Notes under the pieces: model-generated
Databases searched by the model: none
Told to the model about the DNA's origin: nothing
What the model saw: the letters and a program-made list of their open reading frames with translations, nothing else
Assembly: GCF_013282625.1 (NCBI RefSeq)
Contig: NZ_CP054020.1
Location: forward strand, 1,860,001-1,924,000
Source: Thiomicrorhabdus xiamenensis
GTDB taxonomy: Bacteria; Pseudomonadota; Gammaproteobacteria; Thiomicrospirales; Thiomicrospiraceae
Direction: 5' to 3'
DNA length: 64,000 nucleotides
Made by a program: the position numbers and the translations under genes
Shown: positions 1 through 64,000 of the stretch, in pieces
Numbering within the stretch: the first letter of the stretch is position 1
How the letters are laid out: each line of letters opens with the position of its first letter

Positions 1-2171
1 CACCAATGAACGCAATTATCGGTATGGCTTATCTCGCCCTGAGAACCAAGCTTGATCCGCGGCAAAAATATTATGTCGAGCGAATCCATTCGGCCGGCGA
101 ATCGCTTTTAAAAATCATTAACGACATTCTGGATTTTTCGAAAGTCGAAGCCGGCAAGATGGAAATCGAATCCATCCCTATGAAACTCGAAGAAGTACTA
201 GGGAACTCGGCCAGCCTGCTGGCGGAAACCATCCAGCAACGCCCTTTGGAACTTTTGGTGGAGATTAAATCCAAAGATGTTCTCGGTAACGCCGGCTGGG
301 TTTTGTGCGACCCGCTGCGTCTTGAGCAAGTCATTAACAACCTGCTGTCCAATGCTTTGAAATTTACCGAAGAAGGCTATGTCAAACTGAGTATCGACGG
401 TAAGTTCACCGGAAAAAGCATCCAGGTGCATATCGAGGTTCAAGATACCGGTATAGGCATGACTCAAGACCAGGTCGCAAACCTGTTCCAGCAATTCAGT
501 CAGGCGGATGGTTCAACAACCCGAAAATACGGCGGTACAGGGCTTGGGCTGGCAATTTCGCAAAAAATCATCAACCTTCTTGACGGAACAATCCGCGTCA
601 AAAGCGAAAAAGACAAAGGATCGACATTTTATTTTGACCTGGATCTGCCAGTCGCGCCTCAACGTCGTGATCCAACACAAATCAAAGAAAACCTCAAAGC
701 GCTGATTGTCGACGACGTGAAAATTGCTCAGGAAACCCTCGGTAACCTGCTTAAAATCTACGGCCTGCAGATCACCAGCTGTTCAGATGTTGATGAAGCT
801 CAGAAAGTGGTCTGTACCAAGGAGTTCGACCTGATTTTCATTGATATGGTCATGCCTGAAAAAGACGGTGAAGAGTTTATCAAATTCATCAGGCAGAACT
901 GCCCCGCTCAGCTGCCTAAATGCATCCTTGTCTCCGCCTACGATCAAGAATCGATGGCCGAACTGGGTAACCGGTACGAGATTCCGGATGTCCTGAGCAA
1001 ACCGGTATTACCGAAACATATCGAACAACTTCTGGCGCAGCACTTCCCTCATCTGCGCAGCACTTTAAAACTGGAGACGACAAACGGTCAAATCGAACAA
1101 AGTATGGATCTGAACGTCTCAGGAATGAAAATATTGCTGGCGGAGGATAATCTTTTAAACCAGCAGATTGCGGTTGAGTTAATGGAATCCAAAGGCGCCC
1201 AGGTAACCGTGGTCAATAACGGCCTGGAAGCCGTCAACGAATTGCAGGCCAAAGGACCCGATTTCTACGAGATGGTATTTATGGATGTGCAAATGCCCGA
1301 AATGGACGGCCACACCGCAACCAAAACTATTCGCAAGGATCCTCAATTCAGCAAATTGCCGATTATCGCCATGACAGCACATGCACTTGAAGAGGAGCGT
1401 CAACAATCCTTTGCCAGCGGCATGAACGGCCATTTAAGCAAACCGGTTGACCCGCAGGAACTTTACCGGATTCTGGGCAAATATTACCACGGTGACGACT
1501 CTACTTTTGCCGACTCAAACGTCCCCGACAACAAAGAGATCATTCATCCGCACAAAGGTCAGGCTTTCAAATGGGTCAATCTTGACGACGGCCTGCGCAT
1601 GGCCGGTGGCTCGGAAAAACTGTACCACTCAATTCTTGAACAGTATGTGGATAAATACCAAAATCTGCCGGAGAATTTCCTTCAGCTTCAGAAAGAAAAC
1701 AACTATCCGGAAATGTTACGCCTGATTCACTCCTTTAAGGGAATCAGCGCAACGGTTGGCGCGCAGGAACTTTCCGCACACAGCGCTGAGCTGGAAAACT
1801 TCCTGAAAGAGCATGAACAAGACTGGACGACAAATCAGAGCGAACTTGAAGAACGCTTAACCACGCTGGAAAATGCCCGTCAGGCAGCCTTTGAAGAACT
1901 CTCCGTGTATGTACAGACCGTAAACGAAGAAGCCACGGAAGCACATTCTGCGGCACCGGCATCAGTTGACACCAGCGAACATCAAGATAAGCTGAGTCAG
2001 CTCAAGGCAATGCTGGAAAATTTCGATGGCGAAGCCACCGTCTACTTTGAAAACAATCAAACGCTGTTTGAGACGCTGCTGGATAAAAAACGTTTCAACA
2101 CGCTTTTACACGCGATCAACAACTTTGATTTCGACAAAGCCCTGGAAATTGTTAATTCAACCGACGAATAA
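1..2171 (+). CDS. Hybrid sensor histidine kinase/response regulator with HPt domain (5' partial)
   Basis: This is the C-terminal part of a BarA-like multistep phosphorelay kinase that would autophosphorylate and pass phosphate through Asp and His sites. The frame is already open at the window edge and reads T-P-M-N-A-I-I-G, the stretch just after the phospho-accepting His of a HisKA domain, so the ATG at 6 is internal and the His lies outside the window. Counting from that Met: the rest of HisKA spans 1-60; an HATPase follows with N box NNLLSNALKF, G1 DTGIGM and G2 GGTGLGLA; receiver 1 has FIDMVMPEKDG and a SKP lysine motif near 240-345; receiver 2 has FMDVQMPEMDG and an SKP motif near 375-495; the HPt domain has the phospho-acceptor motif IHSFKG. 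All visible catalytic residues are intact. The upstream sensor region is not in the window, so the signal is unknown. Confidence 0.93.
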   Translation, partial: PMNAIIGMAYLALRTKLDPRQKYYVERIHSAGESLLKIINDILDFSKVEAGKMEIESIPMKLEEVLGNSASLLAETIQQRPLELLVEIKSKDVLGNAGWVLCDPLRLEQVINNLLSNALKFTEEGYVKLSIDGKFTGKSIQVHIEVQDTGIGMTQDQVANLFQQFSQADGSTTRKYGGTGLGLAISQKIINLLDGTIRVKSEKDKGSTFYFDLDLPVAPQRRDPTQIKENLKALIVDDVKIAQETLGNLLKIYGLQITSCSDVDEAQKVVCTKEFDLIFIDMVMPEKDGEEFIKFIRQNCPAQLPKCILVSAYDQESMAELGNRYEIPDVLSKPVLPKHIEQLLAQHFPHLRSTLKLETTNGQIEQSMDLNVSGMKILLAEDNLLNQQIAVELMESKGAQVTVVNNGLEAVNELQAKGPDFYEMVFMDVQMPEMDGHTATKTIRKDPQFSKLPIIAMTAHALEEERQQSFASGMNGHLSKPVDPQELYRILGKYYHGDDSTFADSNVPDNKEIIHPHKGQAFKWVNLDDGLRMAGGSEKLYHSILEQYVDKYQNLPENFLQLQKENNYPEMLRLIHSFKGISATVGAQELSAHSAELENFLKEHEQDWTTNQSELEERLTTLENARQAAFEELSVYVQTVNEEATEAHSAAPASVDTSEHQDKLSQLKAMLENFDGEATVYFENNQTLFETLLDKKRFNTLLHAINNFDFDKALEIVNSTDE

Positions 2172-2517
2172 AATGAAGAAGGCATTATCGGCAAAGATCC
2201 CCCTCTTATCTTGGCGATGGTTCCCTCAGAGATAAGACAAGCGTTCGAAGCAAACGACGATCAACAAACCTCAGCGCGAGTGATTGCTATACAGCAGCCA
2301 ATTAGGGGATCTACGCGCCCAAACTCAATGGCGAGTCGGTTTGTTACACAACGCGAACCAGAAAAGGCTTAACAAGGCGCAAACGCGTTATTAAGGAATA
2401 TGAAATTACATTATCTATAAATCCATCAAATGATTGAATCATCATAAATTCCACTCTTATATATGATAGAAGCGGTTTAATGTTTTTTTGGCATAGATAG
2501 AAAAATGGGAATGCTTC
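2172..2517. other. Intergenic region between kinase and GGDEF-EAL gene
   Basis: About 345 bases without a convincing gene. The kinase reading frame stays open after its TAA for roughly 67 further codons, ending in a TAA near 2372, but the residues resemble nothing I recognise and no strong ribosome site precedes an internal ATG. The last part is AT-rich and probably holds the promoter of the GGDEF-EAL gene. I see no clear terminator hairpin. Confidence 0.4.
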
Positions 2518-4878
2518 ATGAATAAACAGTTTGTCGCTGTTATTACCGTTATTTTGTTTATTTCCCTCGTGTTTATTTATGACGTTTACAGTAACGTCAC
2601 CAATACATACCGAAATATTTCCAGCCAAGTCGAATCGCAACAAACAAAACGTAACCTTCTAACGACTATGCACAATGCTGCTCGTGAACGCTCGTTAATT
2701 CTCTTGCAGATGATGGCGGAAACGGACGAATTTATTCTTGATGAATATTCTCTACGATTAAGCTTGCTGGCCAATCGCTTTATCAACGCCCGACAAGAAC
2801 TCTATACCCTGAAGCTGAGCGACAGAGAAAAAGCATTGCTTTCCGAACAAACGGCCCTGACCAAAATCAACGCACCACTGCAGGATAAAATTTCTCAATT
2901 ATTTCTTGATGGCGCCAAAGAAGAAGCGACGACGATTCTGCTCAATAAAGCAATCCCTGTCCAAACCGAAATTCTAAATAAATTAGCGGGCGTCATTGAG
3001 CTGGGGAGTATCGAGTCGGCCCTCTTGGTGGATAACGTCAACCAGAAGCTTATCGGTTCCAAACTGCGGTTTGGTCTGATTTTCGTGATTTTTTTGGCGC
3101 TGGTTTTATTTTTATTTTTCTACGCCTTTAGAAGCTCCCGCAAGGAGCAACGTTTACTGGCTTCCAACTTGAAAATGCAGCAAGAAATCTCCGAACAGCT
3201 GCAAACCTCGAAAAACAAACTGAGTCAATATACCGATGCGCTATCGACCTTCACCGTGATGTTAACCACTGACGGAATGATTGAACTGGTTAACAACTCT
3301 GCCGCGACATCCATGGGAAGTAATCAAGACAACTGGGTTGGACGCTATTTTTTCGAGTGCTACTGGTGGGGAGATAATGCGCTTCGTTCGCAAATTAAGT
3401 CAGACATTCAAATGTGTGCCTCGGGGCAGCAGATAAATAAAGAAGTGACCATTCGCTCTGCGAATGGGGAAAAAATGATCATTCACTTTATCTTGACCCC
3501 TATTCGTAATTCCGAACAGGAAATCACCTACCTGGTTGCCGAAGGGCAAGATATTACCGAGCGAAAGCTCGTTGAAAAGAAAATTTCTTATCAGGCTTCG
3601 CATGATGCCTTGACGGATTTGATAAACCGATATGAATTTGAACACCGCCTGTCTCTGCTGCTGCAAAGAGCTGAAGATCATCAATTACACTACGTTTTTT
3701 ACCTGGACCTGGATCAGTTTAAAATTGTCAATGACACCTGCGGCCACAGTGCCGGTGATGCGTTACTCCGTCAAATCCCTCGTTTGATTCAGCCCTATAT
3801 TCGCCAGTCTGATGTCTTAGCCCGCCTCGGAGGCGACGAGTTCGGTATTATTCTCGAAAACTCGAATCAGGATAACGCCAAATCCATTGCCAACGAGATT
3901 ATCAATGCGATTCGCGATTATCAATTTGCCTGGGAAGGCAAGGTATTCCGCATTGGTGTAAGCATCGGAATCGTCGAAATTGATGACTCCATGACAAAAC
4001 CGGACATGATTATGAAGTGGATTGATTCCGCCTGTTATGCCGCGAAAGACAAAGGGAGGAATACTTTCCATTTTTATGTATCGAACGATGAAAAATTACA
4101 GCTCAGAGCCGAAGAAATGGGCTGGATTTCACGTATCGAGTCCGCGTTACAGGAAAACTTGTTCGAGCTTTACGCACAACCCATCATGACCATTAATAGT
4201 GACAAGGATTCCGATAAAGGCAAAATTAATTATGAACTGCTGTTACGGATGAATTCCAACACTGGCATAGCCCTACCCGGCGCTTTTCTGCCCGCCGCAG
4301 AACGATATGACAAAGCGATTGATATCGATTACTGGGTATTTTCCAAAGCATTTGAGCTCTTCAGGGAATATCCCGATTTTTTACCTTCAATCGGTTATTG
4401 CGCCATTAATATTTCTGCGCAATCCCTGACCTCTCACGAATTTTTAACCTTTTTAACTGCCAAGTTTGCCGAGATGGGCAGCCTGGCACCAAAGTTCTGT
4501 ATTGAAGTCACGGAAACCACTGCAATCGCGAATTTAGAGAATGCTCAGCACTTTATCTCTACTTTAAGAGAAAAAGGAGTGACCTTTGCACTGGATGACT
4601 TTGGCAGCGGGCTATCCTCTTTCGGATATTTAAAGACCTTGAAGGTAGACAAGTTAAAAATTGACGGTATGTTTGTCAAAGACATTGCTAACGATCAGAT
4701 TGATCATGCCATGGTTAAGTCGATTCATGAAGTCGGCACGGTAATGGGACTCAAAACCGTTGCTGAATTTGTTGAAAACGACAGCGTACTAGAAAAGCTT
4801 AAGCAGATTGGCGTGAACTATGCACAAGGCTATGGAATCGGCAAACCACAGCCCTTAATTGAAATTTTACAACGTTAA
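2518..4878 (+). CDS. Membrane GGDEF-EAL cyclic-di-GMP protein with PAS domain
   Basis: Probable bifunctional c-di-GMP synthase/phosphodiesterase at the inner membrane. A first membrane segment covers residues 3-23 and a second about 183-205. They enclose a helical periplasmic region of about 150 residues that resembles four-helix-bundle chemoreceptor sensors. A PAS-like domain lies near 235-355. The GGDEF domain has an intact RLGGDEFG signature (R436-G443). The EAL domain starts with ELLLR (E573) and keeps DDFGSG, the KIDG lysine and the AEFVE glutamate, so both activities look possible. No obvious RxxD inhibitory site was identified with certainty. It is convergent with the tRNA-Ser locus, now separated by the island. 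A weak GGGA lies about 8 bases before the ATG. Confidence 0.93.
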   Translation: MNKQFVAVITVILFISLVFIYDVYSNVTNTYRNISSQVESQQTKRNLLTTMHNAARERSLILLQMMAETDEFILDEYSLRLSLLANRFINARQELYTLKLSDREKALLSEQTALTKINAPLQDKISQLFLDGAKEEATTILLNKAIPVQTEILNKLAGVIELGSIESALLVDNVNQKLIGSKLRFGLIFVIFLALVLFLFFYAFRSSRKEQRLLASNLKMQQEISEQLQTSKNKLSQYTDALSTFTVMLTTDGMIELVNNSAATSMGSNQDNWVGRYFFECYWWGDNALRSQIKSDIQMCASGQQINKEVTIRSANGEKMIIHFILTPIRNSEQEITYLVAEGQDITERKLVEKKISYQASHDALTDLINRYEFEHRLSLLLQRAEDHQLHYVFYLDLDQFKIVNDTCGHSAGDALLRQIPRLIQPYIRQSDVLARLGGDEFGIILENSNQDNAKSIANEIINAIRDYQFAWEGKVFRIGVSIGIVEIDDSMTKPDMIMKWIDSACYAAKDKGRNTFHFYVSNDEKLQLRAEEMGWISRIESALQENLFELYAQPIMTINSDKDSDKGKINYELLLRMNSNTGIALPGAFLPAAERYDKAIDIDYWVFSKAFELFREYPDFLPSIGYCAINISAQSLTSHEFLTFLTAKFAEMGSLAPKFCIEVTETTAIANLENAQHFISTLREKGVTFALDDFGSGLSSFGYLKTLKVDKLKIDGMFVKDIANDQIDHAMVKSIHEVGTVMGLKTVAEFVENDSVLEKLKQIGVNYAQGYGIGKPQPLIEILQR

Positions 4879-4970
4879 ACTGGTCAACATTTCTTGAATC
4901 CAATCCCTGTATTGGTCGGATAAAAATACAATTAAATCTTAAGATCTGTCGAACTTCGGCAAACCGAAGA

Positions 4971-5036
4971 TTTCAGACATAAAAAAACCGCGACAAGCGC
5001 GGTTGATTTATCAATATGGCGGAGACGGAGGGATTC
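4971..5036. repeat. attL: left copy of the 66-bp attachment repeat
   Basis: Identical to 29263-29328. It contains the 3'-terminal 20 bases of tRNA-Ser (5017-5036, minus strand, with CCA) and the tRNA terminator hairpin (4981-5004). Identity stops at 4970 on the outside and 5037 on the inside. The crossover point lies somewhere within the repeat. Confidence 0.93.
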
Positions 5037-5052
5037 AAAAACTACTATCAAT

Positions 5053-5105
5053 AAAGGAATGTAAAGCATAAAAAATAAAATATACTCACTTTTATACTCA
5101 CATTT
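5053..5105. repeat. Left-end integrase arm-type repeats
   Basis: Two copies of TACTCAC (5083-5089 and 5095-5101, the second extended to TACTCACATTT) and a 14-base AAAGGAATGTAAAG (5053-5066). All recur at the right end inside the other att side (29125-29193). Short repeats of this kind flanking the core are expected for arm-binding by the integrase N-terminal domain; binding itself is inferred. Confidence 0.6.
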
Positions 5106-5141
5106 AAAAGAGTCACTTTGAACAGGAACGGGATTTAAAAC

Positions 5142-6503
5142 CTAACCTGACTTGCCTCTAGCTCTTTTTTTGACCTTCTTATGGATCTCCCCCCGACCAA
5201 ATCTTCTAACACTAAGAGGCTTTCCGATTTTATTGTCATTCAAACTGACATCCATAGGAACACTAAAAACAATATCAGAAGTAACAAAATAGTCTATTAA
5301 ATAATTCAACGCCTGCTTTGAGCTACCATCCCTCTTATCAAACTCCCCGTGCAATGATTCAAGCGCACTTTTTCTTTTCGGTACTTGTGGCCGCAACCCT
5401 AATTTGTCTATATTCTTGATTAAATTTGACTGACTCGGCAAAGCTATATAAACCGAATAAGGTCCTTTACACGTTCCAACGCGACCTGTCGTAGGCTCCT
5501 GTTTTATGCAGTTTTCCTCTATGGACCTGTTGTTAACATTTAGCTTATTCCATGCTATAAACAATTCCTCTAAAATGTTTTCTTCAAACGATGCGCCGAA
5601 CTCTTTTTCAAACACCAATAACAACTGCACCCCCCAAACCGGATGCGTTTTGTTTATAAAAGCATCTTTCTCTCCAACAACTTCAATTTTCCACACAAAC
5701 CCTTTTACATCTGGCCAAAAGAACGCTTCCTTCGATTTTATCAATTCATTCCAGCTCTTAACTAAGCCCTTAACATCAATAGCATCAGGCCTATGAAAAT
5801 CATGAAGTAAGAAGACTCGCATCATGTAAGGAGAATCTGTATTCTTTAAAACGCTCTGTAAATATCCTTTCAACCCCCCTCTTTTTTTTGCCGTATTCAC
5901 ATCAGAAAAAGCTAAAAGCGTGTCCTTTCTATCATCAACCCATACTTTTAAAGCATCTGATATTTGTTGAATTTCATCCAGTACAGCCTTACCTAAAGCG
6001 TATTCATCTGCACACCATTCTTTATATGTAATCAGTCTTTCTTTACCTTGAATTCCATTCAAAAACCTACTTAGCGGAGAACCAGATTCGAATTTTGAGA
6101 AGCAAAATAAATACAACTTATTATATTTACTTGAGCGTCCTATAAATGTACTTGGAAGTTGATACACCCTCCCCAATATTTTATGCATACGCTCAAGAGC
6201 ACCTCCTTCTAAAATTCGTATTGGAATAAAGCTATTTTTATAGTGCTCAAGTAAAAAGGGATTCCTCTCCCAGACTCTCAACTCATTTTCTACCTCAAAC
6301 CGATACCAACCATAATTATCTACATATTCAAGAATCTCTTTTTCTAACAAAAGTATATTTTTAAGCGCCTTGCTTTTACCTTCCAAGGCATTTACCAAAT
6401 TGATTACTTTTTTACCTGCATCATTGCACCACAATATTTCAGGGACAACTTTATTGACCATCCTTATCTGATTATCAATTTTATTTATTCTAGCATTCGT
6501 CAT
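5142..6503 (-). CDS. Uncharacterised island protein, possible divergent YagK/YfjJ-like replication protein
   Basis: About 453 residues from the ATG at 6503, which has a GGGAAG stretch 6-7 bases upstream; a TTG 24 bases earlier would give 461. No confident family. A segment around residues 220-320 follows the pattern of the inovirus Gp2/YagK-YfjJ domain seen in the other island gene at 16054-16746: R-V-F-L-L-H-D-F near the R-F-D-L strand, then F-V-W-K-I-E-V matching Y-L-W-V-K-E-Y, a following His-Pro matching the Pro-His-Tyr-His site, and an AW near LFIAWNKL. The HUH-like double His is not kept. The C-terminus is strongly basic (KKVKKRARGKSG), fitting nucleic-acid contact. It lies alone at the left end of the island, facing attL. 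The function assignment is an inference from a hand alignment. Confidence 0.55.
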   Translation of the reverse strand: MTNARINKIDNQIRMVNKVVPEILWCNDAGKKVINLVNALEGKSKALKNILLLEKEILEYVDNYGWYRFEVENELRVWERNPFLLEHYKNSFIPIRILEGGALERMHKILGRVYQLPSTFIGRSSKYNKLYLFCFSKFESGSPLSRFLNGIQGKERLITYKEWCADEYALGKAVLDEIQQISDALKVWVDDRKDTLLAFSDVNTAKKRGGLKGYLQSVLKNTDSPYMMRVFLLHDFHRPDAIDVKGLVKSWNELIKSKEAFFWPDVKGFVWKIEVVGEKDAFINKTHPVWGVQLLLVFEKEFGASFEENILEELFIAWNKLNVNNRSIEENCIKQEPTTGRVGTCKGPYSVYIALPSQSNLIKNIDKLGLRPQVPKRKSALESLHGEFDKRDGSSKQALNYLIDYFVTSDIVFSVPMDVSLNDNKIGKPLSVRRFGRGEIHKKVKKRARGKSG

Positions 6504-6898
6504 TACACTTCCCGTCACATCGAACAAACGATTTCGACTAGTATTAAGTTAGAAGTTTTTTTATATAAAGTAACATTAAAATAAATTAAAAAACAATAAC
6601 TTATAGTCCAAAATAAGGGAAAGCATTATAGCAATCAAACATCACCGCCAGACACCTCAATTCCATCTAAAAAGAAAAACCTCATTCCACAAAACGAGCA
6701 AGACGGCAGCCCCCCCCTATACAAAACTCAACAAACATAAACTTGATAATCGCTAGAAAAAAGCAACCCAGTGAATACAAAAGATGCAATCACTCAGCTA
6801 GGACTTGCTTTATTCTTCGTGTAAATACTTAGGCTGCTTAGTGCACATTTAAACAAATAAAAGTACAATGCAATAATTCGAAAATTCAGTGAAAATAC
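6504..6898. other. Divergent intergenic region upstream of hsdM
   Basis: Very AT-rich, 395 bases, between the minus-strand 453-residue gene and the plus-strand R-M operon. It must hold promoters for both directions. I found no clear -35/-10 pair, operator palindrome or small gene that I could defend. Confidence 0.4.
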
Positions 6899-8446
6899 AT
6901 GACGAACCAAGAATTCAAATCCAAACTCTTTGCCGCCGCTGATAAGCTGCGTTCCAATATGGACGCGTCCGAATACAAGTACCCGGTTTTAGGGCTGATC
7001 TTCTTAAAATATGTCTCCGATGCCTTTACCAATTTTCGCACTGAGTTAGAAAAGCGCATTTCCGATCCAGACGATGAGTTGTACGAAGAGCCTGAATACC
7101 GCGATGATGTCTTAAACGACCGCGACGAATACACCTCTGAAAACATCTTTTGGACACCGGAAAAAGCCCGTTGGGCGTATCTCCAAGCCAACGCCAAAAG
7201 CCCTGATATTGCCAAGATTTTGGACGATGCCATGCGTGAAATCGAGCATGAGAACCCAAAACTCAAAGGCATTCTTTATAAAGAATTCTCGCGCCTTAAT
7301 ATTGCCGATAAACTGGGGCAACTGATTGATGAATTCTCAGTGATTAACTTCGATCAAGGCGAACTCAGCCGTGGCGATGCCTTTGGTCAAATTTTTGAAT
7401 ACTTCCTAGGTAACTTTGCCTCCAGTGAAGGTAAACGAGGCGGTCAGTACTACACGCCCGTTAGCATTGTTGATTTAATCGTTGAGATCCTCGCTCCGAA
7501 AAAAGGCCGGGTCTACGATCCAGCTTGTGGATCTGGCGGTATGTTTGTGCATTCTGAAAAGTTCGTCATGAACCATCACGGTAACCCAAACGACATTTCC
7601 ATTTACGGTCAAGAATCCAACCCTACCACTTGGAAACTGGCAGCCATGAATCTTGCCATTCGAGGGTTTGAATTTGACCTTGGACGCGAACCAGCCGACA
7701 CTTTCCATAACGACCAGCACAAAAGCGTGAAAATGGACTACGTACTCGCAAATCCTCCATTTAATATTTCTGACTGGGGACAAGCCGCGCTGATTGAAGA
7801 TGCCCGCTGGCAATTTGGTGTGCCACCGGCCGGCAATGCTAACTTTGGCTGGCTGCAACACATGTATGCCAAACTTTCACCCAAAGGTCGTGCCGGTGTG
7901 GTGTTAGCTAATGGCTCCATGTCGTCTAATACTTCAGGTGAAGGCACCATTCGTAAAGCGATGATTGAGGCCGATATTATCGATTGCATGATTGCCTTGC
8001 CTGGTCAGCTATTTACCAACACCCAAATTCCAGCCTGTATCTGGTTTGTAAACCGCGACAAAGGCGCACGAAAAGGTCAAACCCTGTTTATTGACCTGAG
8101 AAACAAGGGCCAGATGATTAGTCGTGTACAAAAAGAACTGAACGCTGAGGACATTCACGAAGCTGCCCAGCTGTATCACAACTGGATGCAAGATGAATTT
8201 GCCGATGGCGATTATGAAGATATACCAGGCCTGGTGAAATCCGCTGATTTGACAGACATCCAAAAACACGACTATGTTCTTACCCCGGGGCGTTATGTCG
8301 GCGCGGCAGAAGTCGAAGACGACGGCGAACCCTTTGCCGAAAAAATGGCACGCTTAACCTCCCAACTAAGCGAACAATTCAAAGAAAGCGACCGTTTAGA
8401 GGCTGAAATTAAAAAGAACCTAGCGGGGTTGGGTTATGAGCTTTAA
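6899..8446 (+). CDS. hsdM: Type I restriction-modification methyltransferase subunit HsdM
   Basis: N6-adenine DNA methyltransferase subunit of a type I R-M complex (M2S for methylation, R2M2S for restriction). It is 515 residues. The N-terminal HsdM helical domain begins FKSKLFAAADKLRSNM. The SAM-binding motif I is DPACGSGGMF (D207 onward) and catalytic motif IV is NPPF (N285 onward), both intact. It also carries the family motif GQYYTP ahead of motif I. It is the first gene of a five-gene operon; the stop codon overlaps the hsdS start by 11 bases, a sign of translational coupling. Length and motifs are complete, so methylation activity is expected. Confidence 0.97.
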   Translation: MTNQEFKSKLFAAADKLRSNMDASEYKYPVLGLIFLKYVSDAFTNFRTELEKRISDPDDELYEEPEYRDDVLNDRDEYTSENIFWTPEKARWAYLQANAKSPDIAKILDDAMREIEHENPKLKGILYKEFSRLNIADKLGQLIDEFSVINFDQGELSRGDAFGQIFEYFLGNFASSEGKRGGQYYTPVSIVDLIVEILAPKKGRVYDPACGSGGMFVHSEKFVMNHHGNPNDISIYGQESNPTTWKLAAMNLAIRGFEFDLGREPADTFHNDQHKSVKMDYVLANPPFNISDWGQAALIEDARWQFGVPPAGNANFGWLQHMYAKLSPKGRAGVVLANGSMSSNTSGEGTIRKAMIEADIIDCMIALPGQLFTNTQIPACIWFVNRDKGARKGQTLFIDLRNKGQMISRVQKELNAEDIHEAAQLYHNWMQDEFADGDYEDIPGLVKSADLTDIQKHDYVLTPGRYVGAAEVEDDGEPFAEKMARLTSQLSEQFKESDRLEAEIKKNLAGLGYEL

Positions 8447-9812
8447 GGAGTATAGCTTTCAAGATTTATTATCTAATATAGTTGATAACAGAGGAAAAAC
8501 CTGTCCAGTAACAGATTCTGGAATTCCCTTGATAGCAACAAATTGCATTAAGAATGACTCGTTATATCCTGTGTATGAGAAAATCAGATTTGTTGATGAT
8601 GAAACTTATCAGAACTGGTTTAGGGGACATCCAGAGCCAGAAGACATTATTTTCGTTTGTAAAGGTAGTCCTGGACGAGTTGCATGGACTCAAAACCCTG
8701 TACCATTCTGTATTGCTCAAGACATGGTTGCAATTAGAGCAAATCAGGATTTAGTTTTTCCTAAATACCTTTTCGCTCTACTACGTTCTCCTAAGACTCA
8801 AAAAAAAATTGAGGATATGCATGTGGGGTCATTGATTCCTCACTTTAAAAAAGGTGACTTTAAAAACCTATACCTAGATATCATCGAAGATAAAGTTATA
8901 CAGAAAAAGATTGGCGATATATATTTCAGCTTTTGTGAAAAAATAGAAGCCAACCGCCAAATCAATCAAACCTTAGAAGAAATGGCGCAGGCGATTTTTA
9001 AAAGCTGGTTTGTCTATTTTGAACCCGTTAAAGCCAAAATCGCCGTCCTCGAAAACGGCGGCACACAAGCCGACGCCACCCTTGCCGCCATGCAAGTCAT
9101 TAGCGGAAAAACTACTCAACAACTACAAACCCTACAAGCTCAACACCCCGACAAATATCAACAACTCCACCAAACCGCCGATCTCTTCCCAAACGCCATG
9201 CAAAACAGCGAACTTGGCAAAATCCCTAAGGGGTGGCGAGTCAGCGAAATTGGAAATGAAGTAACTGTTGTTGGAGGAGGTACGCCATCAACTAAAATCC
9301 CTGAATTTTGGGATGACGGTGAGATTAATTGGGCAACTCCCAAAGATTTGTCATCGCTTCAAGATAAAGTGTTGTTAAACACCGATAGAAAAATTACACC
9401 GGCTGGTTTAACAAAAATTTCATCTGGGTTGTTGCCAGAAAATACTGTTTTAATGTCCTCTCGTGCCCCTGTTGGTTATTTGGCTTTGGCAAAAGTACCT
9501 GTTGCAGTCAATCAAGGTTTTATTGCCATGAAATGTGAGGGTGAACTTACACCGGAATTCGTTTTACAGTGGTGTGACTCAGTCATGGATCAAATCCAAA
9601 ATCGTGCTTCGGGTACAACCTTTATGGAAATTAGTAAAAAGAACTTTAAACCTATTGCCGTAATTGTGCCTTCAAAAGCCGTGATGGAAAGATTTAGCAC
9701 AACTGTTGGTAATTTGTACGATGGAATTAAATCAAATGTCGTTCAATCCAAGAGCTTAGCCAAAATAAGAGATTCATTGTTACCAAAACTTTTATCTGGT
9801 GATTTTAATTAG
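8436..9812 (+). CDS. hsdS: Type I restriction-modification specificity subunit HsdS
   Basis: DNA-recognition subunit that sets the bipartite target of the HsdM/HsdR complex. It is 458 residues with two target-recognition domains: TRD1 near 1-145 and TRD2 near 265-400. Each is followed by a helical spacer (EANRQINQTLEEMAQAIFKSWF after TRD1; a shorter SLAKIRDSLLPKLLSG at the end). A 60-residue Gln/Ala-rich linker precedes the GKIPKGWRVSEIG start of TRD2, typical of the family. It overlaps hsdM by 11 bases. The sequence is more AT-rich in the TRDs than in the central helix region, as expected from TRD exchange. Confidence 0.95.
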   Translation: MSFKEYSFQDLLSNIVDNRGKTCPVTDSGIPLIATNCIKNDSLYPVYEKIRFVDDETYQNWFRGHPEPEDIIFVCKGSPGRVAWTQNPVPFCIAQDMVAIRANQDLVFPKYLFALLRSPKTQKKIEDMHVGSLIPHFKKGDFKNLYLDIIEDKVIQKKIGDIYFSFCEKIEANRQINQTLEEMAQAIFKSWFVYFEPVKAKIAVLENGGTQADATLAAMQVISGKTTQQLQTLQAQHPDKYQQLHQTADLFPNAMQNSELGKIPKGWRVSEIGNEVTVVGGGTPSTKIPEFWDDGEINWATPKDLSSLQDKVLLNTDRKITPAGLTKISSGLLPENTVLMSSRAPVGYLALAKVPVAVNQGFIAMKCEGELTPEFVLQWCDSVMDQIQNRASGTTFMEISKKNFKPIAVIVPSKAVMERFSTTVGNLYDGIKSNVVQSKSLAKIRDSLLPKLLSGDFN

Positions 9813-9833
9813 TAAAGAGTAAAGAGAAGTTTA

Positions 9834-11009
9834 ATGTCAAATTCATGCATCCCTTTAAGTGATATATACCAGCAGAAGATCAACTTTATTATAGGATCAG
9901 GAGCTTCACATGGTTTGTTTCCTACACTATGGCTGCCATTAAAAGACTCTAATGATGAGACTAAAACTGAAACCTTAGAAACCCTTGCCACCAAATTAGA
10001 GCAAGGTGGGTGCAAAAATCATTTAACTTTACTCTTCATGTATTATTTTAGAAAAGTGATTGAGCCAGCAATAAATTTCAATCCTAATGATTTTTTGATT
10101 GATAACCCTTGTGAAAGGGATTCTTCCAGTGACGATTGTCTAAAAAGAAAAGTTTTAGATAATTATGAAACTTTTATAGACTCTATAGTCCGTCTTCTGC
10201 AGCAAAAAAGTGCTTTTAGTCGCCGATGCAATGTTTTTACTACCAACTATGATGGTTGTATTCCTTTCGTAGCTGATTATTTACTTAAAAAGAATTCTCT
10301 TGATTTTGTCTTAAATGATGGTGCAACGGGGTTTCTAGATAAAACATTATCTGCGAAAAATTTTAGTAATTATGTTTGCAGATCTGGAGTGTTTGGAAAA
10401 AACTCTACAGATATTCCGCAAATTAATTTAATTAATCTTCATGGTTCTGCGTATTGGAGAAAAAGTGCTGATGTTATTAAGGTCGATTATTCATCGCATG
10501 AGGCAGATGTTGTTATTCCAGAATCAGTAGGAACAAGTTTAGCTCAACTTGATTCAGTATTGAATGATGCAACAAAAAATACTCGTGATGTTTTAGCTAT
10601 AGATGTTCAACTATCCTCTCAAGAAATTGAATCGTTTTGGAACTCATACAATCAATTACCTATCGTTAACCCAACGAAGTGGAAATTTCATGAAACAGTG
10701 TTTGAAGAACACTATTATCAAATGCTTCGGCTTTTAAGTTACCAATTGGAAGAAGCGAACTCGGTACTCATCAGTTTTGCTTTTTCTTTCGCAGATGAAC
10801 ATATTCTTAACTTAGTAAAACGATCTCTATCAAATCCAAAGCTGAAAGTTTATATCTGTTGCTTTAATGATCAAGAGAAGGCCGTTATGCATGAGCGTTT
10901 TAAAGGGTATCGTAACGTAGAACTTATCGCTCTTGACGGAAAGGTGCTGGATTTTGATGCTTTCAATGAAACAGTTTTTAACGCTGATTTACTTCGAGAT
11001 GGTGAATAG
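9834..11009 (+). CDS. SIR2-like NAD-binding protein, probable defence effector
   Basis: 391-residue SIR2-family protein. Seen: the nucleotide-binding start FIIGSGASHG (residues about 15-24), the TTNYD motif with the catalytic-type Asn at N138, and NLHGS with the candidate catalytic His at H203. In bacterial defence systems such SIR2 domains deplete NAD+ on infection; applied here this is inference. It sits between hsdS and hsdR and directly abuts a HerA-type ATPase gene (stop TAG at 11007-11009, next ATG at 11010), the gene pair known as SIR2-HerA. An AGAG stretch precedes the ATG. No membrane segment is visible, so it should be cytoplasmic. Confidence 0.88.
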   Translation: MSNSCIPLSDIYQQKINFIIGSGASHGLFPTLWLPLKDSNDETKTETLETLATKLEQGGCKNHLTLLFMYYFRKVIEPAINFNPNDFLIDNPCERDSSSDDCLKRKVLDNYETFIDSIVRLLQQKSAFSRRCNVFTTNYDGCIPFVADYLLKKNSLDFVLNDGATGFLDKTLSAKNFSNYVCRSGVFGKNSTDIPQINLINLHGSAYWRKSADVIKVDYSSHEADVVIPESVGTSLAQLDSVLNDATKNTRDVLAIDVQLSSQEIESFWNSYNQLPIVNPTKWKFHETVFEEHYYQMLRLLSYQLEEANSVLISFAFSFADEHILNLVKRSLSNPKLKVYICCFNDQEKAVMHERFKGYRNVELIALDGKVLDFDAFNETVFNADLLRDGE

Positions 11010-12821
11010 ATGAGCATTGATGTAGGAGAAGTTATCGCTGTTAGAGGCACTCAAGTTACGTTGAGGATTTTTGAGGAATCCAGCTTAGAAACTTTGTTTT
11101 ATGAAGGCGACAAATACAAAGGCGTTTCAATAAGGGAATACCTGAGTATTAAACGTGGATTTCGCCAAATTGTTTGTATGGTCGAGGGAGAGTTCCTTGA
11201 TGAAAATCGTTTTGACAACGATGACAATAAAAAACAATACATTAGAAAGGTTGAAGTAAAGCCAATAGGTTATTTCGAGCAAAACAGCTTTTATGATGGT
11301 GTTAAGGTCATGCCAATGATTAAAGATAAGGCCTATTTGTTGAATGAAAAACAAGTTGGTCAAATTTTTAGTCAAGGAGCTGATGGAACCTTCAAAATTG
11401 GCAATATGTTAAAAGAGGATATTCCTGTCTTCCTTCCGTGGAGTAAAATTTTTAATAGTCATATAGGTATCTTTGGAAATACGGGAAGCGGAAAATCTAA
11501 TACTCTAACAAAACTGTATACGGAGTTATTTGATAGTTTCGAAGATGTAATCAAGGGTAAAAGTACTTTCTTACTAATCGACTTTAATGGCGAATATGTC
11601 GGCAACCAATTGATTAAAGATACTTCTAATAAAAAGTCTTATAAATTAAAGACACGAGATGACTCTGGTGACAAATTTCCACTGCCAAGTTCACAGATTT
11701 GGAACACAGAAATTCTTGCTCTGTTGTTTCAGGCTACTGCAAACACCCAAACTCCATTTTTAAACAGAGTTGTCGAGGGAAGAGAAAAATTTAAATCTAA
11801 TCCTGATAGCTTAGCAATTTATATAAAGAAAACATTCGAACATTGTTTTGTATCTACATCCCAAAATAACGATTCTCTTAACCAGTTGAAAGTTATAGCT
11901 AAGCATATTGGTGCAGAAGATCTCGAAGAGAAGTTAAGTAAAATCTTTTGGTATGACCAAGGTGGAAAATTTGCTTGTCATAAACCGCCACCTAGTACGT
12001 CTTGGGAGTTTTTTGATACACAAGATGGTTATGATGCAAACCTTAAACCTATAGTCGACACTATTGATGTTGAAGATATCTCTGTGTTTGATGAATTACT
12101 TGTCAGAATTAACTTGCAACTGTTACGGGATCTGAATAACGGATATATTCAATACGAGCACATTCAACCACTTTTAAAGCGGGTCGAGTCTGCCATGACT
12201 GACTTAATTAAGATATTCAACGTTTCGGATAATGCTGAGAGTCCTTTTAAGCTTTTGAATGTTATTTCCTTGAGAGATTGTAACCAAGCTACGAAGAAAA
12301 TAGTACCGTTATTACTTGCAAAAATGTTTTATCAAGAACATCGAAATTCCGTGACGAACCCAGTAGATAAAACACTTCATTTCATAATCGATGAAGCACA
12401 CAACATACTTTCCCAACAGTCCAATAGAGAGCATGAAAGCTGGAAGGATTATAGATTAGAAATGTTTGAGGAGATAATTAAAGAAGGTCGAAAATTTGGT
12501 ATGTTTTTAACTTTATCAAGCCAAAGACCAGCGGATATTTCTCCAACGATCATGTCTCAACTTCACAACTTTTTTATCCATAGGCTTGTAAATGACAAAG
12601 ATCTTTTTTTAATTGATAACACAATTAGTACCCTAGATCGTATGTCAAAAAGTTTAATTCCCAATCTTGCAAAAGGCAGTTGCGTTGTAACCGGAACAGC
12701 ATTTGACTTACCAATTGTAATGCAAGTTGATTACATTGAAAACAATGAGCATAGACCTGCTAGTGACGATGTAAACCTTCAAAAGCTGTGGTCTGAAAAC
12801 GTAGAGGTGGACTTTTTCTAA
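11010..12821 (+). CDS. herA: HerA/FtsK-type hexameric ATPase, partner of the SIR2 protein
   Basis: 603-residue DNA-translocase-like ATPase. It has an N-terminal beta-rich HAS-barrel-like region (residues 1-130), Walker A FGNTGSGKSN at about 155-164, Walker B FIIDEAHNIL at about 456-465, and the LSSQRPADISPTIMSQ arginine-finger/sensor stretch. HerA family ATPases form hexamers and in defence systems assemble with SIR2 or nuclease partners; that this one binds the upstream SIR2 protein is inferred from adjacency. The gene starts immediately after the SIR2 stop and its own TAA shares one base with the hsdR ATG (TAATG at 12819-12823), so all five genes of the operon are translationally linked. 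Confidence 0.9.
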   Translation: MSIDVGEVIAVRGTQVTLRIFEESSLETLFYEGDKYKGVSIREYLSIKRGFRQIVCMVEGEFLDENRFDNDDNKKQYIRKVEVKPIGYFEQNSFYDGVKVMPMIKDKAYLLNEKQVGQIFSQGADGTFKIGNMLKEDIPVFLPWSKIFNSHIGIFGNTGSGKSNTLTKLYTELFDSFEDVIKGKSTFLLIDFNGEYVGNQLIKDTSNKKSYKLKTRDDSGDKFPLPSSQIWNTEILALLFQATANTQTPFLNRVVEGREKFKSNPDSLAIYIKKTFEHCFVSTSQNNDSLNQLKVIAKHIGAEDLEEKLSKIFWYDQGGKFACHKPPPSTSWEFFDTQDGYDANLKPIVDTIDVEDISVFDELLVRINLQLLRDLNNGYIQYEHIQPLLKRVESAMTDLIKIFNVSDNAESPFKLLNVISLRDCNQATKKIVPLLLAKMFYQEHRNSVTNPVDKTLHFIIDEAHNILSQQSNREHESWKDYRLEMFEEIIKEGRKFGMFLTLSSQRPADISPTIMSQLHNFFIHRLVNDKDLFLIDNTISTLDRMSKSLIPNLAKGSCVVTGTAFDLPIVMQVDYIENNEHRPASDDVNLQKLWSENVEVDFF

Positions 12822-15800
12822 TGCTGATTAACGAAGATACTTTAGAACAAGCCACCCTCCAATGGTTCTCTGATCTTGGATATGAATACGTTTGTGGCTA
12901 TGACATTCAGCCTGACGGCCCTTCACCCGAGCGAGAAAGCTATCATCAAGTTTTATTGAATGAGCGTGTGCAAAAGTCGATGCGAGAGTTTAATTCGCAC
13001 TTGCCAGCACAGGCTTTAGAGCAAGCGTTTGATTTATTAATCGAACGCACTGCACAAGGTTTGGTGAATCGTAATGAGCAGGTCTATTACTGGTTGCGTG
13101 ATGGCATTCCGGTTGAGTATTCCAAAGACGATGAAGTGATTGGCGATAAGGTGCGCTTAATTGATTTTGAGAGTATCGACGCTAATGATTTCCTAGTGGT
13201 TAATCAGTTTAAGGTTAAAGACCTCGCCAAACCACGCAAGCCCGATATCGTACTTTTTGTAAACGGCATTCCATTGGTGGTGATTGAGCTGAAAAACCCC
13301 GCTGATGCCGACACCGATGTGTGGAAAGCTTTCGACCAGATCGAAACCTATAAAGACCAAATCCCATCCCTATTTGAAACCACACTGGCCAATATTATTT
13401 CTGACGGTTTAGAAGCGTTGATTGGTTCGTTGACTGCGTCTAAAGAACGCTATATGCCTTGGCGAGTGGTTAGGGATGAAAACGATATTCCAAAAGGACA
13501 ATGGGCGTTAGAAACACTAATCAAAGGCTTTTGTGACAAACACCGTTTGCTGGAATTTTTCCGCAACTATGTACTGTATTTAGGTAAAGAAAATCGCTTT
13601 AAAGTCATAGCTGCTTATCATCAGTTTCATGGGGTACGTGCGGCGGTGCGTAATGCGTTACTTGCAGTCAATCATAAAAATGATGGCAAAGTCGGTGTCT
13701 TCTGGCATACCCAAGGTTCGGGCAAGTCTTTTAGTGCCTTGTTCTTCTCAGCGATTACCATGACGCACCCAGAAATGTGCAATCCTACGATTTTAGTGGT
13801 GACTGACCGCAATGATTTAGATGGCCAGCTTTATCAAGATTTTGCCGCAGCAGAAAAGATTTTACGTGAAAAGCCGGTGCAAATTGACAGTCGTGATGAA
13901 GTGAAAGCAAAATTGATGAACCGCCCATCCGGCGGTGTTTTTTTTACTACTATTCAAAAGTTTGCGCCATCGGCGGATGAAAACACCTATCCCGTATTGT
14001 CGGACCGCAAAAACATTATTGTCATTACCGATGAATCTCACCGCTCGCAATATGGCCTGCGTGCCACGCTCGATCCCAAAACAGGGAAAATCAAATACGG
14101 CTATGCCAAATATTTGCGCGATGCGTTCCCGAATGCGTCTTTCCTTGGCTTTACCGGTACTCCGATTGATCAAGTGGATAAAGACACCCGCGCCGTGTTT
14201 GGGGATTATGTCTCGATTTACGACATAGAAGATGCCGTGAAAGATGGCGCAACGGTTCCACTGTATTATGAAAGTCGCATTATTGAACTGGATGCCGATG
14301 AAGATGTGCTGAAAAGCATTGATGAGGAAGTCGAATCGATTATTGATGATGACGATGTTAATGTGTCAAATCGTGCTAAATCGAAATGGGCTGCTCTGGA
14401 AGCCTTAGCCTCCGCTGCACCTCGTATTGAAAAACTAGCGGCTGACTTTGTTGAACACTTTGAAAGTCGTTGTGAAAAGCTAGACGGTAAAGCAATGATT
14501 GTGGGCATTAGCCGCAATGCCTGTGTTGATCTGTATGATGCAATTACCAAACTGCGTCCAGAGTGGCACAGTGACGATTTAAACAGTGGTGCGATTAAAG
14601 TCATTATGACCTCATCGGCGCAAGATGGCGCTAAACTTGCCAAGCATTCAACGTCTAAAACCGAAAAAGACACCCTTGCCAAACGTTTTAAAGACCCTGA
14701 AGACCCGCTACGCATTGTGATCGTGCGGGATATGTGGCTAACCGGCTTTGATTCGCCTTCTGTGCATACACTCTACATTGATAAGCCCATGAAAGGGGCA
14801 AACCTTATGCAGGCGATTGCTCGTGCCAACCGTGTGTTTAAAGACAAGCCTGGTGGTTTGGTCGTGGATTACATCGGCATTGCCAATGAGCTTAAAGAAG
14901 CGCTGATGAATTACACCAAATCTGATGGTAAAGGCAAACCGGTGGTGGATACCGCAGAAGCGGCGCAAAAGTTACTGGAAACGGTGGAACTCGCCAGAGA
15001 GATGTTGCATGGCTGTGATTACTCTGGCTTTGAAGATCCTAAAATAGCCATGAAGGTTTTACCACTGGCGATGGATCATATTTGTGGTGTAGATCCGGGC
15101 GAAGTCGGTGCTGAAGTCAGAACTACGGATAATCCAGGTGTTAAACAATATTTGGATATAGTCGCTGCTATGTCTAAAGCACAAGCTTTAGCCGGTGAGC
15201 ATGAAGATGTGTTGCACTTAAAGCCCGAAATCGCTTTTTTTCAAGCGGTTGGCTCAATGCTAAAAAAATTCACCAACACCAAAAAGAAAGTCTCTGATGA
15301 AAATCGGGATCATGCCCTCAAACAGCTTTTATCGCAATCAGTCTATGCGGGTGACGTGATTGATATTTACTCGAAGATTGGTATTGAAAACCCAGATATT
15401 TCGATTTTGGATGAGCGATTCCTTGATGAGGTCGCACACCTTGAGCAAAAGAACCTAGCGGTTGAGTTATTGGAAAAACTGCTTGCAGACAAAATTAAAG
15501 CACGAGGCAAGTTGTTTGTCGCTCAGGAGAAGAAATACTCCGAGTTGCTGGAACAATCCATTATCAAATACCGCAACCGAAGTATTGAAACCGCTCAAGT
15601 CATTGAAGAGATGATCGAGTTGGCCAAGAAATTCAATGACGCTATTGCCAAAGGTGATGAGCTAGGCCTAAACGATGATGAATACGCCTTCTATGATGCC
15701 CTAGAAAAGAACGAAGCCGCTGTAAGAGAGCTTGGAGATAAAACCCTGAAAAAGATAGCGTGTGAACTCACAGCTCTGCTTAAAAAAGAGTCTCGCGTCG

Positions 15801-15952
15801 ACTTTTCTAAAAAAGACAACATCCAAGCCAAGATGCGTAAATCCATCAAACGGCTGCTTCGCAAATACAAATACCCGCCAGACGGACAGCTTGAAGCGGT
15901 AGAGCGTGTGATGCAACAGGCCGTGGCTATTGAAGATAATTGGGTAGAATAA
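12821..15952 (+). CDS. hsdR: Type I restriction endonuclease subunit HsdR
   Basis: Motor and nuclease subunit of the type I enzyme. It is 1043 residues: a PD-(D/E)xK nuclease near residues 135-160 (KPDIVLF followed by VVIELKN), a superfamily 2 translocase with Walker A TQGSGKS (K302), a DEAD-like box as TDESHRSQYG, the FLGFTGTP motif, and the helicase C-terminal motif LMQAIARANR. The C-terminal 250 residues are helical and charged, as in HsdR subunits that dock on HsdM. All catalytic motifs are intact. It is last in the operon and overlaps herA by one base. No terminator hairpin was clear in the 100 bases after it. Confidence 0.96.
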   Translation: MLINEDTLEQATLQWFSDLGYEYVCGYDIQPDGPSPERESYHQVLLNERVQKSMREFNSHLPAQALEQAFDLLIERTAQGLVNRNEQVYYWLRDGIPVEYSKDDEVIGDKVRLIDFESIDANDFLVVNQFKVKDLAKPRKPDIVLFVNGIPLVVIELKNPADADTDVWKAFDQIETYKDQIPSLFETTLANIISDGLEALIGSLTASKERYMPWRVVRDENDIPKGQWALETLIKGFCDKHRLLEFFRNYVLYLGKENRFKVIAAYHQFHGVRAAVRNALLAVNHKNDGKVGVFWHTQGSGKSFSALFFSAITMTHPEMCNPTILVVTDRNDLDGQLYQDFAAAEKILREKPVQIDSRDEVKAKLMNRPSGGVFFTTIQKFAPSADENTYPVLSDRKNIIVITDESHRSQYGLRATLDPKTGKIKYGYAKYLRDAFPNASFLGFTGTPIDQVDKDTRAVFGDYVSIYDIEDAVKDGATVPLYYESRIIELDADEDVLKSIDEEVESIIDDDDVNVSNRAKSKWAALEALASAAPRIEKLAADFVEHFESRCEKLDGKAMIVGISRNACVDLYDAITKLRPEWHSDDLNSGAIKVIMTSSAQDGAKLAKHSTSKTEKDTLAKRFKDPEDPLRIVIVRDMWLTGFDSPSVHTLYIDKPMKGANLMQAIARANRVFKDKPGGLVVDYIGIANELKEALMNYTKSDGKGKPVVDTAEAAQKLLETVELAREMLHGCDYSGFEDPKIAMKVLPLAMDHICGVDPGEVGAEVRTTDNPGVKQYLDIVAAMSKAQALAGEHEDVLHLKPEIAFFQAVGSMLKKFTNTKKKVSDENRDHALKQLLSQSVYAGDVIDIYSKIGIENPDISILDERFLDEVAHLEQKNLAVELLEKLLADKIKARGKLFVAQEKKYSELLEQSIIKYRNRSIETAQVIEEMIELAKKFNDAIAKGDELGLNDDEYAFYDALEKNEAAVRELGDKTLKKIACELTALLKKESRVDFSKKDNIQAKMRKSIKRLLRKYKYPPDGQLEAVERVMQQAVAIEDNWVE

Positions 15953-16053
15953 CAATTAAGGGAAAAGAAAAGCCGTTAATACCCTAACACCTTGCCAAGT
16001 GAGCCACGAGCAACGGCAAGACTAACAAAGACTGAAAACCGGTCAAATATTTC

Positions 16054-16746
16054 TTACGCCGTCTGACCTAAACTTGAACCAAAATTCCTACAACCTCTCC
16101 CAAACTTTTTTGTCTCGGCTTTGAACAGATATGACAACCTATAGAATGCATCACCAATCTGCTCATCGGCGCTCGTATTGTTAAGATCAATATACTCCAC
16201 TGGTTTCTGGCAATACTTTGGGTTAGAGCATGCATGTACTAACCTTTGAGCAGGATAATACGGATACCCAATTGCATCTGCCCATGCTTTGGCTATTAAC
16301 TCATATAGATTGTCTCGCCCGCCAAACCGCCCTAAAGTCATATAAGCATCCTTATTTAAAAATAGCGCAAAATGATAATGAGGGCGTCCGGATGCCCTAC
16401 CATACTCCTTTACCCAAAGATAATTGACTTCGGTTTTATGAACCCTTTTTCCAGACCTTAACTTCTCAAGCTGATCCTGTTCTATGAACTCTTTAAGCCC
16501 TCTAGTAAACGAGTTAATCATTCCTTCATTAAAAGCATTGCCATAGTCCTGTGGAAAACGTAAATCAAATCGAAACATAGCGGTTCTGACTTGCCGGTTA
16601 ATTGCCCACAAAAATGATCTGAATCCCTCTTCAACATATTCTGCTATTAAAGCGCCTCTTTCCGACATGACAGGAAATGATTGGTATTTAGAATAAAGGT
16701 ACAAGCTTAAGTTTCTATTTGAAGGATGTTTAGGATAGTCAAACAT
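16054..16746 (-). CDS. Inovirus-Gp2/YagK-YfjJ domain protein, probable replication initiator
   Basis: 230-residue protein of the YagK/YfjJ C-terminal domain type, which is common in P4-like satellites, inovirus-like elements and E. coli prophages. Seen: MFRFDLRFP strand, YLWVKEYGRASGRPHYHFA with the Pro-His-Tyr-His pair typical of HUH-like metal sites, then LYELIAKAWADAIGY, and a C-terminal FGRGCRNFG. A Rep-like nicking or initiation role is suggested by the HUH-like motif but not shown; no Tyr nucleophile was assigned. It faces the hsdR gene and is divergent from the recombination operon. A TTGAG precedes the ATG at about -12. Confidence 0.8.
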   Translation of the reverse strand: MFDYPKHPSNRNLSLYLYSKYQSFPVMSERGALIAEYVEEGFRSFLWAINRQVRTAMFRFDLRFPQDYGNAFNEGMINSFTRGLKEFIEQDQLEKLRSGKRVHKTEVNYLWVKEYGRASGRPHYHFALFLNKDAYMTLGRFGGRDNLYELIAKAWADAIGYPYYPAQRLVHACSNPKYCQKPVEYIDLNNTSADEQIGDAFYRLSYLFKAETKKFGRGCRNFGSSLGQTA

Positions 16747-17104
16747 AATCGATACTCAACATTTTTAAAATAAACATTAGCTATCCAATATCGATGACTA
16801 GAACAGGCCTTGTTTCACATGCCTTTACAACCAATTTTTGATTAACCCCCCTTCTTTATTACTATACCGACAGGAAATACCCAAAATCCCCCAGTCATAT
16901 CGAGGAAATCGCCGAAAGTAATAACACTCTGGCAGTTAATAAATATCAGCTCATCATCGAATTTGATAGCCACTCATACAAGTTGAAAAATCCGTAATTT
17001 TTTACACGCCCCAAATACGATTCAAACCAATCTCAGGTACATACCACTCTCCTGAAGACGAAGCCGTTACTTCGTCAAACTTCTGCCATATCTAGGAGAA
17101 AGCT
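16747..17104. other. Divergent intergenic region with a possible gene remnant
   Basis: 358 bases between the YfjJ-like gene (minus) and the small zinc-ribbon gene (plus). A plus-strand frame is open from 16842 to a TAA at 16995-16997 and reads coding-like residues (for example HIEEIAESNN and YQLIIEFDSH) but has no ATG, GTG or TTG at a sensible place, so it may be a degraded gene. The end near 17093 holds the strong AGGAGA ribosome site of the next gene. Promoters for both flanking genes should be here but were not resolved. Confidence 0.35.
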
Positions 17105-17434
17105 ATGAACATTCATTGCCCTGCTTGCGGGTCAAAGCAAGTGATTACAAGAAACCTTGGCAAGAAGACTGCCGGAACGATTGGTATAGCCGGTGGTGCT
17201 TATGCAGGTTTTATCGGTGCAGCCAATGGTGCTCGTACTGGTGCCCATATAGGTGTTGTTAGCGGACCAGTAGGCTTAACGCTTGGGACGCTCGGTGGTT
17301 CAATTCTTGGCGCTCTTATCGGGGCTACATCAGGCGGTGTTACCGGAGCCAAGTTAGGTGAACGAATAGACAAAACGGTTCTGGATAACTTCCACTGCAA
17401 ACAATGTGGTCACAGCTTTTCTGAATCCGAATAG
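17105..17434 (+). CDS. Small zinc-ribbon/glycine-zipper membrane protein
   Basis: 109 residues. The N-terminus has CPAC and the C-terminus CKQC, together a split four-Cys zinc ribbon. Between them is a long Gly/Ala-rich stretch (residues about 24-90) with GxxxG spacing (for example GGSILGALIGATSGG), the hallmark of a glycine-zipper membrane domain. The zinc ribbon would bring both ends together on one side of the membrane. No family with known function is recognised. The start has a strong AGGAGA 7 bases upstream. It is the first gene of the plus-strand run leading to the YqaJ exonuclease, with a 37-base gap. The DUF726 protein of the same island also combines Cys motifs with a glycine-rich membrane segment. 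Confidence 0.75.
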   Translation: MNIHCPACGSKQVITRNLGKKTAGTIGIAGGAYAGFIGAANGARTGAHIGVVSGPVGLTLGTLGGSILGALIGATSGGVTGAKLGERIDKTVLDNFHCKQCGHSFSESE

Positions 17435-17471
17435 TGATCTATGCCTGAATAAACAAGATTGGAGAAATATC

Positions 17472-18509
17472 ATGAGTGAATTACACAACACTGTTACCAA
17501 CACTAACAATCACCCTAGTACAGATCAACACTCTGCTCGATCGTACGCACAGGCGAAACGAATGCTGGCAACTCGTAACCTGAGTCAAGACCAGTGGTTA
17601 AAAGCTCGGCTGAAAGGCATCGGCAGTTCGGATGCGTCCGCTGCGGTTGGCTTAAACCCATACAAATCCCAGCTTGAGCTTTGGATGGAGAAGACCGGAC
17701 GCATTACCCCTGAACAACCGAGTGAAGTTGAAGACAGCCCACTATTATGGGGAACGGTACTTGAACCGATTGTTGCAGAACATTATGCCAAACGCACTCA
17801 ACGTAAGGTACGTCGTGTAAATGCAATCCTCCAGCATAGTGAACATGAATGGATGCTTGCTAATCTGGATCGTGACATTGTCGGTGATGAAGAAGTACAG
17901 ATTCTGGAGTGCAAAACCGCCGGCATTCATTCTGCCAAGTTTTGGGAGAACGGGGTTCCAGAGTACATTCAATTACAGGTACAACACCAATTGGCCGTCA
18001 CTGGACAATTCGCTGCCGATGTCGCCGTACTGATTGGTGGTCAGAAGCTAGAGACCTACCGAGTAGAACGAGATGATGAGTTAATCAAACAGCTCATTAA
18101 ACTCGAAGCGCTGTTTTGGAAAAGAGTGGAAGATGACATCCCGCCGCCGGTTGATGCAAACAGCTCTTCAGCTCAGGCACTCCGGCTCCTCTACCCTCAC
18201 GATAATAATCAAACTCTTAATCTTGAAACAGATGAGGAAGCTAACCGGAGATTTAACACTCTTCTCTCAGTACGCGAGCAATTAACAATCCTGTCAAAAC
18301 AAGAAGCCTTGTTAAAACATCAATTACAAGAAACGATTGGTGAAAACAGCATCGCCTTATTTGAACAAGGAAAAATAACTTGGCGACAGTCCAAACCTAG
18401 CACTCAACTTGATACAAAACGCTTTAAACAAGAAGAGCCCAAACTCTATGAAAAATACTCCAAACCCAAACTTGGTACGAGACGTTTCTTAGTTCAAACC
18501 ACACACTAA
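17472..18509 (+). CDS. YqaJ-family viral recombinase exonuclease
   Basis: About 345 residues from the ATG at 17472, which has TTGGAGAAA 7 bases upstream; an ATG 66 bases earlier would overlap the previous gene and is unlikely. YqaJ enzymes are lambda-exonuclease-like 5'-3' nucleases that make 3' single-strand tails for annealing. Seen: GIGSSDASAAVGLNPY at the N-terminus, GTVLEPIVAEHYAKR, and the PD-(D/E)xK core ANLDRDIVGDEEVQILECKTA with catalytic Asp, Glu and Lys. The C-terminal third is helical. A terminator hairpin follows at 18529, but the next genes share the same strand and theme, so it may be only partial. It likely helps integration, repair or recombination of the element. Confidence 0.9.
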   Translation: MSELHNTVTNTNNHPSTDQHSARSYAQAKRMLATRNLSQDQWLKARLKGIGSSDASAAVGLNPYKSQLELWMEKTGRITPEQPSEVEDSPLLWGTVLEPIVAEHYAKRTQRKVRRVNAILQHSEHEWMLANLDRDIVGDEEVQILECKTAGIHSAKFWENGVPEYIQLQVQHQLAVTGQFAADVAVLIGGQKLETYRVERDDELIKQLIKLEALFWKRVEDDIPPPVDANSSSAQALRLLYPHDNNQTLNLETDEEANRRFNTLLSVREQLTILSKQEALLKHQLQETIGENSIALFEQGKITWRQSKPSTQLDTKRFKQEEPKLYEKYSKPKLGTRRFLVQTTH

Positions 18510-18528
18510 CCCCAGATAACACGAAATA

Positions 18529-18556
18529 AGCCCAGCCATCTCGCTGGGCTTTTTTA
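18529..18556 (+). terminator. Rho-independent terminator after the YqaJ gene
   Basis: Perfect 8-bp stem AGCCCAGC/GCTGGGCT (18529-18536 and 18543-18550) with a 6-base loop followed by a T run. It lies between the exonuclease gene and the next plus-strand gene and would cut or lower read-through into it. Confidence 0.8.
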
Positions 18557-18585
18557 TGCCCTTTTTCCAGTAAGGAGAACACATC

Positions 18586-19491
18586 ATGTTAAAAGGATTC
18601 GCTTTAACCCCACCAACCATCGGGCGGATATCCATTGGACAGATCATTGAGAAGAACGGTAAACGCTTACCTAAGAAAGATGATCAGTTCACGATCACCA
18701 GTCAGATTCAAACATCGGAGGGCTGGATCAAACATCCCCTAGATAAAGCTCTTCGCAGCCAATCAGCCAATGGAAAACTTCGTGAGATTCCAATACAGGT
18801 TCTGTTTAACCAGCCCGATCTAAACCTTCGTGCTGAATACTGTCTATTTGATCGACAAACGGCTAGACCAATCTGTACGGGTAACGGAGAAACTTGTCTT
18901 CGTCACACGCCAAATGGATTTGAATCATTGTCTTGCCCGAGCCCTGAACACTGTGAGTTTGCATCTGCTGGCTGTAAACCGTACGGACGCCTCAATGTAG
19001 TCATCACACCAGAACCGAATCACGATAAGGATCCAATAGGCAGCTTTGTCTTTCGTACAAGCGGCTTTAATTCCATTCGCACACTGGCATCTCGATTGAG
19101 CTACTTCCAAGCCTTATCAGGTAATCGTCTTGCCTGCTTACCACTGGCTTTAAAGATACGCGGTAAATCCACCCGACAGAGTTATGGACAGCCAATTTAC
19201 TACGTTGATCTGACTTTACGCGATGGTACTGACCTTGAATCGACTTTAGAACAGGCAATAAACCTTGAGCAGAAACGCTTGGAGATGGGCTTTGATCAAA
19301 GTGCTTTAGATGAAGCCGCTAAACGGGGTTTTGGTAATGGGTACTTTGAAGACGATGAAGACACCATCGAATCAGTGATTGAGGAATTCTATCCAGAAGC
19401 AGGTATTAACGCTCAATCAGTTTCAACGTCCTCTGCTAACTCGCTGACCGATCGCATGGATCAGCAGATACAACAACTAAACCGTCATTAA
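18586..19491 (+). CDS. Recombination-directionality-factor-like metal-binding protein
   Basis: 301 residues. It resembles proteins annotated in integrative elements as hydrolase or metal-binding protein and linked to the Gp3-like recombination directionality factor family. Seen: a conserved Cys cluster (CTGNGETCLRH, then SCPSPEHCEFA, then GCKPYGRL; residues about 107-136), which should bind zinc, followed by FRTSGFNSIRTLASRL. The C-terminal 60 residues are acidic and probably disordered. AAGGAG precedes the ATG. It sits between the YqaJ exonuclease and a DUF932 gene, an order seen in many mobile elements, so a role in the same recombination module is inferred; the exact function is unknown. 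Confidence 0.7.
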   Translation: MLKGFALTPPTIGRISIGQIIEKNGKRLPKKDDQFTITSQIQTSEGWIKHPLDKALRSQSANGKLREIPIQVLFNQPDLNLRAEYCLFDRQTARPICTGNGETCLRHTPNGFESLSCPSPEHCEFASAGCKPYGRLNVVITPEPNHDKDPIGSFVFRTSGFNSIRTLASRLSYFQALSGNRLACLPLALKIRGKSTRQSYGQPIYYVDLTLRDGTDLESTLEQAINLEQKRLEMGFDQSALDEAAKRGFGNGYFEDDEDTIESVIEEFYPEAGINAQSVSTSSANSLTDRMDQQIQQLNRH

Positions 19492-19518
19492 ACAACACTA
19501 ATTTATAGGAGATGCCTC

Positions 19519-20358
19519 ATGGCCATGAATATCTTAACAACTCAGCAACTGTTTAAAATCGCACCTGCCATTTTTGCTGAATCACCAGATAAAGCTGTGT
19601 CTGATCGTTACGGTTTTGTACCAACGATTGATGTGGTGGAATCTCTGCAAAACGAAGGTTGGTATCCAGTGCGTGCCCAACAAACCAATGTCCGTAACTC
19701 AGACAAACGAGACCTTGCTCGACACATGATCCGCTTTCGCCAAGATCCAGACCGTCAAATGGCCGTGGGCGATTCAATTCCGGAATTGGTACTGACGAAC
19801 TCCCATGATCGTAGCTCCGCTTATCAGTTGGATTTAGGATTATTTAGATTGGCATGTTCAAACGGCATGGTCACACCGGCTGGTGACTTAGGCAATATCC
19901 GAGTCCGTCACGGTAAAAACGTGGTGGACAACATTATTGAAGGATCGCTGCAACTGGCAGGTGAGATTCCGCATATCTCAGAATCGGTTGATGACTTTCA
20001 ATCGACATTGATTTCCAGTGAAGAAGCGTACTTGTTTGCGAGAGCGGCATTGTCTTTACGCTATGGAGAGGAGTGGCAAGCACAAAGCCCGATTTCACCT
20101 GAATCACTACTGCAAGCACGTCGTAATGAAGATAAAGAACCTAGTCTTTGGAAGACCTTTAACCGAGTGCAAGAGAACATGATGAAAGGAGGTGTTTTAG
20201 GAAGATCAAATAATGGCCGTAATACTCGAACTCGCGCTATTAAATCTGTTTCCGAAGAAGTACGCCTGAATCGCGCACTATGGCAGTTGACGGAAGAGTT
20301 TTCAAAGCTTAAACACCATCATCCTAAGCAATCAATGAAAAAAATCTATGCTGCCTAG
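19519..20358 (+). CDS. DUF932 family protein
   Basis: 279-residue DUF932 protein (relatives include YfjQ/YubP-type genes on plasmids and prophages). Seen: the N-terminal SDRYGFVPTIDVVESLQNEGW motif region and the FRLACSNGM motif around residue 113-121, both typical of the family. A strong AGGAG lies before the ATG and a second ATG is two codons in. The stop overlaps the next ORF by 11 bases. The role of DUF932 is not established; its constant company with exonuclease and annealing-type genes in mobile elements suggests DNA recombination or single-strand DNA handling. Confidence 0.88.
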   Translation: MAMNILTTQQLFKIAPAIFAESPDKAVSDRYGFVPTIDVVESLQNEGWYPVRAQQTNVRNSDKRDLARHMIRFRQDPDRQMAVGDSIPELVLTNSHDRSSAYQLDLGLFRLACSNGMVTPAGDLGNIRVRHGKNVVDNIIEGSLQLAGEIPHISESVDDFQSTLISSEEAYLFARAALSLRYGEEWQAQSPISPESLLQARRNEDKEPSLWKTFNRVQENMMKGGVLGRSNNGRNTRTRAIKSVSEEVRLNRALWQLTEEFSKLKHHHPKQSMKKIYAA

Positions 20359-20599
20359 TCCACTTGAGATAGCTGTTAAAACTGTTCAGAACCAAACAAC
20401 GGAGCCGATCAGCAGGGAAGCAATCATGGATATGACAAATTACCTTGCCAAACAACGGCTTCGTCAAAGGTTCCAACCTTCACTTCATCACACCTCTCCC
20501 ATGCATCTACATCTTGCACACATGATGTATTCAGCTTCCCCCTGGCCAAAACATCGAGTTTTTAACCACGAGGCATTCTTCCAAGGCACTATCGATTAA
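20348..20599 (+). CDS. Small hypothetical protein coupled to DUF932 gene
   Basis: 83 residues, overlapping the end of the DUF932 gene by 11 bases and without its own ribosome site, so it would be translated by coupling. The product is His- and Pro-rich (SLHHTSPMHLHLAHMMY), with no known domain. Position in the recombination operon is the main support. Confidence 0.5.
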   Translation: MLPSPLEIAVKTVQNQTTEPISREAIMDMTNYLAKQRLRQRFQPSLHHTSPMHLHLAHMMYSASPWPKHRVFNHEAFFQGTID

Positions 20600-20811
20600 G
20601 CGTCCCTTCTTCGAGACGTTGTAAAACAGCGCCTTAAACTGATTGAACTACCCATTCTTGACCATTCAATCGCAGGAACAAAAAAGTTTTTTCTCTCACT
20701 TACTCAAGCAAACAAAGTGTGTAGCCAACAGTAATTCTTTACGCAGCAGCCATATGGTTTAGAGCGAGACAGGCTCGTTCAATTCAAACCAATTTAAGAA
20801 GGATTACAGCA

Positions 20812-21096
20812 ATGAACGACAACGTTAAAAACAATATGGTTGAAACAGAAGATAAAGAAACAATCGAACAAAACTATGACATCAGTCATGAAAACTTCAT
20901 CACTCTACAGCAAGTCATGAAACGAATCGGCTTATCGAAAAGTGCCATTTATCGAAGACTAAGTTCTAAAGAAGAGCTATATGACCCTACATTTCCCAGA
21001 CCTGTTGTATTAGGCCAAAGCACTAAGCGTTGGCTGGAAAGTGAAATTCATACATGGATGAAAGCACAAATTGATAACCGTAAAATTGCCGCATAA
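20812..21096 (+). CDS. AlpA-family transcriptional regulator
   Basis: 94-residue small DNA-binding protein of the AlpA/Cox-like excisionase-regulator family. Seen: LQQVMKRIGLSKSAIYR, the helix-turn-helix, then TFPRPVVLGQSTKRWLESEIHTWM, the family wing and C-terminal helix. AlpA relatives in P4-like islands activate integrase or act as excision factors; here it may control excision of the island, by inference. The ATG has AAGGAT 9 bases upstream. It is preceded by a 212-base gap that could hold its own promoter. Confidence 0.9.
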   Translation: MNDNVKNNMVETEDKETIEQNYDISHENFITLQQVMKRIGLSKSAIYRRLSSKEELYDPTFPRPVVLGQSTKRWLESEIHTWMKAQIDNRKIAA

Positions 21097-21121
21097 AAAA
21101 TGGACGGGATAACCCCGTCCA
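21094..21121 (-). terminator. Terminator between AlpA and DUF726 genes
   Basis: Hairpin TGGACGGG/CCCCGTCCA at 21101-21121. Read on the minus strand it is followed by TTTTTT, so it should end transcripts from the DUF726 gene and the short frames after it. On the plus strand no T run follows, so AlpA termination is less certain. Confidence 0.7.
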
Positions 21122-21129
21122 GACTAAAT

Positions 21130-21341
21130 CAAACATCTCTATTCAAAGCCACATTTTTTAAAGCAATTTTCCCATTCTCTTTACTAACTACTTTATAGTC
21201 TCTCAACTTCTTCAAAGACCCACCCCCTCCTCCTTAAACAGCTATTGCTATTGCTATTGCTATCGCTGCTACTGTTGTACTAAGCCCTAATACAGAAACT
21301 GCTCCAGCAGCAGGAGTTAAAGCGAAACTTTTATTTAGTCA
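21130..21341 (-). other. Short open frames downstream of the DUF726 gene, with a GCTATT hexamer repeat
   Basis: On the minus strand two short coding-like stretches follow in the same frame as the DUF726 gene, after its TAG and a TGA. The first is hydrophobic (for example AAGAVSVLGLSTTVAA ending in an Ala-Ile repeat) and has no ATG, GTG or TTG start. The second, about 28 residues, would start at a TTG after a very strong AAGGAGGAGG site and reads MKKLRDYKVVSKENGKI. The Ala-Ile repeat is encoded by GCTATT hexamers at 21241-21258 on the plus strand. They could be small peptides or the decayed tail of a longer gene. Confidence 0.35.
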
Positions 21342-22955
21342 CTATTTACAATCTTCTTTCGATAAATCAAGGGCGAAAATTTCTTTTAAAATTGGCTTAT
21401 AACCTGTATGGCCAAGATTTTCTTGGGCGCTTTCTGCATTGATATTCTTTATTTTTGTTAGTTTTTGCTTATGACACTTTTCGATACCTGCTCGACCAAT
21501 AGGTTCACCATCTTCGAATTTAACCGCTTCCCCTACTTTATATAGAGTCTGAAGTATACGATCACCCGAAGAATAGTAATTATAAATATTTCCTGAAACA
21601 GCCTTATCGATACCAAACCAATTTACTCCCTTGGCTTTCCCTGCATCCTTTTCAACCGTATTATTTACAGCTCCAGCCAATAAATGAACTGTATCAATAA
21701 ACTGTTTATCTTTAGTAGCAAGAGCTGACAAACAAGAATAAATAACCCTAGACCCCAAAGAGTGACCTATCAATATATATTCTTTGTCTGTCCTAGAAAT
21801 GATATCCGCTAGCAAAGCTCCTGTTTGATATGCCTTTACGCTTGCCACAGACCAAGGGTTATTCGCTACCCCCAGAGCTTGGAAAGCCATTCCTAATGGC
21901 GCTACTTTCTTCGCTGCTTTTTTTGAAGCAGACATCGCAAGACTTTTTGCGCCTCTTCCAATTCCAGACTTACCGCCAGTGACCAAGCTATAATCAGCAA
22001 TATCTCTTAATCGCTTTGACTCCCATTTAACATGATAGACCTCATTTTCAGGGTATTTTTCTCTTATTCCTTCAAGCCAAGCATCTGGAGACTTCAAATC
22101 TTCTTGAGTAAGAAAGCCGTCAATGCAAATTACTACTGGCTGCTTGCCATGCTTAATTCTGACAATATCGAATCCTTCAATATCACCATAATAACTGTTT
22201 GCAATTACAGCTCCATAACGCCCCCCTAAAGCAGCTCCCGTTGCGGTTACAACAGCAACACCACCGGCCATACCCGCACCGCCAGCAGCGAGAGCGCCTC
22301 CACCTAAAGCGGCAAGCCCTCCATTTGTTGCTGCTGCACCGCTAAGCCCCAGAAAACTCGAACCTACAGCTCCCCCTATAGCAGGTGCGGCCATTAAAGC
22401 CATTGGTGCAATTGCTGCAACGCCACCAACTGTCATGGCGGTCGTCATACCTATTTTTTTATAGTTACGGTCTGATCTTTGAACAATCTCTCTATATTCA
22501 CCAATGGTTTCAAGTTTCCACGCTAAAGTTTCAAATTTTGCTATAGAACCTTCATGCACTGCACAAAAATTACCAGACCAAATTCCCACTTCATCACTTA
22601 CACTATCTTCTGAATTATCCGCATATTTAGCTTTGTTATCACAAGCACGGCATTTGGTTACTTTGTTCCCGCAGTTATCACACACATAAATATTTCGAGA
22701 TAAACTATTCTTCTCACTTAGAGTGCAAGTTGTCTTTTCAAAACACCATGAACAATAACTTTCAATTTGATCTAGGCCCGAATCCAAATATTCATCTGAT
22801 AATTCTGAAACAGTTTTCTCTACCTTATTTGATACATCTGATGCTAGATCACTCACGGTATCTGTTACACTGCTTGCGACTTCTTTTACATCATCTGCTA
22901 AAGTTGAAGCCTTCTTAAGACCTTTATCTAAAGATTTTTTTAAATTATTAAACAC
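21342..22955 (-). CDS. DUF726 membrane alpha/beta-hydrolase with N-terminal zinc-finger cysteines
   Basis: 537 residues from a GTG start (GAGGGATAAG upstream). Order seen: an amphipathic, LEA-like helical N-terminus (1-60); a Cys-rich part with YCSWCFEKT, VCDNCGN, KCRACDN and FCAVH (about 66-132), probably a zinc finger; a long Gly/Ala-rich membrane segment (about 168-250) with glycine-zipper spacing; then a DUF726/TMCO4-type hydrolase with VVICIDGFLTQEDL, EVYHVKWESKRL and the nucleophile elbow IGHSLGSR (Ser about 390). The final His candidate is in LGHTGYKP. DUF726 proteins are putative membrane lipases or esterases. On a defence-rich island a membrane-attacking effector role is plausible but inferred. 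It is transcribed alone. Confidence 0.8.
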   Translation of the reverse strand: MFNNLKKSLDKGLKKASTLADDVKEVASSVTDTVSDLASDVSNKVEKTVSELSDEYLDSGLDQIESYCSWCFEKTTCTLSEKNSLSRNIYVCDNCGNKVTKCRACDNKAKYADNSEDSVSDEVGIWSGNFCAVHEGSIAKFETLAWKLETIGEYREIVQRSDRNYKKIGMTTAMTVGGVAAIAPMALMAAPAIGGAVGSSFLGLSGAAATNGGLAALGGGALAAGGAGMAGGVAVVTATGAALGGRYGAVIANSYYGDIEGFDIVRIKHGKQPVVICIDGFLTQEDLKSPDAWLEGIREKYPENEVYHVKWESKRLRDIADYSLVTGGKSGIGRGAKSLAMSASKKAAKKVAPLGMAFQALGVANNPWSVASVKAYQTGALLADIISRTDKEYILIGHSLGSRVIYSCLSALATKDKQFIDTVHLLAGAVNNTVEKDAGKAKGVNWFGIDKAVSGNIYNYYSSGDRILQTLYKVGEAVKFEDGEPIGRAGIEKCHKQKLTKIKNINAESAQENLGHTGYKPILKEIFALDLSKEDCK

Positions 22956-23314
22956 CTTATCCCTCTCTAAAGTGAATCCACGGTTAAAATATTAGTGCCA
23001 TTCATATACTAAATTTAATACTTACATCCCAATAATTGAGCTATAACTTTCAACATAAAGTTATTAATAACTTCCTTTTACAAATTTTCATTTCCGCACT
23101 TAGGACATTTTTTAGGTAAAGGCTTTATTAAGATATCAGACTGTGGTGTACAGAGCTGTATCCAGCCAAATTTATGACATTTCAATTTAAATGGGTAGGT
23201 TTCCAAACCATTAAACACCCTCAAAATTAGACCTTTAAATTTGTTAAATTTAGGATAGTATTCTAATAAGTAGAGTAACGTAATTTAAATCAATTTATTA
23301 CAAAATAATTCCCT
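22956..23314. other. Divergent intergenic region upstream of DUF726 and GT2 genes
   Basis: AT-rich region between the DUF726 gene (minus) and the GT2 gene (plus). It contains one short minus-strand zinc-ribbon frame listed separately. Promoters for the flanking genes are expected here; none was resolved with confidence. Confidence 0.4.
23078..23218 (-). CDS. Possible small zinc-ribbon protein or remnant
   Basis: 46 residues if started at the GTG at 23218 (a TTG lies two codons earlier). The product has a Cys-x-His pair (LKCHKFGW), a lone Cys (QLCTP) and a CPKCGNENL end, a pattern like a zinc ribbon. It has no clear ribosome site and could be the 3' remnant of a longer gene. The Cys pattern is the only support. 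Confidence 0.35.
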   Translation of the reverse strand: MFNGLETYPFKLKCHKFGWIQLCTPQSDILIKPLPKKCPKCGNENL

Positions 23315-24139
23315 ATGCACAATATCATTGTTCTCATCGCTACAACCCCAAGAGTATCTATGCTCAAAGAGAATGCGCTTCCTTCCATAATCAATCAGAC
23401 AGTTCAACCTACAGCAGTAGTAATCGTTTCAGATCGCCGTTCTTTAAATAAAGACGAAGTTTTATGCTTTAACACTACTATTGGCAAGGAAATCCCTTTA
23501 TATACAATTACAAACTCAAATAAAGCAGGTGTTGCTGGTAGCTGGAATACAGGAATTGATTTCATATCTAAAAAATATCCAGAGAGCTACATCGCAATTA
23601 TTGATGATGATGATCAATGGCATACAAACCATTTATCAACTTGTATTTCTCACAGTGCTAATGGCACTGCCGATGTAGTTCTCTCTGGAATCAATGTCAT
23701 CACAAATAAAAAGAAGGTTAAAGCTAATATCCCGTTAAATATTTCTATTAATGATTTTCTCGTTGGAAACCCCGGATGGCAGGGATCTAATACATTTATT
23801 AAAGCCAATCTCGCTATCAAAATTGGTGGATTCACAAATGGACAGATAAGCGGAAATGACAGAGATTTCGCTATTCGCGTTTTAGAATCAGAAGCAGTTA
23901 AAATCACTTATACTACTGAAGCTACCGTTGATTGGAGGTGCAATCAATCACCAGAAGCTCTTTCTGCTCCCGGCTCTAAACAAAAACTAAAAGGGTATGC
24001 TCAGTTTTTAAAATTACATGGCCACAAAATGTCTTCTAAAGAGCGGTCATCTTTTTTTGCTAGATCAGAACAACTATTCTCAATTTCCAAACAAGATATT
24101 CTTAAAGAACTCGAACTACTAACCTCAGCCAATGAATAA
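23315..24139 (+). CDS. GT2-family glycosyltransferase
   Basis: 274-residue inverting GT-A fold glycosyltransferase. Seen: an N-terminal strand IIVLIATTPR, the nucleotide-binding area VVIVSDRR, GVAGSWNTGID, and the metal-binding acidic cluster IIDDDDQW near residue 98; later GGFTNGQISGNDRDFAIR, the family ED-like acceptor motif. The donor and acceptor sugars cannot be told. It overlaps the next gene by 8 bases (ATGAATAA), so the two are co-translated. It is part of an island cassette that should act on a surface or secreted glycan. Confidence 0.87.
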   Translation: MHNIIVLIATTPRVSMLKENALPSIINQTVQPTAVVIVSDRRSLNKDEVLCFNTTIGKEIPLYTITNSNKAGVAGSWNTGIDFISKKYPESYIAIIDDDDQWHTNHLSTCISHSANGTADVVLSGINVITNKKKVKANIPLNISINDFLVGNPGWQGSNTFIKANLAIKIGGFTNGQISGNDRDFAIRVLESEAVKITYTTEATVDWRCNQSPEALSAPGSKQKLKGYAQFLKLHGHKMSSKERSSFFARSEQLFSISKQDILKELELLTSANE

Positions 24140-27100
24140 ATATCAAACTCACGCACCAAACAGATACAGCGACATACTTTGTGGACGAAATGTGCAGTTA
24201 ATTCACGATGCCGCTCCTGAATTCAAAAAGGCTCAGGTTTTGATAGCCATACCACATAAAAACCAATATGAAGAGTTAGCTAGAGCTTTAATCAGTGCAA
24301 CCAATCAGACACTAGTAAATCAGCACTTAGCTCGGATTGTTGTAATGGACGATAATTCTGAGCATGACTGGACTGAAAAACTAAAAGGACTACTTAAACA
24401 TCCATCGATCACTCTACTGAAAGCAGAATGTGGTTCACCTGCAAGAGCCCGAAACCTTCTTTTAGATTGGGCAGATAGCCAAACTAATATAAGTTGGGTA
24501 GCCCGGTTAGATGCTGATGATGAATTCCATTCAGAAGACAGTCTTCATGGGTTGTGGAGTTCGGTTCACAAAACAAATAAAGTCGCGGCTATAGGAAGTA
24601 ATCAACTTCGACAAAACGGAAAAATACTACCAGAAGAGAATATTGCTAAACCAGAGGAACTGTGTGATCACATCGAGCTGGCAGAATTCATCGAACGGTT
24701 TGCTTCAGGAAAACAAAACCGCGAACTTCCCTCATGCAACTTACTTCTAAAAACCAATATAGGACTGAGATACCCCAACATTAGAAGCGCTGAAGATCAC
24801 TGGTTTGTCTGTAAACTATTAATGTCATATCAATCAAAAATTGCTGTATGTCCTTACCCTATTTATTCAATTTACTCACTTGAGGGAAAAGACACAAACA
24901 TCAACAAATCCACTTCTTCGTGGCTGGAACAAAGATCTCGACTGGCTTATATGGCTAAAAAGTGGAGTTACTTTTTATCTAAAAAACAAAATGTAATAGG
25001 AGCAGGGTTAGAAGGAATAGCTTTTCTTCATAACAACCAAGTTATAAAGAAATTTTTCCCATGGGCAATTACAGACTCAGAAGTGGATAATCTAAAAAAG
25101 TTAATTTCGAAAAATAACTTACCTATCCCCAAAGTCAGATGGTTCAAAAATAACGGATTATGGCAATATCAAACTGATTACTTGGGAGACATATATAAAG
25201 AATCTAAAATACCTAAACAAAAAATTCTTACTTATCTTAAAAAACTCTATAAAGCTGGTGTAAGTACTCTTAATGTCAAAAGAGAGAATCTACAAATAAC
25301 GCCAAGTGGTGAACTGCAATACATCGACATCGGTAAAGACATCCAACCCTTGAGCACATCAAATTATAGAGACATGTGTGCTCGACTATATTCCATAGGT
25401 ATTCTTGGAAACAAAGATGAAGAAGTGGTTCGTAGATACACTTGGCGCCGACAAGATGAGGCATTAAAAGCTTTGCCAGGCTTTGAACAGTTCTACTCTG
25501 AGCTCATAGCTTCAATGCACCCGCAGTGCACAAGCTACATTAAGGACTCTACACCAAAAGCAACATGTCAAAATAGAACAGTAACATTACTAATTAAATG
25601 CTGTGGACAAGATGCGAAAGTCCTAACAGATCAGGTAGAGCATATCACCACCCAGCTTTGCTATCCAACTACGTTTTCTAAAACTATTCTACTTATAGAC
25701 TCACATCAAGGTGCATTTTTACGCCAATATTCGGAATCAAATCTAAGCTCGGTTATAGAACAGGCTCAAACACTCAAAAAAACAAAGATAATTGATGAAT
25801 TTCTAGTCTCTCCCAATGACTTAGAATCCATTAAAACAACCTACGAAAAATGGTTTGCTTGTTCAGAATGTACAGAAACTCACACCTCAAACAATGCTCC
25901 TCTTTTCCCTCAAATATGGGGGTTTGATCAAATTACGACCCCCTATGTATTACAGTGTGATGTGGACATACTGATTGGTCGACGTAATTGGCAACACAGT
26001 TATTTAGACGACATGTTAGAAGCCTGTTCACCAGAAAATATTTTGAGTGTTGGATTCAATATATCTAAGAGAAGTTCCTGTTTTAACCCTTATCGTGGCG
26101 AGCCAGGAGAGTTTGCCGCTGAAGTTAGATTTGGCCTTCTCGACTTAAGAAAGATTCATCGCCTTCTTCCAATCAAAAATCCAATATCAGGTAATAAGCT
26201 ATCGTTAACATGGCATCGAGCGCTACAAAACACAATGCGTGAAAAAGGTTATCGTGCTCTCAGAGGAGGAGACCCTAGCAGCTTTTATGTGCATCCCAAA
26301 AATGAACATAAGTGTTTACCAGAACTGGGTATCGCCAAAGACTTGATTTCGCAAGGTCGTGAACCTGATAAGCAATACGAACAATTTGACTGGATTCCAG
26401 AAGCAAACTGGAAATATGATCATAGAAATGAACCTGTGGTATTTCTTCTAAAAGGAAGACATACAAACCATGCTTTACTCCAGCGCTGTTTAAATTCCCT
26501 TCGTAATCAAAAAAATCAAGACTTTGGCATTATTCTTCTTGATGACGCGAGCGGCCCTTCCCACAACTGGAGTTACCCACTTTTATTAGGAGAGTTACAA
26601 ATAAAAACAACTTTAATAAGGAGAAGTGTCCCTGTAGGCAGAATGCCCAATTTTCTTATGGCAGTCAAAGAGGTCTGTCAGCGTCCTGAAACGTTAATAG
26701 CGGTGTTAGACCAAGATGACTGTCTAATGCAAAACACTGTCGTTGACTCTCTTCTTGATGCCCAAAAAAATGGTTCTGATTTGATTCAGATGCCGATGTA
26801 CCGCCCCAATAAACCAATAAATCTTTATCGTCCAAGTTATAAGAGCCCAAGAGAGGAAGCAGGTGCAAATGTATGGAGTCATCTAAGGGTATTCACCAAA
26901 TACCTATTTGAGCAAGTACCAGAAAAATATTTTAAACGTCAGGATAAAACGACCTGGTTTGACTCAGTCACTGACTATTTAACAATGCTACCGATGGCAG
27001 AAATAGCAGAAAATCCTACGTTCCTTGACACCGGTTATACATACTGGCATTCACGTAAAGATCGCGACTCTGAAGAAAAACAACAGGAAAATTTATTAAT

Positions 27101-27191
27101 TGAAGAACTCTTATCTATGCCTTCTCTTTTTTATTCTGATAAATTCTCTGTTGTACAAGTGCCAGAATTCTTTGAAGACGAGAAACGCTGA
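24132..27191 (+). CDS. Large multi-domain glycosyltransferase with embedded kinase-like domain
   Basis: 1019 residues with four parts. Part 1 (about 30-250): GT2 domain with VLIAIPHKNQ, VVMDDNSEHDW and ARLDADDEF. Part 2 (about 285-430): a protein-kinase-like fold with glycine loop GAGLEGIAF, a VIKKF lysine, catalytic-loop-like LNVKRENLQITPSG and YIDIGKDI; the usual catalytic Asp of HxDxxxxN appears as Asn. Part 3 (about 480-720): a glycosyltransferase-like unit with a DVD motif in LQCDVDILIG. Part 4 (about 755-1000): a further GT2-like domain with IILLDDASG and VLDQDDC. No membrane segment is seen. It is coupled to the upstream GT2 gene and its 3' end overlaps a convergent gene by 77 bases. 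It probably builds or modifies a surface polysaccharide. Confidence 0.8.
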   Translation: MNKYQTHAPNRYSDILCGRNVQLIHDAAPEFKKAQVLIAIPHKNQYEELARALISATNQTLVNQHLARIVVMDDNSEHDWTEKLKGLLKHPSITLLKAECGSPARARNLLLDWADSQTNISWVARLDADDEFHSEDSLHGLWSSVHKTNKVAAIGSNQLRQNGKILPEENIAKPEELCDHIELAEFIERFASGKQNRELPSCNLLLKTNIGLRYPNIRSAEDHWFVCKLLMSYQSKIAVCPYPIYSIYSLEGKDTNINKSTSSWLEQRSRLAYMAKKWSYFLSKKQNVIGAGLEGIAFLHNNQVIKKFFPWAITDSEVDNLKKLISKNNLPIPKVRWFKNNGLWQYQTDYLGDIYKESKIPKQKILTYLKKLYKAGVSTLNVKRENLQITPSGELQYIDIGKDIQPLSTSNYRDMCARLYSIGILGNKDEEVVRRYTWRRQDEALKALPGFEQFYSELIASMHPQCTSYIKDSTPKATCQNRTVTLLIKCCGQDAKVLTDQVEHITTQLCYPTTFSKTILLIDSHQGAFLRQYSESNLSSVIEQAQTLKKTKIIDEFLVSPNDLESIKTTYEKWFACSECTETHTSNNAPLFPQIWGFDQITTPYVLQCDVDILIGRRNWQHSYLDDMLEACSPENILSVGFNISKRSSCFNPYRGEPGEFAAEVRFGLLDLRKIHRLLPIKNPISGNKLSLTWHRALQNTMREKGYRALRGGDPSSFYVHPKNEHKCLPELGIAKDLISQGREPDKQYEQFDWIPEANWKYDHRNEPVVFLLKGRHTNHALLQRCLNSLRNQKNQDFGIILLDDASGPSHNWSYPLLLGELQIKTTLIRRSVPVGRMPNFLMAVKEVCQRPETLIAVLDQDDCLMQNTVVDSLLDAQKNGSDLIQMPMYRPNKPINLYRPSYKSPREEAGANVWSHLRVFTKYLFEQVPEKYFKRQDKTTWFDSVTDYLTMLPMAEIAENPTFLDTGYTYWHSRKDRDSEEKQQENLLIEELLSMPSLFYSDKFSVVQVPEFFEDEKR

Positions 27192-27870
27192 TTGAAAGCT
27201 GATTGTCATACATCCACCAATTTGAGGTATTTTTCTCATTTCTAGAAAGATAAAAAAGTGGTTCTATAGACTTCAACTTTTCATAATCTGCCTGTTTCAG
27301 CCACTTTTGATTGCTTATATTTGAGAACTCATGCCACAAATGTCGCCCTTCTTTTCTAGATCGCGTTGGCAATTCCAGTAATTCAGAAAAACTAGGGAAA
27401 AACTCAGACTTCCCACCACTATCCACTTTCAACCAAAACTCAGGCCAGTCTAATTGCTCTAACCTAGAAAAAGCAAATCGTCTTTCCCCTAACCAATTAT
27501 GATAAGCAGCAGGTAAGGCTTTTCTATGAGGATAATCTGACGGCCTAATCAAGGAAGGCAGTAAATCCATACGACTTACTCGTATAGGTTCACCGTATTC
27601 AAGCATTGTCATTATTGTCAGGAAGCCCAATGACGGCTTGTTTCCGAGTTGTCTTTCTAACTCTAAACTATTAAATTCAAGCTTCTTAGAAAAGTCTGTA
27701 CCAGGTGTTTTTCCGCAAATAAGGAAATTTTGCTCAACTCCTGATAATTTACTATTGGTGATGGTTAATTGCGTTTTTACATGGCAAGTTAAAGGCTGAT
27801 TAAATCGAATAACCTTATCATGTTCATTCAGGGCTAATTTGCCTTGACCATTCCCAACAATATGCCACAT
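27115..27870 (-). CDS. Putative sialyltransferase-like (GT29-type motif) protein
   Basis: 251 residues. The start IVGNGQGKLALNEHDKVIRF (residues 4-23) closely follows the large sialylmotif of GT29 enzymes (VGNxG...D.HD.V.R.N), which binds CMP-sugar, and PSLGFLTIMTMLEYG near residue 80 resembles the small sialylmotif (PSTG...). The rest is not recognised. The GT29-type call is from motif resemblance only; donor and acceptor are unknown. A GGGGTAGGG stretch lies just before the ATG. Its 3' end overlaps the end of the convergent 1019-residue gene by 77 bases. It forms the third member of the glycan cassette. Confidence 0.65.
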   Translation of the reverse strand: MWHIVGNGQGKLALNEHDKVIRFNQPLTCHVKTQLTITNSKLSGVEQNFLICGKTPGTDFSKKLEFNSLELERQLGNKPSLGFLTIMTMLEYGEPIRVSRMDLLPSLIRPSDYPHRKALPAAYHNWLGERRFAFSRLEQLDWPEFWLKVDSGGKSEFFPSFSELLELPTRSRKEGRHLWHEFSNISNQKWLKQADYEKLKSIEPLFYLSRNEKNTSNWWMYDNQLSISVSRLQRILALVQQRIYQNKKEKA

Positions 27871-27932
27871 CCCTACCCCAGCTCGTAAAACTAATTCCTT
27901 TTTATAAAAGGATTGATATCAGAAATTATTAA

Positions 27933-29120
27933 CTATAAACCAGACTTATTGAAACAGCCTCTTAAATATATTGACCATTCTTCCATCATCTTCTTGCGAA
28001 CATCTAAATACTCAGCTTTATTATAAATTCCACGAATCTTATTTTTCTCTTCATGAGAAAGCTGCTTTTCAATTGCGTCAGCAGGCCACCCCATTTCATT
28101 AAGCATCGTACTGGCCGTATGCCTGAACCCATGCGTTGTTAATACATCAGGGCCGATATCAACCGTTCTCAAAGCCACCCGTAAACTATCAGGAGTTATA
28201 GGCCTAGTTTTCGACCTTGGACTAGGAAACACAAACTGACTATCCGTTTTCACCTCTAGGGCCTCACGCAAGATCCCTTCAACAAAATTACTCATTGGAA
28301 CAAGGTGTTCTCTCTTCATTTTCATTTTGTGGCTTTCAATTCGGACAATCTTCCCATCAAAATCAACATTCTCCCATTTGATTGAGACTAACTCACTTGG
28401 ACGTAAGAACACATGGGGAGCGATCTTCAAGGCACTTGATACAGAGAAACCTCCGTTGTAACTTTCAATTTTAGATAGTACGACTGCTAACTCTTCTTTA
28501 GAAGTAATATGAGCGAAGGATTTTACTGTTTCTTTCTTGAAGACATCTTGAGGTAAATCCCTAGTCGGATCAAAAGAACAGATGCCCATTCCCACTGAAT
28601 ACCTAAAGACACGGCTCGCATAACCACGAACCTTCTTAAGCATATTTAAGGTTCCCTTTGTTTCTATACGCTTAAAGACGTCTAACATATCCATTGCCGA
28701 AATCTCTGCAATGTTTCTATCTTTTAAAAATGGTAGTAAATGATTCTGGCAACGTTCATCAAGATCTTTAGCATAACCTTCACTCCAACTTTCAACATTA
28801 TGACGATACCACTCTAAGTACATATCGTAAAATGTTTTAAACTCTAACTCTGAAGTTAACTCGTCTTGAACTTGTTGACGGGGATCTATTCCTGACTTAA
28901 TCAATGCCTTTAAATCATCCCGGGCACGACGTGCTTCAGCCAGAGAAACTTGCGGGAAGTTACCTAGAGACAGCATGGTTGCTTTGCCATTAATACGACA
29001 GCGATAGCGCCAAGCCTTAACCCCACTGGGTTTTACTTCTAACACTAAACCATGAGAATCCGTTTCTCGATAAAGCTTTTCTCGAGGCTTTAGATTTTTA
29101 ATTTGTGTATTGTTTAACAC
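27933..29120 (-). CDS. int: P4-type tyrosine integrase
   Basis: 395-residue site-specific recombinase that would integrate and excise the island at tRNA-Ser. It has an N-terminal DUF4102 arm-binding domain (IKNLKPREKLYRETDSHGL, SLGNFPQVSLAEARRARDD), a central SAM-like domain, and a catalytic domain with Arg in LRPSELVSIKW, the HGFRH box, His in QLSHEEKN, and a Tyr nucleophile candidate in RGIYNKAEY. All catalytic residues look present. It starts with GTG and the start codon abuts TACTCACA repeats that are candidate arm sites, so the integrase may repress its own transcription by binding there (inference). It lies 143 bases from attR. Confidence 0.95.
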   Translation of the reverse strand: MLNNTQIKNLKPREKLYRETDSHGLVLEVKPSGVKAWRYRCRINGKATMLSLGNFPQVSLAEARRARDDLKALIKSGIDPRQQVQDELTSELEFKTFYDMYLEWYRHNVESWSEGYAKDLDERCQNHLLPFLKDRNIAEISAMDMLDVFKRIETKGTLNMLKKVRGYASRVFRYSVGMGICSFDPTRDLPQDVFKKETVKSFAHITSKEELAVVLSKIESYNGGFSVSSALKIAPHVFLRPSELVSIKWENVDFDGKIVRIESHKMKMKREHLVPMSNFVEGILREALEVKTDSQFVFPSPRSKTRPITPDSLRVALRTVDIGPDVLTTHGFRHTASTMLNEMGWPADAIEKQLSHEEKNKIRGIYNKAEYLDVRKKMMEEWSIYLRGCFNKSGL

Positions 29121-29124
29121 CCTG

Positions 29125-29193
29125 TACTCACATTTTTTCTACCATTCCTAGCTTGTACTCACATTTATACTCACAAAAAAAAGGAATGTAAAG
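29125..29193. repeat. Right-end integrase arm-type repeats
   Basis: Three TACTCACA copies (29125-29132, 29156-29163, 29168-29175), two of them extended to TACTCACATTT, and one AAAGGAATGTAAAG (29180-29193), matching copies at the left end in the same orientation. Their place between the integrase start and the att core fits arm-type binding sites. Confidence 0.6.
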
Positions 29194-29262
29194 AAACGGA
29201 ATGATTCAAAATGGGAAGAGCTCTTAACGTAAGAACACGTCAAAACCCTTTAAAAACGGGAG

Positions 29263-29328
29263 TTTCAGACATAAAAAAACCGCGACAAGCGCGGTTGATT
29301 TATCAATATGGCGGAGACGGAGGGATTC
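29263..29328. repeat. attR: right copy of the 66-bp attachment repeat
   Basis: Identical to 4971-5036 and continuous with the intact tRNA-Ser gene. It covers the last 20 bases of the tRNA with CCA and the terminator hairpin. Confidence 0.93.
29273..29296 (-). terminator. Terminator of tRNA-Ser (copied in attL at 4981-5004)
   Basis: Minus-strand hairpin AACCGCG/CGCGGTT with a 5-base loop followed by a T run of about seven. It lies just after the tRNA CCA and forms part of the att repeat, so integration leaves the tRNA with a working terminator. Confidence 0.85.
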
Positions 29329-29401
29329 GAACCCTCGATAGAGCTACAAACCCTATACTCCCTTAGCAGGGGAGCGCCTTCAGCCTCTCGGCCACGTCTC
29401 C
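29309..29401 (-). tRNA. tRNA-Ser (anticodon GCU)
   Basis: 93-base class II tRNA read on the minus strand. Acceptor stem GGAGACG pairs with CGTCTCC, the anticodon stem CTCCC/GGGAG encloses loop CTGCTAA giving anticodon GCU (reads AGC and AGU), there is a long variable arm, a T stem GAGGG/CCCTC with TTCGAAT loop, discriminator G and encoded CCA. It is the integration target of the island and stays intact. Confidence 0.97.
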
Positions 29402-29533
29402 TAAAATTGTGGGCGTATGATACAAGTTATCAATGGTCTTGTAAACTATTTGAGAGAAATTTTTCAGAAACTTTCGAGGGAAAATAGTGAATCTTAAATT
29501 CACAACAGAGCAAGAGAAAATCGGTGGGAAATG

Positions 29534-29800
29534 TTATGAATTCGCGTCACCTTGTAGTGCCTTATCCGTTACATCAGAGGACTGAAGATCATCCTCATTA
29601 GCATCCTGCTTCTTGTCTGTACGAGTGCTTTCAGCATTTACTTTCGCATTGCTGTCCAACAACTCTTCCCGGTGAATGGGGATGTTCTGTGGCGCTTCAA
29701 TACCGACTCTGACCTGACTTCCTTTTACAGAAAGAACGGTGACTTTGATATTGCCGTCAATAACCAGCGCCTCTCCTTCCCGTCTTGTTAAGACCAGCAT
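29534..29800 (-). CDS. csrA: Carbon storage regulator CsrA with extended acidic C-terminus
   Basis: RNA-binding global post-transcriptional regulator that binds GGA motifs in leaders. Start chosen at the [14 protein letters not shown] methionine (29800), preceded by GGAGGGGG; an in-frame start ten codons earlier is unlikely. The core of about 60 residues is canonical, including [18 protein letters not shown] with the RNA-binding Arg. The protein is about 88 residues, longer than the usual 61-65, because of a charged Ser/Asp/Lys tail (from about residue 52) that is probably disordered. It follows alaS, as in most gammaproteobacteria. Confidence 0.95.
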
Positions 29801-30021
29801 ATTGCCCCCTCCACTAGAACATAAACTCAAGTATAAGGTTTTGCCGTTGAGAAAAAAACGCGGCGGCTGGAAATGCCCGAAGAGAATTACCGATAATTGA
29901 CTGAAGATAATTCTCTTATATTCAGTAAGTTAAATTACTTCAAGCGAATTTTTGACCAGGAAAGAGCTCCCAAATCCGCGATTATCAGGTCGATTCGACA
30001 ACTCGAAAAGGAGCGACTGAA

Positions 30022-30054
30022 AATAAAAAACCCGCTAAGAAATGTCCTTAGCGG
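30022..30054 (-). terminator. Terminator of alaS
   Basis: Hairpin with a perfect 9-bp stem CCCGCTAAG/CTTAGCGGG (30030-30054). On the minus strand it is followed by TTTTTTATT, directly after the alaS stop. Confidence 0.88.
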
Positions 30055-30085
30055 GCTTATTTACTAACAGGATCAAGTAGCGTAC

Positions 30086-32677
30086 TTACTTGGCTTCAAC
30101 CCATGCTTTAACAGAGGCCAAAGCCTCTTCAAGCTTGCTTGGATCGTTACCACCGGCTTGCGCCATGTCCGGGCGACCGCCACCTTTTCCACCGACCTGC
30201 TGGGCAACATGGTTGACCAACTCACCGGCTTTATAAGTACCGGTTACCGCTTTACTGACACCGGCAACCAGAGCGATATTATCGCCGTCAACCGCCGCCA
30301 GAACCAATACCGCAGGCTCAAGCTTGTCTTTCAGCTTATCAGCGGTTTCACGCAGCATATTGCGATCCGCACCTTCCATCTTGGCCGCCAGAACATTAAC
30401 GTCACCGACTTTGATCGCTGCATTAGCCAGATCATCTCCTTGCGAAGACGCAAGTTTAGCTTGCAGAGCTTTCAATTCTTTCTCAAGCGATTTATAGTCC
30501 GCCATCAGCTGATTGACTTTATTTTCAACCTGAGCCTTATCGCTTTTCACCACGTCCGCAATGTTCAGCAGAGCGTCTTCTTCTTCATAAATGACTTTCC
30601 AGGCCGCCTCACCGGTAATTGCTTCGATACGACGAACACCGGAAGCGATACCGCTTTCAGAAAGGATGCGGAAAGGACCGATATCGCCAACCGAATTGAC
30701 GTGCGTACCACCACACAACTCGACTGAGAAATCCCCCATATCGACAACACGAACAACATCACCGTATTTCTCGCCGAACAGCGCCATCGCGCCGCGTGCT
30801 TTGGCATCTTCGATCGCCATTTCAGAAATGGTAACCGGGGTATTATTCATGATTTCCTGATTGACCAGACGCTCAACTTCACGCAACTGCTCCGAAGTAA
30901 TCGGCTCAAAGTGAGCAAAGTCAAAACGCAGTCGGTCATATCGAACCAGAGAGCCCTTCTGATTTACATGTGAGCCCAAAACTGTTCTCAAAGCCGAGTG
31001 CAACAAGTGCGTCGCAGAGTGATTACGTTCGCAGTCGCGACGCTTGGTGATATCAATCTTGGCATGGACTTTCTGCCCGACCGCTACTGTACCCGCAGTC
31101 GCCTTACCGTAATGCAGGAATAAAGAACCCTGCTTTTGCGTATCGTCGACATGGAAGCTGTGCATCCCTTCGGTCAAACTACCGCAATCACCGGTCTGAC
31201 CACCGGATTCGGCATAGAATGGTGTCTGATCCAAAAGTACGACCGCGTCCTGACCTTCATTGATCGACTGCACTGATTGGCCATCGACAAAAATCGCAAT
31301 AATGCTGGCATCCGCTTCATCCTGCTGATAACCGATAAATTGTGTGCTGCCGTCAAATTCAATACGCGCATTACCTGCCGCACCGAAGTTCGATGCCGAA
31401 CGCGCGCGTTCGCGCTGTGCTTCCATTGCTTCGCCGAAGCCGGCTTCGTCTACGGTCAGATTCCGTTCACGCGCCACGTCTGCCGTCAAATCAATCGGGA
31501 AACCGTACGTATCGTAAAGCTTAAAGGCCATGTCGCCATCGATGACGGTACCGTCCATCTCTGCAATATAGTCTTCCAGCAGTTTCATACCGTTTTCCAG
31601 AGTCTCGGCAAAACGCTCTTCTTCCATTTTCAGAACGCGTTCGACATTGCCCTGTTCTTTCGCCAGTTCAGGATAGGCTTCACCCATCTGTTCGACCAAA
31701 GTCTGAACCAACTGATGGAAAAACGGTTGGCTCTGACCCAGCTTGTAGCCGTGACGGATCGCACGACGGATAATACGACGCAAGACATAACCACGACCTT
31801 CATTCGACGGCAAAACACCGTCGGTAATGGTAAAGGCGCAAGAACGGATGTGATCGGAAATAACGCGCAGAGAACTGTTGCTCAGATCTTTTTCACCGGT
31901 CAGTTCAGAGGCTTTTTTCACCAACGCCTGGAACAGATCGATGTCGTAGTTGTTGTGTACGCCTTGCATAACCGCCGCCAGACGTTCAAGCCCCATACCG
32001 GTATCAACCGAGGGTTTCGGCAATGGCGTCAGGGTGCCGTCCGCGGAACGGTCGAACTGCATGAATACCAGGTTCCAGATTTCGATATAGCGATCGCCGT
32101 CTTCATCCGGTGATCCCGGAGGCCCGCCGGCAACGTCTGCACCGTGATCATAGAAAATTTCCGAACAAGGTCCGCAAGGGCCTGTGTCACCCATTGACCA
32201 GAAGTTGTCTTTGGCACCGCAGCGGGAAAAACGCTCCGCCGAAACACCCATTTCTTTCAGCCAGATGTCTTCGGCTTCCTGATCTTCTTCAAAAACCGTC
32301 ACCCACAGTTTCTCTTCCGGAAGTTTCAGTTCCTCAGTCAGGAATTTCCAGGCAAACTGAATCGCTTCGCGTTTGAAATAATCACCAAAGCTGAAGTTAC
32401 CCAGCATCTCGAAGAAAGTGTGGTGACGAGCGGTATAACCGACGTTTTCCAAGTCGTTATGCTTACCACCTGCACGAATACAGCGCTGGACCGAAGTCGC
32501 TCGCGTATAGTCACGCTGCTCCTGCCCAAGAAAAGTATCTTTAAACTGTACCATCCCTGCATTGGTGAAAAGCAGTGTCGGATCGTTCATCGGCACCACA
32601 GGGCTTGAGTGCACTGAGGTATGCTGGTTTTTCACAAAAAAGTCGATAAAAGCTTTTCTGAGTTCTGCACTGGTCAT
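30086..32677 (-). CDS. alaS: Alanyl-tRNA synthetase
   Basis: Charges tRNA-Ala. It is 863 residues, normal length. Seen: class II catalytic core with N-terminal [19 protein letters not shown], the [20 protein letters not shown] motif 2 region and [10 protein letters not shown] motif 3; editing domain zinc sites in NHSATHLLH and ELCGGTHV; and the glycine-rich C-Ala end [15 protein letters not shown]. All motifs are intact. It follows recX in the usual recA-recX-alaS-csrA order, with its own 112-base upstream gap. Confidence 0.98.
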
Positions 32678-32789
32678 AAGTCGTTAAACCTTAAAAAATA
32701 GTAAAAATTTATTTTCCTGACGGATAGCCCATCAAGAAGAATGTAATTCCATTAAATACGCTCTGCACTCTATACAGGAGGCATCAAAG

Positions 32790-33428
32790 TTAGCGAAACA
32801 CCCGCCAAATCAAATCTGGACTGAAACCGCGGTTCTGCAGAAAACGCATCCGTTTCGCCTGCTCTTTAGGTGCCAGACGCCCTTCACTGTCGCCGTATTT
32901 CTTTTCCAGAACGTCTTTCATCAATGCCAGCCAGTCACTGGAATCCAGATCGAGAAAAGCATCCAGAAGATCGCTGCGTGAACTGTTCATGCGCGCTTTC
33001 TGGCGAATTTTCATCGGCCCGTTCCCCTTGGTCAACAGGCTATTCACCAACTGCTCCAGATAACGTTCGTCACTTTGCCAGTTATTCTCCTGACAACAAA
33101 GCAGGCACGCCTGCAGCTGCTCATGAAACTCTTCTTCACTGACCGCATATTTCTGCAACTGCTCAACATTGGCAGCCATTTTTTTGCGCAACTTGGAAAC
33201 TAGCTCAAGATCACCGTGTTCGCGCTGACTTAACAGTCTTAAAGCGCGGTTCTGAAGATCCTGTTGCAACTGGGCCGTCTGCGCCTGTTTTCCGTCGAAC
33301 GGCTGCAAAAAATCCTCATCCCAGCTGGCCTCGAGAATCGAGTCCTTTTGCGATGAGGATTTTTCGGTTGCATCCAGCCTTTCCGTATCAACGCCAAGTT
33401 GCGCCAGAAAGTCTTCTGCTTTTTTCAA
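32790..33428 (-). CDS. recX: RecX regulator of RecA, with N-terminal extension
   Basis: Binds RecA filaments and limits recombinase activity. It is 212 residues if started at the TTG at 33428; the conserved core begins near NRALRLLSQREHG (residue about 61) and ends with RMRFLQNRGFSPDLIWRVF, the three-tandem-helix repeat end typical of the family. The 60-residue N-terminal extension is acidic and Gln-rich and not part of the usual RecX; the true start could be further in. It lies 22 bases after recA on the same strand. Confidence 0.9.
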   Translation of the reverse strand: MKKAEDFLAQLGVDTERLDATEKSSSQKDSILEASWDEDFLQPFDGKQAQTAQLQQDLQNRALRLLSQREHGDLELVSKLRKKMAANVEQLQKYAVSEEEFHEQLQACLLCCQENNWQSDERYLEQLVNSLLTKGNGPMKIRQKARMNSSRSDLLDAFLDLDSSDWLALMKDVLEKKYGDSEGRLAPKEQAKRMRFLQNRGFSPDLIWRVFR

Positions 33429-33450
33429 AATCGGAATCCGCTATTTTTCT

Positions 33451-34509
33451 CTAGCTGCCGTCAAAAAGTGACTCTGGTGCCTCTTCAATCTCGACACTGT
33501 CTTCCGCCGGCGCTTTTTTAGTCGGCATCAGATTGGTTTTGATCTGCGACATCAAATCACCTGCCACGTCACGGTTATCAATCAGAAACTGGCGGGCATT
33601 GTCTTTCCCTTGGCCGATTTTGGCACCATTATAACTGTACCAGGAGCCAGATTTTTCAATCAGCTTCTCTTTGACACCGAAATCCAGAATCTCGCCTTCA
33701 CGAGAGATCCCCTGACCGTAAAGAATATCGAATTCAACCTGTTTGAACGGAGGCGAAACTTTGTTTTTCACGACCTTGACGCGCGTCTCGTTCCCCAAGA
33801 CCTCATCGCCTTTCTTGATTGCACCGATACGACGGATATCCAAACGAACCGACGAATAGAATTTCAATGCATTACCACCGGTAGTGGTTTCCGGACTTCC
33901 GAACATGACACCGATTTTCATACGAATCTGGTTGATAAAAATCACCAGAGTGTTGGTGCGCTTAATGTTCGCGGTCAGTTTACGCAGAGCCTGAGACATC
34001 AGACGAGCCTGAAGACCGACATGCGAATCTCCCATATCGCCTTCAATTTCCGCTTTCGGTGTCAAAGCCGCTACCGAGTCGATAACCACAATATCGACCG
34101 CGCCCGAACGTACCAGTGCATCGGCAATTTCCAACGCCTGTTCACCGGTATCCGGCTGAGACACCAGCAGGTTATCAATATCCACGCCAAGTTTTTCGGC
34201 GTAGATCGGGTCCAAAGCGTGCTCGGCATCAATAAAGGCCGCCGTACCACCGGTTTTCTGCATCTCCGCAATCGCATGCAACGTCAAGGTCGTTTTACCG
34301 GAGGATTCCGGACCATAGATTTCAACAATTCGTCCGCGAGGCAGACCGCCGATACCAAGTGCAATATCCAAGCCTAGAGAGCCGGTCGAAACCGCTTCGA
34401 TATCGCGTGGCGCAGAGTTATCGCCCATACGCATTATCGAGCCTTTACCAAACTGTTTCTCAATCTGGCCTAGGGCGGCACTCAGAGCTTTCTTTTTATT
34501 GTCATCCAT
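33451..34509 (-). CDS. recA: Recombinase RecA
   Basis: ATP-dependent strand-exchange and SOS coprotease. Start chosen at [20 protein letters not shown] (34509), which has TGAGGA about 9 bases upstream; a start 63 bases earlier adds a non-conserved stretch. It is 352 residues. Walker A GPESSGKT, Walker B VIDSVAAL, the L2 loop region [20 protein letters not shown] and the acidic C-terminal tail are all present. The coding order recA-recX-alaS is conserved. I saw no CTGT-N8-ACAG LexA box in the 220 bases upstream. Confidence 0.98.
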
Positions 34510-34821
34510 GGGTTTTGAATCCTCATTTATTGTCGTAAAGCCACGTTGATGCGGCTTTGAGTTTGCAAGCAATCGCGCAAGAGATTCGCCAATTCTTTAC
34601 GAGAACACGACTCCCGAAAAATTGGCCTGAAATTATCCCATAATCACACCGTAAATCCTAGAGAAGGTGTCAATAAGAATTCATCATTTGCTGAACTCTT
34701 GCCCGGAAATGACAATAGTAAACCACAAACTTGATTACTGATACAAAAATTAAACACTGGGGAGGAGGTTTTTCTATCCTTAGACGGTATAAGAACCCCC
34801 TCTTTTCACCAGACAATAAAA
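34510..34821. other. recA upstream region
   Basis: About 310 bases between recA and the pncC terminator. It must hold the recA promoter; a TTGACA lies at about 34668-34673 on the minus strand but without a well-spaced TATAAT. No gammaproteobacterial-type LexA box (CTGT-N8-ACAG) was found by eye. Confidence 0.35.
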
Positions 34822-34852
34822 AAGCGCCTGCCGAACAGTTCGACAAACGCTT
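34822..34852 (-). terminator. Terminator of pncC
   Basis: Long minus-strand hairpin AAGCGTTTGTCGAA / TTCGGCAGGCGCTT with several G-U pairs, followed by TTTTTTATT. It lies just after the pncC stop. Confidence 0.75.
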
Positions 34853-34877
34853 ACCGCAGCCACTAAATTCTGGCGAT

Positions 34878-35357
34878 TTAAATCAGGTCGGAAATCCCCT
34901 GCAAAGCTGCACGGGTTGCTTGTTCACGCACCGCCTGACGATCTCCGTCAAAGACAAAACACTGGCTTTCGACTTTATCATGTCCCTGTTTGGCCCATGC
35001 CAGCCAAACGGTGCCAACCGGCTTCTGTGGTGAACCGCCGCCGGGACCTGCAATACCGCTACAGGCAACGGCAACGGTTGCGTGCGATTGCTGCAAAGCG
35101 CCAAGTACCATCTCTTCGACGCAAGCCTGGCTGACCGCCCCCTGCTTCTGTATGGTCAGCTCTTTAACACCAAGCATTTCACGTTTGGATTCGTAACTGT
35201 AAGTGATATAAGCGCGGTCGAACCAGGCGGTACTTCCGCCGATTGACGTGAGTGCTTCGGCAATCATCCCGCCGGTACAGGACTCGGCGGTGACCACAGT
35301 TTCATTTTTTTCCACCAGTTTCTGCCCCAGAGCAGACATTTGATCGGTAAAATCCAT
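34878..35357 (-). CDS. pncC: Nicotinamide-nucleotide amidohydrolase (CinA C-terminal domain type)
   Basis: Deamidates NMN to nicotinate mononucleotide in pyridine nucleotide recycling. It is 159 residues, a stand-alone CinA C-terminal domain. Seen: TAESCTGGMIAEALTSIGGS at residues 24-43, with the catalytic Ser/Thr region, GAVSQACVEEM, and the nucleotide-binding SGIAGPGGGSPQKPVGTVW. GGAG precedes the ATG. Placement next to recA is the usual one in gammaproteobacteria. Confidence 0.95.
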   Translation of the reverse strand: MDFTDQMSALGQKLVEKNETVVTAESCTGGMIAEALTSIGGSTAWFDRAYITYSYESKREMLGVKELTIQKQGAVSQACVEEMVLGALQQSHATVAVACSGIAGPGGGSPQKPVGTVWLAWAKQGHDKVESQCFVFDGDRQAVREQATRAALQGISDLI

Positions 35358-35548
35358 CCTTCACTCCAAATTTATTCACGACAGCCGACTGCATTCACTT
35401 TCTGCAATTCTATCCGGCCATCCGGAAATTGCTGCGCTTGCGTTGATCATTGTTGCCATTGGAAAAATTATCGCCTAGCATACCCCTTTTTCAATACCTT
35501 GCAAAACCTCCTGCGCAAAAAAAGAAAATAAGGACAATTCAAAAGCCT

Positions 35549-38146
35549 ATGAGTAACCACACGCCGATGATGCAACAATACTTGGCAATTAAAGCGGAGC
35601 ATCCCGAACATCTGCTTTTTTATCGCATGGGTGACTTTTACGAATTGTTTTATGAGGATGCGCAAGAAGCATCCAAGCTGCTCGATATCACGCTGACTGC
35701 ACGCGGTAAATCCGCCGGCGCGCCGATCCCGATGGCCGGGATTCCACACCATTCCGCCGAGGGCTATCTGGCCAAGCTGGTGAAACTCGGCAAGTCGGTG
35801 GCGATCTGCGAACAGGTCGGAGACCCGAACAATTCCAAAGGCCCGGTGGAACGCAAGGTCGTACGCATCATCACGCCGGGAACGCTGGTCGAAGACGCCC
35901 TGCTGGAAGAAAAAAGCGAGAATCTGCTGTGTGCGCTGTGCGAAAGCGGAAAACACCTTGGCCTGAGCTATCTGGATGTCGCCAGCGGACGCTTTGAAAC
36001 CACACAGATCGAAAACGAAGAGCAACTGTTTGCCGAACTGGAGCGCTTAAAACCGGCGGAAATCATCTTGCCGCAAGGAACCGATTTCGCACAGAGCATG
36101 CAGGACAAACTGCCGGCAAACAGTCCATTACAATTCTATCCCGCCTGGCACTTCGACGAGCAAAGCGGACGGCAAAATCTGTGCCGCCACTTCGGTACTC
36201 AGGATCTGGTCGCTTTCGGTTGCGAAAGAGCGCCAGCCTCGATTGCCGCGAGCAGCGCGATACTGCATTACGCGCAAGCCATGCTGCAAAACGACATCAG
36301 CCACATTCACAGTCTGCAGACCTATCAGATCAGCGACTCACTGGTATTGGATGCCATCAGTCGCCGCAATCTGGAAATCGATACCAATCTCAACGGAGGC
36401 CATGCCAATACGTTAGCTTCACTGCTGGACAATACGGTAACGGCAATGGGCAGTCGTTTGCTTAAACGCTGGCTTAACCAGCCCCTGAGCGATCACAAGG
36501 TTCTGATTGCCCGCCAGGATGCGATTGAAGAGCTGGTTAATCTAGCGCAGATCGATACCTTCCAACAGGAACTCAAACAGATCGGCGATCTGGAACGTAT
36601 TCTCGGACGCATTGCTTTAGGCTCGGCGCGTCCGCGCGACCTTCTGCAACTCGGACGCAGCGTCAACGCCCTGCCTGCGCTGCAGGATTATCTGGCGCAA
36701 TACCGTGCCAAACGCCTGCAACAGCTGGCGGAAAAAATTCAGACCTTCCCGGAGATCGCCGACCGACTTGACCGGGCAATTATCGACAACCCGCCGGTAC
36801 TGATCCGCGATGGCGGCGTAATTGCCGACGGTTTCGATGATGAGCTGGACGAACTGCGCAACCTGAAAGAAAATGCCGGACAATATCTGCTGCAATTGGA
36901 AGAACGCGAAAAAGAGCGTACCGGTATCAGCACCCTCAAAGTAGGCTACAACCGGGTTCACGGCTACTACATCGAAGTCAGTAAACTGCAAAGCGAACAG
37001 GTTCCGCCGGAATATGTACGACGCCAGACGCTCAAAGCGCAGGAACGTTACATCACACCGGAACTGAAAACCTTTGAGGACAAAATCCTCAGTGCAAACG
37101 AAAAGGCTCTGGCGCGCGAAAAATGGCTCTACCAGCAGCTGATCGACGGTTTGAACGAAGACTTACACCCTCTGCAGCACTGCGCTCAAGGATTGGCGGA
37201 ACTGGATCTTTTAATCAATCTCGCCCATCAGGCGGTTCATCTCGGCTTATCGCGTCCGCACCTGAGTACAAAACCCGGGATCGAGATCGAACAGGGACGC
37301 CACCTGACCGTTGAAGCCCTATGCAGCGATCCGTTTATTGCCAATGACTGCACATTCAACGGAAAGCGCCGCTTACAGATTATTACCGGACCCAATATGG
37401 GCGGTAAATCGACCTTTATGCGACAAACGGCGCTGATCGTATTAATGGCCTATATTGGCAGTTTCGTCCCAGCACGTTCGGCGACGATTGGTCCGGTTGA
37501 CCGCATTTTCACGCGTATCGGCGCCTCCGACGACCTGACTTCAGGCCGTTCGACCTTTATGGTCGAAATGACTGAAACGGCTAATATTCTGCATCACGCC
37601 AGCGAGAATTCATTGATACTGATGGATGAGGTCGGCCGAGGCACATCGACTTTTGATGGTCTGGCTCTGGCTTGGGCGATCGCCGAGCAGATGGCTAAAC
37701 AGATTAAGGGCATGTGCCTGTTTGCGACTCACTATTTTGAATTGACCGCTCTGGCGAATGAGTACGGCAACACCGTCAACATCCATCTCGACGCCATTGA
37801 ACACCAGGATAAAATCGTCTTTCTGCATCAGGTTCAGGAAGGCCCAGCATCACAAAGCTACGGTCTTCAGGTTGCCGCTCTGGCCGGAGTGCCGAACGAT
37901 GTCATTCAAAGAGCCAAAGAACATCTGCACGACCTGGAGAATCAGAGTGTAGCCAATTCAGTCCATAAAACCGCCGCCGATGACAAAATTCAACAGTTTG
38001 ATATGTTCAGCAGCATGCCGGATCCAAAGTGTGAGGCGATGGAAAAGTTTGATCAAGAACTACAACAACTCGAATTGGATAACATGACGCCTAGAGAAGC
38101 GCTGGATTACCTGTATCAATTGAAGACGCAACTCAAAGGTTTGTAA
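35549..38146 (+). CDS. mutS: DNA mismatch repair protein MutS
   Basis: Mismatch sensor ATPase. Start chosen at [15 protein letters not shown] (35549); the open frame extends upstream without conserved residues. It is 865 residues. Seen: the mismatch-binding [11 protein letters not shown] with the Phe-x-Glu wedge motif, Walker [14 protein letters not shown], Walker [17 protein letters not shown], and the ATHYFELT motif. The C-terminal beta-clamp/tetramer region ends in [13 protein letters not shown]. The upstream AAGGA is distant (about 14 bases), so translation may be moderate. Confidence 0.98.
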
Positions 38147-38177
38147 CCCCCGAAAACAGAGACAAGAGAAATTGACC

Positions 38178-39047
38178 ATGACACAAGCGATGATCGCGGA
38201 CATCAACCAGGAAAACTTCTCGGAGCTGGTCGCCTTTGCCTCCAAACGCCATCCGGTTGCCTTGGTTTTCTGGAGTGATAAAAACACTGACAGTCTACAG
38301 ATGAAAGAGGCTTGGGAAGCCCTGGCGCAGCAGTTTGCCGGGAAAATCATCCTCGCCAAACTCAATGTCGACCAAGAGAACGAGCTGGCAAAAAAACTGG
38401 GATTTGAACAGTTACCTCTGTGTAAAATGGTCAAAGACGAAGCTTTTATTGCCGAGCAAAATCAGTGGTCCGATAAAGCTGCCTGCGAAGCGCTTTTACA
38501 CGAAGTTGTGCCACAGGATCCGAGCGAAGCAAAACGGGAACAGGCGATAAACGCCATCCGCCATGGCGATTTTGTCCAGGCCGAGCGACTGATGCTTGAA
38601 GCGATTGAGTTGAACAACAATCATCCAGAGCTGCACCTTGACCTGCTGGACATTTTTCTCAAACAGGGAAAAAACCAAGCTGCGGAAACGCTTTTTCAAC
38701 AACTTCCGGAATCGATACAGCACTCGCCGCGCGGAAAATATTTCGGCGGGATTTTCTATTTTGCCGACAAAGCCAATCAAGGGCCGGACATTAACACGGT
38801 ACAAAACACTCTGGCAGAAAACCCGGATGACCCGCAAGCACTGTACGCCATAGCCTGTATTCTGATGCTGAACGGTCGTATCGAACAAGGATTACAGGCA
38901 CTTTTAAAACGCTTGCAGATTGAAAGCGCTGCCGGAATCGACAAACAGGCTCAGGAAGCTCTTGTGCAAGCATTCAATATGCTCGCACCTTTTAAACCGG
39001 AACTGGTGAAAACCTACCGCCGCCAAATGCAAAACATACTCAGTTAA
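38178..39047 (+). CDS. YbbN/CnoX-like thioredoxin-TPR co-chaperone
   Basis: 289 residues from the ATG at 38178; a TTG two codons earlier also reads. An N-terminal thioredoxin fold (1-110) has LVFWSDKNTDS where thioredoxins carry WCGPC, so the redox CxxC is absent, as in the YbbN family; the cis-Pro loop is GFEQLPLCKM. The C-terminal half is a set of TPR-like helices (HGDFVQAERLMLEAIELN and repeats). YbbN/CnoX acts as a chaperone handing proteins to GroEL or DnaK and protects against oxidation. The gene starts 31 bases after mutS. Confidence 0.88.
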   Translation: MTQAMIADINQENFSELVAFASKRHPVALVFWSDKNTDSLQMKEAWEALAQQFAGKIILAKLNVDQENELAKKLGFEQLPLCKMVKDEAFIAEQNQWSDKAACEALLHEVVPQDPSEAKREQAINAIRHGDFVQAERLMLEAIELNNNHPELHLDLLDIFLKQGKNQAAETLFQQLPESIQHSPRGKYFGGIFYFADKANQGPDINTVQNTLAENPDDPQALYAIACILMLNGRIEQGLQALLKRLQIESAAGIDKQAQEALVQAFNMLAPFKPELVKTYRRQMQNILS

Positions 39048-39104
39048 CCGAGTTAACTTCCCGGGAACGCGAATGCGACCAGGACACAAGCAATAAGGAT
39101 AGCT

Positions 39105-39947
39105 ATGCCAACTCTAGACGACTTGAAAAACACACTTTGTTTAGGCATCGCCGGTAACTTTGCCGGCCACTTGGAACAGGCCGGAGAAACCCCAGATTTC
39201 GTGAACGTCAAAACCAAAGAAGCCAAGGCGCCAAAAGGCATTTTTCCGTATTATGTACCGGGCTCGGAAAAACAGGTCGGTGAATTCCCTCTGTCCGACT
39301 GCACCATCAAATACCCGCAAGATCTGGCGGAAAATGCACACCTGCAAGCTGAACCCGAGGTTTGTGTTCTATTTCAGGCCAAATACGAATACGGCAAAAT
39401 CGCCTCACTTCAGCCGGTGGCATTCGCCGCATTTAACGATTGTTCAATACGCAAACCCGGCGCGAAAAAAATCAGTGAAAAGAAAAACTGGGGACCGGAA
39501 ACCAAAGGAATTGCCGCAGACTTTCTACCAGTGAGCTCTCTGGATGAAGGTGGAGAACTGGAATCCTTCCGCATAGCCTCTTTTCTGATTCGCGACGGGG
39601 AAATTCATATCTACGGCAACGACAGCGCAGTTAACAGCTACTCTTATTTCTACGGCAAACTTCAGGAGTGGATGATCGAAACGCTGAACCATCAGGCGGA
39701 CTTCGGCCCACTGGAAAATCTGAACCAGATCGTTCACCAGGCCGGTTTTCCGAAGCAGTTGATGATTAGCCTCGGCGCAACCACCTACACTGAATTCGGC
39801 GAAAATGTCTTCCTGCAACCGGGCGATAAAATAAAAATCTACGTCTATGACGGCAAGCAGAATACCTCTGAAGAGATCGCAGCACATGCTTCCGGTCAGC
39901 CTGTAGACCTGCGCAAAGCCTCCGTTTTGCAACAGCAGATCCGCTAA
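39105..39947 (+). CDS. DUF5718 protein with FAH-like motifs
   Basis: 280 residues. It resembles the DUF5718 family, of unknown function. Motif reading suggests a fumarylacetoacetate-hydrolase-like fold: FAAFNDCSIRKPG matches the (A/V)NDxSxR motif, the following NWGPETKG resembles its WxxxKG box, and FLQPGDKIKIYVYDG resembles the closing PF-LxPGD motif. The metal-binding E-x-E pair may be in AEPEVCVLFQ. If so, it is a hydrolase or related enzyme, but the substrate is unknown. AAGGAT precedes the ATG. It is in a plus-strand run with the YbbN-like and DUF1415 genes. Confidence 0.75.
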   Translation: MPTLDDLKNTLCLGIAGNFAGHLEQAGETPDFVNVKTKEAKAPKGIFPYYVPGSEKQVGEFPLSDCTIKYPQDLAENAHLQAEPEVCVLFQAKYEYGKIASLQPVAFAAFNDCSIRKPGAKKISEKKNWGPETKGIAADFLPVSSLDEGGELESFRIASFLIRDGEIHIYGNDSAVNSYSYFYGKLQEWMIETLNHQADFGPLENLNQIVHQAGFPKQLMISLGATTYTEFGENVFLQPGDKIKIYVYDGKQNTSEEIAAHASGQPVDLRKASVLQQQIR

Positions 39948-39965
39948 AGCGAGTCCTCCCTTCTC

Positions 39966-40526
39966 ATGTCACAAAAAACAGATGAACAGCTTCTCAAGCC
40001 GGTGCAAACCTGGCTTGAGCAGGTCGTAATCGGATTGAACCTGTGCCCTTTTGCCAAACGCCCTTGGACAAACCATCAGGTACATCTGCAAGTCACCCGG
40101 GCCAACAGTGACGAGTCGTTACTTGAGGATCTGGCACTGGAAATCCAAGCCTTGCTGGCGCAGCCGATTGAAAAACGCGAGACCACCGTGATGATCGTGG
40201 CGCAGCATCTGCAAGCGTTTGACGATTACAATCAATTTCTCAACTGGGCCGAAGCACTGATTGAACAACAGAACTGGCAAGGCATTATTCAGCTGGCCAG
40301 CTTCCATCCGGATTATCAGTTTGCCGGCACACAAGCGGATGATGCCGAGAACCTGACCAATCGTGCCCCTTTCCCGCTGTTGCATATCCTGCGCGAAGAG
40401 AGCCTCGAAAAGGCATTGGCTCGCTATCCGCACGACCCGGAAAGTATTTTTGAGAACAATATCCGTTGCATGCACGAACTGAGCGAAGAACGCAAACGCG
40501 AACTCTTTCCATACCTTTTCAGCTAA
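39966..40526 (+). CDS. DUF1415 family protein
   Basis: 186 residues, full length for DUF1415. Seen: the family signature VVIGLNLCPFAKRPW at the N-terminus, and FHPDYQFAGT followed by NRAPFPLLHILREES near the C-terminus. The function is not established. It starts 18 bases after the DUF5718 gene, and the two are probably co-transcribed. It is convergent with the nitrilase-family gene, with only 23 bases between stops. Confidence 0.9.
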   Translation: MSQKTDEQLLKPVQTWLEQVVIGLNLCPFAKRPWTNHQVHLQVTRANSDESLLEDLALEIQALLAQPIEKRETTVMIVAQHLQAFDDYNQFLNWAEALIEQQNWQGIIQLASFHPDYQFAGTQADDAENLTNRAPFPLLHILREESLEKALARYPHDPESIFENNIRCMHELSEERKRELFPYLFS

Positions 40527-40549
40527 ATCTTCCCTGAGCGGAGAACCCG

Positions 40550-41377
40550 CTACAGATCCTCCAGAAACGAAAACTCGCTACGCTGATGCGCAACCTGCCG
40601 TTGCAGTTCCACCATAGAGATTGAAAAGTCGTTCCACGGCTGCTGCTGACAATCCAGCAGGCAGTCGCCGTTGGCGTTGAAGATGACCGAACCGCCGGCA
40701 TAGTGCAGAGTGTTTTCATCCTCGCCGACGCGATTGACCCCCACGACAAAACACTGATTTTCAATCGCACGCGCCTTCAGAAGTGTCCGCCAGTGCGTTT
40801 GACGGGAACTCGGCCAGTTTGCAAGCACAAACACGATCTCAACCTCTCTGGCAAGCTGACGGAAAAGCTCGGGGAAGCGCAGATCGTAACAGATAAATAC
40901 CGCAGCTCGGAGACTCTGCTCGGCACACGCTATGTGAAAAACACGGTTTGAGTCTCCGGCCTTATAGATCCGGTTTTCACCCGCATAGGAAAACAGTCGT
41001 TGTTTGGAATAAGCCTGTTTCAGTTTCCCGGCTTGCGTCAAATACAGGGCCCGATTATAGAATTCGCGCCGACCTTGACCCGGTTCATCGCTTTGGGCGA
41101 CACCAGCCAGAATATTCAGGTGATACTCTACAGCAAGCGCTGACAGAGCCTGCGAAACCTCCCCATGCGGACTTTCCGCAAACTTTTCAGGCTGCATGGA
41201 AAAACCGCTGGCAAACATTTCCGGGAGCAGTAACAGCTGACAGACATCTTCATCTCCGACAGATTTCTGGCCGACTCGTTCATTCAGGAGCCCTCGCAAG
41301 TCGCGCAAACTGGCGTCAATATCGAGCCATTGCGGAGCAAACTGGGCTATATACAAGCGTAACTCGCTACCTTGCAT
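40550..41377 (-). CDS. Nitrilase-superfamily amidase (YafV/omega-amidase type)
   Basis: 275 residues from the ATG at 41377 (AGGAG 7 bases upstream; an earlier in-frame start is less likely). Catalytic triad seen: Glu in LLLPEMFASGF, Lys in YSKQRLFSYAGE, Cys in VFICYDLRFPELFR. The pattern is that of omega-amidase YafV, which hydrolyses alpha-keto acid amides such as ketoglutaramate and is linked to glutamine transamination and methionine salvage. It is cytoplasmic, with no signal peptide. Convergent with DUF1415. Confidence 0.88.
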   Translation of the reverse strand: MQGSELRLYIAQFAPQWLDIDASLRDLRGLLNERVGQKSVGDEDVCQLLLLPEMFASGFSMQPEKFAESPHGEVSQALSALAVEYHLNILAGVAQSDEPGQGRREFYNRALYLTQAGKLKQAYSKQRLFSYAGENRIYKAGDSNRVFHIACAEQSLRAAVFICYDLRFPELFRQLAREVEIVFVLANWPSSRQTHWRTLLKARAIENQCFVVGVNRVGEDENTLHYAGGSVIFNANGDCLLDCQQQPWNDFSISMVELQRQVAHQRSEFSFLEDL

Positions 41378-41412
41378 AAACAGCTCCTCTATCAAAACAG
41401 GGTCCCGAAAAG

Positions 41413-41448
41413 CAAAAAACCGCTTACAGAATAACATTCTGCAAGCGG
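41413..41448 (-). terminator. Terminator of ybiT
   Basis: Minus-strand hairpin CCGCTTGCAGAAT / ATTCTGTAAGCGG (41420-41448) followed by TTTTTTG, directly after the ybiT stop. Confidence 0.82.
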
Positions 41449-41484
41449 CCTGCGTTAGCCGGTTATATGACCGAAACGCTGTAA

Positions 41485-43086
41485 CTACTGCTCAAGCGTT
41501 TGCAGATAAGACTCATAGTCGCCACGGTAGTCTTCGATACCGTTTTCGCTCATGACCATCAAGCGCGTCGCGATCGAAGAAACGAATTCACGGTCGTGTG
41601 AGACGAAGATAACCGTACCAGGATAATTTTCCAGCGCGATATTCAAAGATTCGATCGACTCCATATCCAAGTGGTTGGTCGGCTCATCCATAATCAGTAC
41701 ATTTGGTTTCTGCAGCATCAACTTACCGAACAGCATACGTCCCTGCTCACCACCGGAAAGTACCTTAACCGATTTACCGATCTCTTTTTGCGAGAACAAT
41801 AGGCGCCCAAGAATACCGCGAATCGCCTGTTCATCATCACCTTCCTGCTTCCACTGGCTCATCCAATCCAACAGACTCAAATCTTCTTCAAAGTCGGCAG
41901 CATGATCCTGAGCGTAGTAACCGATAGTGACATTTTCCGACCATTTCACCTCACCGGCAGTCAACTCGGTATCGCCGACCAGACACTTAAGAAAAGTGGT
42001 TTTACCGATCCCGTTGCCCCCGATGACCGCCAGACGTTCTTCAACTTCCAGCATCATGCTGAAGTCTTTAATGACTTCGTTATCGCCGTCTTCGTCGTGA
42101 TAGGTTTTACTCAAGTTCTCGATTTCCAGCGCCAGACGGAACAGTTTCTTATCCTGTTCGAAGCGGATAAATGGGTTAACGCGGCTCGACGGCTTCACCT
42201 CTTCCAGTTGAATCTTGTCGATCAGTTTGGCACGAGAAGTCGCCTGCTTCGCTTTAGAGGCATTCGCCGAGAAGCGGCTGACGAAAGTCTTCAACTCGTT
42301 GATCTGCGCCTGTTTCTTGGCGTTATCGGACAATAGACGCTCGCGCGCCTGTGTCGAAGCGACCATATACTCGTCATAGTTACCCGGATAAACACGCAAT
42401 TCGCCATAATCAAGATCCGCCATATGGGTACAGACCGAGTTCAGGAAGTGACGGTCGTGGGAAATAATGATCATAGTGCTCTTACGATCATTCAAAACCC
42501 CTTCCAGCCAGCGGATGGTATCGATATCCAAGTTGTTAGTCGGTTCGTCGAGAAGCAGAATATCCGGATCGGCAAACAGTGCCTGTGCCAGAAGAACACG
42601 CAGTTTCCAGCCCGGAGCCACTTCGCTCATAGGCCCGAAATGCTGTTCGACCGGGATACCGACGCCCAAAAGCAATTCACCGGCACGCGACTCGGCGGTG
42701 TAGCCGTCCATTTCGGCAAATTTCACTTCCAGCTCGGCAACCAGCATCCCCTCTTCTTCGGACATTTCAGCAAGCGAGTAAATGCGGTCACGCTCTTTTT
42801 TCACTTCCCACAGCTCGGCGTCGCCCATAATAACGGTATCGACAACACTAAACGCTTCATAGGCGAACTGATCCTGCTTCAATTTACCAAGACGCTCATC
42901 CGGATCCAGACTGACGGTACCGCCGGTCGGCTCCAGATCGCCCCCGAGAATTTTCATCAGGGTGGATTTACCGCAACCGTTGGCACCGATCAAACCGTAA
43001 CGGTTACCCTCACCAAACTTAACGGAAATATCTTCAAAAAGAGGTTTTTCACCAAATTGCATGGTGATATTAGCGGTTGATAACAC
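41485..43086 (-). CDS. ybiT: ABC-F ATPase YbiT
   Basis: 533-residue ribosome-associated ABC-F protein with two ATPase cassettes and no membrane part. Seen: Walker [10 protein letters not shown] and GGNGIGKTT, signature regions including LSGGEQGRM, Walker [12 protein letters not shown] and [11 protein letters not shown], and the linker rich in [15 protein letters not shown] that inserts in the ribosome. It matches E. coli YbiT nearly end to end (for example [17 protein letters not shown]). ABC-F proteins tune translation of difficult sequences. Confidence 0.95.
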
Positions 43087-43194
43087 GACGGCATCCCAAA
43101 TAACTGATAATCAAAGCGCGTTATTTTGCCATAAGCGGCGCCGAAAATGGCACCTTAAATCAGAAATAGACGACTAATCCCTCATCCCGGGAAA

Positions 43195-43668
43195 TTATTC
43201 GAAGCGGATCGGATTACCGAGCGCCTGCATCGATTCGTTCAACTTGCGCTTTAAATAGAAACCATAGAACTCGTAAGCCCCCGAGAACAGCGGCGTGGTC
43301 AACTGGTCGCCCTCGGAATCGACAAAAACCATTGCCGGCAGACTGGTGATATTGAACAGCGTTTGAAACTCTTTGCGCTGCATCGGTTCGCCGTAAAAGT
43401 CGATCACCGTTCCGTCCACATTCACCTCGATTTCACGGAACATGACCTTGTCGTCGAAGACACCGCTGAGGAGATTCGGCAGTAACGCTTCCTCTTTCAA
43501 CATGATTCCGGAGCGCACCCCTTTATGCACCAGCAGGATGGCAATCGGCTGATTCAATTGCGCCGCCTTTTTTCCGTCTTCAAGAAAATTGCTCGCCGGA
43601 ACCAGTTCCGCTGCCGCAACCTGAAAACTGAGTAACAGCGCCGTTAACATCAAATAAATTCGCTTCAT
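43195..43668 (-). CDS. Secreted thioredoxin-fold protein lacking CxxC
   Basis: About 157 residues from the ATG at 43668 (GGAG 8 bases upstream). A Sec signal peptide is evident (MKRIYLMLTALLLSFQVAAA), so it acts in the periplasm. The remainder has a thioredoxin-like pattern: ILLVHKGVRSGIMLKEEA, where the active-site CxxC would be, and FNITSLPAMVFVDSEG with the cis-Pro loop. With no Cys pair, it is not a classic oxidoreductase; it may bind substrates or partners. Function unknown. Confidence 0.72.
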   Translation of the reverse strand: MKRIYLMLTALLLSFQVAAAELVPASNFLEDGKKAAQLNQPIAILLVHKGVRSGIMLKEEALLPNLLSGVFDDKVMFREIEVNVDGTVIDFYGEPMQRKEFQTLFNITSLPAMVFVDSEGDQLTTPLFSGAYEFYGFYLKRKLNESMQALGNPIRFE

Positions 43669-43861
43669 TCCTTTCACTCCCGCCGGTTCAGTAAAGCCCT
43701 CTTACCTTAGCGTCTAAAGCGCATCCTGCCAAGAGCGGACAACACAATAAAAGTTGTTTCGCCACAATTCTTGATGAATTTTAGAACCGCAGACTCTTGA
43801 TCGCCTGCACCGACAAATCTCCGCTATGCTAAGCTTTGAAAAAATCCTTAAGGAGTGTGTG

Positions 43862-44407
43862 GTGAAAGGCATAGTGTTTTCTGAGTTTATTGAACTGGTC
43901 GAAGAAAAGTTCGGTCTTGAGATTCTGGATGCCATTATCGAAGAAGCCGATCTGCCATCGCAAGGCGCTTACACGCAGGTTGGCACCTATGATCATAAAG
44001 AATTACTGGTCTTGCTTGATAAACTCAGCGCCCATAGCGGCATCGACGCTACCTCGCTGAGCAAAATCTTTGGTGAACACCTTCTCAAACGCTTCGCAGA
44101 ACTGTATCCGCAATTTTTTGTCGATATCGACAACTGTTTCGATTTGCTGAAAACCATCGATACCAGGGTGCACCTCGAAGTACAACAACTCTATCCTGAA
44201 GCGGAACTCCCCTCTTTCGACAATATGATGGTGAATGCCGACACTATGCAGCTGATCTATCAATCCAGTCGTCCGTTTTCGGCGCTAGCCTATGGTCTGA
44301 TCAACGGAAGTGCCAGCTATTTCGGGGAAACGATCGACATCCAAATGAACGACCAGTCCGACGCCGGCAAAAGTTTTGTGGTCTTTACCCTGAAAAAGCG
44401 CGCATAA
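43862..44407 (+). CDS. Stand-alone H-NOX haem-binding gas sensor
   Basis: Haem NO/O2-binding protein, 181 residues from the GTG at 43862, which has AAGGAG 6 bases upstream; this gives the family start MKGIVFSEFIELVEEKFG. Seen: GAYTQVGTYDHKEL, proximal His candidate in DTRVHLEVQQLYPEA, and YQSSRPF, the YxSxR porphyrin-propionate motif. All needed for haem binding are present. H-NOX proteins usually signal through a neighbouring kinase or c-di-GMP enzyme; none is adjacent here, so the partner is elsewhere (a GGDEF-EAL gene lies about 39 kb away but no link is shown). Confidence 0.93.
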   Translation: MKGIVFSEFIELVEEKFGLEILDAIIEEADLPSQGAYTQVGTYDHKELLVLLDKLSAHSGIDATSLSKIFGEHLLKRFAELYPQFFVDIDNCFDLLKTIDTRVHLEVQQLYPEAELPSFDNMMVNADTMQLIYQSSRPFSALAYGLINGSASYFGETIDIQMNDQSDAGKSFVVFTLKKRA

Positions 44408-44472
44408 CCTCTCCACATTAACGCTCTAAATCTACAGCAGGTTTCGGTACCACCGCTTCAGAAAAGCAAAAA

Positions 44473-44505
44473 GCCGCCGGGTTGCAATGAACCCGGCGGC
44501 TTTTG
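44473..44505. terminator. Bidirectional terminator between H-NOX gene and htpG
   Basis: Strong 11-bp stem GCCGCCGGGTT/AACCCGGCGGC (44473-44500) with T runs on both strands. It serves the convergent H-NOX and htpG genes. Confidence 0.9.
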
Positions 44506-44540
44506 AACGGCAAAGAACTTAGCGTTCTATTACATTTCGA

Positions 44541-46433
44541 TCACATCACTTCGGACAACAGACGGTTCATGCGCTTAATGAATTCGCCCGGTTCCGCCAG
44601 CTGATCACCTTCTGCCAGCTGAGCCTGCTCAAGAAGGAATAGAGACCACTCTTTGACCTTCTCATCATCCTCAAGCTTATCCAGCTTCTGCACCAGCGTA
44701 TGCTCCGGATTCAGTTCCAACACCGGCTTCTGTGCCGGAACGGACTGTCCCATCTGCTCCATAATTCGCGCCATGTGCGATGAAATTCCACCTTCAGCAG
44801 TCACCACACAAGCCGGTGAATCGGTCAAACGGTGCGTAATGCGCACATCCGACACTGAATCTTCAACCGCTTTTTTAACCTTTTCGGTCAAGGCTTCGCG
44901 CGCCTTTTTGTCCTCTTCAGACAGATCTTTTTCAGCATCTTCTTCGAACTCTGTAAGATCCGCCGAAGTAATCGACTTCAACGCTTTACCGTCAAATTCG
45001 TTCAGATGCGAAACCAGCCATTCGTCGATGCGATCCGACATCAGCAGGACTTCGATTCCTTTCTTGCGGAACATTTCCAGATGCGGACTGCCTTTGGCTG
45101 CCGCATGCGTATCGGCAATAATGTAATAGATCGCCTCCTGACCTTCCTGCATCCGGTCGACATACTGCTCAAGAGAAACATTCTGTTCCTGGCTACCCTC
45201 GTGAGTCGAAGCGAAACGCAACAGCTTGGCAATCTTGCCTTTATTGGCGAAATCTTCGACCACACCTTCTTTCAGGACATTACCGAACTGCGACCAGAAA
45301 CCTTGATAAAGTGTCTTATCATCATCTTTAGCCAGTTTTGCCAGCTGATCCAAAACTCGTTTAACCGAAGCGGAACGGATTTTATCGACAACCTTGTTGC
45401 TCTGCAGAATTTCGCGCGAGACATTCAACGGCAGATCGGCTGAATCGATCACCCCGCGGACAAAACGCAGATAAGCCGGCATCAGATGTTCGGCGTCATC
45501 CATGATAAAGACACGTTTAACATACAGTTTCAGGCCGTAACGACGCTCGCGGTCGTAAAGATCGAACGGTGCCTGCTTTGGAATATACAACAGCGAAGTA
45601 TATTCCAGAGTCCCTTCCACCTTATTGTGGATGTGCGCCAGCGGCTCGTTGAAGTCATGCGAAATTGTCTGATAGAAGTTGGTGTAATCTTCTTCGCTCA
45701 ATTCGGACTTCGGCTGCGTCCAAAGCGCGGTTGCCTTGTTAACCTGCTCCAGTTCGTCCGTCGACTTTTCTTCCTTGGCTTCTTCGTCCCATTCGGTCTT
45801 GACCATTTTGATCGGGAAGTTAATGTGATCGGAATAGGTCGAGATAATATTTTTCAGGCGGAACTGATCCAGAAATTCATCCATATCCTCTTTCAGATGC
45901 AGCGTAATCGTGGTTCCTTTGGTAGCTTTTTCAATGTTCTCCAAAGTGAACTCGCCTTCACCTTTCGAGGTCCAACGGGTACCCTGTGCTTGATCGTCAC
46001 CCGCTTTACGGGTTTCCAACGCCACTTCGTCGGCAACAATAAACGAAGAATAGAAACCAACCCCGAACTGTCCGATCAGATTGGAATCTTTCGCCTGATC
46101 TCCGCTCAGGCTCTCAAGGAATTTTTTGGTTCCCGAGTTGGCAATCGTTCCGATATTGGCAATGACTTCATCACGGGTCATACCGATACCGTTATCGGCA
46201 ATCGTAACCGTACGCGCTTCTTTATCGAAGCGCACTTCGATCGCCAATTCATCCTGCCCCTCATGCAACGCATCATTCGATACGGCCTCAAAACGCAATT
46301 TGTCCAAAGCGTCGGATGCGTTGGATACCAGTTCGCGTAAAAAGATCTCCTTATTGGAATAAAGCGCGTGAATCATCAGCTTCAGCAGTTGATTCACTTC
46401 CGTCTGAAACGCATGAGTTTCGGTATTGCTCAT
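44541..46433 (-). CDS. htpG: Chaperone HtpG (Hsp90)
   Basis: ATP-dependent chaperone, 630 residues from [13 protein letters not shown] (46433; GGAG about 8 bases upstream). Seen: N-terminal GHKL ATPase with [38 protein letters not shown]; middle domain with [10 protein letters not shown] and [12 protein letters not shown]-terminal dimerisation end. All motifs are intact. Confidence 0.98.
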
Positions 46434-46551
46434 TATTCTTGTCTCCACTTATTTTTGAGTAAGTAAAACGGGGCCTGACGCCCCTTTTAATGATTTAACA
46501 AACTGATGCTAGATATGGAGGTGATGGACATTTTTTTCAAGGGCGTAAAAT

Positions 46552-46578
46552 AAAAAAAGCACAGAATTTCTTCTGTGC
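46552..46578 (-). terminator. Terminator of the DUF302-like gene
   Basis: Hairpin GCACAGAA/TTCTGTGC (46559-46578) followed on the minus strand by TTTTTTTATTTT. Confidence 0.8.
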
Positions 46579-46674
46579 CAAAGGCGTGCCTGTACCAACT
46601 ATCACACGCTGTTTGTTGTAGAACTTGGAAATATTTGCCCTCAGAACGCGCTCATATTAGAGCGCGCAGAGAGT

Positions 46675-47613
46675 TTAGAAATCGTTGTTGCTGGCAACAT
46701 CTGAATTTTTTGCAACTGCAGTCAGAGAGGCCGTAATGTGATCCGGTGCCGACATAATGCTCATAAAGCTACCTTCGCCGGCCATTGATAGACTCGGCCA
46801 GTTGATTGCAATACGGAATTTACCGTTCAGCGCCAGTACTTCGTCATCACTTACCAGAATCTCATATGGGAAGTGTGCCGCATGCGAGTGCTTGGTTGCG
46901 CTGTTGATCTGGCTGTTGATATTACCGTCAGCACCGGATTTGTAGTTAAGTGCCACACCGAACACACTCATTTTCTTACCAGGAATATCGATACGATACA
47001 CTTTTTCAGCTCCACCGCGCTTCGCTTTTAAGCCATCTTCAACCGCTTTTACCGCTTCTTCATAAGAACCGTATTCCGCCAGCTCATCTTCATCATCGAA
47101 GTAAGGCATCGCGAACATATAGTGATAACCGCGCAACTCTTCCGCAGTCAGCCCTTTTTCAGCACCGAACTCCTGCTGTTTACCCAGTGCTTTTTCGATC
47201 GCAGCCTGAACGCCACTGATATCTCCGTCCATACGGTAAGCGTTAAAGTGATAACTCGGGTTGGTGTAGCTGACTTCGACTTTTCCACCCTTATTGGTTA
47301 CTGCAACACGCTCCATTGCACCGAAGCCGCCATTTTCCGAATTCCCTGCCATCGATTTCAAAGCGTCATTCGTAACCACGATGATATTGGCCCCTTGATC
47401 CGGAGAATACTTACCGACAACTTCGAAACCGGCTTGTTTCAAAGCCTGTTCAGTAGATGTTGTAGCCGCGTTAAGGTCACCGCTTGGAGCACTCCCCAGG
47501 ATAAATGGCATCATCGCTGCCGCCATAGCGCTGATAGGCGCTCCCATCAGAGCAGCACCGATAAAAAGTTTACCGATCAGCCCATTTCCGGAACTTTGCT
47601 TGTTCATTCTCAT
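46675..47613 (-). CDS. Secreted protein with DUF302-like segment
   Basis: 312 residues. A signal-like N-terminus (KLFIGAALMGAPISAMAAAM) suggests export. Residues about 55-90 (EQALKQAGFEVVGKYSPDQG, then NIIVVTND) resemble the start of DUF302. The later part has YHFNAYRMDGDISGVQAA and no catalytic motif. The function is unknown. AGGAG precedes the ATG. It stands alone with its own terminator. Confidence 0.6.
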   Translation of the reverse strand: MRMNKQSSGNGLIGKLFIGAALMGAPISAMAAAMMPFILGSAPSGDLNAATTSTEQALKQAGFEVVGKYSPDQGANIIVVTNDALKSMAGNSENGGFGAMERVAVTNKGGKVEVSYTNPSYHFNAYRMDGDISGVQAAIEKALGKQQEFGAEKGLTAEELRGYHYMFAMPYFDDEDELAEYGSYEEAVKAVEDGLKAKRGGAEKVYRIDIPGKKMSVFGVALNYKSGADGNINSQINSATKHSHAAHFPYEILVSDDEVLALNGKFRIAINWPSLSMAGEGSFMSIMSAPDHITASLTAVAKNSDVASNNDF

Positions 47614-47727
47614 TCTTCACTCCTCATTATTTTTGTAATCAAGTTAAGTTTGCCGGATCATTCTTATAAAAAATATTTACCCTTAAAAGATAAAAAAATT
47701 TATTGGTTTATAAAGGAGCAGAATAAA

Positions 47728-47790
47728 ATGCTTTCTATCGCGCTGAAAAAGCAATTTCAAGCAAACCATATAAAAAAAGCCCGCATTTAA
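47728..47790 (+). CDS. Possible 20-residue micro-ORF ahead of a hairpin
   Basis: A 20-residue frame (MLSIALKKQFQANHIKKARI) with a good AAAGGAG 9 bases before its ATG. Its stop lies inside the stem of the hairpin at 47779-47806. It could be a leader peptide or chance; no gene follows on the plus strand close by. Evidence is only the ribosome site. Confidence 0.25.
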   Translation: MLSIALKKQFQANHIKKARI

Positions 47791-47810
47791 CTCATAAAAT
47801 GCGGGCTTTT
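47772..47810. terminator. Terminator downstream of the CheZ-like gene
   Basis: Stem GCCCGCATTT/AAATGCGGGC (47779-47806) with a T run of seven on the minus strand and four on the plus strand. It lies about 80 bases after the CheZ-like stop codon. Confidence 0.8.
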
Positions 47811-47886
47811 CATTTGTCTTGATATATAAGGATATTAATTAATTTTAAATTAGCAATTCCTTATTCAGGAGGCCATAACAACGAAA

Positions 47887-48465
47887 CTAGAAAAACTCTA
47901 CCTCGTCTTCAGCCTGATCTTCCTCATGCATACGCGAACGCATACGATCCTTCATCACTTCAATCGCTTCTTCGGCCGGAACATGCTGATCAAAAATCAA
48001 TTCAAACAATTCCTCTTCTTCACGCATAGTCGTTCCTTTGCGTACACTGGCCTTAAAATCTTCCCACTCCTGAGGACTCTTAACGCGCATTTCATGCGAA
48101 ACGATCTCCGCCAAACCGGAAAGACCGTGGGAAACATGCGACAGACGCTGACTCAATTTGTCGTAAAACTGGAAGGCGATAATCGCCTGCTGCATTTTTG
48201 CGGAGAGTTCACCGGCTTCATTCAACAGAAGACTGCTATGTGACTGTACGGCTTCTCCAGCCTCTTCGGCCTGCTCTAGCAGATTCTGACTCGCCGCCTG
48301 AATCTGTTCGATATGCTGAGACATGTAGGTGAAAGAATCGATCAATGCATTGACCGAGTTATCCCCTTCGGTAATCGACAAATCAATTTGAGCAATCGAT
48401 AAATTCAGAATCAGTATCGTCTGCTGTACCTCTTTTGCGCCCAAAGAGTAATCAAAGTTATTCAT
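47887..48465 (-). CDS. CheZ-like chemotaxis phosphatase
   Basis: 192 residues from the ATG at 48465 (AGGA 7 bases upstream). The protein is almost all helix. The segment AFQFYDKLSQRLSHV carries Asp and Gln four apart (DKLSQ), the spacing of the catalytic DxxxQ motif of CheZ, which removes phosphate from CheY-P. The C-terminus ends EDEVEFF, much like the CheD end EGDVELF upstream. It is the last gene of cheD-cheA-cheZ-like, 54 bases after cheA. Overall similarity to E. coli CheZ is low, so this is a motif and context call. Confidence 0.65.
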   Translation of the reverse strand: MNNFDYSLGAKEVQQTILILNLSIAQIDLSITEGDNSVNALIDSFTYMSQHIEQIQAASQNLLEQAEEAGEAVQSHSSLLLNEAGELSAKMQQAIIAFQFYDKLSQRLSHVSHGLSGLAEIVSHEMRVKSPQEWEDFKASVRKGTTMREEEELFELIFDQHVPAEEAIEVMKDRMRSRMHEEDQAEDEVEFF

Positions 48466-48519
48466 ATCGTTTCCTAAACTGCACGCCCAAAGGCGTAGTG
48501 GCATTTATAGCTCTTATTT

Positions 48520-50616
48520 TCAGGCGGCACTCAACTGCGCACCGCTTCCTTTATTATGATTCGACAGGGTTTCTGTAACATCAAGAATAAGTGAAACCGT
48601 TCCGTCTCCGAGAATGGTCGCACCAGCAATACCGTCAATCTTCATAAAGTTGCTTTCCAGGCTCTTAATCACGACCTGCTGCTGTCCAAGCAAATCATCG
48701 ACAAAAATTCCGGCCCGTTGCCCGCCGTCTTCAACCACGACCAGCAAGCCTTTTTCCAAATCTTCCTGAGCATCGTGGACACCAAGCTTCTTATGCAGAC
48801 GAATAACCGGAATATAGGCGTCACGCAATTTGTACAGTTCAGTCTCGCCGGCAATGCCTTTGACCAGAGATTTGTCGACCTGAATCGACTCGATAATCGA
48901 TACCAGAGGGAAGACATAGGTCTGAGAACCGACGGTACATAACTGTCCGTCCAAGATCGCCAGCGTCAGAGGCAGACGAATGGTAAAGACACTGCCGACG
49001 CCTTTTTCGGTTTTAACGTCAACCGAGCCGCCAAGCCCTTTGATATTTCGGCGTACCACATCCATACCGACACCGCGCCCAGAAATATCACTGATCTGTT
49101 CTGCGGTCGAAAAGCCCGGATGGAAAATCAGATCAATAATTTCGTCACGCGTCAGGTGATGCTCCGCATCGATAACCCCTTTTTCAATCGCTTTCTGTTC
49201 AATGCGTTCGTGATCGATTCCGGCACCGTCGTCGGTAATCTGAATCAGAATATTCCCGCCCTGATGGAAAGCGGCCATCTTGACCGTACCGGTTTCGGGC
49301 TTACCTTTTTCCGCGCGTACTTCAGGCATTTCCACACCGTGGTCAATCGAATTACGAACGATGTGTACCAGCGGATCCGTTAACTGTTCAAGCATGGTTT
49401 TATCCAGCTCGGTTCCTTCTCCTTCCATAACCAGATCGATTTTCTTACCCAGTTTCTGGCTGACATCGTGCACGATACGCGGCATACGGTTAAAAGCGAA
49501 GCTGACCGGCAGCATGCGGATATTCATCACGCTTTCCTGAAGCTCACGGGTATGACGTTCCAAATGCGTCAAACCTTCCTTGAGCTTATCGACCCAATCG
49601 GTATTGCTACTGCTTTCGGTATCCTGCTCCGCCTGCTCTCCGAACTGACTCAGCATCGACTGAGTAATAACCAATTCACCAACCAGATTAACCAGCTGAT
49701 CGATTTTGCTTAAATCGACACGAATGGAGCCTTCCGCCTTATGACCTTTATCGGCAACCGCCGCCTTGGCTTTTACCGGTGCTTTCTGAGCCGGCGTAGC
49801 GGCTGACTCAGTCTCCTGCTTCGGCGGCTGTTCAACCGCTGGTACAACTTCGCTTACGCTGGCAGCTTGTTGCGCAACCGCTTGTTCAACAGCAGGCGAT
49901 TCGGACTTCTGCGGCGGATGAATATGAATTTCGGCTCCATCGCCATCAATCCATTCGAAAACTTCGCGGATCGCTTCTTCATTAACCTCATCGCCTTCGA
50001 GTTCCAGAGTCCAGGAAAGATAAACATGTTCCGGATTGAAAGCATGGATTTCCGGAAGTTTTTCGGTATTGACGGTTACCTTCAGATCACCGAGCGTTTC
50101 CAACTCGCGGAAAATTCGAATCGGCTCATTACCCGTCTGCAGCAGTTCAGCCTCGGGAATCATGTCGATTTTCCAGGATCCGCCAACGGCTTCCGGTTCA
50201 GCGGATGCATCCTGTCCGGCTTCATCGGAAGAAGCGCCGAGGATGTTCTCCATCCATGCCTGAACTTCGCCCGCTCGCTGTTCGTCGATGGGTTGATGTT
50301 CCTGCAGACGTTCCAGCATATCGCGCAACACATCCACCGCAGCCAGCATGGCATCAATCGAGTCCTGAGTGACCTCTCTGCGGCCATCGCGCATTTCATC
50401 CAACAAGGTTTCCAGAACATGAGTAAAACCGGCAATTTCGGTAAAGCCGAAAGTTCCGCTTCCCCCTTTGATAGAGTGCGCCGCACGGAAGATCTCGTTA
50501 ATCTTCTCGTTATCCGGAACGCCCGGCGGAAGATTCAGCAATCCGTTCTCCATCACGTCGAGTCCTTCAAAACTCTCTTCCAGATAGGTTTGGCGGAAGG
50601 TTTCCATCATGTCCAT
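48520..50616 (-). CDS. cheA: Chemotaxis histidine kinase CheA
   Basis: Receptor-coupled kinase for CheY/CheB. 698 residues: an HPt P1 domain with RAAHSIKGGSGTFG (phospho-His near 48); a variable P2/linker rich in Pro/Ala/Gln (150-300) with no clear canonical P2; P3 dimerisation with IDQLVNLVGELVI; P4 with VRNSIDHGVE, GAGIDHE and SGRGVGMDV; P5 CheW-like C-terminus. All kinase boxes are intact. AGGAAA precedes the ATG. It lies 10 bases after cheD. cheY, cheW, cheR and cheB are not in this window. Confidence 0.96.
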   Translation of the reverse strand: MDMMETFRQTYLEESFEGLDVMENGLLNLPPGVPDNEKINEIFRAAHSIKGGSGTFGFTEIAGFTHVLETLLDEMRDGRREVTQDSIDAMLAAVDVLRDMLERLQEHQPIDEQRAGEVQAWMENILGASSDEAGQDASAEPEAVGGSWKIDMIPEAELLQTGNEPIRIFRELETLGDLKVTVNTEKLPEIHAFNPEHVYLSWTLELEGDEVNEEAIREVFEWIDGDGAEIHIHPPQKSESPAVEQAVAQQAASVSEVVPAVEQPPKQETESAATPAQKAPVKAKAAVADKGHKAEGSIRVDLSKIDQLVNLVGELVITQSMLSQFGEQAEQDTESSSNTDWVDKLKEGLTHLERHTRELQESVMNIRMLPVSFAFNRMPRIVHDVSQKLGKKIDLVMEGEGTELDKTMLEQLTDPLVHIVRNSIDHGVEMPEVRAEKGKPETGTVKMAAFHQGGNILIQITDDGAGIDHERIEQKAIEKGVIDAEHHLTRDEIIDLIFHPGFSTAEQISDISGRGVGMDVVRRNIKGLGGSVDVKTEKGVGSVFTIRLPLTLAILDGQLCTVGSQTYVFPLVSIIESIQVDKSLVKGIAGETELYKLRDAYIPVIRLHKKLGVHDAQEDLEKGLLVVVEDGGQRAGIFVDDLLGQQQVVIKSLESNFMKIDGIAGATILGDGTVSLILDVTETLSNHNKGSGAQLSAA

Positions 50617-50626
50617 AGTTATTTCC

Positions 50627-51202
50627 TCAGAATAGTTCTACATCGCCTTCAACAGGTTTCGATTCGATGTTGTGAATATATTGATTTTCCTGTGCGGCAA
50701 GACTTTGATTATGCATAGGGTTCAGTCGGCGGACCCGTGCACGTCCGCTGTTAGGGTAATAGATCACTTTGCGCGGGAAAACGTCTCCGATGTCTTGGGC
50801 CACCAGTTGAAAGCCTTCGGTATAGACATAATCGAAAGCGAAACCGATGTTGTACCAGCCGATATTGGTCATGGAACTCATAATCCGCCCACCACCGAAC
50901 AGCTTAAATTCCAAACGCTCACGTCGACCGCCCTTGGTCAGAATCGAGTTGACCAGATTCTCCATCGCATAGTTTCCATAACGATTGGCGTCGGAAAGTT
51001 CGGATACGGATGCGGTATTTTTTTCCACCGGAAGCATAAAATGGTTCATGCCTCCGACACCGGCGATAGGATCGCGAACACAGGCGGCGATACAGGACCC
51101 GAGAACCGTTTCAATCCTTTCATTATCTTGGGTGACATAGAACTCACCCGGTAAAATTTTTACGGACGTAATCCCTTCGGCCGGATCAATACTAATCTGC
51201 AT
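50627..51202 (-). CDS. cheD: Chemoreceptor glutamine deamidase CheD
   Basis: Deamidates Gln in chemoreceptors and interacts with other chemotaxis proteins. 191 residues with the catalytic Cys in LGSCIAACVRD and His in GGMNHFMLP, plus KLFGGGRIM; all family hallmarks. The C-terminus ends EGDVELF, resembling the EDEVEFF end of the CheZ-like protein two genes away; in other bacteria short C-terminal tails of this type act as docking peptides, which is only a guess here. It heads the operon. Confidence 0.95.
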   Translation of the reverse strand: MQISIDPAEGITSVKILPGEFYVTQDNERIETVLGSCIAACVRDPIAGVGGMNHFMLPVEKNTASVSELSDANRYGNYAMENLVNSILTKGGRRERLEFKLFGGGRIMSSMTNIGWYNIGFAFDYVYTEGFQLVAQDIGDVFPRKVIYYPNSGRARVRRLNPMHNQSLAAQENQYIHNIESKPVEGDVELF

Positions 51203-51345
51203 AATTCTTCAAATCGACACCTGCAGCGAACTCCCTTCGCTTAAACCAATCTGCCGAACCGAAACCGACAACAAGCAGTCAAACGCCGATTCCGCCTCAA
51301 ATAACATAAAAAATATGGGGTTTATATTCGCATTAAAGCCGGCAA

Positions 51346-51900
51346 CTAGCAAGGCTTAGCATCACCTGATACAGCGGAATTTTGGGTTGATTGTGATGAA
51401 TCAACTTTTGCCTGTTTCTGCTCACGTCGGCGACGTTTAAAAAAGTGACGGATTTTCTCGGCGCACGGTTCCTGTAAAACGCCAGCAGCAATCTGGCACT
51501 GATGATTGAGTTCCGGTGCCTGCAACAGTTGAAAAACCGATCCTGCCGCACCCGTTCGCGGATCAGGGGCGGCATAGACGACCCGCCCTACACGCGCATG
51601 CACCAAAGCACCGGCACACATAGGACAAGGTTCCAGCGTCACGTACAGCGTGGTATCGACCAAACGATAATTATGCATGGCAGTGCCGGCATTGCGCATC
51701 GCAACCACCTCAGCGTGTGCCGTCGGATCGGAATCGGTAATTACCCGGTTCCAGCCTTCCGCGATCAGCTCACCCTCGGCGACAATAACCGCTCCAACCG
51801 GCACCTCACCGAGCTGCTCCGCTTTATCCGCCAACTCAAGCGCATACTGCATCCAGAAAGCATCCTGCTGCTCTTGAGATAAATCTTCATGTACTTGCAT
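51346..51900 (-). CDS. tadA: tRNA-specific adenosine deaminase TadA
   Basis: Makes inosine at position 34 of tRNA-Arg(ACG). About 184 residues from the ATG at 51900; a TTG 24 bases earlier has a better AAGG site and is possible. Zinc and catalytic motifs: TAHAEVVAMR with His and catalytic Glu, and EPCPMCAGALVHAR with two Cys. The C-terminal 40 residues are basic then Ser/Gln-rich and extend past the usual end. Confidence 0.96.
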   Translation of the reverse strand: MQVHEDLSQEQQDAFWMQYALELADKAEQLGEVPVGAVIVAEGELIAEGWNRVITDSDPTAHAEVVAMRNAGTAMHNYRLVDTTLYVTLEPCPMCAGALVHARVGRVVYAAPDPRTGAAGSVFQLLQAPELNHQCQIAAGVLQEPCAEKIRHFFKRRRREQKQAKVDSSQSTQNSAVSGDAKPC

Positions 51901-51921
51901 AAACAAAACTTTATTTAGATA

Positions 51922-51957
51922 CAAAAAAGGCCTTCTACAAAAATTTATAGAAAGCCT
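51922..51957 (-). terminator. Terminator of guaA
   Basis: Hairpin AGGCTTTCTA/TAGAAGGCCT (51928-51957, one mismatch) followed on the minus strand by TTTTTTG, about 120 bases after the guaA stop. Confidence 0.7.
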
Positions 51958-52073
51958 ATTATTCTGCCGATCATTTCTAACTAAAACGGATTTAGTTCGA
52001 GGCGTAGCGCGCGAAGTTTATCGTGAATAAACGAGCAAGCTACAACAAAGAAATAAACCGTTTTAGGACGAAA

Positions 52074-53654
52074 TTATTCCCACTCGATGGTTGCCGGCGG
52101 TTTTGACGAGATATCATAAGTTACGCGCGTAATACGCGGAATCTCGTTAATGATGCGTCCGGAAACATGTTCCAGAAACTCATACGGCAGGTGCGCCCAA
52201 CGCGCGGTCATAAAGTCGATTGTTTCCACCGCGCGCAAGGCGACAACATAGTCGTAACGACGTGCATCGCCAACCACACCAACCGATTTAACCGGCAGGA
52301 AGACGGCAAATGCCTGCGAAGTTTTATCATAAAGATCCCACTTATGCAGTTCTTCGATAAAGATATGATCCGCAAGACGCAAAATGTCCGCATACTCTTT
52401 TTTCACTTCGCCAAGAATACGTACACCCAGACCTGGTCCCGGGAACGGATGACGATACACCATATTATATGGCAGACCTAAAGCGACCCCCAGTTTACGG
52501 ACTTCGTCCTTAAACAGTTCGCGAAGCGGCTCAATCAGAGACATCTTCATATCTTCCGGCAAACCACCAACATTGTGATGTGACTTGATTACTTTCGCTT
52601 TACCGGTTTTCGAACCGGCCGACTCGATCACATCCGGGTAGATGGTGCCCTGCGCCAGCCAGTTGACGCCTTGCAGCTTGGCAGACTCTTCATCAAACAC
52701 TTCAATGAATTCACGTCCGATAATCTTACGTTTCTCTTCCGGATCCGTTTTACCGGCAAGTGCGCTCATAAAACGATCTTCAACATCGGCACGAATCACA
52801 CGGATGCCCATATTCTCCGCAAACATCGCCATGACCTGATCACCTTCCTGGTGACGCAGCAGTCCGTGGTCAACAAATACACACGTCAGCTGATCGCCGA
52901 TTGCTTTATGCAACAGAGCGGCAACCACAGAAGAGTCAACACCACCGGAAAGCCCCAACATAACCTGATCGCTACCTACCTGCTCGCGAATACGCTTAAT
53001 GCTGTCGTCGATAATATTTTCGGTCGTCCAAAGTTTTTCACAGCCACAAAGATCGACAACGAAACGTTCGATCATGCGCTTACCTTGCTTGGTATGCGTC
53101 ACTTCCGGGTGGAACTGAATACCGTAGAAATTTTTCTCTTCGTTCGCCATACCGGCAATCGGGCAGTTCGGCGTAGACGCCATCAGTTTGAAACCTTCCG
53201 GCAGCGCATCAACGCGGTCCCCGTGCGACATCCAAACATCCAGCATGCCGTAACCTTCCGGCGTCACTTCGTCCTCGATATCAATCAGGAACTTGGTGTG
53301 ACCGTGCGCACGAACCTGAGCATAACCATACTCATGTTCCAGCGCATTGATAACCTGGCCGCCCAGTTGCTGAGCCATAGTCTGCATACCGTAGCAGATC
53401 CCCAGAACAGGAACACCCAGCTCGAACACCACCTGTGGCGCAACCGGCGCATCATCACCGGTAACGGTTTCCGGACCTCCGGACAGGATAATCCCTCTCG
53501 CTCCGAATTTTTCCACGTCGGCCGCATCGATATCCCACGGTTCAACTTCACAATAAACACCGATTTCACGGATTCGGCGGGCTATCAGTTGCGTATATTG
53601 AGAACCGAAATCAAGAATCAGGATGCGGTGCTCATGAATATTTTGTTGTGACAT
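52074..53654 (-). CDS. guaA: GMP synthase (glutamine-hydrolysing)
   Basis: Converts XMP to GMP. 526 residues from [19 protein letters not shown] (53654). Class I glutamine amidotransferase domain with [15 protein letters not shown] (catalytic Cys) and [10 protein letters not shown]-loop ATP pyrophosphatase with [10 protein letters not shown]-terminal dimer domain ending [15 protein letters not shown]. It follows guaB on the same strand with a strong hairpin in the 95-base gap. Confidence 0.98.
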
Positions 53655-53689
53655 ATTTTTATTCCAAAATCGCTTTGTTATAAAACAGA

Positions 53690-53722
53690 CAAGGCTTTTG
53701 CAGTGATCCTGCAAAAGCCTTG
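53690..53722 (-). promoter_or_regulatory. Perfect 14-bp hairpin between guaB and guaA
   Basis: Inverted repeat CAAGGCTTTTGCAG / CTGCAAAAGCCTTG with a 5-base loop, between the guaB stop and guaA start. On the minus strand it is followed by TCTGTTTTAT, not an uninterrupted T run, so it may be a weak terminator, a processing site or an mRNA stabiliser that sets guaA against guaB. Confidence 0.6.
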
Positions 53723-53748
53723 CATAAGCTTAAGAGTTCACCAATCGA

Positions 53749-55209
53749 CTAGATGCGATAGTTCGGTGCCTCTTTAACAATCGTAACATCGTGTACATGG
53801 CTTTCCGACATACCGGCAGAAGTGACACGAACAAAAGAAGGTTTCTTATTCATAGTCGGGATATCTTTACAACCGGTATATCCCATCGCCGAGCGCAGAC
53901 CACCTGCCAACTGGTGAATAATCGGAGAAAGCGGACCTTTATAGGCAACACGACCTTCAATCCCTTCAGGAACCAGTTTGTCTTCCGCGTTCGACGACTG
54001 GAAGTAACGGTCCGAAGAACCGGTCGGCTGAGCCATAGCCCCCATAGATCCCATACCGCGGTAGGACTTATAGGCACGACCTTTCAGATATTCGATCTCA
54101 CCAGGAGATTCTTCGGTACCGGCAAACATTGAACCGAACATACAAGCCGAAGCACCGGCGACGATCGCCTTGGCAACATCGCCGGAGAAGCGCATACCAC
54201 CATCTGCGATCAGAGGCACACCGGTGCCTTCCAGTGCTTTAGCAACATTCGAGATCGCCGAAACCTGTGGCACACCGACACCGGCAACAATACGAGTGGT
54301 ACAGATCGAACCAGGACCAATACCAACCTTAACACCATCTGCACCAGCCTTGACCAGATCAAGAGCCGCTTCTCCGGTTGCAATGTTCCCGCCGATAACC
54401 TCAATTTGCGGATAATTCTGTTTAACCCAGGCAACACGATCCAATACACCTTGCGAATGACCGTGGGCAGTATCGACGATAATGACATCAACGCCGGCTT
54501 CAACCAGCGCTTTAACGCGATCTTCAGTTTCCTTACCGGTCCCGACCGCAGCACCAACACGAAGACGACCTTCGGCATCTTTACTGGCGTGCGGGTGATC
54601 AGAGGATTTCATCATATCGGAAACGGTGATCATTCCGCGCAGTTTGAAAGCATCGTTGACAATCAGAACACGCTCGATACGGTGCTGGTGCAACAATTCA
54701 AGAACGTCCTCACGGCTGGTGCCTTCTTTAACCGTTACCAGTTTTTCTTTCGGCGTCATGATTTCTGAAACCGGCAGAGACATGTCGGTAACAAAACGGA
54801 TATCACGGCTGGTAACAATACCCACCAAGTCATCACCGTCCATAACCGGTGCGGACGAAACGCGGTTATCTTTGGTTTTGATAATCACTTCTTCAACGGT
54901 CATATTTTTCTGAACCGTAACCGGATCGGAAATTACACCGTGTTCAAATTTTTTCACTTTGCTGACGGTACGCGCCTGCTGTTCGATGGTCATATTCTTA
55001 TGGATGATACCGATACCACCTTCCTGTGCCATTGAAATGGCCAGGCGAGCTTCAGTAACCGTATCCATAGCGGCAGAAACGAATGGAATATTTAACGTAA
55101 TATTTCGAGTCAGTTGAGTTTTCAATGACACATCTTTAGGCAACACAGTCGAGTGCGCAGGAACCAAAAGAACGTCATCAAAAGTGAGGGCTTCTTGCAA
55201 TATTCTCAT
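53749..55209 (-). CDS. guaB: IMP dehydrogenase
   Basis: Oxidises IMP to XMP, first step of GMP synthesis. 486 residues: TIM-barrel enzyme with two CBS domains inserted (about 95-210). Catalytic loop [11 protein letters not shown] (Cys), GADGVKVG, the flap [10 protein letters not shown], and the C-terminal end are all present. AAGGTAGAAAG precedes the ATG. guaB-guaA is the standard operon. Confidence 0.98.
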
Positions 55210-55591
55210 TTCTTTCTACCTTATACAAAAGCTTATAGGCTAATTAGTTATTTTTCTAAAACCAGCTGAAATCTGCAGTAAAAACGAACAGACCGTTAAA
55301 AATCAATCACTTAGATTAATTTCTCTTGGTTTGCTATAAGAAAAATAACCCCAATATTTTAAGTTAACGGCTATTATAAAGATTGACACGGACGGGGTAA
55401 ACTTAATAACGTATGCATCTATGTAAAAAACAGTGAAAAATTGCTTTGAAACAGCCATTCTTCACCGCTTACTACATAACAGACATAACGAGTAGCTAAA
55501 AAAATCAAACAGCTCAAGTTAACTGAGTTTGGCCGTTTCAAAAAAACAGGAACGCGACCAAAACTCAAAATAACATTTTGGAGGACGACGA
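55210..55591. other. Divergent intergenic region upstream of guaB and the SoxXA-binding-like gene
   Basis: 382 bases, AT-rich, between two divergent genes. It should carry the promoters of both. No PurR-like palindrome, riboswitch or small gene was recognised by eye. Confidence 0.4.
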
Positions 55592-55909
55592 ATGAAAAAA
55601 TTACTAACTGGTGTAGCTCTAACGCTTGCAGTATCAGCTTTTAACTCAGCGGCTTACGCGAGCACTGATACCGATGCAATGATGGATAAAGCGGCACAGC
55701 TACACAGCCAAGCGAAAGACGGCGGTTTTGTCTGGAAACAGAAAAAAATGAAGCAGCCTTACTTCGACACTTATGCAGCCCAGTACGAAGAAGCCAAGAA
55801 AAAAGGCGACATGAAAAAAGCGCAAACTGCTGCTGAATTCGCACTGAAAACAGCTGAAGGCGAAGTTCGCCAGATGACTGCAGAAGTCAAAGCAGGTTGG
55901 GAAAAATAA
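55592..55909 (+). CDS. SoxXA-binding-like small periplasmic protein
   Basis: 105 residues with a Sec signal peptide (MKKLLTGVALTLAVSAFNSAAYA). The mature part is one helical repeat region, GGFVWKQKKMKQPYFDTYAAQ, then AKKKGDMKKAQTAAEFALKTAEGEVRQM, similar to SoxXA-binding (SoxK/SAXB) proteins that support the SoxXA cytochrome in thiosulfate oxidation. No sox genes are adjacent, so the call rests on pattern. Strong TGGAGGA ribosome site; its own terminator follows. Confidence 0.55.
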   Translation: MKKLLTGVALTLAVSAFNSAAYASTDTDAMMDKAAQLHSQAKDGGFVWKQKKMKQPYFDTYAAQYEEAKKKGDMKKAQTAAEFALKTAEGEVRQMTAEVKAGWEK

Positions 55910-55943
55910 TCTCCTCCTGACTGACATCACCGATGTCGATTAT

Positions 55944-55972
55944 AAAAAACCCGGACTGCTCCGGGTTTTTTA
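55944..55972 (+). terminator. Terminator of the SoxXA-binding-like gene
   Basis: Hairpin CCCGGA/TCCGGG (55950-55965) flanked by A and T runs; it works on the plus strand and probably also for the convergent CbiM-like gene. Confidence 0.85.
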
Positions 55973-56011
55973 TTGCCTGTTTATTAACGGCTCCCCCTTT
56001 CTATCCACAGC

Positions 56012-56680
56012 CTACTTTCCCTTTAGATGGGTATCATCGCTGAAGCTGCATAACCACTCCGGTTTCAATGCCACTATGGCCGCAATCAACATCCCATTCA
56101 CAAACCCTTCCGGCGTAGCCATCATCGGGATAAACGGAAAATACTGTTGTGCCAGATAGTCAAAACTGTGCACCTCGTTCAACCCCATGATCAGACCGCC
56201 CAATAACAGCGCAACGACAACACCGATACCGGCAGCCAAAAAAGCGTTGAAAAAAACATACACAAAGAAGTTCTGCTCCAGATAACGCTGGCTCAAGCGC
56301 AACATCCCCTGAGTAATGGCAATCGGCACAATTCCCATCAGAATGGCATTCACCCCCAGACTCCACCAGCCCAAATCGGAATAAAAAGTGACACCGAGAA
56401 GCGCCAGCAGCATTCCCATAAAGGCGAACTGAACGCCGAACATCAGGGTCATCAAGGTCATTAATAGAAAATGGAAGGTGATGCCTTCACCCAAACTGGC
56501 CCCGAGCTGCCAGATTAAAAAGACCGCCAGCGAAACGAACAGCCAGATATTCTGCGCGCCGCGATCATCCTTAACCTTAAACCACGGAGCCGTCCTTAAA
56601 GACCAGATCAACATCGCCAACAGACTCAACCAGCCAAAAACCAGCAGACTGAAACTTAACTGACTGGAATAGAGATTCAT
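56012..56680 (-). CDS. CbiM-like membrane permease (energy-coupling factor S-component type)
   Basis: 222 residues with about six membrane helices. Seen: GEGITFHFLLMTLMTLMFG and ATPEGFVNGMLIAAIVALKPEW, which follow the conserved ends of CbiM-type permeases for cobalt or nickel. The usual N-terminal metal-binding HxP/HM start is absent, as MNLYSSQLSF begins directly in a helix, so transport may be altered or of another kind. No CbiN, CbiQ or CbiO genes are beside it. AGGAG precedes the ATG. Confidence 0.7.
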   Translation of the reverse strand: MNLYSSQLSFSLLVFGWLSLLAMLIWSLRTAPWFKVKDDRGAQNIWLFVSLAVFLIWQLGASLGEGITFHFLLMTLMTLMFGVQFAFMGMLLALLGVTFYSDLGWWSLGVNAILMGIVPIAITQGMLRLSQRYLEQNFFVYVFFNAFLAAGIGVVVALLLGGLIMGLNEVHSFDYLAQQYFPFIPMMATPEGFVNGMLIAAIVALKPEWLCSFSDDTHLKGK

Positions 56681-56803
56681 TTACAGACTCCTAAATCAAG
56701 CTTTGCCGCATAGAAGCGGCGGGATTACGGTTTTTCAACAAAGAGCACGCGCTTAGGTACAATAAGCTCTCAATGAAAACACGAAATTGAGCACAACCGA
56801 ACC

Positions 56804-57208
56804 ATGCCTTTCAAAATTATTTTTGCGATGCTATACGATTTTATCCTACTTTGCGCCATCTGGTTTGCGGCCAGCATTCCTTTTGTGCTTTGGCAGGGAA
56901 GCGGAGAATTCGCCACCAACGATAAAATCAATCTGGCCTTTCAGATCTACCTGATCGCCATCACCTATCTGTACCTGACCTACTTCTGGACACAATCCGG
57001 ACAAACGCCCGGGTTACGAACCTGGAAACTGCAACTGCAGCGTGAAGACGGTTACCTTCTGACACGGCACAACGCCAACCTGCGTTTTTTGCTTGCGGTT
57101 CCGCTGACACTCTTTTTCGGCCTGACCCTGATCGGTTTTATTACTCCGAAAAAACAACTTTTGCACGACCAACTGGCAAAGACTAAAATAGTGCCCATTT
57201 CAGATTAA
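56804..57208 (+). CDS. RDD family membrane protein
   Basis: 134 residues with three predicted membrane helices (about 5-28, 45-63, 90-112). The first helix holds the RDD-type motif as MLYDFILL; GQTPGLRTWKLQL is the family consensus between helices and LLHDQLAKTKIV the end. Function unknown. Only 17 bases separate it from serB, so the two are likely co-transcribed. Confidence 0.85.
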   Translation: MPFKIIFAMLYDFILLCAIWFAASIPFVLWQGSGEFATNDKINLAFQIYLIAITYLYLTYFWTQSGQTPGLRTWKLQLQREDGYLLTRHNANLRFLLAVPLTLFFGLTLIGFITPKKQLLHDQLAKTKIVPISD

Positions 57209-57225
57209 GCAATTCAGGACAAGTA

Positions 57226-58050
57226 ATGCCAACCCTAATTATTCACAGCCCGACGCTCAACGATGCGCAACACACCCTACTGAAATCCGTCGGTGATTTA
57301 CAAGCTTGCAACAATCACTATCGCATTACATGCGATGAGATTGATGCCGAAAAACTGTTTGAGTTGCGCCAAGAGTCGGAACTCGACATCAACCTTTTAC
57401 CGGAAGGTTTCGATGGCACCCAGGTGAAACTGTTGATCAGCGATATGGATTCCACTTTGATTTCAATCGAATGCGTCGATGAAATTGCCGATTTTATGAA
57501 CATCAAAGACAAGGTATCCTCCATTACCGAAGCAGCCATGCGCGGTGAACTGGATTTCGAAGGCTCGCTGACTCAGCGCGTCGGACTGCTTAAAGGGCTT
57601 GACTACAGTGCTCTGGAACATGTGTATCAAGAACGCCTGACACTGAACCCGGGCGCGGGAGAATTAATCAGCGGACTGAAAGATAAAGCGATCAAGTTTG
57701 CACTGGTTTCCGGAGGCTTTACCTACTTCACCGACCGTTTGAAAAGCAAATTGGGCTTGGACTTTGCACGCGCCAACGTTCTGGCGGAAAGCGACGGTAA
57801 ACTCGACGGGACAGTCGTCGGTGGCATTATCGGCGCTCAGGCGAAAGCGGACTTCTTGAATGAGCTGTGTGCGGAGTTGAACATTTCGCCAAACCAAGTG
57901 ATTGCCGTCGGCGATGGCGCCAATGATTTATTGATGATGCAAGAAGCGGGACTCAGTGTTGCCTACCACGCCAAACCGGCGGTACAAAAACAGGCGAGCA
58001 CTTCTCTAAACCATCGTGGTCTTGATGCCATTCTCGACTTCCTGAGCTGA
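57226..58050 (+). CDS. serB: Phosphoserine phosphatase
   Basis: Last step of serine synthesis. 274 residues: an N-terminal extension of about 65 residues, then a HAD phosphatase with nucleophile motif ISDMDSTLIS, motif II LVSGGFTYF, Lys in AQAKADFL, and GDGANDLLMM. AGGACA precedes the ATG. Length and motifs match the gammaproteobacterial enzyme. Confidence 0.96.
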   Translation: MPTLIIHSPTLNDAQHTLLKSVGDLQACNNHYRITCDEIDAEKLFELRQESELDINLLPEGFDGTQVKLLISDMDSTLISIECVDEIADFMNIKDKVSSITEAAMRGELDFEGSLTQRVGLLKGLDYSALEHVYQERLTLNPGAGELISGLKDKAIKFALVSGGFTYFTDRLKSKLGLDFARANVLAESDGKLDGTVVGGIIGAQAKADFLNELCAELNISPNQVIAVGDGANDLLMMQEAGLSVAYHAKPAVQKQASTSLNHRGLDAILDFLS

Positions 58051-58077
58051 TGTAAACAATAGTCTATTCAGTCCAAA

Positions 58078-58118
58078 TAAAAAAACCGCGCTCTGGAATC
58101 CCAAAGCGCGGTTTTTTT
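58078..58118. terminator. Terminator after serB
   Basis: Hairpin AAACCGCGCT/AGCGCGGTTT with A and T runs on either side (58081-58118). It serves serB and the convergent MBL-fold gene. Confidence 0.88.
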
Positions 58119-58159
58119 AACGAAAGCCTCTTCCCTGAGGCCCAATTGTTAACGATCAA

Positions 58160-59161
58160 TCAGGAGAACATTGCCTTCTCAACTTCCTTAATCGCAACAA
58201 CGATGAATTTACCTAGCGCAGAATCATAACCAGGCCACTTGCTGGCAACATCCTTCATAAAAGGCTTATCCATAATGATCGGCTTCATTTCAAAGTCCGA
58301 TAGACCTTCATCGTAAAGCTCTTCTACTGAGGTATAGATCGTCTCCATGAACTCGATACCTTCATTGATAAGCGATACATCATCCGCCTTGCCGTGCATC
58401 GGAACGAAATGCTTGATATCCATCTCGGCCATTTTGCTCAGCCCGTCGATGGTGCCGCGGTAAGAACCGTCTTCCATGTTCGCAACACGGCGCATTACCA
58501 TATCGCCGGTATAGACAAGCTTGTCGGTAACCACTTCAACCGCCAGATCGGAAACAGTATGCATCTGACCGAAGTGATGGATACGGAACTTCACGCCACC
58601 CACTTCAAACTCTTCACCGCCCGCAAAGGTTTTATTCGGCAGAGTAATCACCGTACCGGTAATCTTGTTATTGGTATTGGACTGCATAAAGTCAAACCAG
58701 AACTTATCCTGACCGGATTTCAAGTTATCGATACATAGCTGATGAGCATAGATCTCAACATCCGGGTTTGCCTCGACGAAAGCGTGATTCCCTAGCCAGT
58801 GGTCGCCGTGAAAATGCGTGTTAATTAGCTTAACAACCGGTTTATCCGTCACTTTCTTGATTTGACGAAGCACCATCTCCCCGATCTGCACGGAGCTACC
58901 GGTATCAACCACAACCACTCCGGCGTCTGTTACTACAAATCCTGGGTTAGAGAACATACCGAAGTTATCCGGAGTCGGGTGCGGACCCATTGCCGGAATC
59001 ATATAACAATGCTCTGTGACTTTGACCGCATCAATATCAGGAACCTTTGGCCCACGGAACTCTTCGAGATCCTGAGAAGCATACAGTGGACGCAATGCCG
59101 ATGCACCAACCAGACCGGCACCCATTGCAAAAGCGGACTTAAAAAAATCACGACGTTTCAT
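58160..59161 (-). CDS. Tat-exported metallo-beta-lactamase-fold hydrolase
   Basis: 333 residues with a twin-arginine signal (MKRRDFFKSAFAMGAGLVGA), so it is exported folded to the periplasm. The zinc-binding motif is THFHGDHWLGN; further ligand candidates are His in GQMHTVSDLAV, Asp in YTGDMVMRR and His in FVPMHGKADD. It resembles SoxH-type or quinoprotein-relay MBL proteins in sulfur bacteria; the substrate is unknown. AGGAG precedes the ATG. Confidence 0.85.
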   Translation of the reverse strand: MKRRDFFKSAFAMGAGLVGASALRPLYASQDLEEFRGPKVPDIDAVKVTEHCYMIPAMGPHPTPDNFGMFSNPGFVVTDAGVVVVDTGSSVQIGEMVLRQIKKVTDKPVVKLINTHFHGDHWLGNHAFVEANPDVEIYAHQLCIDNLKSGQDKFWFDFMQSNTNNKITGTVITLPNKTFAGGEEFEVGGVKFRIHHFGQMHTVSDLAVEVVTDKLVYTGDMVMRRVANMEDGSYRGTIDGLSKMAEMDIKHFVPMHGKADDVSLINEGIEFMETIYTSVEELYDEGLSDFEMKPIIMDKPFMKDVASKWPGYDSALGKFIVVAIKEVEKAMFS

Positions 59162-59371
59162 TAAACTCTCCTAATCGAAAATTTGTAACTGGCCACGGTA
59201 ACCGCTTGATGAAAAGCACCGTTGACCGAGATAACCCGACGATTTTATCACCATTCGCTATGAGCTGCAGAAAACCGAATTAACAGAACTGAAACCGCAA
59301 AAAGAATCTTAATAAAATGTGGAGGAAGAATGACACCTCATCCATATTTTTTTCAACACAGCGCGCAAAGT

Positions 59372-59390
59372 TTAATTTATAATCATTCTC
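59372..59390. promoter_or_regulatory. Candidate Fur box upstream of exbB-exbD-tonB
   Basis: The 19 bases match the Fur consensus GATAATGATAATCATTATC at 13 positions, with the core ATAATCATT unbroken. It lies 30 bases before exbB, a fitting place for iron-dependent repression of a TonB system. No experimental support. Confidence 0.5.
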
Positions 59391-59419
59391 ATTTCTAAAT
59401 AACAGTATAAAAAACAACA

Positions 59420-59854
59420 ATGGAACTATTAAAAGCCTATCTGGATTACGCCGTTTTTGGAATTTTAGGCCTCATGGGATTTATTGCCCTGTGGGTCACT
59501 TTACAGAGAATTTTCTACTACCGTTCCGTCAAATGGCAGGATTTCCAACACGCCGAACACCTGAATATTGCATTGACCAAACACCTGACGACCCTTTCGA
59601 TCGTTGGTGCCAATGCACCGTACGTCGGTCTTCTTGGAACCGTACTGGGTATATTGATCACTTTTTACGACCTCGGACAAGGCCAGAATCTGGATACCGG
59701 AGCCATTATGCTTGGTCTAGCCCTTGCACTGAAAGCAACCGCGGCCGGGATTGCCATCGCCATCCCAAGCATCATGGCCTATAACGGTCTGGTTCGAAAA
59801 GTGGACGTCATTAACGCACAGTTCCGCGCAATGAAAACCGACACTAACCAGTAA
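59420..59854 (+). CDS. exbB: TonB-system energiser ExbB (short type)
   Basis: 144-residue MotA/TolQ/ExbB proton channel protein, short form. Seen: GANAPYVGLLGTVLGILITF, and LALALKATAAGIAIAIPSIMAYN, the two channel-lining helices. It uses the proton gradient to drive TonB. First gene of exbB-exbD-tonB, 18 bases before exbD. Confidence 0.93.
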   Translation: MELLKAYLDYAVFGILGLMGFIALWVTLQRIFYYRSVKWQDFQHAEHLNIALTKHLTTLSIVGANAPYVGLLGTVLGILITFYDLGQGQNLDTGAIMLGLALALKATAAGIAIAIPSIMAYNGLVRKVDVINAQFRAMKTDTNQ

Positions 59855-59872
59855 TACGCCAAGGAAACTCCA

Positions 59873-60256
59873 ATGAAACGCTTTGACAATATCAATGTCA
59901 TTCCGCTGATTGATGTCATGCTGGTTTTGCTGGCGATTGTACTGACGACCGCCAGCTTCATTGTGCAGGATAAACTCAATATTGAATTGCCGAAAACGGA
60001 AAACACCGAGTCTTATCAACCTAATACGGAATTAGACCCTCTGTCATTGGCAATCGACCAGAACAACCAGATCCTTGTTAAAGAAGAAATCCATAGCACG
60101 GAGCAACTGGCTTCCGTGTTTGCCGCTCTGCCAAAAGAACAGGCGATTACGCTCCGCGTTGACCAGCAGGCCAATTTCGGTACTTTCGTTGAAGTCGTTG
60201 ACCTGCTTAAAGGCCAGAACCTTAACAATCTAACAATTCTTACAGAAAAAAAATAA
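59873..60256 (+). CDS. exbD: TonB-system accessory protein ExbD
   Basis: 127 residues: one N-terminal membrane helix with the essential Asp in NVIPLIDVMLVLLAI, then a periplasmic domain with LRVDQQANFGTFVEVVDLLK. AAGGAAAC precedes the ATG. Forms the proton channel with ExbB. Confidence 0.95.
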   Translation: MKRFDNINVIPLIDVMLVLLAIVLTTASFIVQDKLNIELPKTENTESYQPNTELDPLSLAIDQNNQILVKEEIHSTEQLASVFAALPKEQAITLRVDQQANFGTFVEVVDLLKGQNLNNLTILTEKK

Positions 60257-60265
60257 TCTCATCTC

Positions 60266-61276
60266 ATGCGCCGTTGTTCTCTTTTAGCCACCCTGTTAAG
60301 CAGTTTCATCTATCTGCTGATTATCGCCGTCGGTATCTGGTTATGGATGAAGCCAGTGGAGAAACAACAGCAGGCGCTTAAACAGGTCGATATCAATCTG
60401 GCGATGTTTGCCGCACCTCAGCCGCAACCGGAACCTAAACCGGAACCTAAACCGGAACCTAAACCGGAACCTAAACCGGAACCTAAACCGGAACCTAAAC
60501 CGGAACCTAAACCAGAGCCTAAACCGGAGCCTAAACCGGAGCCTAAACCGGAGCCTAAACCGGAGCCTAAACCGGAGCCTAAACCAGAGCCTAAACCAGA
60601 GCCTAAACCAGAGCCTAAACCAGAGCCTAAACCAGAGCCTAAACCAGAGCCTAAACCAGAGCCTAAACCAGAGCCTAAACCAGAGCCTAAACCAGAGCCT
60701 AAACCAGAGCCTAAACCAGAGCCTAAACCAGAGCCTAAACCAGAGCCTAAACCAGAGCCTAAACCAGAGCCTAAACCAGAGCCTAAACCAGAGCCTAAAC
60801 CAGAGCCTAAACCAGAGCCTAAACCAGAGCCTAAACCGGAGCAGGAGACGCAAGAGGAACCGATTTCCGAACCTATCAAGCCGATTGAAGCGCAACCGGT
60901 CACCGCTCAGACGGCAAAGCCAATCGCCAAACCCAAACCGATGCCGCCAAAGTTCAATGCTCAGCAGATCGCCTCAGCCGAAAATGCTTATTTGCAGGCG
61001 CTGCGCCAGCAGATCATGCAATACGCGCAAGATACTTACCCGCGCCGCGCCAAGCGCCGTCATTGGGAAGGTGAAGCGCTAATCAGTTTCACATTATATG
61101 CAGATGGGCGCATTACCGATTTGAAGCTGGTTAACAGCTCTGGACGAGACATCCTCGACAAAGCAGCCCTATCGATCATTACCGAAAAAATGCGCTCACA
61201 ATTCAAGGCCTTTCCGGAAGCAATCGGTCGCGACAGCTGGCAAATACGCGTTCCTGTCAGCTATGAGCTGCGCTAA
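60266..61276 (+). CDS. tonB: TonB with a long PEPK-repeat linker
   Basis: Energy transducer to outer-membrane transporters. 336 residues: N-terminal membrane helix (about 9-29), a periplasm-spanning linker with 34 PEPK repeats (residues 55-190), then the C-terminal TonB domain (about 245-336) with [18 protein letters not shown] and [15 protein letters not shown]. The repeat block alone is 136 residues, longer than the usual Pro-rich linker. It begins 9 bases after exbD. The other open frames on both strands over the repeat are side effects of its 12-base period. Confidence 0.95.
60428..60835 (+). repeat. 34 tandem 12-bp repeats encoding PEPK
   Basis: 408 bases made of 34 copies of a 12-base unit of form CCN-GAR-CCT-AAA. 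Copies 1-7 are CCG GAA; copy 8 is CCA GAG; copies 9-13 are CCG GAG; copies 14-34 are identical CCA GAG units. Blocks of identical units point to recent slippage or unequal exchange. Frame is kept whatever the copy number. Confidence 0.95.
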
Positions 61277-61371
61277 ACCTGATTTCAACACTCAATCAAA
61301 TCGGTGCTGAATCAGCCCGGCTGTTAAAAATTTGCTAAACTATGCCTTTTTTGAATTCGCAGGAAAAAGAC

Positions 61372-61809
61372 ATGGACTTTACTGTGCCGAGCAAAAGCAT
61401 TGCCGAAGTACAAGACGATCTGGTAAAGCGTTTTACCCACTTTGCCAATCCAAAAGATCGCTATCGCTACCTGATCGACATGGGAAAAACCCTACAGGGA
61501 ATGGATGAGAGTTTTCAAACCGAAGAGAATCGTATCCACGGCTGTCAGTCGCAGGTATGGATTCATATTGAAGAAAACGACGGCCGCCTGTTTATGCAAG
61601 CCAAAAGCGACGCCGCCATTGTCTCCGGTCTGATCGCCCTCCTGCTACGTGTCTATAACGGACGAACGCCTGAAGAGGTTGCAACGGCGCCTTTAGACTT
61701 TCTTGGCAAAATCGGCCTGTTGCAACAGCTCTCGCCGAACCGTTCGACCGGTCTCTACCATATGATCAAGCGCATTCAGTCTGAAGGTAAAAAACGTATC
61801 GCGGCTTAA
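61372..61809 (+). CDS. sufE: Cysteine desulfurase sulfur acceptor SufE
   Basis: Takes sulfur from a SufS-type desulfurase for Fe-S cluster assembly. About 145 residues from the ATG at 61372 (AGGA 7 bases upstream); an ATG 30 bases earlier adds a non-conserved stretch. Acceptor Cys in RIHGCQSQVW, preceded by RYRYLIDMGK, both family marks. No other suf genes are adjacent. Confidence 0.93.
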   Translation: MDFTVPSKSIAEVQDDLVKRFTHFANPKDRYRYLIDMGKTLQGMDESFQTEENRIHGCQSQVWIHIEENDGRLFMQAKSDAAIVSGLIALLLRVYNGRTPEEVATAPLDFLGKIGLLQQLSPNRSTGLYHMIKRIQSEGKKRIAA

Positions 61810-61962
61810 ACGTCGAATCCGCAGCTCCGGGCTGCGGTCAACTTTTCTAACATTTCCCTTAAAAAAACCACTCCCGGACTTCATCCGCTCAGAATTTATC
61901 GGTATGCTTTTAACTCGACCTAAAAGACATCATCAGATAATCAAAAAAGGATGGAGAATCGA

Positions 61963-63159
61963 ATGTCCTACTTAAAAAACAGTCCGAATGCAGAAGGCTA
62001 TTTTGGTGAATTTGGCGGCGCATTCCTGCCACCGGAACTAGAACCCCATTTTGCCGAGATCAACAAAGCCTATCAGGAGCTGGGACGCTCGGCGGACTTT
62101 CTGAATGAACTGAAATACATCCGCAAACACTATCAGGGGCGTCCGACGCCGGTTTATTAAGCGCATAATCTGAGCAAGGAAGTCGGCGCGCACATTTACC
62201 TGAAACGTGAAGACCTTAACCACTCCGGTGCCCACAAGCTGAACCACTGTATGGCTGAAGCACTTTTGGCTAAACACATGGGCAAAACCAAACTGATCGC
62301 CGAAACCGGTGCCGGCCAACACGGCGTGGCACTGGCGACCGCCGCGGCCTATTTCGGAATGGAATGCGAAATCCATATGGGCGAGATCGATATTGCCAAA
62401 GAAGCTCCGAACGTCACTCGCATGAAACTGCTCGGCGCAACGGTCGTTCCGGTTTCTTTCGGCGGACGCAGCTTGAAGGAAGCGGTCGATTCCGCATTCC
62501 AGTCTTATGTTCCACAGGCTGATACGGCGCTCTTCGCGATCGGCTCGGTTGTCGGGCCGCATCCGTTCCCGATGATGGTACGTAACTTCCAGTCGGTTGT
62601 CGGGCATGAGGCGCGTGAACAATATCTTGAGATGACCGGAGAACTTCCGGATCAGGTGGGTGCCTGTGTCGGCGGCGGTTCCAACGCCATGGGAATGTTT
62701 GCCGGCTTCATCGAAGACGAAGGCGTCGGCCTGAACGGCGTCGAGCCGCTGGGTAAAGGTACCAATCTGGGTGAACACTCGGCCACCATGACCTACGGAA
62801 AACCGGGCATGATTCACGGCTTTAAATGCCTGCTTCTATCAGATGAGGAAGGCAATCCGGCTCCGGTTCATTCGATCGCGTCTGGACTGGATTATCCCGG
62901 CGTCGGTCCGGAGCACTCCTATCTTAAGACCTCCGGCAAGGTCAACTACCACGCCGTAACGGATCAAGAGACTCTGGATGCATTCTATAAGCTATCGCGC
63001 ATGGAAGGAATCATCCCGGCGCTGGAAAGCTCGCACGCCGTTGCCTGGGCAATGAAACACGGTCAGGAGAATCCCGGCAGTACCATTCTGATCAACCTGT
63101 CCGGCCGTGGCGATAAAGACATCGACTACGTCGCCGACAATTTCGGAACCGGCGAATAA
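61963..63159 (+). pseudogene. trpB: Tryptophan synthase beta chain, interrupted by one in-frame TAA
   Basis: The frame runs 398 residues from MSYLKNSPNAEGYFGEFGG (61963, GGAG 6 bases upstream), the normal TrpB length, but has a TAA at 62158-62160 after GRPTPVY, where related proteins have an aromatic residue. One base change (TAT or TAC to TAA) would explain it. Downstream the frame is fully conserved: [14 protein letters not shown] with the PLP Lys, [23 protein letters not shown], and the C-terminal end [13 protein letters not shown]. Without read-through only 66 residues are made; a fragment starting at 62251 would lack the PLP Lys. No trpA or trpF is adjacent, so it may be a second copy. 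A sequencing error is also possible. Confidence 0.85.
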
Positions 63160-63263
63160 GTTCTTTAACACAGAGGCGCTTACAATTTTGCTTTGTAGGC
63201 GCTCACCGCTAATGTAATTTTCAATTCCTTACAGACCCAGTCAATAAAATAAAGAACCCGTTT

Positions 63264-63839
63264 TTACAACATCTGATTCTGTGAAATCAGATACAGCATG
63301 CCCAAATTGAGTAAAACGCTCAACCAAAAACCCACTCTAAACGAAATCTTTTTTGTCTTATGCCGATAGCGCTGCTGCGCCAGGATCGCGCCAATCCAGC
63401 CACCCGAAACATCGATTAGATGCAACATATTCTCCGGCAATCGCCAAGCCTTTCGCTGCGCAGCATCTTTGTCATACCAATAGAAACTAAAAGACAAAAG
63501 ACTCATCAGTACATAGACGGGCACAACCCAGATAGTCAGCAAGCCGCTTAAGACAAGATAGATCATGGCAATTAAAAACAGCGCGATAAAAACAAACCCA
63601 ACATAATTTATTGAAGAGCCCTTTTGTTGCTTTAGGTAATCGCCATAAAGGATCGCATTTTGCGCACACGGCCGCCCCTGCTTATCACGCCCGACAACAA
63701 AACTGATTTTCTGCCCCTGCTCGGGACGCCAATCGAATTCTTTAATATGTATAAACAATTCTTTGGCATTACTGTCGGGTTTTACAAAACCATAACCCTT
63801 TTGCTCATTCCACTTAACAATTGACCCGGTTAATCTCAT
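63264..63839 (-). CDS. Cold-shock domain/DUF1294 membrane protein
   Basis: 191 residues from the ATG at 63839 (AGGTGG upstream). An N-terminal cold-shock domain has IVKWNEQKGYGFVKPD, the RNP1-type nucleic-acid motif, and then a three- to four-helix DUF1294 membrane part with FYWYDKDAAQRKAWRLPE and GGWIGAILAQQRYRHKTKK, the family mark. The combination is known in gammaproteobacteria; the role is unclear. Confidence 0.9.
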   Translation of the reverse strand: MRLTGSIVKWNEQKGYGFVKPDSNAKELFIHIKEFDWRPEQGQKISFVVGRDKQGRPCAQNAILYGDYLKQQKGSSINYVGFVFIALFLIAMIYLVLSGLLTIWVVPVYVLMSLLSFSFYWYDKDAAQRKAWRLPENMLHLIDVSGGWIGAILAQQRYRHKTKKISFRVGFWLSVLLNLGMLYLISQNQML

Positions 63840-63916
63840 TAAAAACGCCACCTGTAGATTTCAATAACAAAAATCTACCATTAATTAAGCCTGCAAAACG
63901 ATAAAAACAACCGCAA

Positions 63917-63951
63917 ATAAAAAACCCCGCTAAGAATCAACTTGCGGGGTT
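63917..63951 (-). terminator. Terminator near the right window edge
   Basis: Hairpin AACCCCGC/GCGGGGTT (63923-63951). On the minus strand it is followed by TTTTTTATTT, so it ends a gene entering from the right. Confidence 0.75.
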
Positions 63952-63966
63952 TGTATTGCAGCCGGT

Positions 63967-64000
63967 TTATACCCGGCCAGCGAATTCGAATCGGTAACGA
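63967..64000 (-). CDS. 3' end of a minus-strand gene (partial)
   Basis: Ten codons and a TAA (RYRFEFAGRV) at the window edge, just before a terminator hairpin on the same strand. Too short to identify. Confidence 0.35.
   Translation of the reverse strand, partial: RYRFEFAGRV

Follow-up and report, generated by a model that had tools for sequence, protein, structure and literature searches.

An embedded kinase-fold domain with asparagine at the catalytic aspartate position in a multi-domain glycosyltransferase of Thiomicrorhabdus xiamenensis

The glycosyltransferase gene and its genomic island

The window analyzed here, a stretch of 64,000 nucleotides from the genome of T. xiamenensis, contains on its forward strand (positions 24132–27191) a single open reading frame free of internal stop codons that, according to its translation and Pfam matches, encodes a multi-domain glycosyltransferase of 1019 amino acids with an embedded kinase-like domain. 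The domains follow each other in the order GT2, kinase fold, GT-A-like and GT2, and are referred to here as modules N, K, C and D. The protein matches the Pfam family PF00535 with 82.8 bits (cut-off 23.3) in two stretches, of which the best one (residues 38–162) lies in module N (approximately residues 32–260; positions 24225–24911, forward strand; DxD motif at residues 127–130) and the second one (genome positions 1886472–1886873; approximately residues 781–914) in the C-terminal module D (approximately residues 766–1010; positions 26427–27161, forward strand; DxDD motif at residues 860–863). These stretches agree with a preliminary description of the locus, in which a kinase-fold region had been placed between two GT2-like domains. 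The protein possesses, in addition, a third glycosyltransferase-like region, module C (approximately residues 484–765; positions 25581–26426, forward strand; DxD motif at residues 610–612), which is homologous to Bacteroidales and archaeal proteins; no Pfam family was matched by module C of the window protein, and its AlphaFold2 model is poor. The aspartates of the DxD motifs are retained across every aligned sequence: D127, D129 and D130 of module N are present in all four full-length sequences aligned, the one from the window included, and D860, D862 and D863 of module D in all seven.

The upstream gene (positions 23315–24139, forward strand) encodes a separate GT2 glycosyltransferase of 274 amino acids, module A (PF00535, 1.5e-9); it overlaps the gene for the 1019-residue protein by 8 bp and belongs with it to one unit. 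Both repeats and the target gene of a 24.3-kb tRNA-Ser island, inside which the glycosyltransferase gene is located, can be recognized. An attachment-site-like direct repeat of 69 nt on the left (positions 4971–5039) is 99% identical to its counterpart on the right (positions 29263–29331), and the latter overlaps the 3' end of the tRNA-Ser (GCT) gene that serves as the integration target (positions 29309–29401, reverse strand; detected with ARAGORN). Adjoining the tRNA is the gene for a tyrosine-recombinase integrase of 395 amino acids (positions 27933–29120, reverse strand; PF00589, 1.8e-25; PF13356, 4.7e-23). A convergent open reading frame of 251 codons (P0003; positions 27115–27870, reverse strand) neighbors the glycosyltransferase gene, as it does in four Vibrionaceae orthologs (L003, L034, L035, L036), and has no Pfam match up to an E-value of 5. 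Its motifs HIVGNG...VIRFN and PSLGFLT could suggest a GT29-like sialyltransferase, an assignment that was supported neither by Pfam nor by a profile search of the PDB.

A collection of plasmids contained one record for the cassette protein P0001 and two for the kinase region of the Alteromonas type. Pattern scans of viral contigs recovered no relative of P0001 or of the kinase region, and annotated phages contained no match. PADLOC returned no match for the three cassette proteins and PHROGs none within the kinase region, so that a role of the cassette in defense is suggested by its neighboring genes only.

The kinase fold of module K

Residues 272–466 (positions 24945–25529, forward strand) form module K, for which AlphaFold2 predicts a kinase fold with a pLDDT of 85.0 and a pTM of 0.81. 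Comparison of this model with the PDB by Foldseek yielded 1717 matches at E-values ≤ 0.001 (best E-value 5e-7), and the 50 matches listed are all kinases. Alignment to kinase structures with VIA-align gave a Z-score of 11.7 over 173 residues at an rmsd of 4.2; Rio2 (1tqi) ranked second in the structure comparison, with a Z-score tied with those of many other kinases. A profile built from ten family members matched 808 PDB sequences at E-values ≤ 1, and the 60 listed, with E-values down to 2.6e-6, are likewise kinases without exception. At the sequence level the homology is clear only from this ten-sequence profile, as the two-sequence profile A2 retrieved from the PDB sequences only GSK3 (E-value 1.4). 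The kinase fold that had been proposed for this region is thereby confirmed through structure prediction and profile comparison.

The profiles A4 and A6 also catch ordinary kinases in other genomes; inspection of 24 weak loci found with them showed 13 with the HxD kinase loop, two of the asparagine type and nine that had not been read in the correct frame. The AlphaFold2 model of the full-length protein is poor (pLDDT 58.7), and neither the placement of the glycosyltransferase domains relative to the kinase domain nor the domain interfaces can be read from it. Among the 50 Foldseek matches listed for this model, all are glycosyltransferases of the K4 chondroitin polymerase, heparosan synthase 2 and TarP type; to our knowledge, none of these three enzymes carries a kinase domain between its glycosyltransferase domains.

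Active-site residues and their conservation

All the kinase motifs named in the preliminary description can be located in module K. The glycine-rich loop GAGLE (residues 290–294; positions 24999–25013, forward strand) has G290, G292 and E294 in all ten aligned sequences and in the 26 of 26 family rows that cover the loop. The β3 lysine, Lys306 (positions 25047–25049, forward strand), is equally found in 10/10 aligned sequences and 26/26 covered rows, the 27th row (L082) lying outside the coverage of that alignment. In the catalytic loop TLNVKREN (residues 379–386; positions 25266–25289, forward strand), Asn381 stands where a catalytic aspartate is expected and Asn386 is the metal-binding asparagine, and the DFG-like motif DIG (residues 399–401; positions 25326–25334, forward strand) has its aspartate and glycine in all 27 rows. 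In the profile alignments, Asn381 falls on the HRD aspartate of the PDB kinases, in agreement with the substitution that had been proposed.

The 27 family rows represent 26 distinct sequences from gammaproteobacteria, Bacteroidales and archaea. Position 381 is occupied by asparagine in 25 of them and by aspartate in two, both archaeal, and Asn386 and Asp399 are retained throughout. Lys306, Asn381, Asn386, Asp399 and Gly401 are invariant among the ten aligned sequences, the one from the window included, even though identity to the latter falls to 19%; the same is true of Asp403 and Arg418. Other positions vary. At αC position 317, where the alignment of the helix is uncertain, three of the ten sequences have glutamate and two aspartate, and loop residue 383 (Lys168 of PKA) is lysine in 14 rows, histidine in 11, and serine and threonine in one each.

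Among five orthologs, both AAT and AAC are used as the codon for Asn381, which indicates that this residue is maintained and is not a recent accident. The dN/dS ratios of the kinase domain in the two non-saturated pairs (0.10 and 0.19) are matched by those of the glycosyltransferase regions in the same pairs (0.09–0.12 and 0.19–0.23), and judged from these sequence comparisons the kinase domain is under purifying selection about as strong as that acting on its neighbors. The replacement of aspartate by asparagine recurs in relatives whose hosts are archaea or bacteria of marine and gut origin, and it hence gives the impression of a maintained trait and not of decay.

Modular relatives and the tree of module K

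Modules A, C, D and K occur together or fused in Vibrionaceae, Bacteroidales and archaea. Relatives in Alteromonas and Bacteroidales contain module A within their own chain, at the N-terminus or close to it, and in proteins of the Alteromonas type module K is joined to other glycosyltransferase modules; its partner is therefore not fixed. A methyltransferase accompanies the kinase region in Bacteroidales relatives and at two archaeal loci. One archaeal relative with the catalytic aspartate (class of Methanomassiliicoccales) carries a histidine phosphatase domain, and no phosphatase domain was detected by Pfam in eight full-length proteins of the asparagine type (seven bacterial, one archaeal). 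Across 369 class genomes, that of the window among them, the two-sequence profile A2 recovered only the genome of the window itself. A search of this genome for the radical SAM gene that the cassettes of Salinivibrio and P. lipolyticum contain gave no match, a negative result of little weight when taken alone.

The copy in the window groups with one from Photobacterium. A tree of module K, with six outgroup kinases picked by their HxD motif and with the columns of the Asp/Asn trait included, implies at least three changes between aspartate and asparagine; its base is unresolved and carries long branches, which, together with the two archaeal relatives that have aspartate, leaves the direction and number of these changes unsettled.

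Proposed function and alternative explanations

We consider it probable, on the basis of sequence, structural models and analogy, that module K is a nucleotide-binding pseudokinase that was derived from an active kinase and that organizes or gates a multi-domain glycan-assembly enzyme. The 1019-residue protein would be a main enzyme of a small, mobile and modular glycan-assembly unit, in which its two GT2 domains and its GT-A-like domain, together with the upstream GT2 enzyme, might build a glycan or glycoconjugate stepwise. Linked epimerase genes would point first to nucleotide sugars of the uronic-acid and galactose types as candidate donors. Module K would descend from an active kinase of its own family that lost the catalytic aspartate to asparagine and retained its ATP- and Mg2+-holding residues, as in HER3 and the JAK JH2 domains; nucleotide binding would then hold the glycosyltransferase domains in their arrangement or gate them, and the product would not be phosphorylated. 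The αC glutamate and the loop lysine, neither of which is conserved, speak against this reading, as does the varying partner of module K. The preliminary description had offered a pseudokinase scaffold or a sugar kinase-type phosphotransferase. The pseudokinase is the better of these two options, given asparagine in 25 of the 27 rows; a scaffolding role is conjectural. Phosphotransfer by the window protein is unlikely; a phosphotransferase of the sugar-kinase type may, on the other hand, have been the ancestor, as an archaeal relative that has the aspartate (HWDVKPMN) and the glycan kinases WbdD and O7 ORF6, which work with glycosyltransferases or are joined to them, suggest.

An active but atypical phosphotransferase or ATPase, which would pass phosphate or AMP on to a carboxylate or phosphate group of the glycan, or to another acceptor with no need for a catalytic base, or would hydrolyze ATP as a mechanical switch, appears unlikely to us. 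The complete retention of Lys306, Asn386 and Asp399 in the rows that cover them speaks for it, the invariant Glu294, Asp403 and Arg418 hint at a selected active site, and the phosphatase-bearing archaeal relative with aspartate also counts in its favor. The G-x-G-x-E loop led us to consider a RIO/Bud32-like ATPase switch; the second rank of Rio2, however, comes with a tied Z-score. The kinase domains of WbdD and of Klebsiella O7 ORF6 are reported to be catalytic; their activity is lost, however, upon replacement of the very aspartate that the window protein lacks (PMC3482155, PMC11231755), and Pfam detected no phosphatase domain in the eight full-length asparagine-type proteins scanned.

Still less credible is a leftover structural linker that no longer binds nucleotides. 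The lost catalytic aspartate and the poorly conserved αC glutamate and loop Lys383 would fit such a remnant, but a pure spacer would not need an invariant β3 lysine, metal-binding asparagine and DFG aspartate, whose retention favors nucleotide binding, and selection on it is about as strong as on the glycosyltransferase regions. We regard it as exceedingly improbable that there is no kinase fold and that the motifs match by chance: neither the window protein nor its kinase domain has a Pfam kinase match, even at E-values of 1 and 5, yet AlphaFold2, Foldseek, VIA-align and the ten-sequence profile all lead to kinases, and weak Pfam matches to ABC1 (three of ten) and Pkinase (two of ten) appear among the family members.

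A broader version of the pseudokinase proposal, which we offer as a doubtful possibility, is that the bacterial and archaeal members together form a pseudokinase family inside multi-domain glycosyltransferases that gates glycan assembly in response to ATP, arose from an ancestor in which an active kinase was opposed by a phosphatase on the same chain, as the archaeal protein of the class of Methanomassiliicoccales would still show, and was spread by mobile islands and plasmids.

Comparison with known systems

Fusions of kinases and glycosyltransferases are already known, and we found no description of a glycosyltransferase-embedded pseudokinase in the literature searched. In glycan assembly, kinase domains are known in the role of chain terminators. 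If our proposal is true, a conserved domain with the Asp-to-Asn change among glycosyltransferases would represent a kinase fold recruited as a non-catalytic part of a polysaccharide machine, and the family offers natural aspartate and asparagine versions for comparing the effect of this change.

WbdD, the kinase-methyltransferase chain terminator of the E. coli O9a antigen, shares with the present family a kinase-fold domain that works in glycan assembly with glycosyltransferases. Its kinase is described as accompanied by a methyltransferase and as dependent on Asp351, whose change to Ala or Glu abolishes activity (PMC3482155), and WbdD is reported to be a protein separate from the glycosyltransferase polymerase (PMC11231755). 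The window protein, in contrast, has Asn381 at the corresponding position, contains the kinase domain inside the glycosyltransferase, and has no Pfam match to the methyltransferase that accompanies the kinase region in WbdD, the Bacteroidales relatives and the two archaeal loci. For the K. pneumoniae O7 ORF6 protein, methyltransferase, kinase, coiled-coil and GT2 modules are reported in one polypeptide (PMC11231755), so that a kinase fold and GT2 modules share one chain here too; it differs in domain order, and its kinase is described as active and as inactivated by the D441A substitution (PMC11231755). Membership of the Lani_1194/NoeA kinase-methyltransferase group (PMC9758233) was considered as well; plasmid searches with the kinase-methyltransferase parts of L039 and L038 yielded only a single methyltransferase and two proteins of the family described here, so that such membership is conjectural.

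Among bacterial pseudokinases, the ActPs2 group is reported to share the change of the HRD aspartate to asparagine, with the β3 lysine nearly always replaced by arginine and the DFG motif mostly deleted (PMC12599244), whereas K306 and D399–G401 are intact in the window protein. EcpK of Myxococcus has been proposed as a pseudokinase scaffold for exopolysaccharide synthesis (PMC12004946); it is of the BY-kinase (Walker motif) type with a different fold, and its partner is a co-polymerase and not a glycosyltransferase. The residue pattern of the present family, with asparagine at Asp166 and with Lys72, Asn171 and Asp184 kept, matches that of HER3 and the JAK JH2 domains. These eukaryotic signaling domains regulate tyrosine kinases, carry no glycosyltransferase and are remotely homologous to module K. 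HER3 (Asn815) and JAK JH2 are described as binding ATP with one cation, HER3 keeping the β3 lysine, Asn171 and the DFG aspartate without the αC glutamate (PMC4718504). HER3 and JAK2 JH2 reportedly show weak kinase activity in vitro despite their asparagine (PMC4718504), so that the absence of phosphotransfer from the window protein is not certain.

The kinase fold and its catalytic loop

The glycosyltransferase (GT) gene of the window (24132-27191, +) is an uninterrupted reading frame for a protein of 1019 amino acids, P0001, in which Pfam detects GT2 (PF00535; 82.8 bits) in two stretches; the C-terminal one is overlapped by a sub-threshold Rhamno_transf match, and the middle of the protein has no Pfam match at all. 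The preliminary description had placed a kinase fold in this middle region, and four approaches bear this out. A profile of ten sequences of the region (residues 272-466, the window sequence included) matched 808 distinct PDB chain sequences at E <= 1 (best E 2.6e-6), with protein kinases as all 60 matches listed. An AlphaFold2 model of residues 272-466 built from the same ten sequences (pLDDT 85.0, pTM 0.81) exhibits a kinase-like order of strands and helices; it yielded 1717 PDB matches at E <= 0.001 in Foldseek, all kinases among the 50 listed, and Z values of up to 11.7 in VIA-align. Since profile, AlphaFold2, Foldseek and VIA-align all give a kinase, the possibility that the predicted structure of this segment shows no such fold can be set aside. 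Single sequences barely reach the Pfam kinase models (ABC1 in three and Pkinase in two of the ten members scanned; best E 0.0043), and that of the window matches neither. Asn381 lies opposite the Asp of the HRD motif, and DIG opposite DFG, in two printed alignments of the profile with PDB kinases, so that the earlier assignment of an Asn to the position of the catalytic Asp holds as well.

Ten residues are invariant in the ten-sequence alignment (G290, G292, E294, K306, N381, N386, D399, G401, D403, R418); the αC Glu is not among them and occurs in three of the ten sequences. When the comparison is widened to 27 kinase regions of the family (26 of them distinct; same-locus duplicates left out), Asn occupies the catalytic position in 25 and Asp in two. 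Both Asp carriers, L080 (HWDVKPMN) and L082 (TTDLTPKN), stem from one archaeal class, of which a third locus, L081, has Asn. All 27 regions retain both the metal-binding Asn and the DFG Asp, and the β3 Lys is present in each of the 26 that cover its position; in L082, outside these 26, a Lys is visible in a separate N-lobe match. Lys383 of the loop varies (Lys 14, His 11, Ser 1, Thr 1). The register of the alignment at the catalytic loop is not in doubt, because the Bacteroidales loop is canonical apart from the Asn position (FSNLKPDN in L041). Both Asn codons are in use at position 381 among five orthologs. Across the aligned sequences the GT domains retain their DxD-type Asp residues, and these domains are probably active.

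Module architectures and distribution

We designated the upstream GT2 (P0002; 23315-24139, +) as module A, the N-terminal GT2 of the window protein as N, the kinase region as K, the two C-terminal GT regions as C and D, a further GT-like region as B, and a methyltransferase as M. The window and its Vibrionaceae orthologs are organized as A / N-K-C-D; Alteromonas, Oceanobacter and Pseudoalteromonas possess A-K-B, and Bacteroidales A-B-K-M-C-D, with an epimerase fused in front in L037. Among the archaeal loci, L081 is split between two overlapping genes (A-B-K / M-C-D), L038 is a partly masked B-K-M, and L082 is a stand-alone K-like protein of 244 amino acids. L080 (6728-10036) combines K, a region without Pfam match, C-D and a C-terminal histidine phosphatase domain (PF00300, 3.2e-8), and thus carries an Asp-containing kinase region, a phosphatase and GT domains in one chain. 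The tally of modules draws on 17 sources, of which L017 duplicates L040 and L018 lies outside the family; L061-L071 were left out on account of their short length. An A-like GT is present at 14 of the 15 distinct family loci, and C-D at ten. The former count and the A-K fusions therefore tie P0002, which overlaps the GT-kinase gene by 8 bp, to the kinase-GT protein.

Among 95 genomes of the window's own kin, only its own genome and one weak module C match (G080) were found. P0001 matched 14 of 398 genomes of the phylum, all except its own at E 5.9e-6 or weaker, including a true family member (G379); a pattern scan across 84,980 genomes gave nine loci. The ten-sequence profile matched 58 of 247 genomes of the family of V. 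intestinalis (Vibrionaceae); in 14, including the previously known G985, G986 and G987, E was below 1e-60. Typing, which rests on these 14, assigns eight to the window type, whose open frames span 1007-1026 aa, and six to the Alteromonas type (1116-1148 aa). Matches were also found in 13 of 196 genomes of the family of G379 (two strong), in 12 of 247 of the order of a Bacteroidales member (the centre genome alone being strong), in seven of 150 of the class of an archaeal member (four at E 6.6e-11 or better, centre counted), and in two of 37 of the order of G1534, both known before. Inspection of 24 weak loci revealed an ordinary HxD kinase loop in 13 and an Asn type in two (L048, L049), and nine were not read in the right frame. 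L048 (1333-3249, -) and L049 (103-2022), from the Bacteroidales search, encode proteins of 638-639 amino acids that carry, in their C-terminal part, a different kinase-like region; Asn again takes the place of the Asp in its catalytic loop (YINFTPEN / YINFTPVN).

Genomic island and gene neighbourhoods

The GT-kinase unit resides in a 24.3-kb island between 69-nt repeats (4971-5039 and 29263-29331) with an adjoining integrase, the right repeat overlapping the end of a tRNA-Ser gene; the G+C content of the cassette is 37-38% versus 45-53% downstream of the island. Since the K-region tree pairs the window copy with the Photobacterium galatheae one as sisters (support 100/97), the unit was probably acquired from Vibrionaceae. 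Further copies reside on plasmids of Salinivibrio and Pseudoalteromonas. The same island carries type I restriction-modification genes hsdM, hsdS and hsdR (6899-15952), with SIR2 and HerA genes between hsdS and hsdR, all five matched by PADLOC models; a DUF726 protein (PF05277; 21342-22955, -), encoded between the core of the island and the GT cassette, matches PDC-M09A, a candidate family of PADLOC (best E 8.4e-11).

The 3' end of a convergent ORF, P0003 (27115-27870, -), overlaps that of the GT gene antisense by 77 bp (27115-27191), and such overlaps recur in the four Vibrionaceae orthologs L003, L034, L035 and L036 (80, 80, 71 and 32 bp). P0003 matches no Pfam family. Its motifs are ones that we take to resemble GT29 sialyltransferases, an assignment supported by neither Pfam nor a PDB profile search.

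A radical SAM gene adjoins the unit at three loci, two bacterial (Salinivibrio L003 and P. lipolyticum L035) and one archaeal (L080); the three genes are homologous, the archaeal one sharing about 40% identity with those of Vibrionaceae. Genes for epimerases, or fragments of them, occur next to or within the unit in L034, L035, L037, L039 and L041, and more distantly in L080; together with the polymer-type GTs, these epimerases suggest that the product may be a glycan or glycoconjugate. A SLOG-like gene follows at three Bacteroidales loci and one archaeal locus (by Pfam, PF18306, in L039, the one locus scanned). The Alteromonas type is followed by genes for GTP cyclohydrolase II, an asparagine-synthase-like protein and an arylamine N-acetyltransferase in L020 (from annotation), L040 and L042 (both from Pfam), with the cyclohydrolase fused to NADAR in the latter two, a conserved order that looks like a small-molecule pathway. 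The GT-kinase, cyclohydrolase, asparagine-synthase-like and N-acetyltransferase order occurs once on a Pseudoalteromonas plasmid typed as mobilizable.

Proposed role of the kinase region and comparison with known systems

By its residue pattern, the kinase region retains the residues that would hold ATP and Mg2+, and it lacks the catalytic base. We favour, as the probable reading, a nucleotide-binding pseudokinase that may organise or gate the GT domains. An atypical active transferase or ATPase comes next in our order of preference and is rather unlikely. That the region is a leftover linker we place last, as improbable: its dN/dS is 0.101 between two Photobacterium copies (GT regions 0.089-0.123) and 0.194 between Salinivibrio and Vibrio intestinalis (GT regions 0.189-0.231), the two pairs for which the ratio is usable, dS being 2.85 or more, or not computable, in the remaining ones.

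Fusions of a kinase with a GT are already known, and so are pseudokinases of bacteria. A review from 2025 on the Ser/Thr type of bacterial pseudokinase (PMC12599244) distinguishes 42 kinase families, five of pseudokinases and two that are pseudokinase-rich; its accessible portion mentions no GT partner, and 'glycosyl' is confined there to the reference list. Among the records listed by full-text searches of the open library with the terms used, no title or abstract describes a combination of this type between a GT and a pseudokinase or kinase domain. HER3 and JAK JH2 have Asn at the same place as most kinase regions of the family; they bind ATP with one cation and serve mainly as regulators, and weak activity is reported for HER3 and JAK2 JH2 (PMC4718504). 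The glycan-assembly kinases WbdD (PMC3482155) and Klebsiella O7 ORF6 (PMC11231755) require the very Asp that is Asn in the window kinase region. It is because of this Asn pattern of HER3 and JAK JH2, and of the need for the Asp in WbdD and O7 ORF6, that the pseudokinase reading is preferred.
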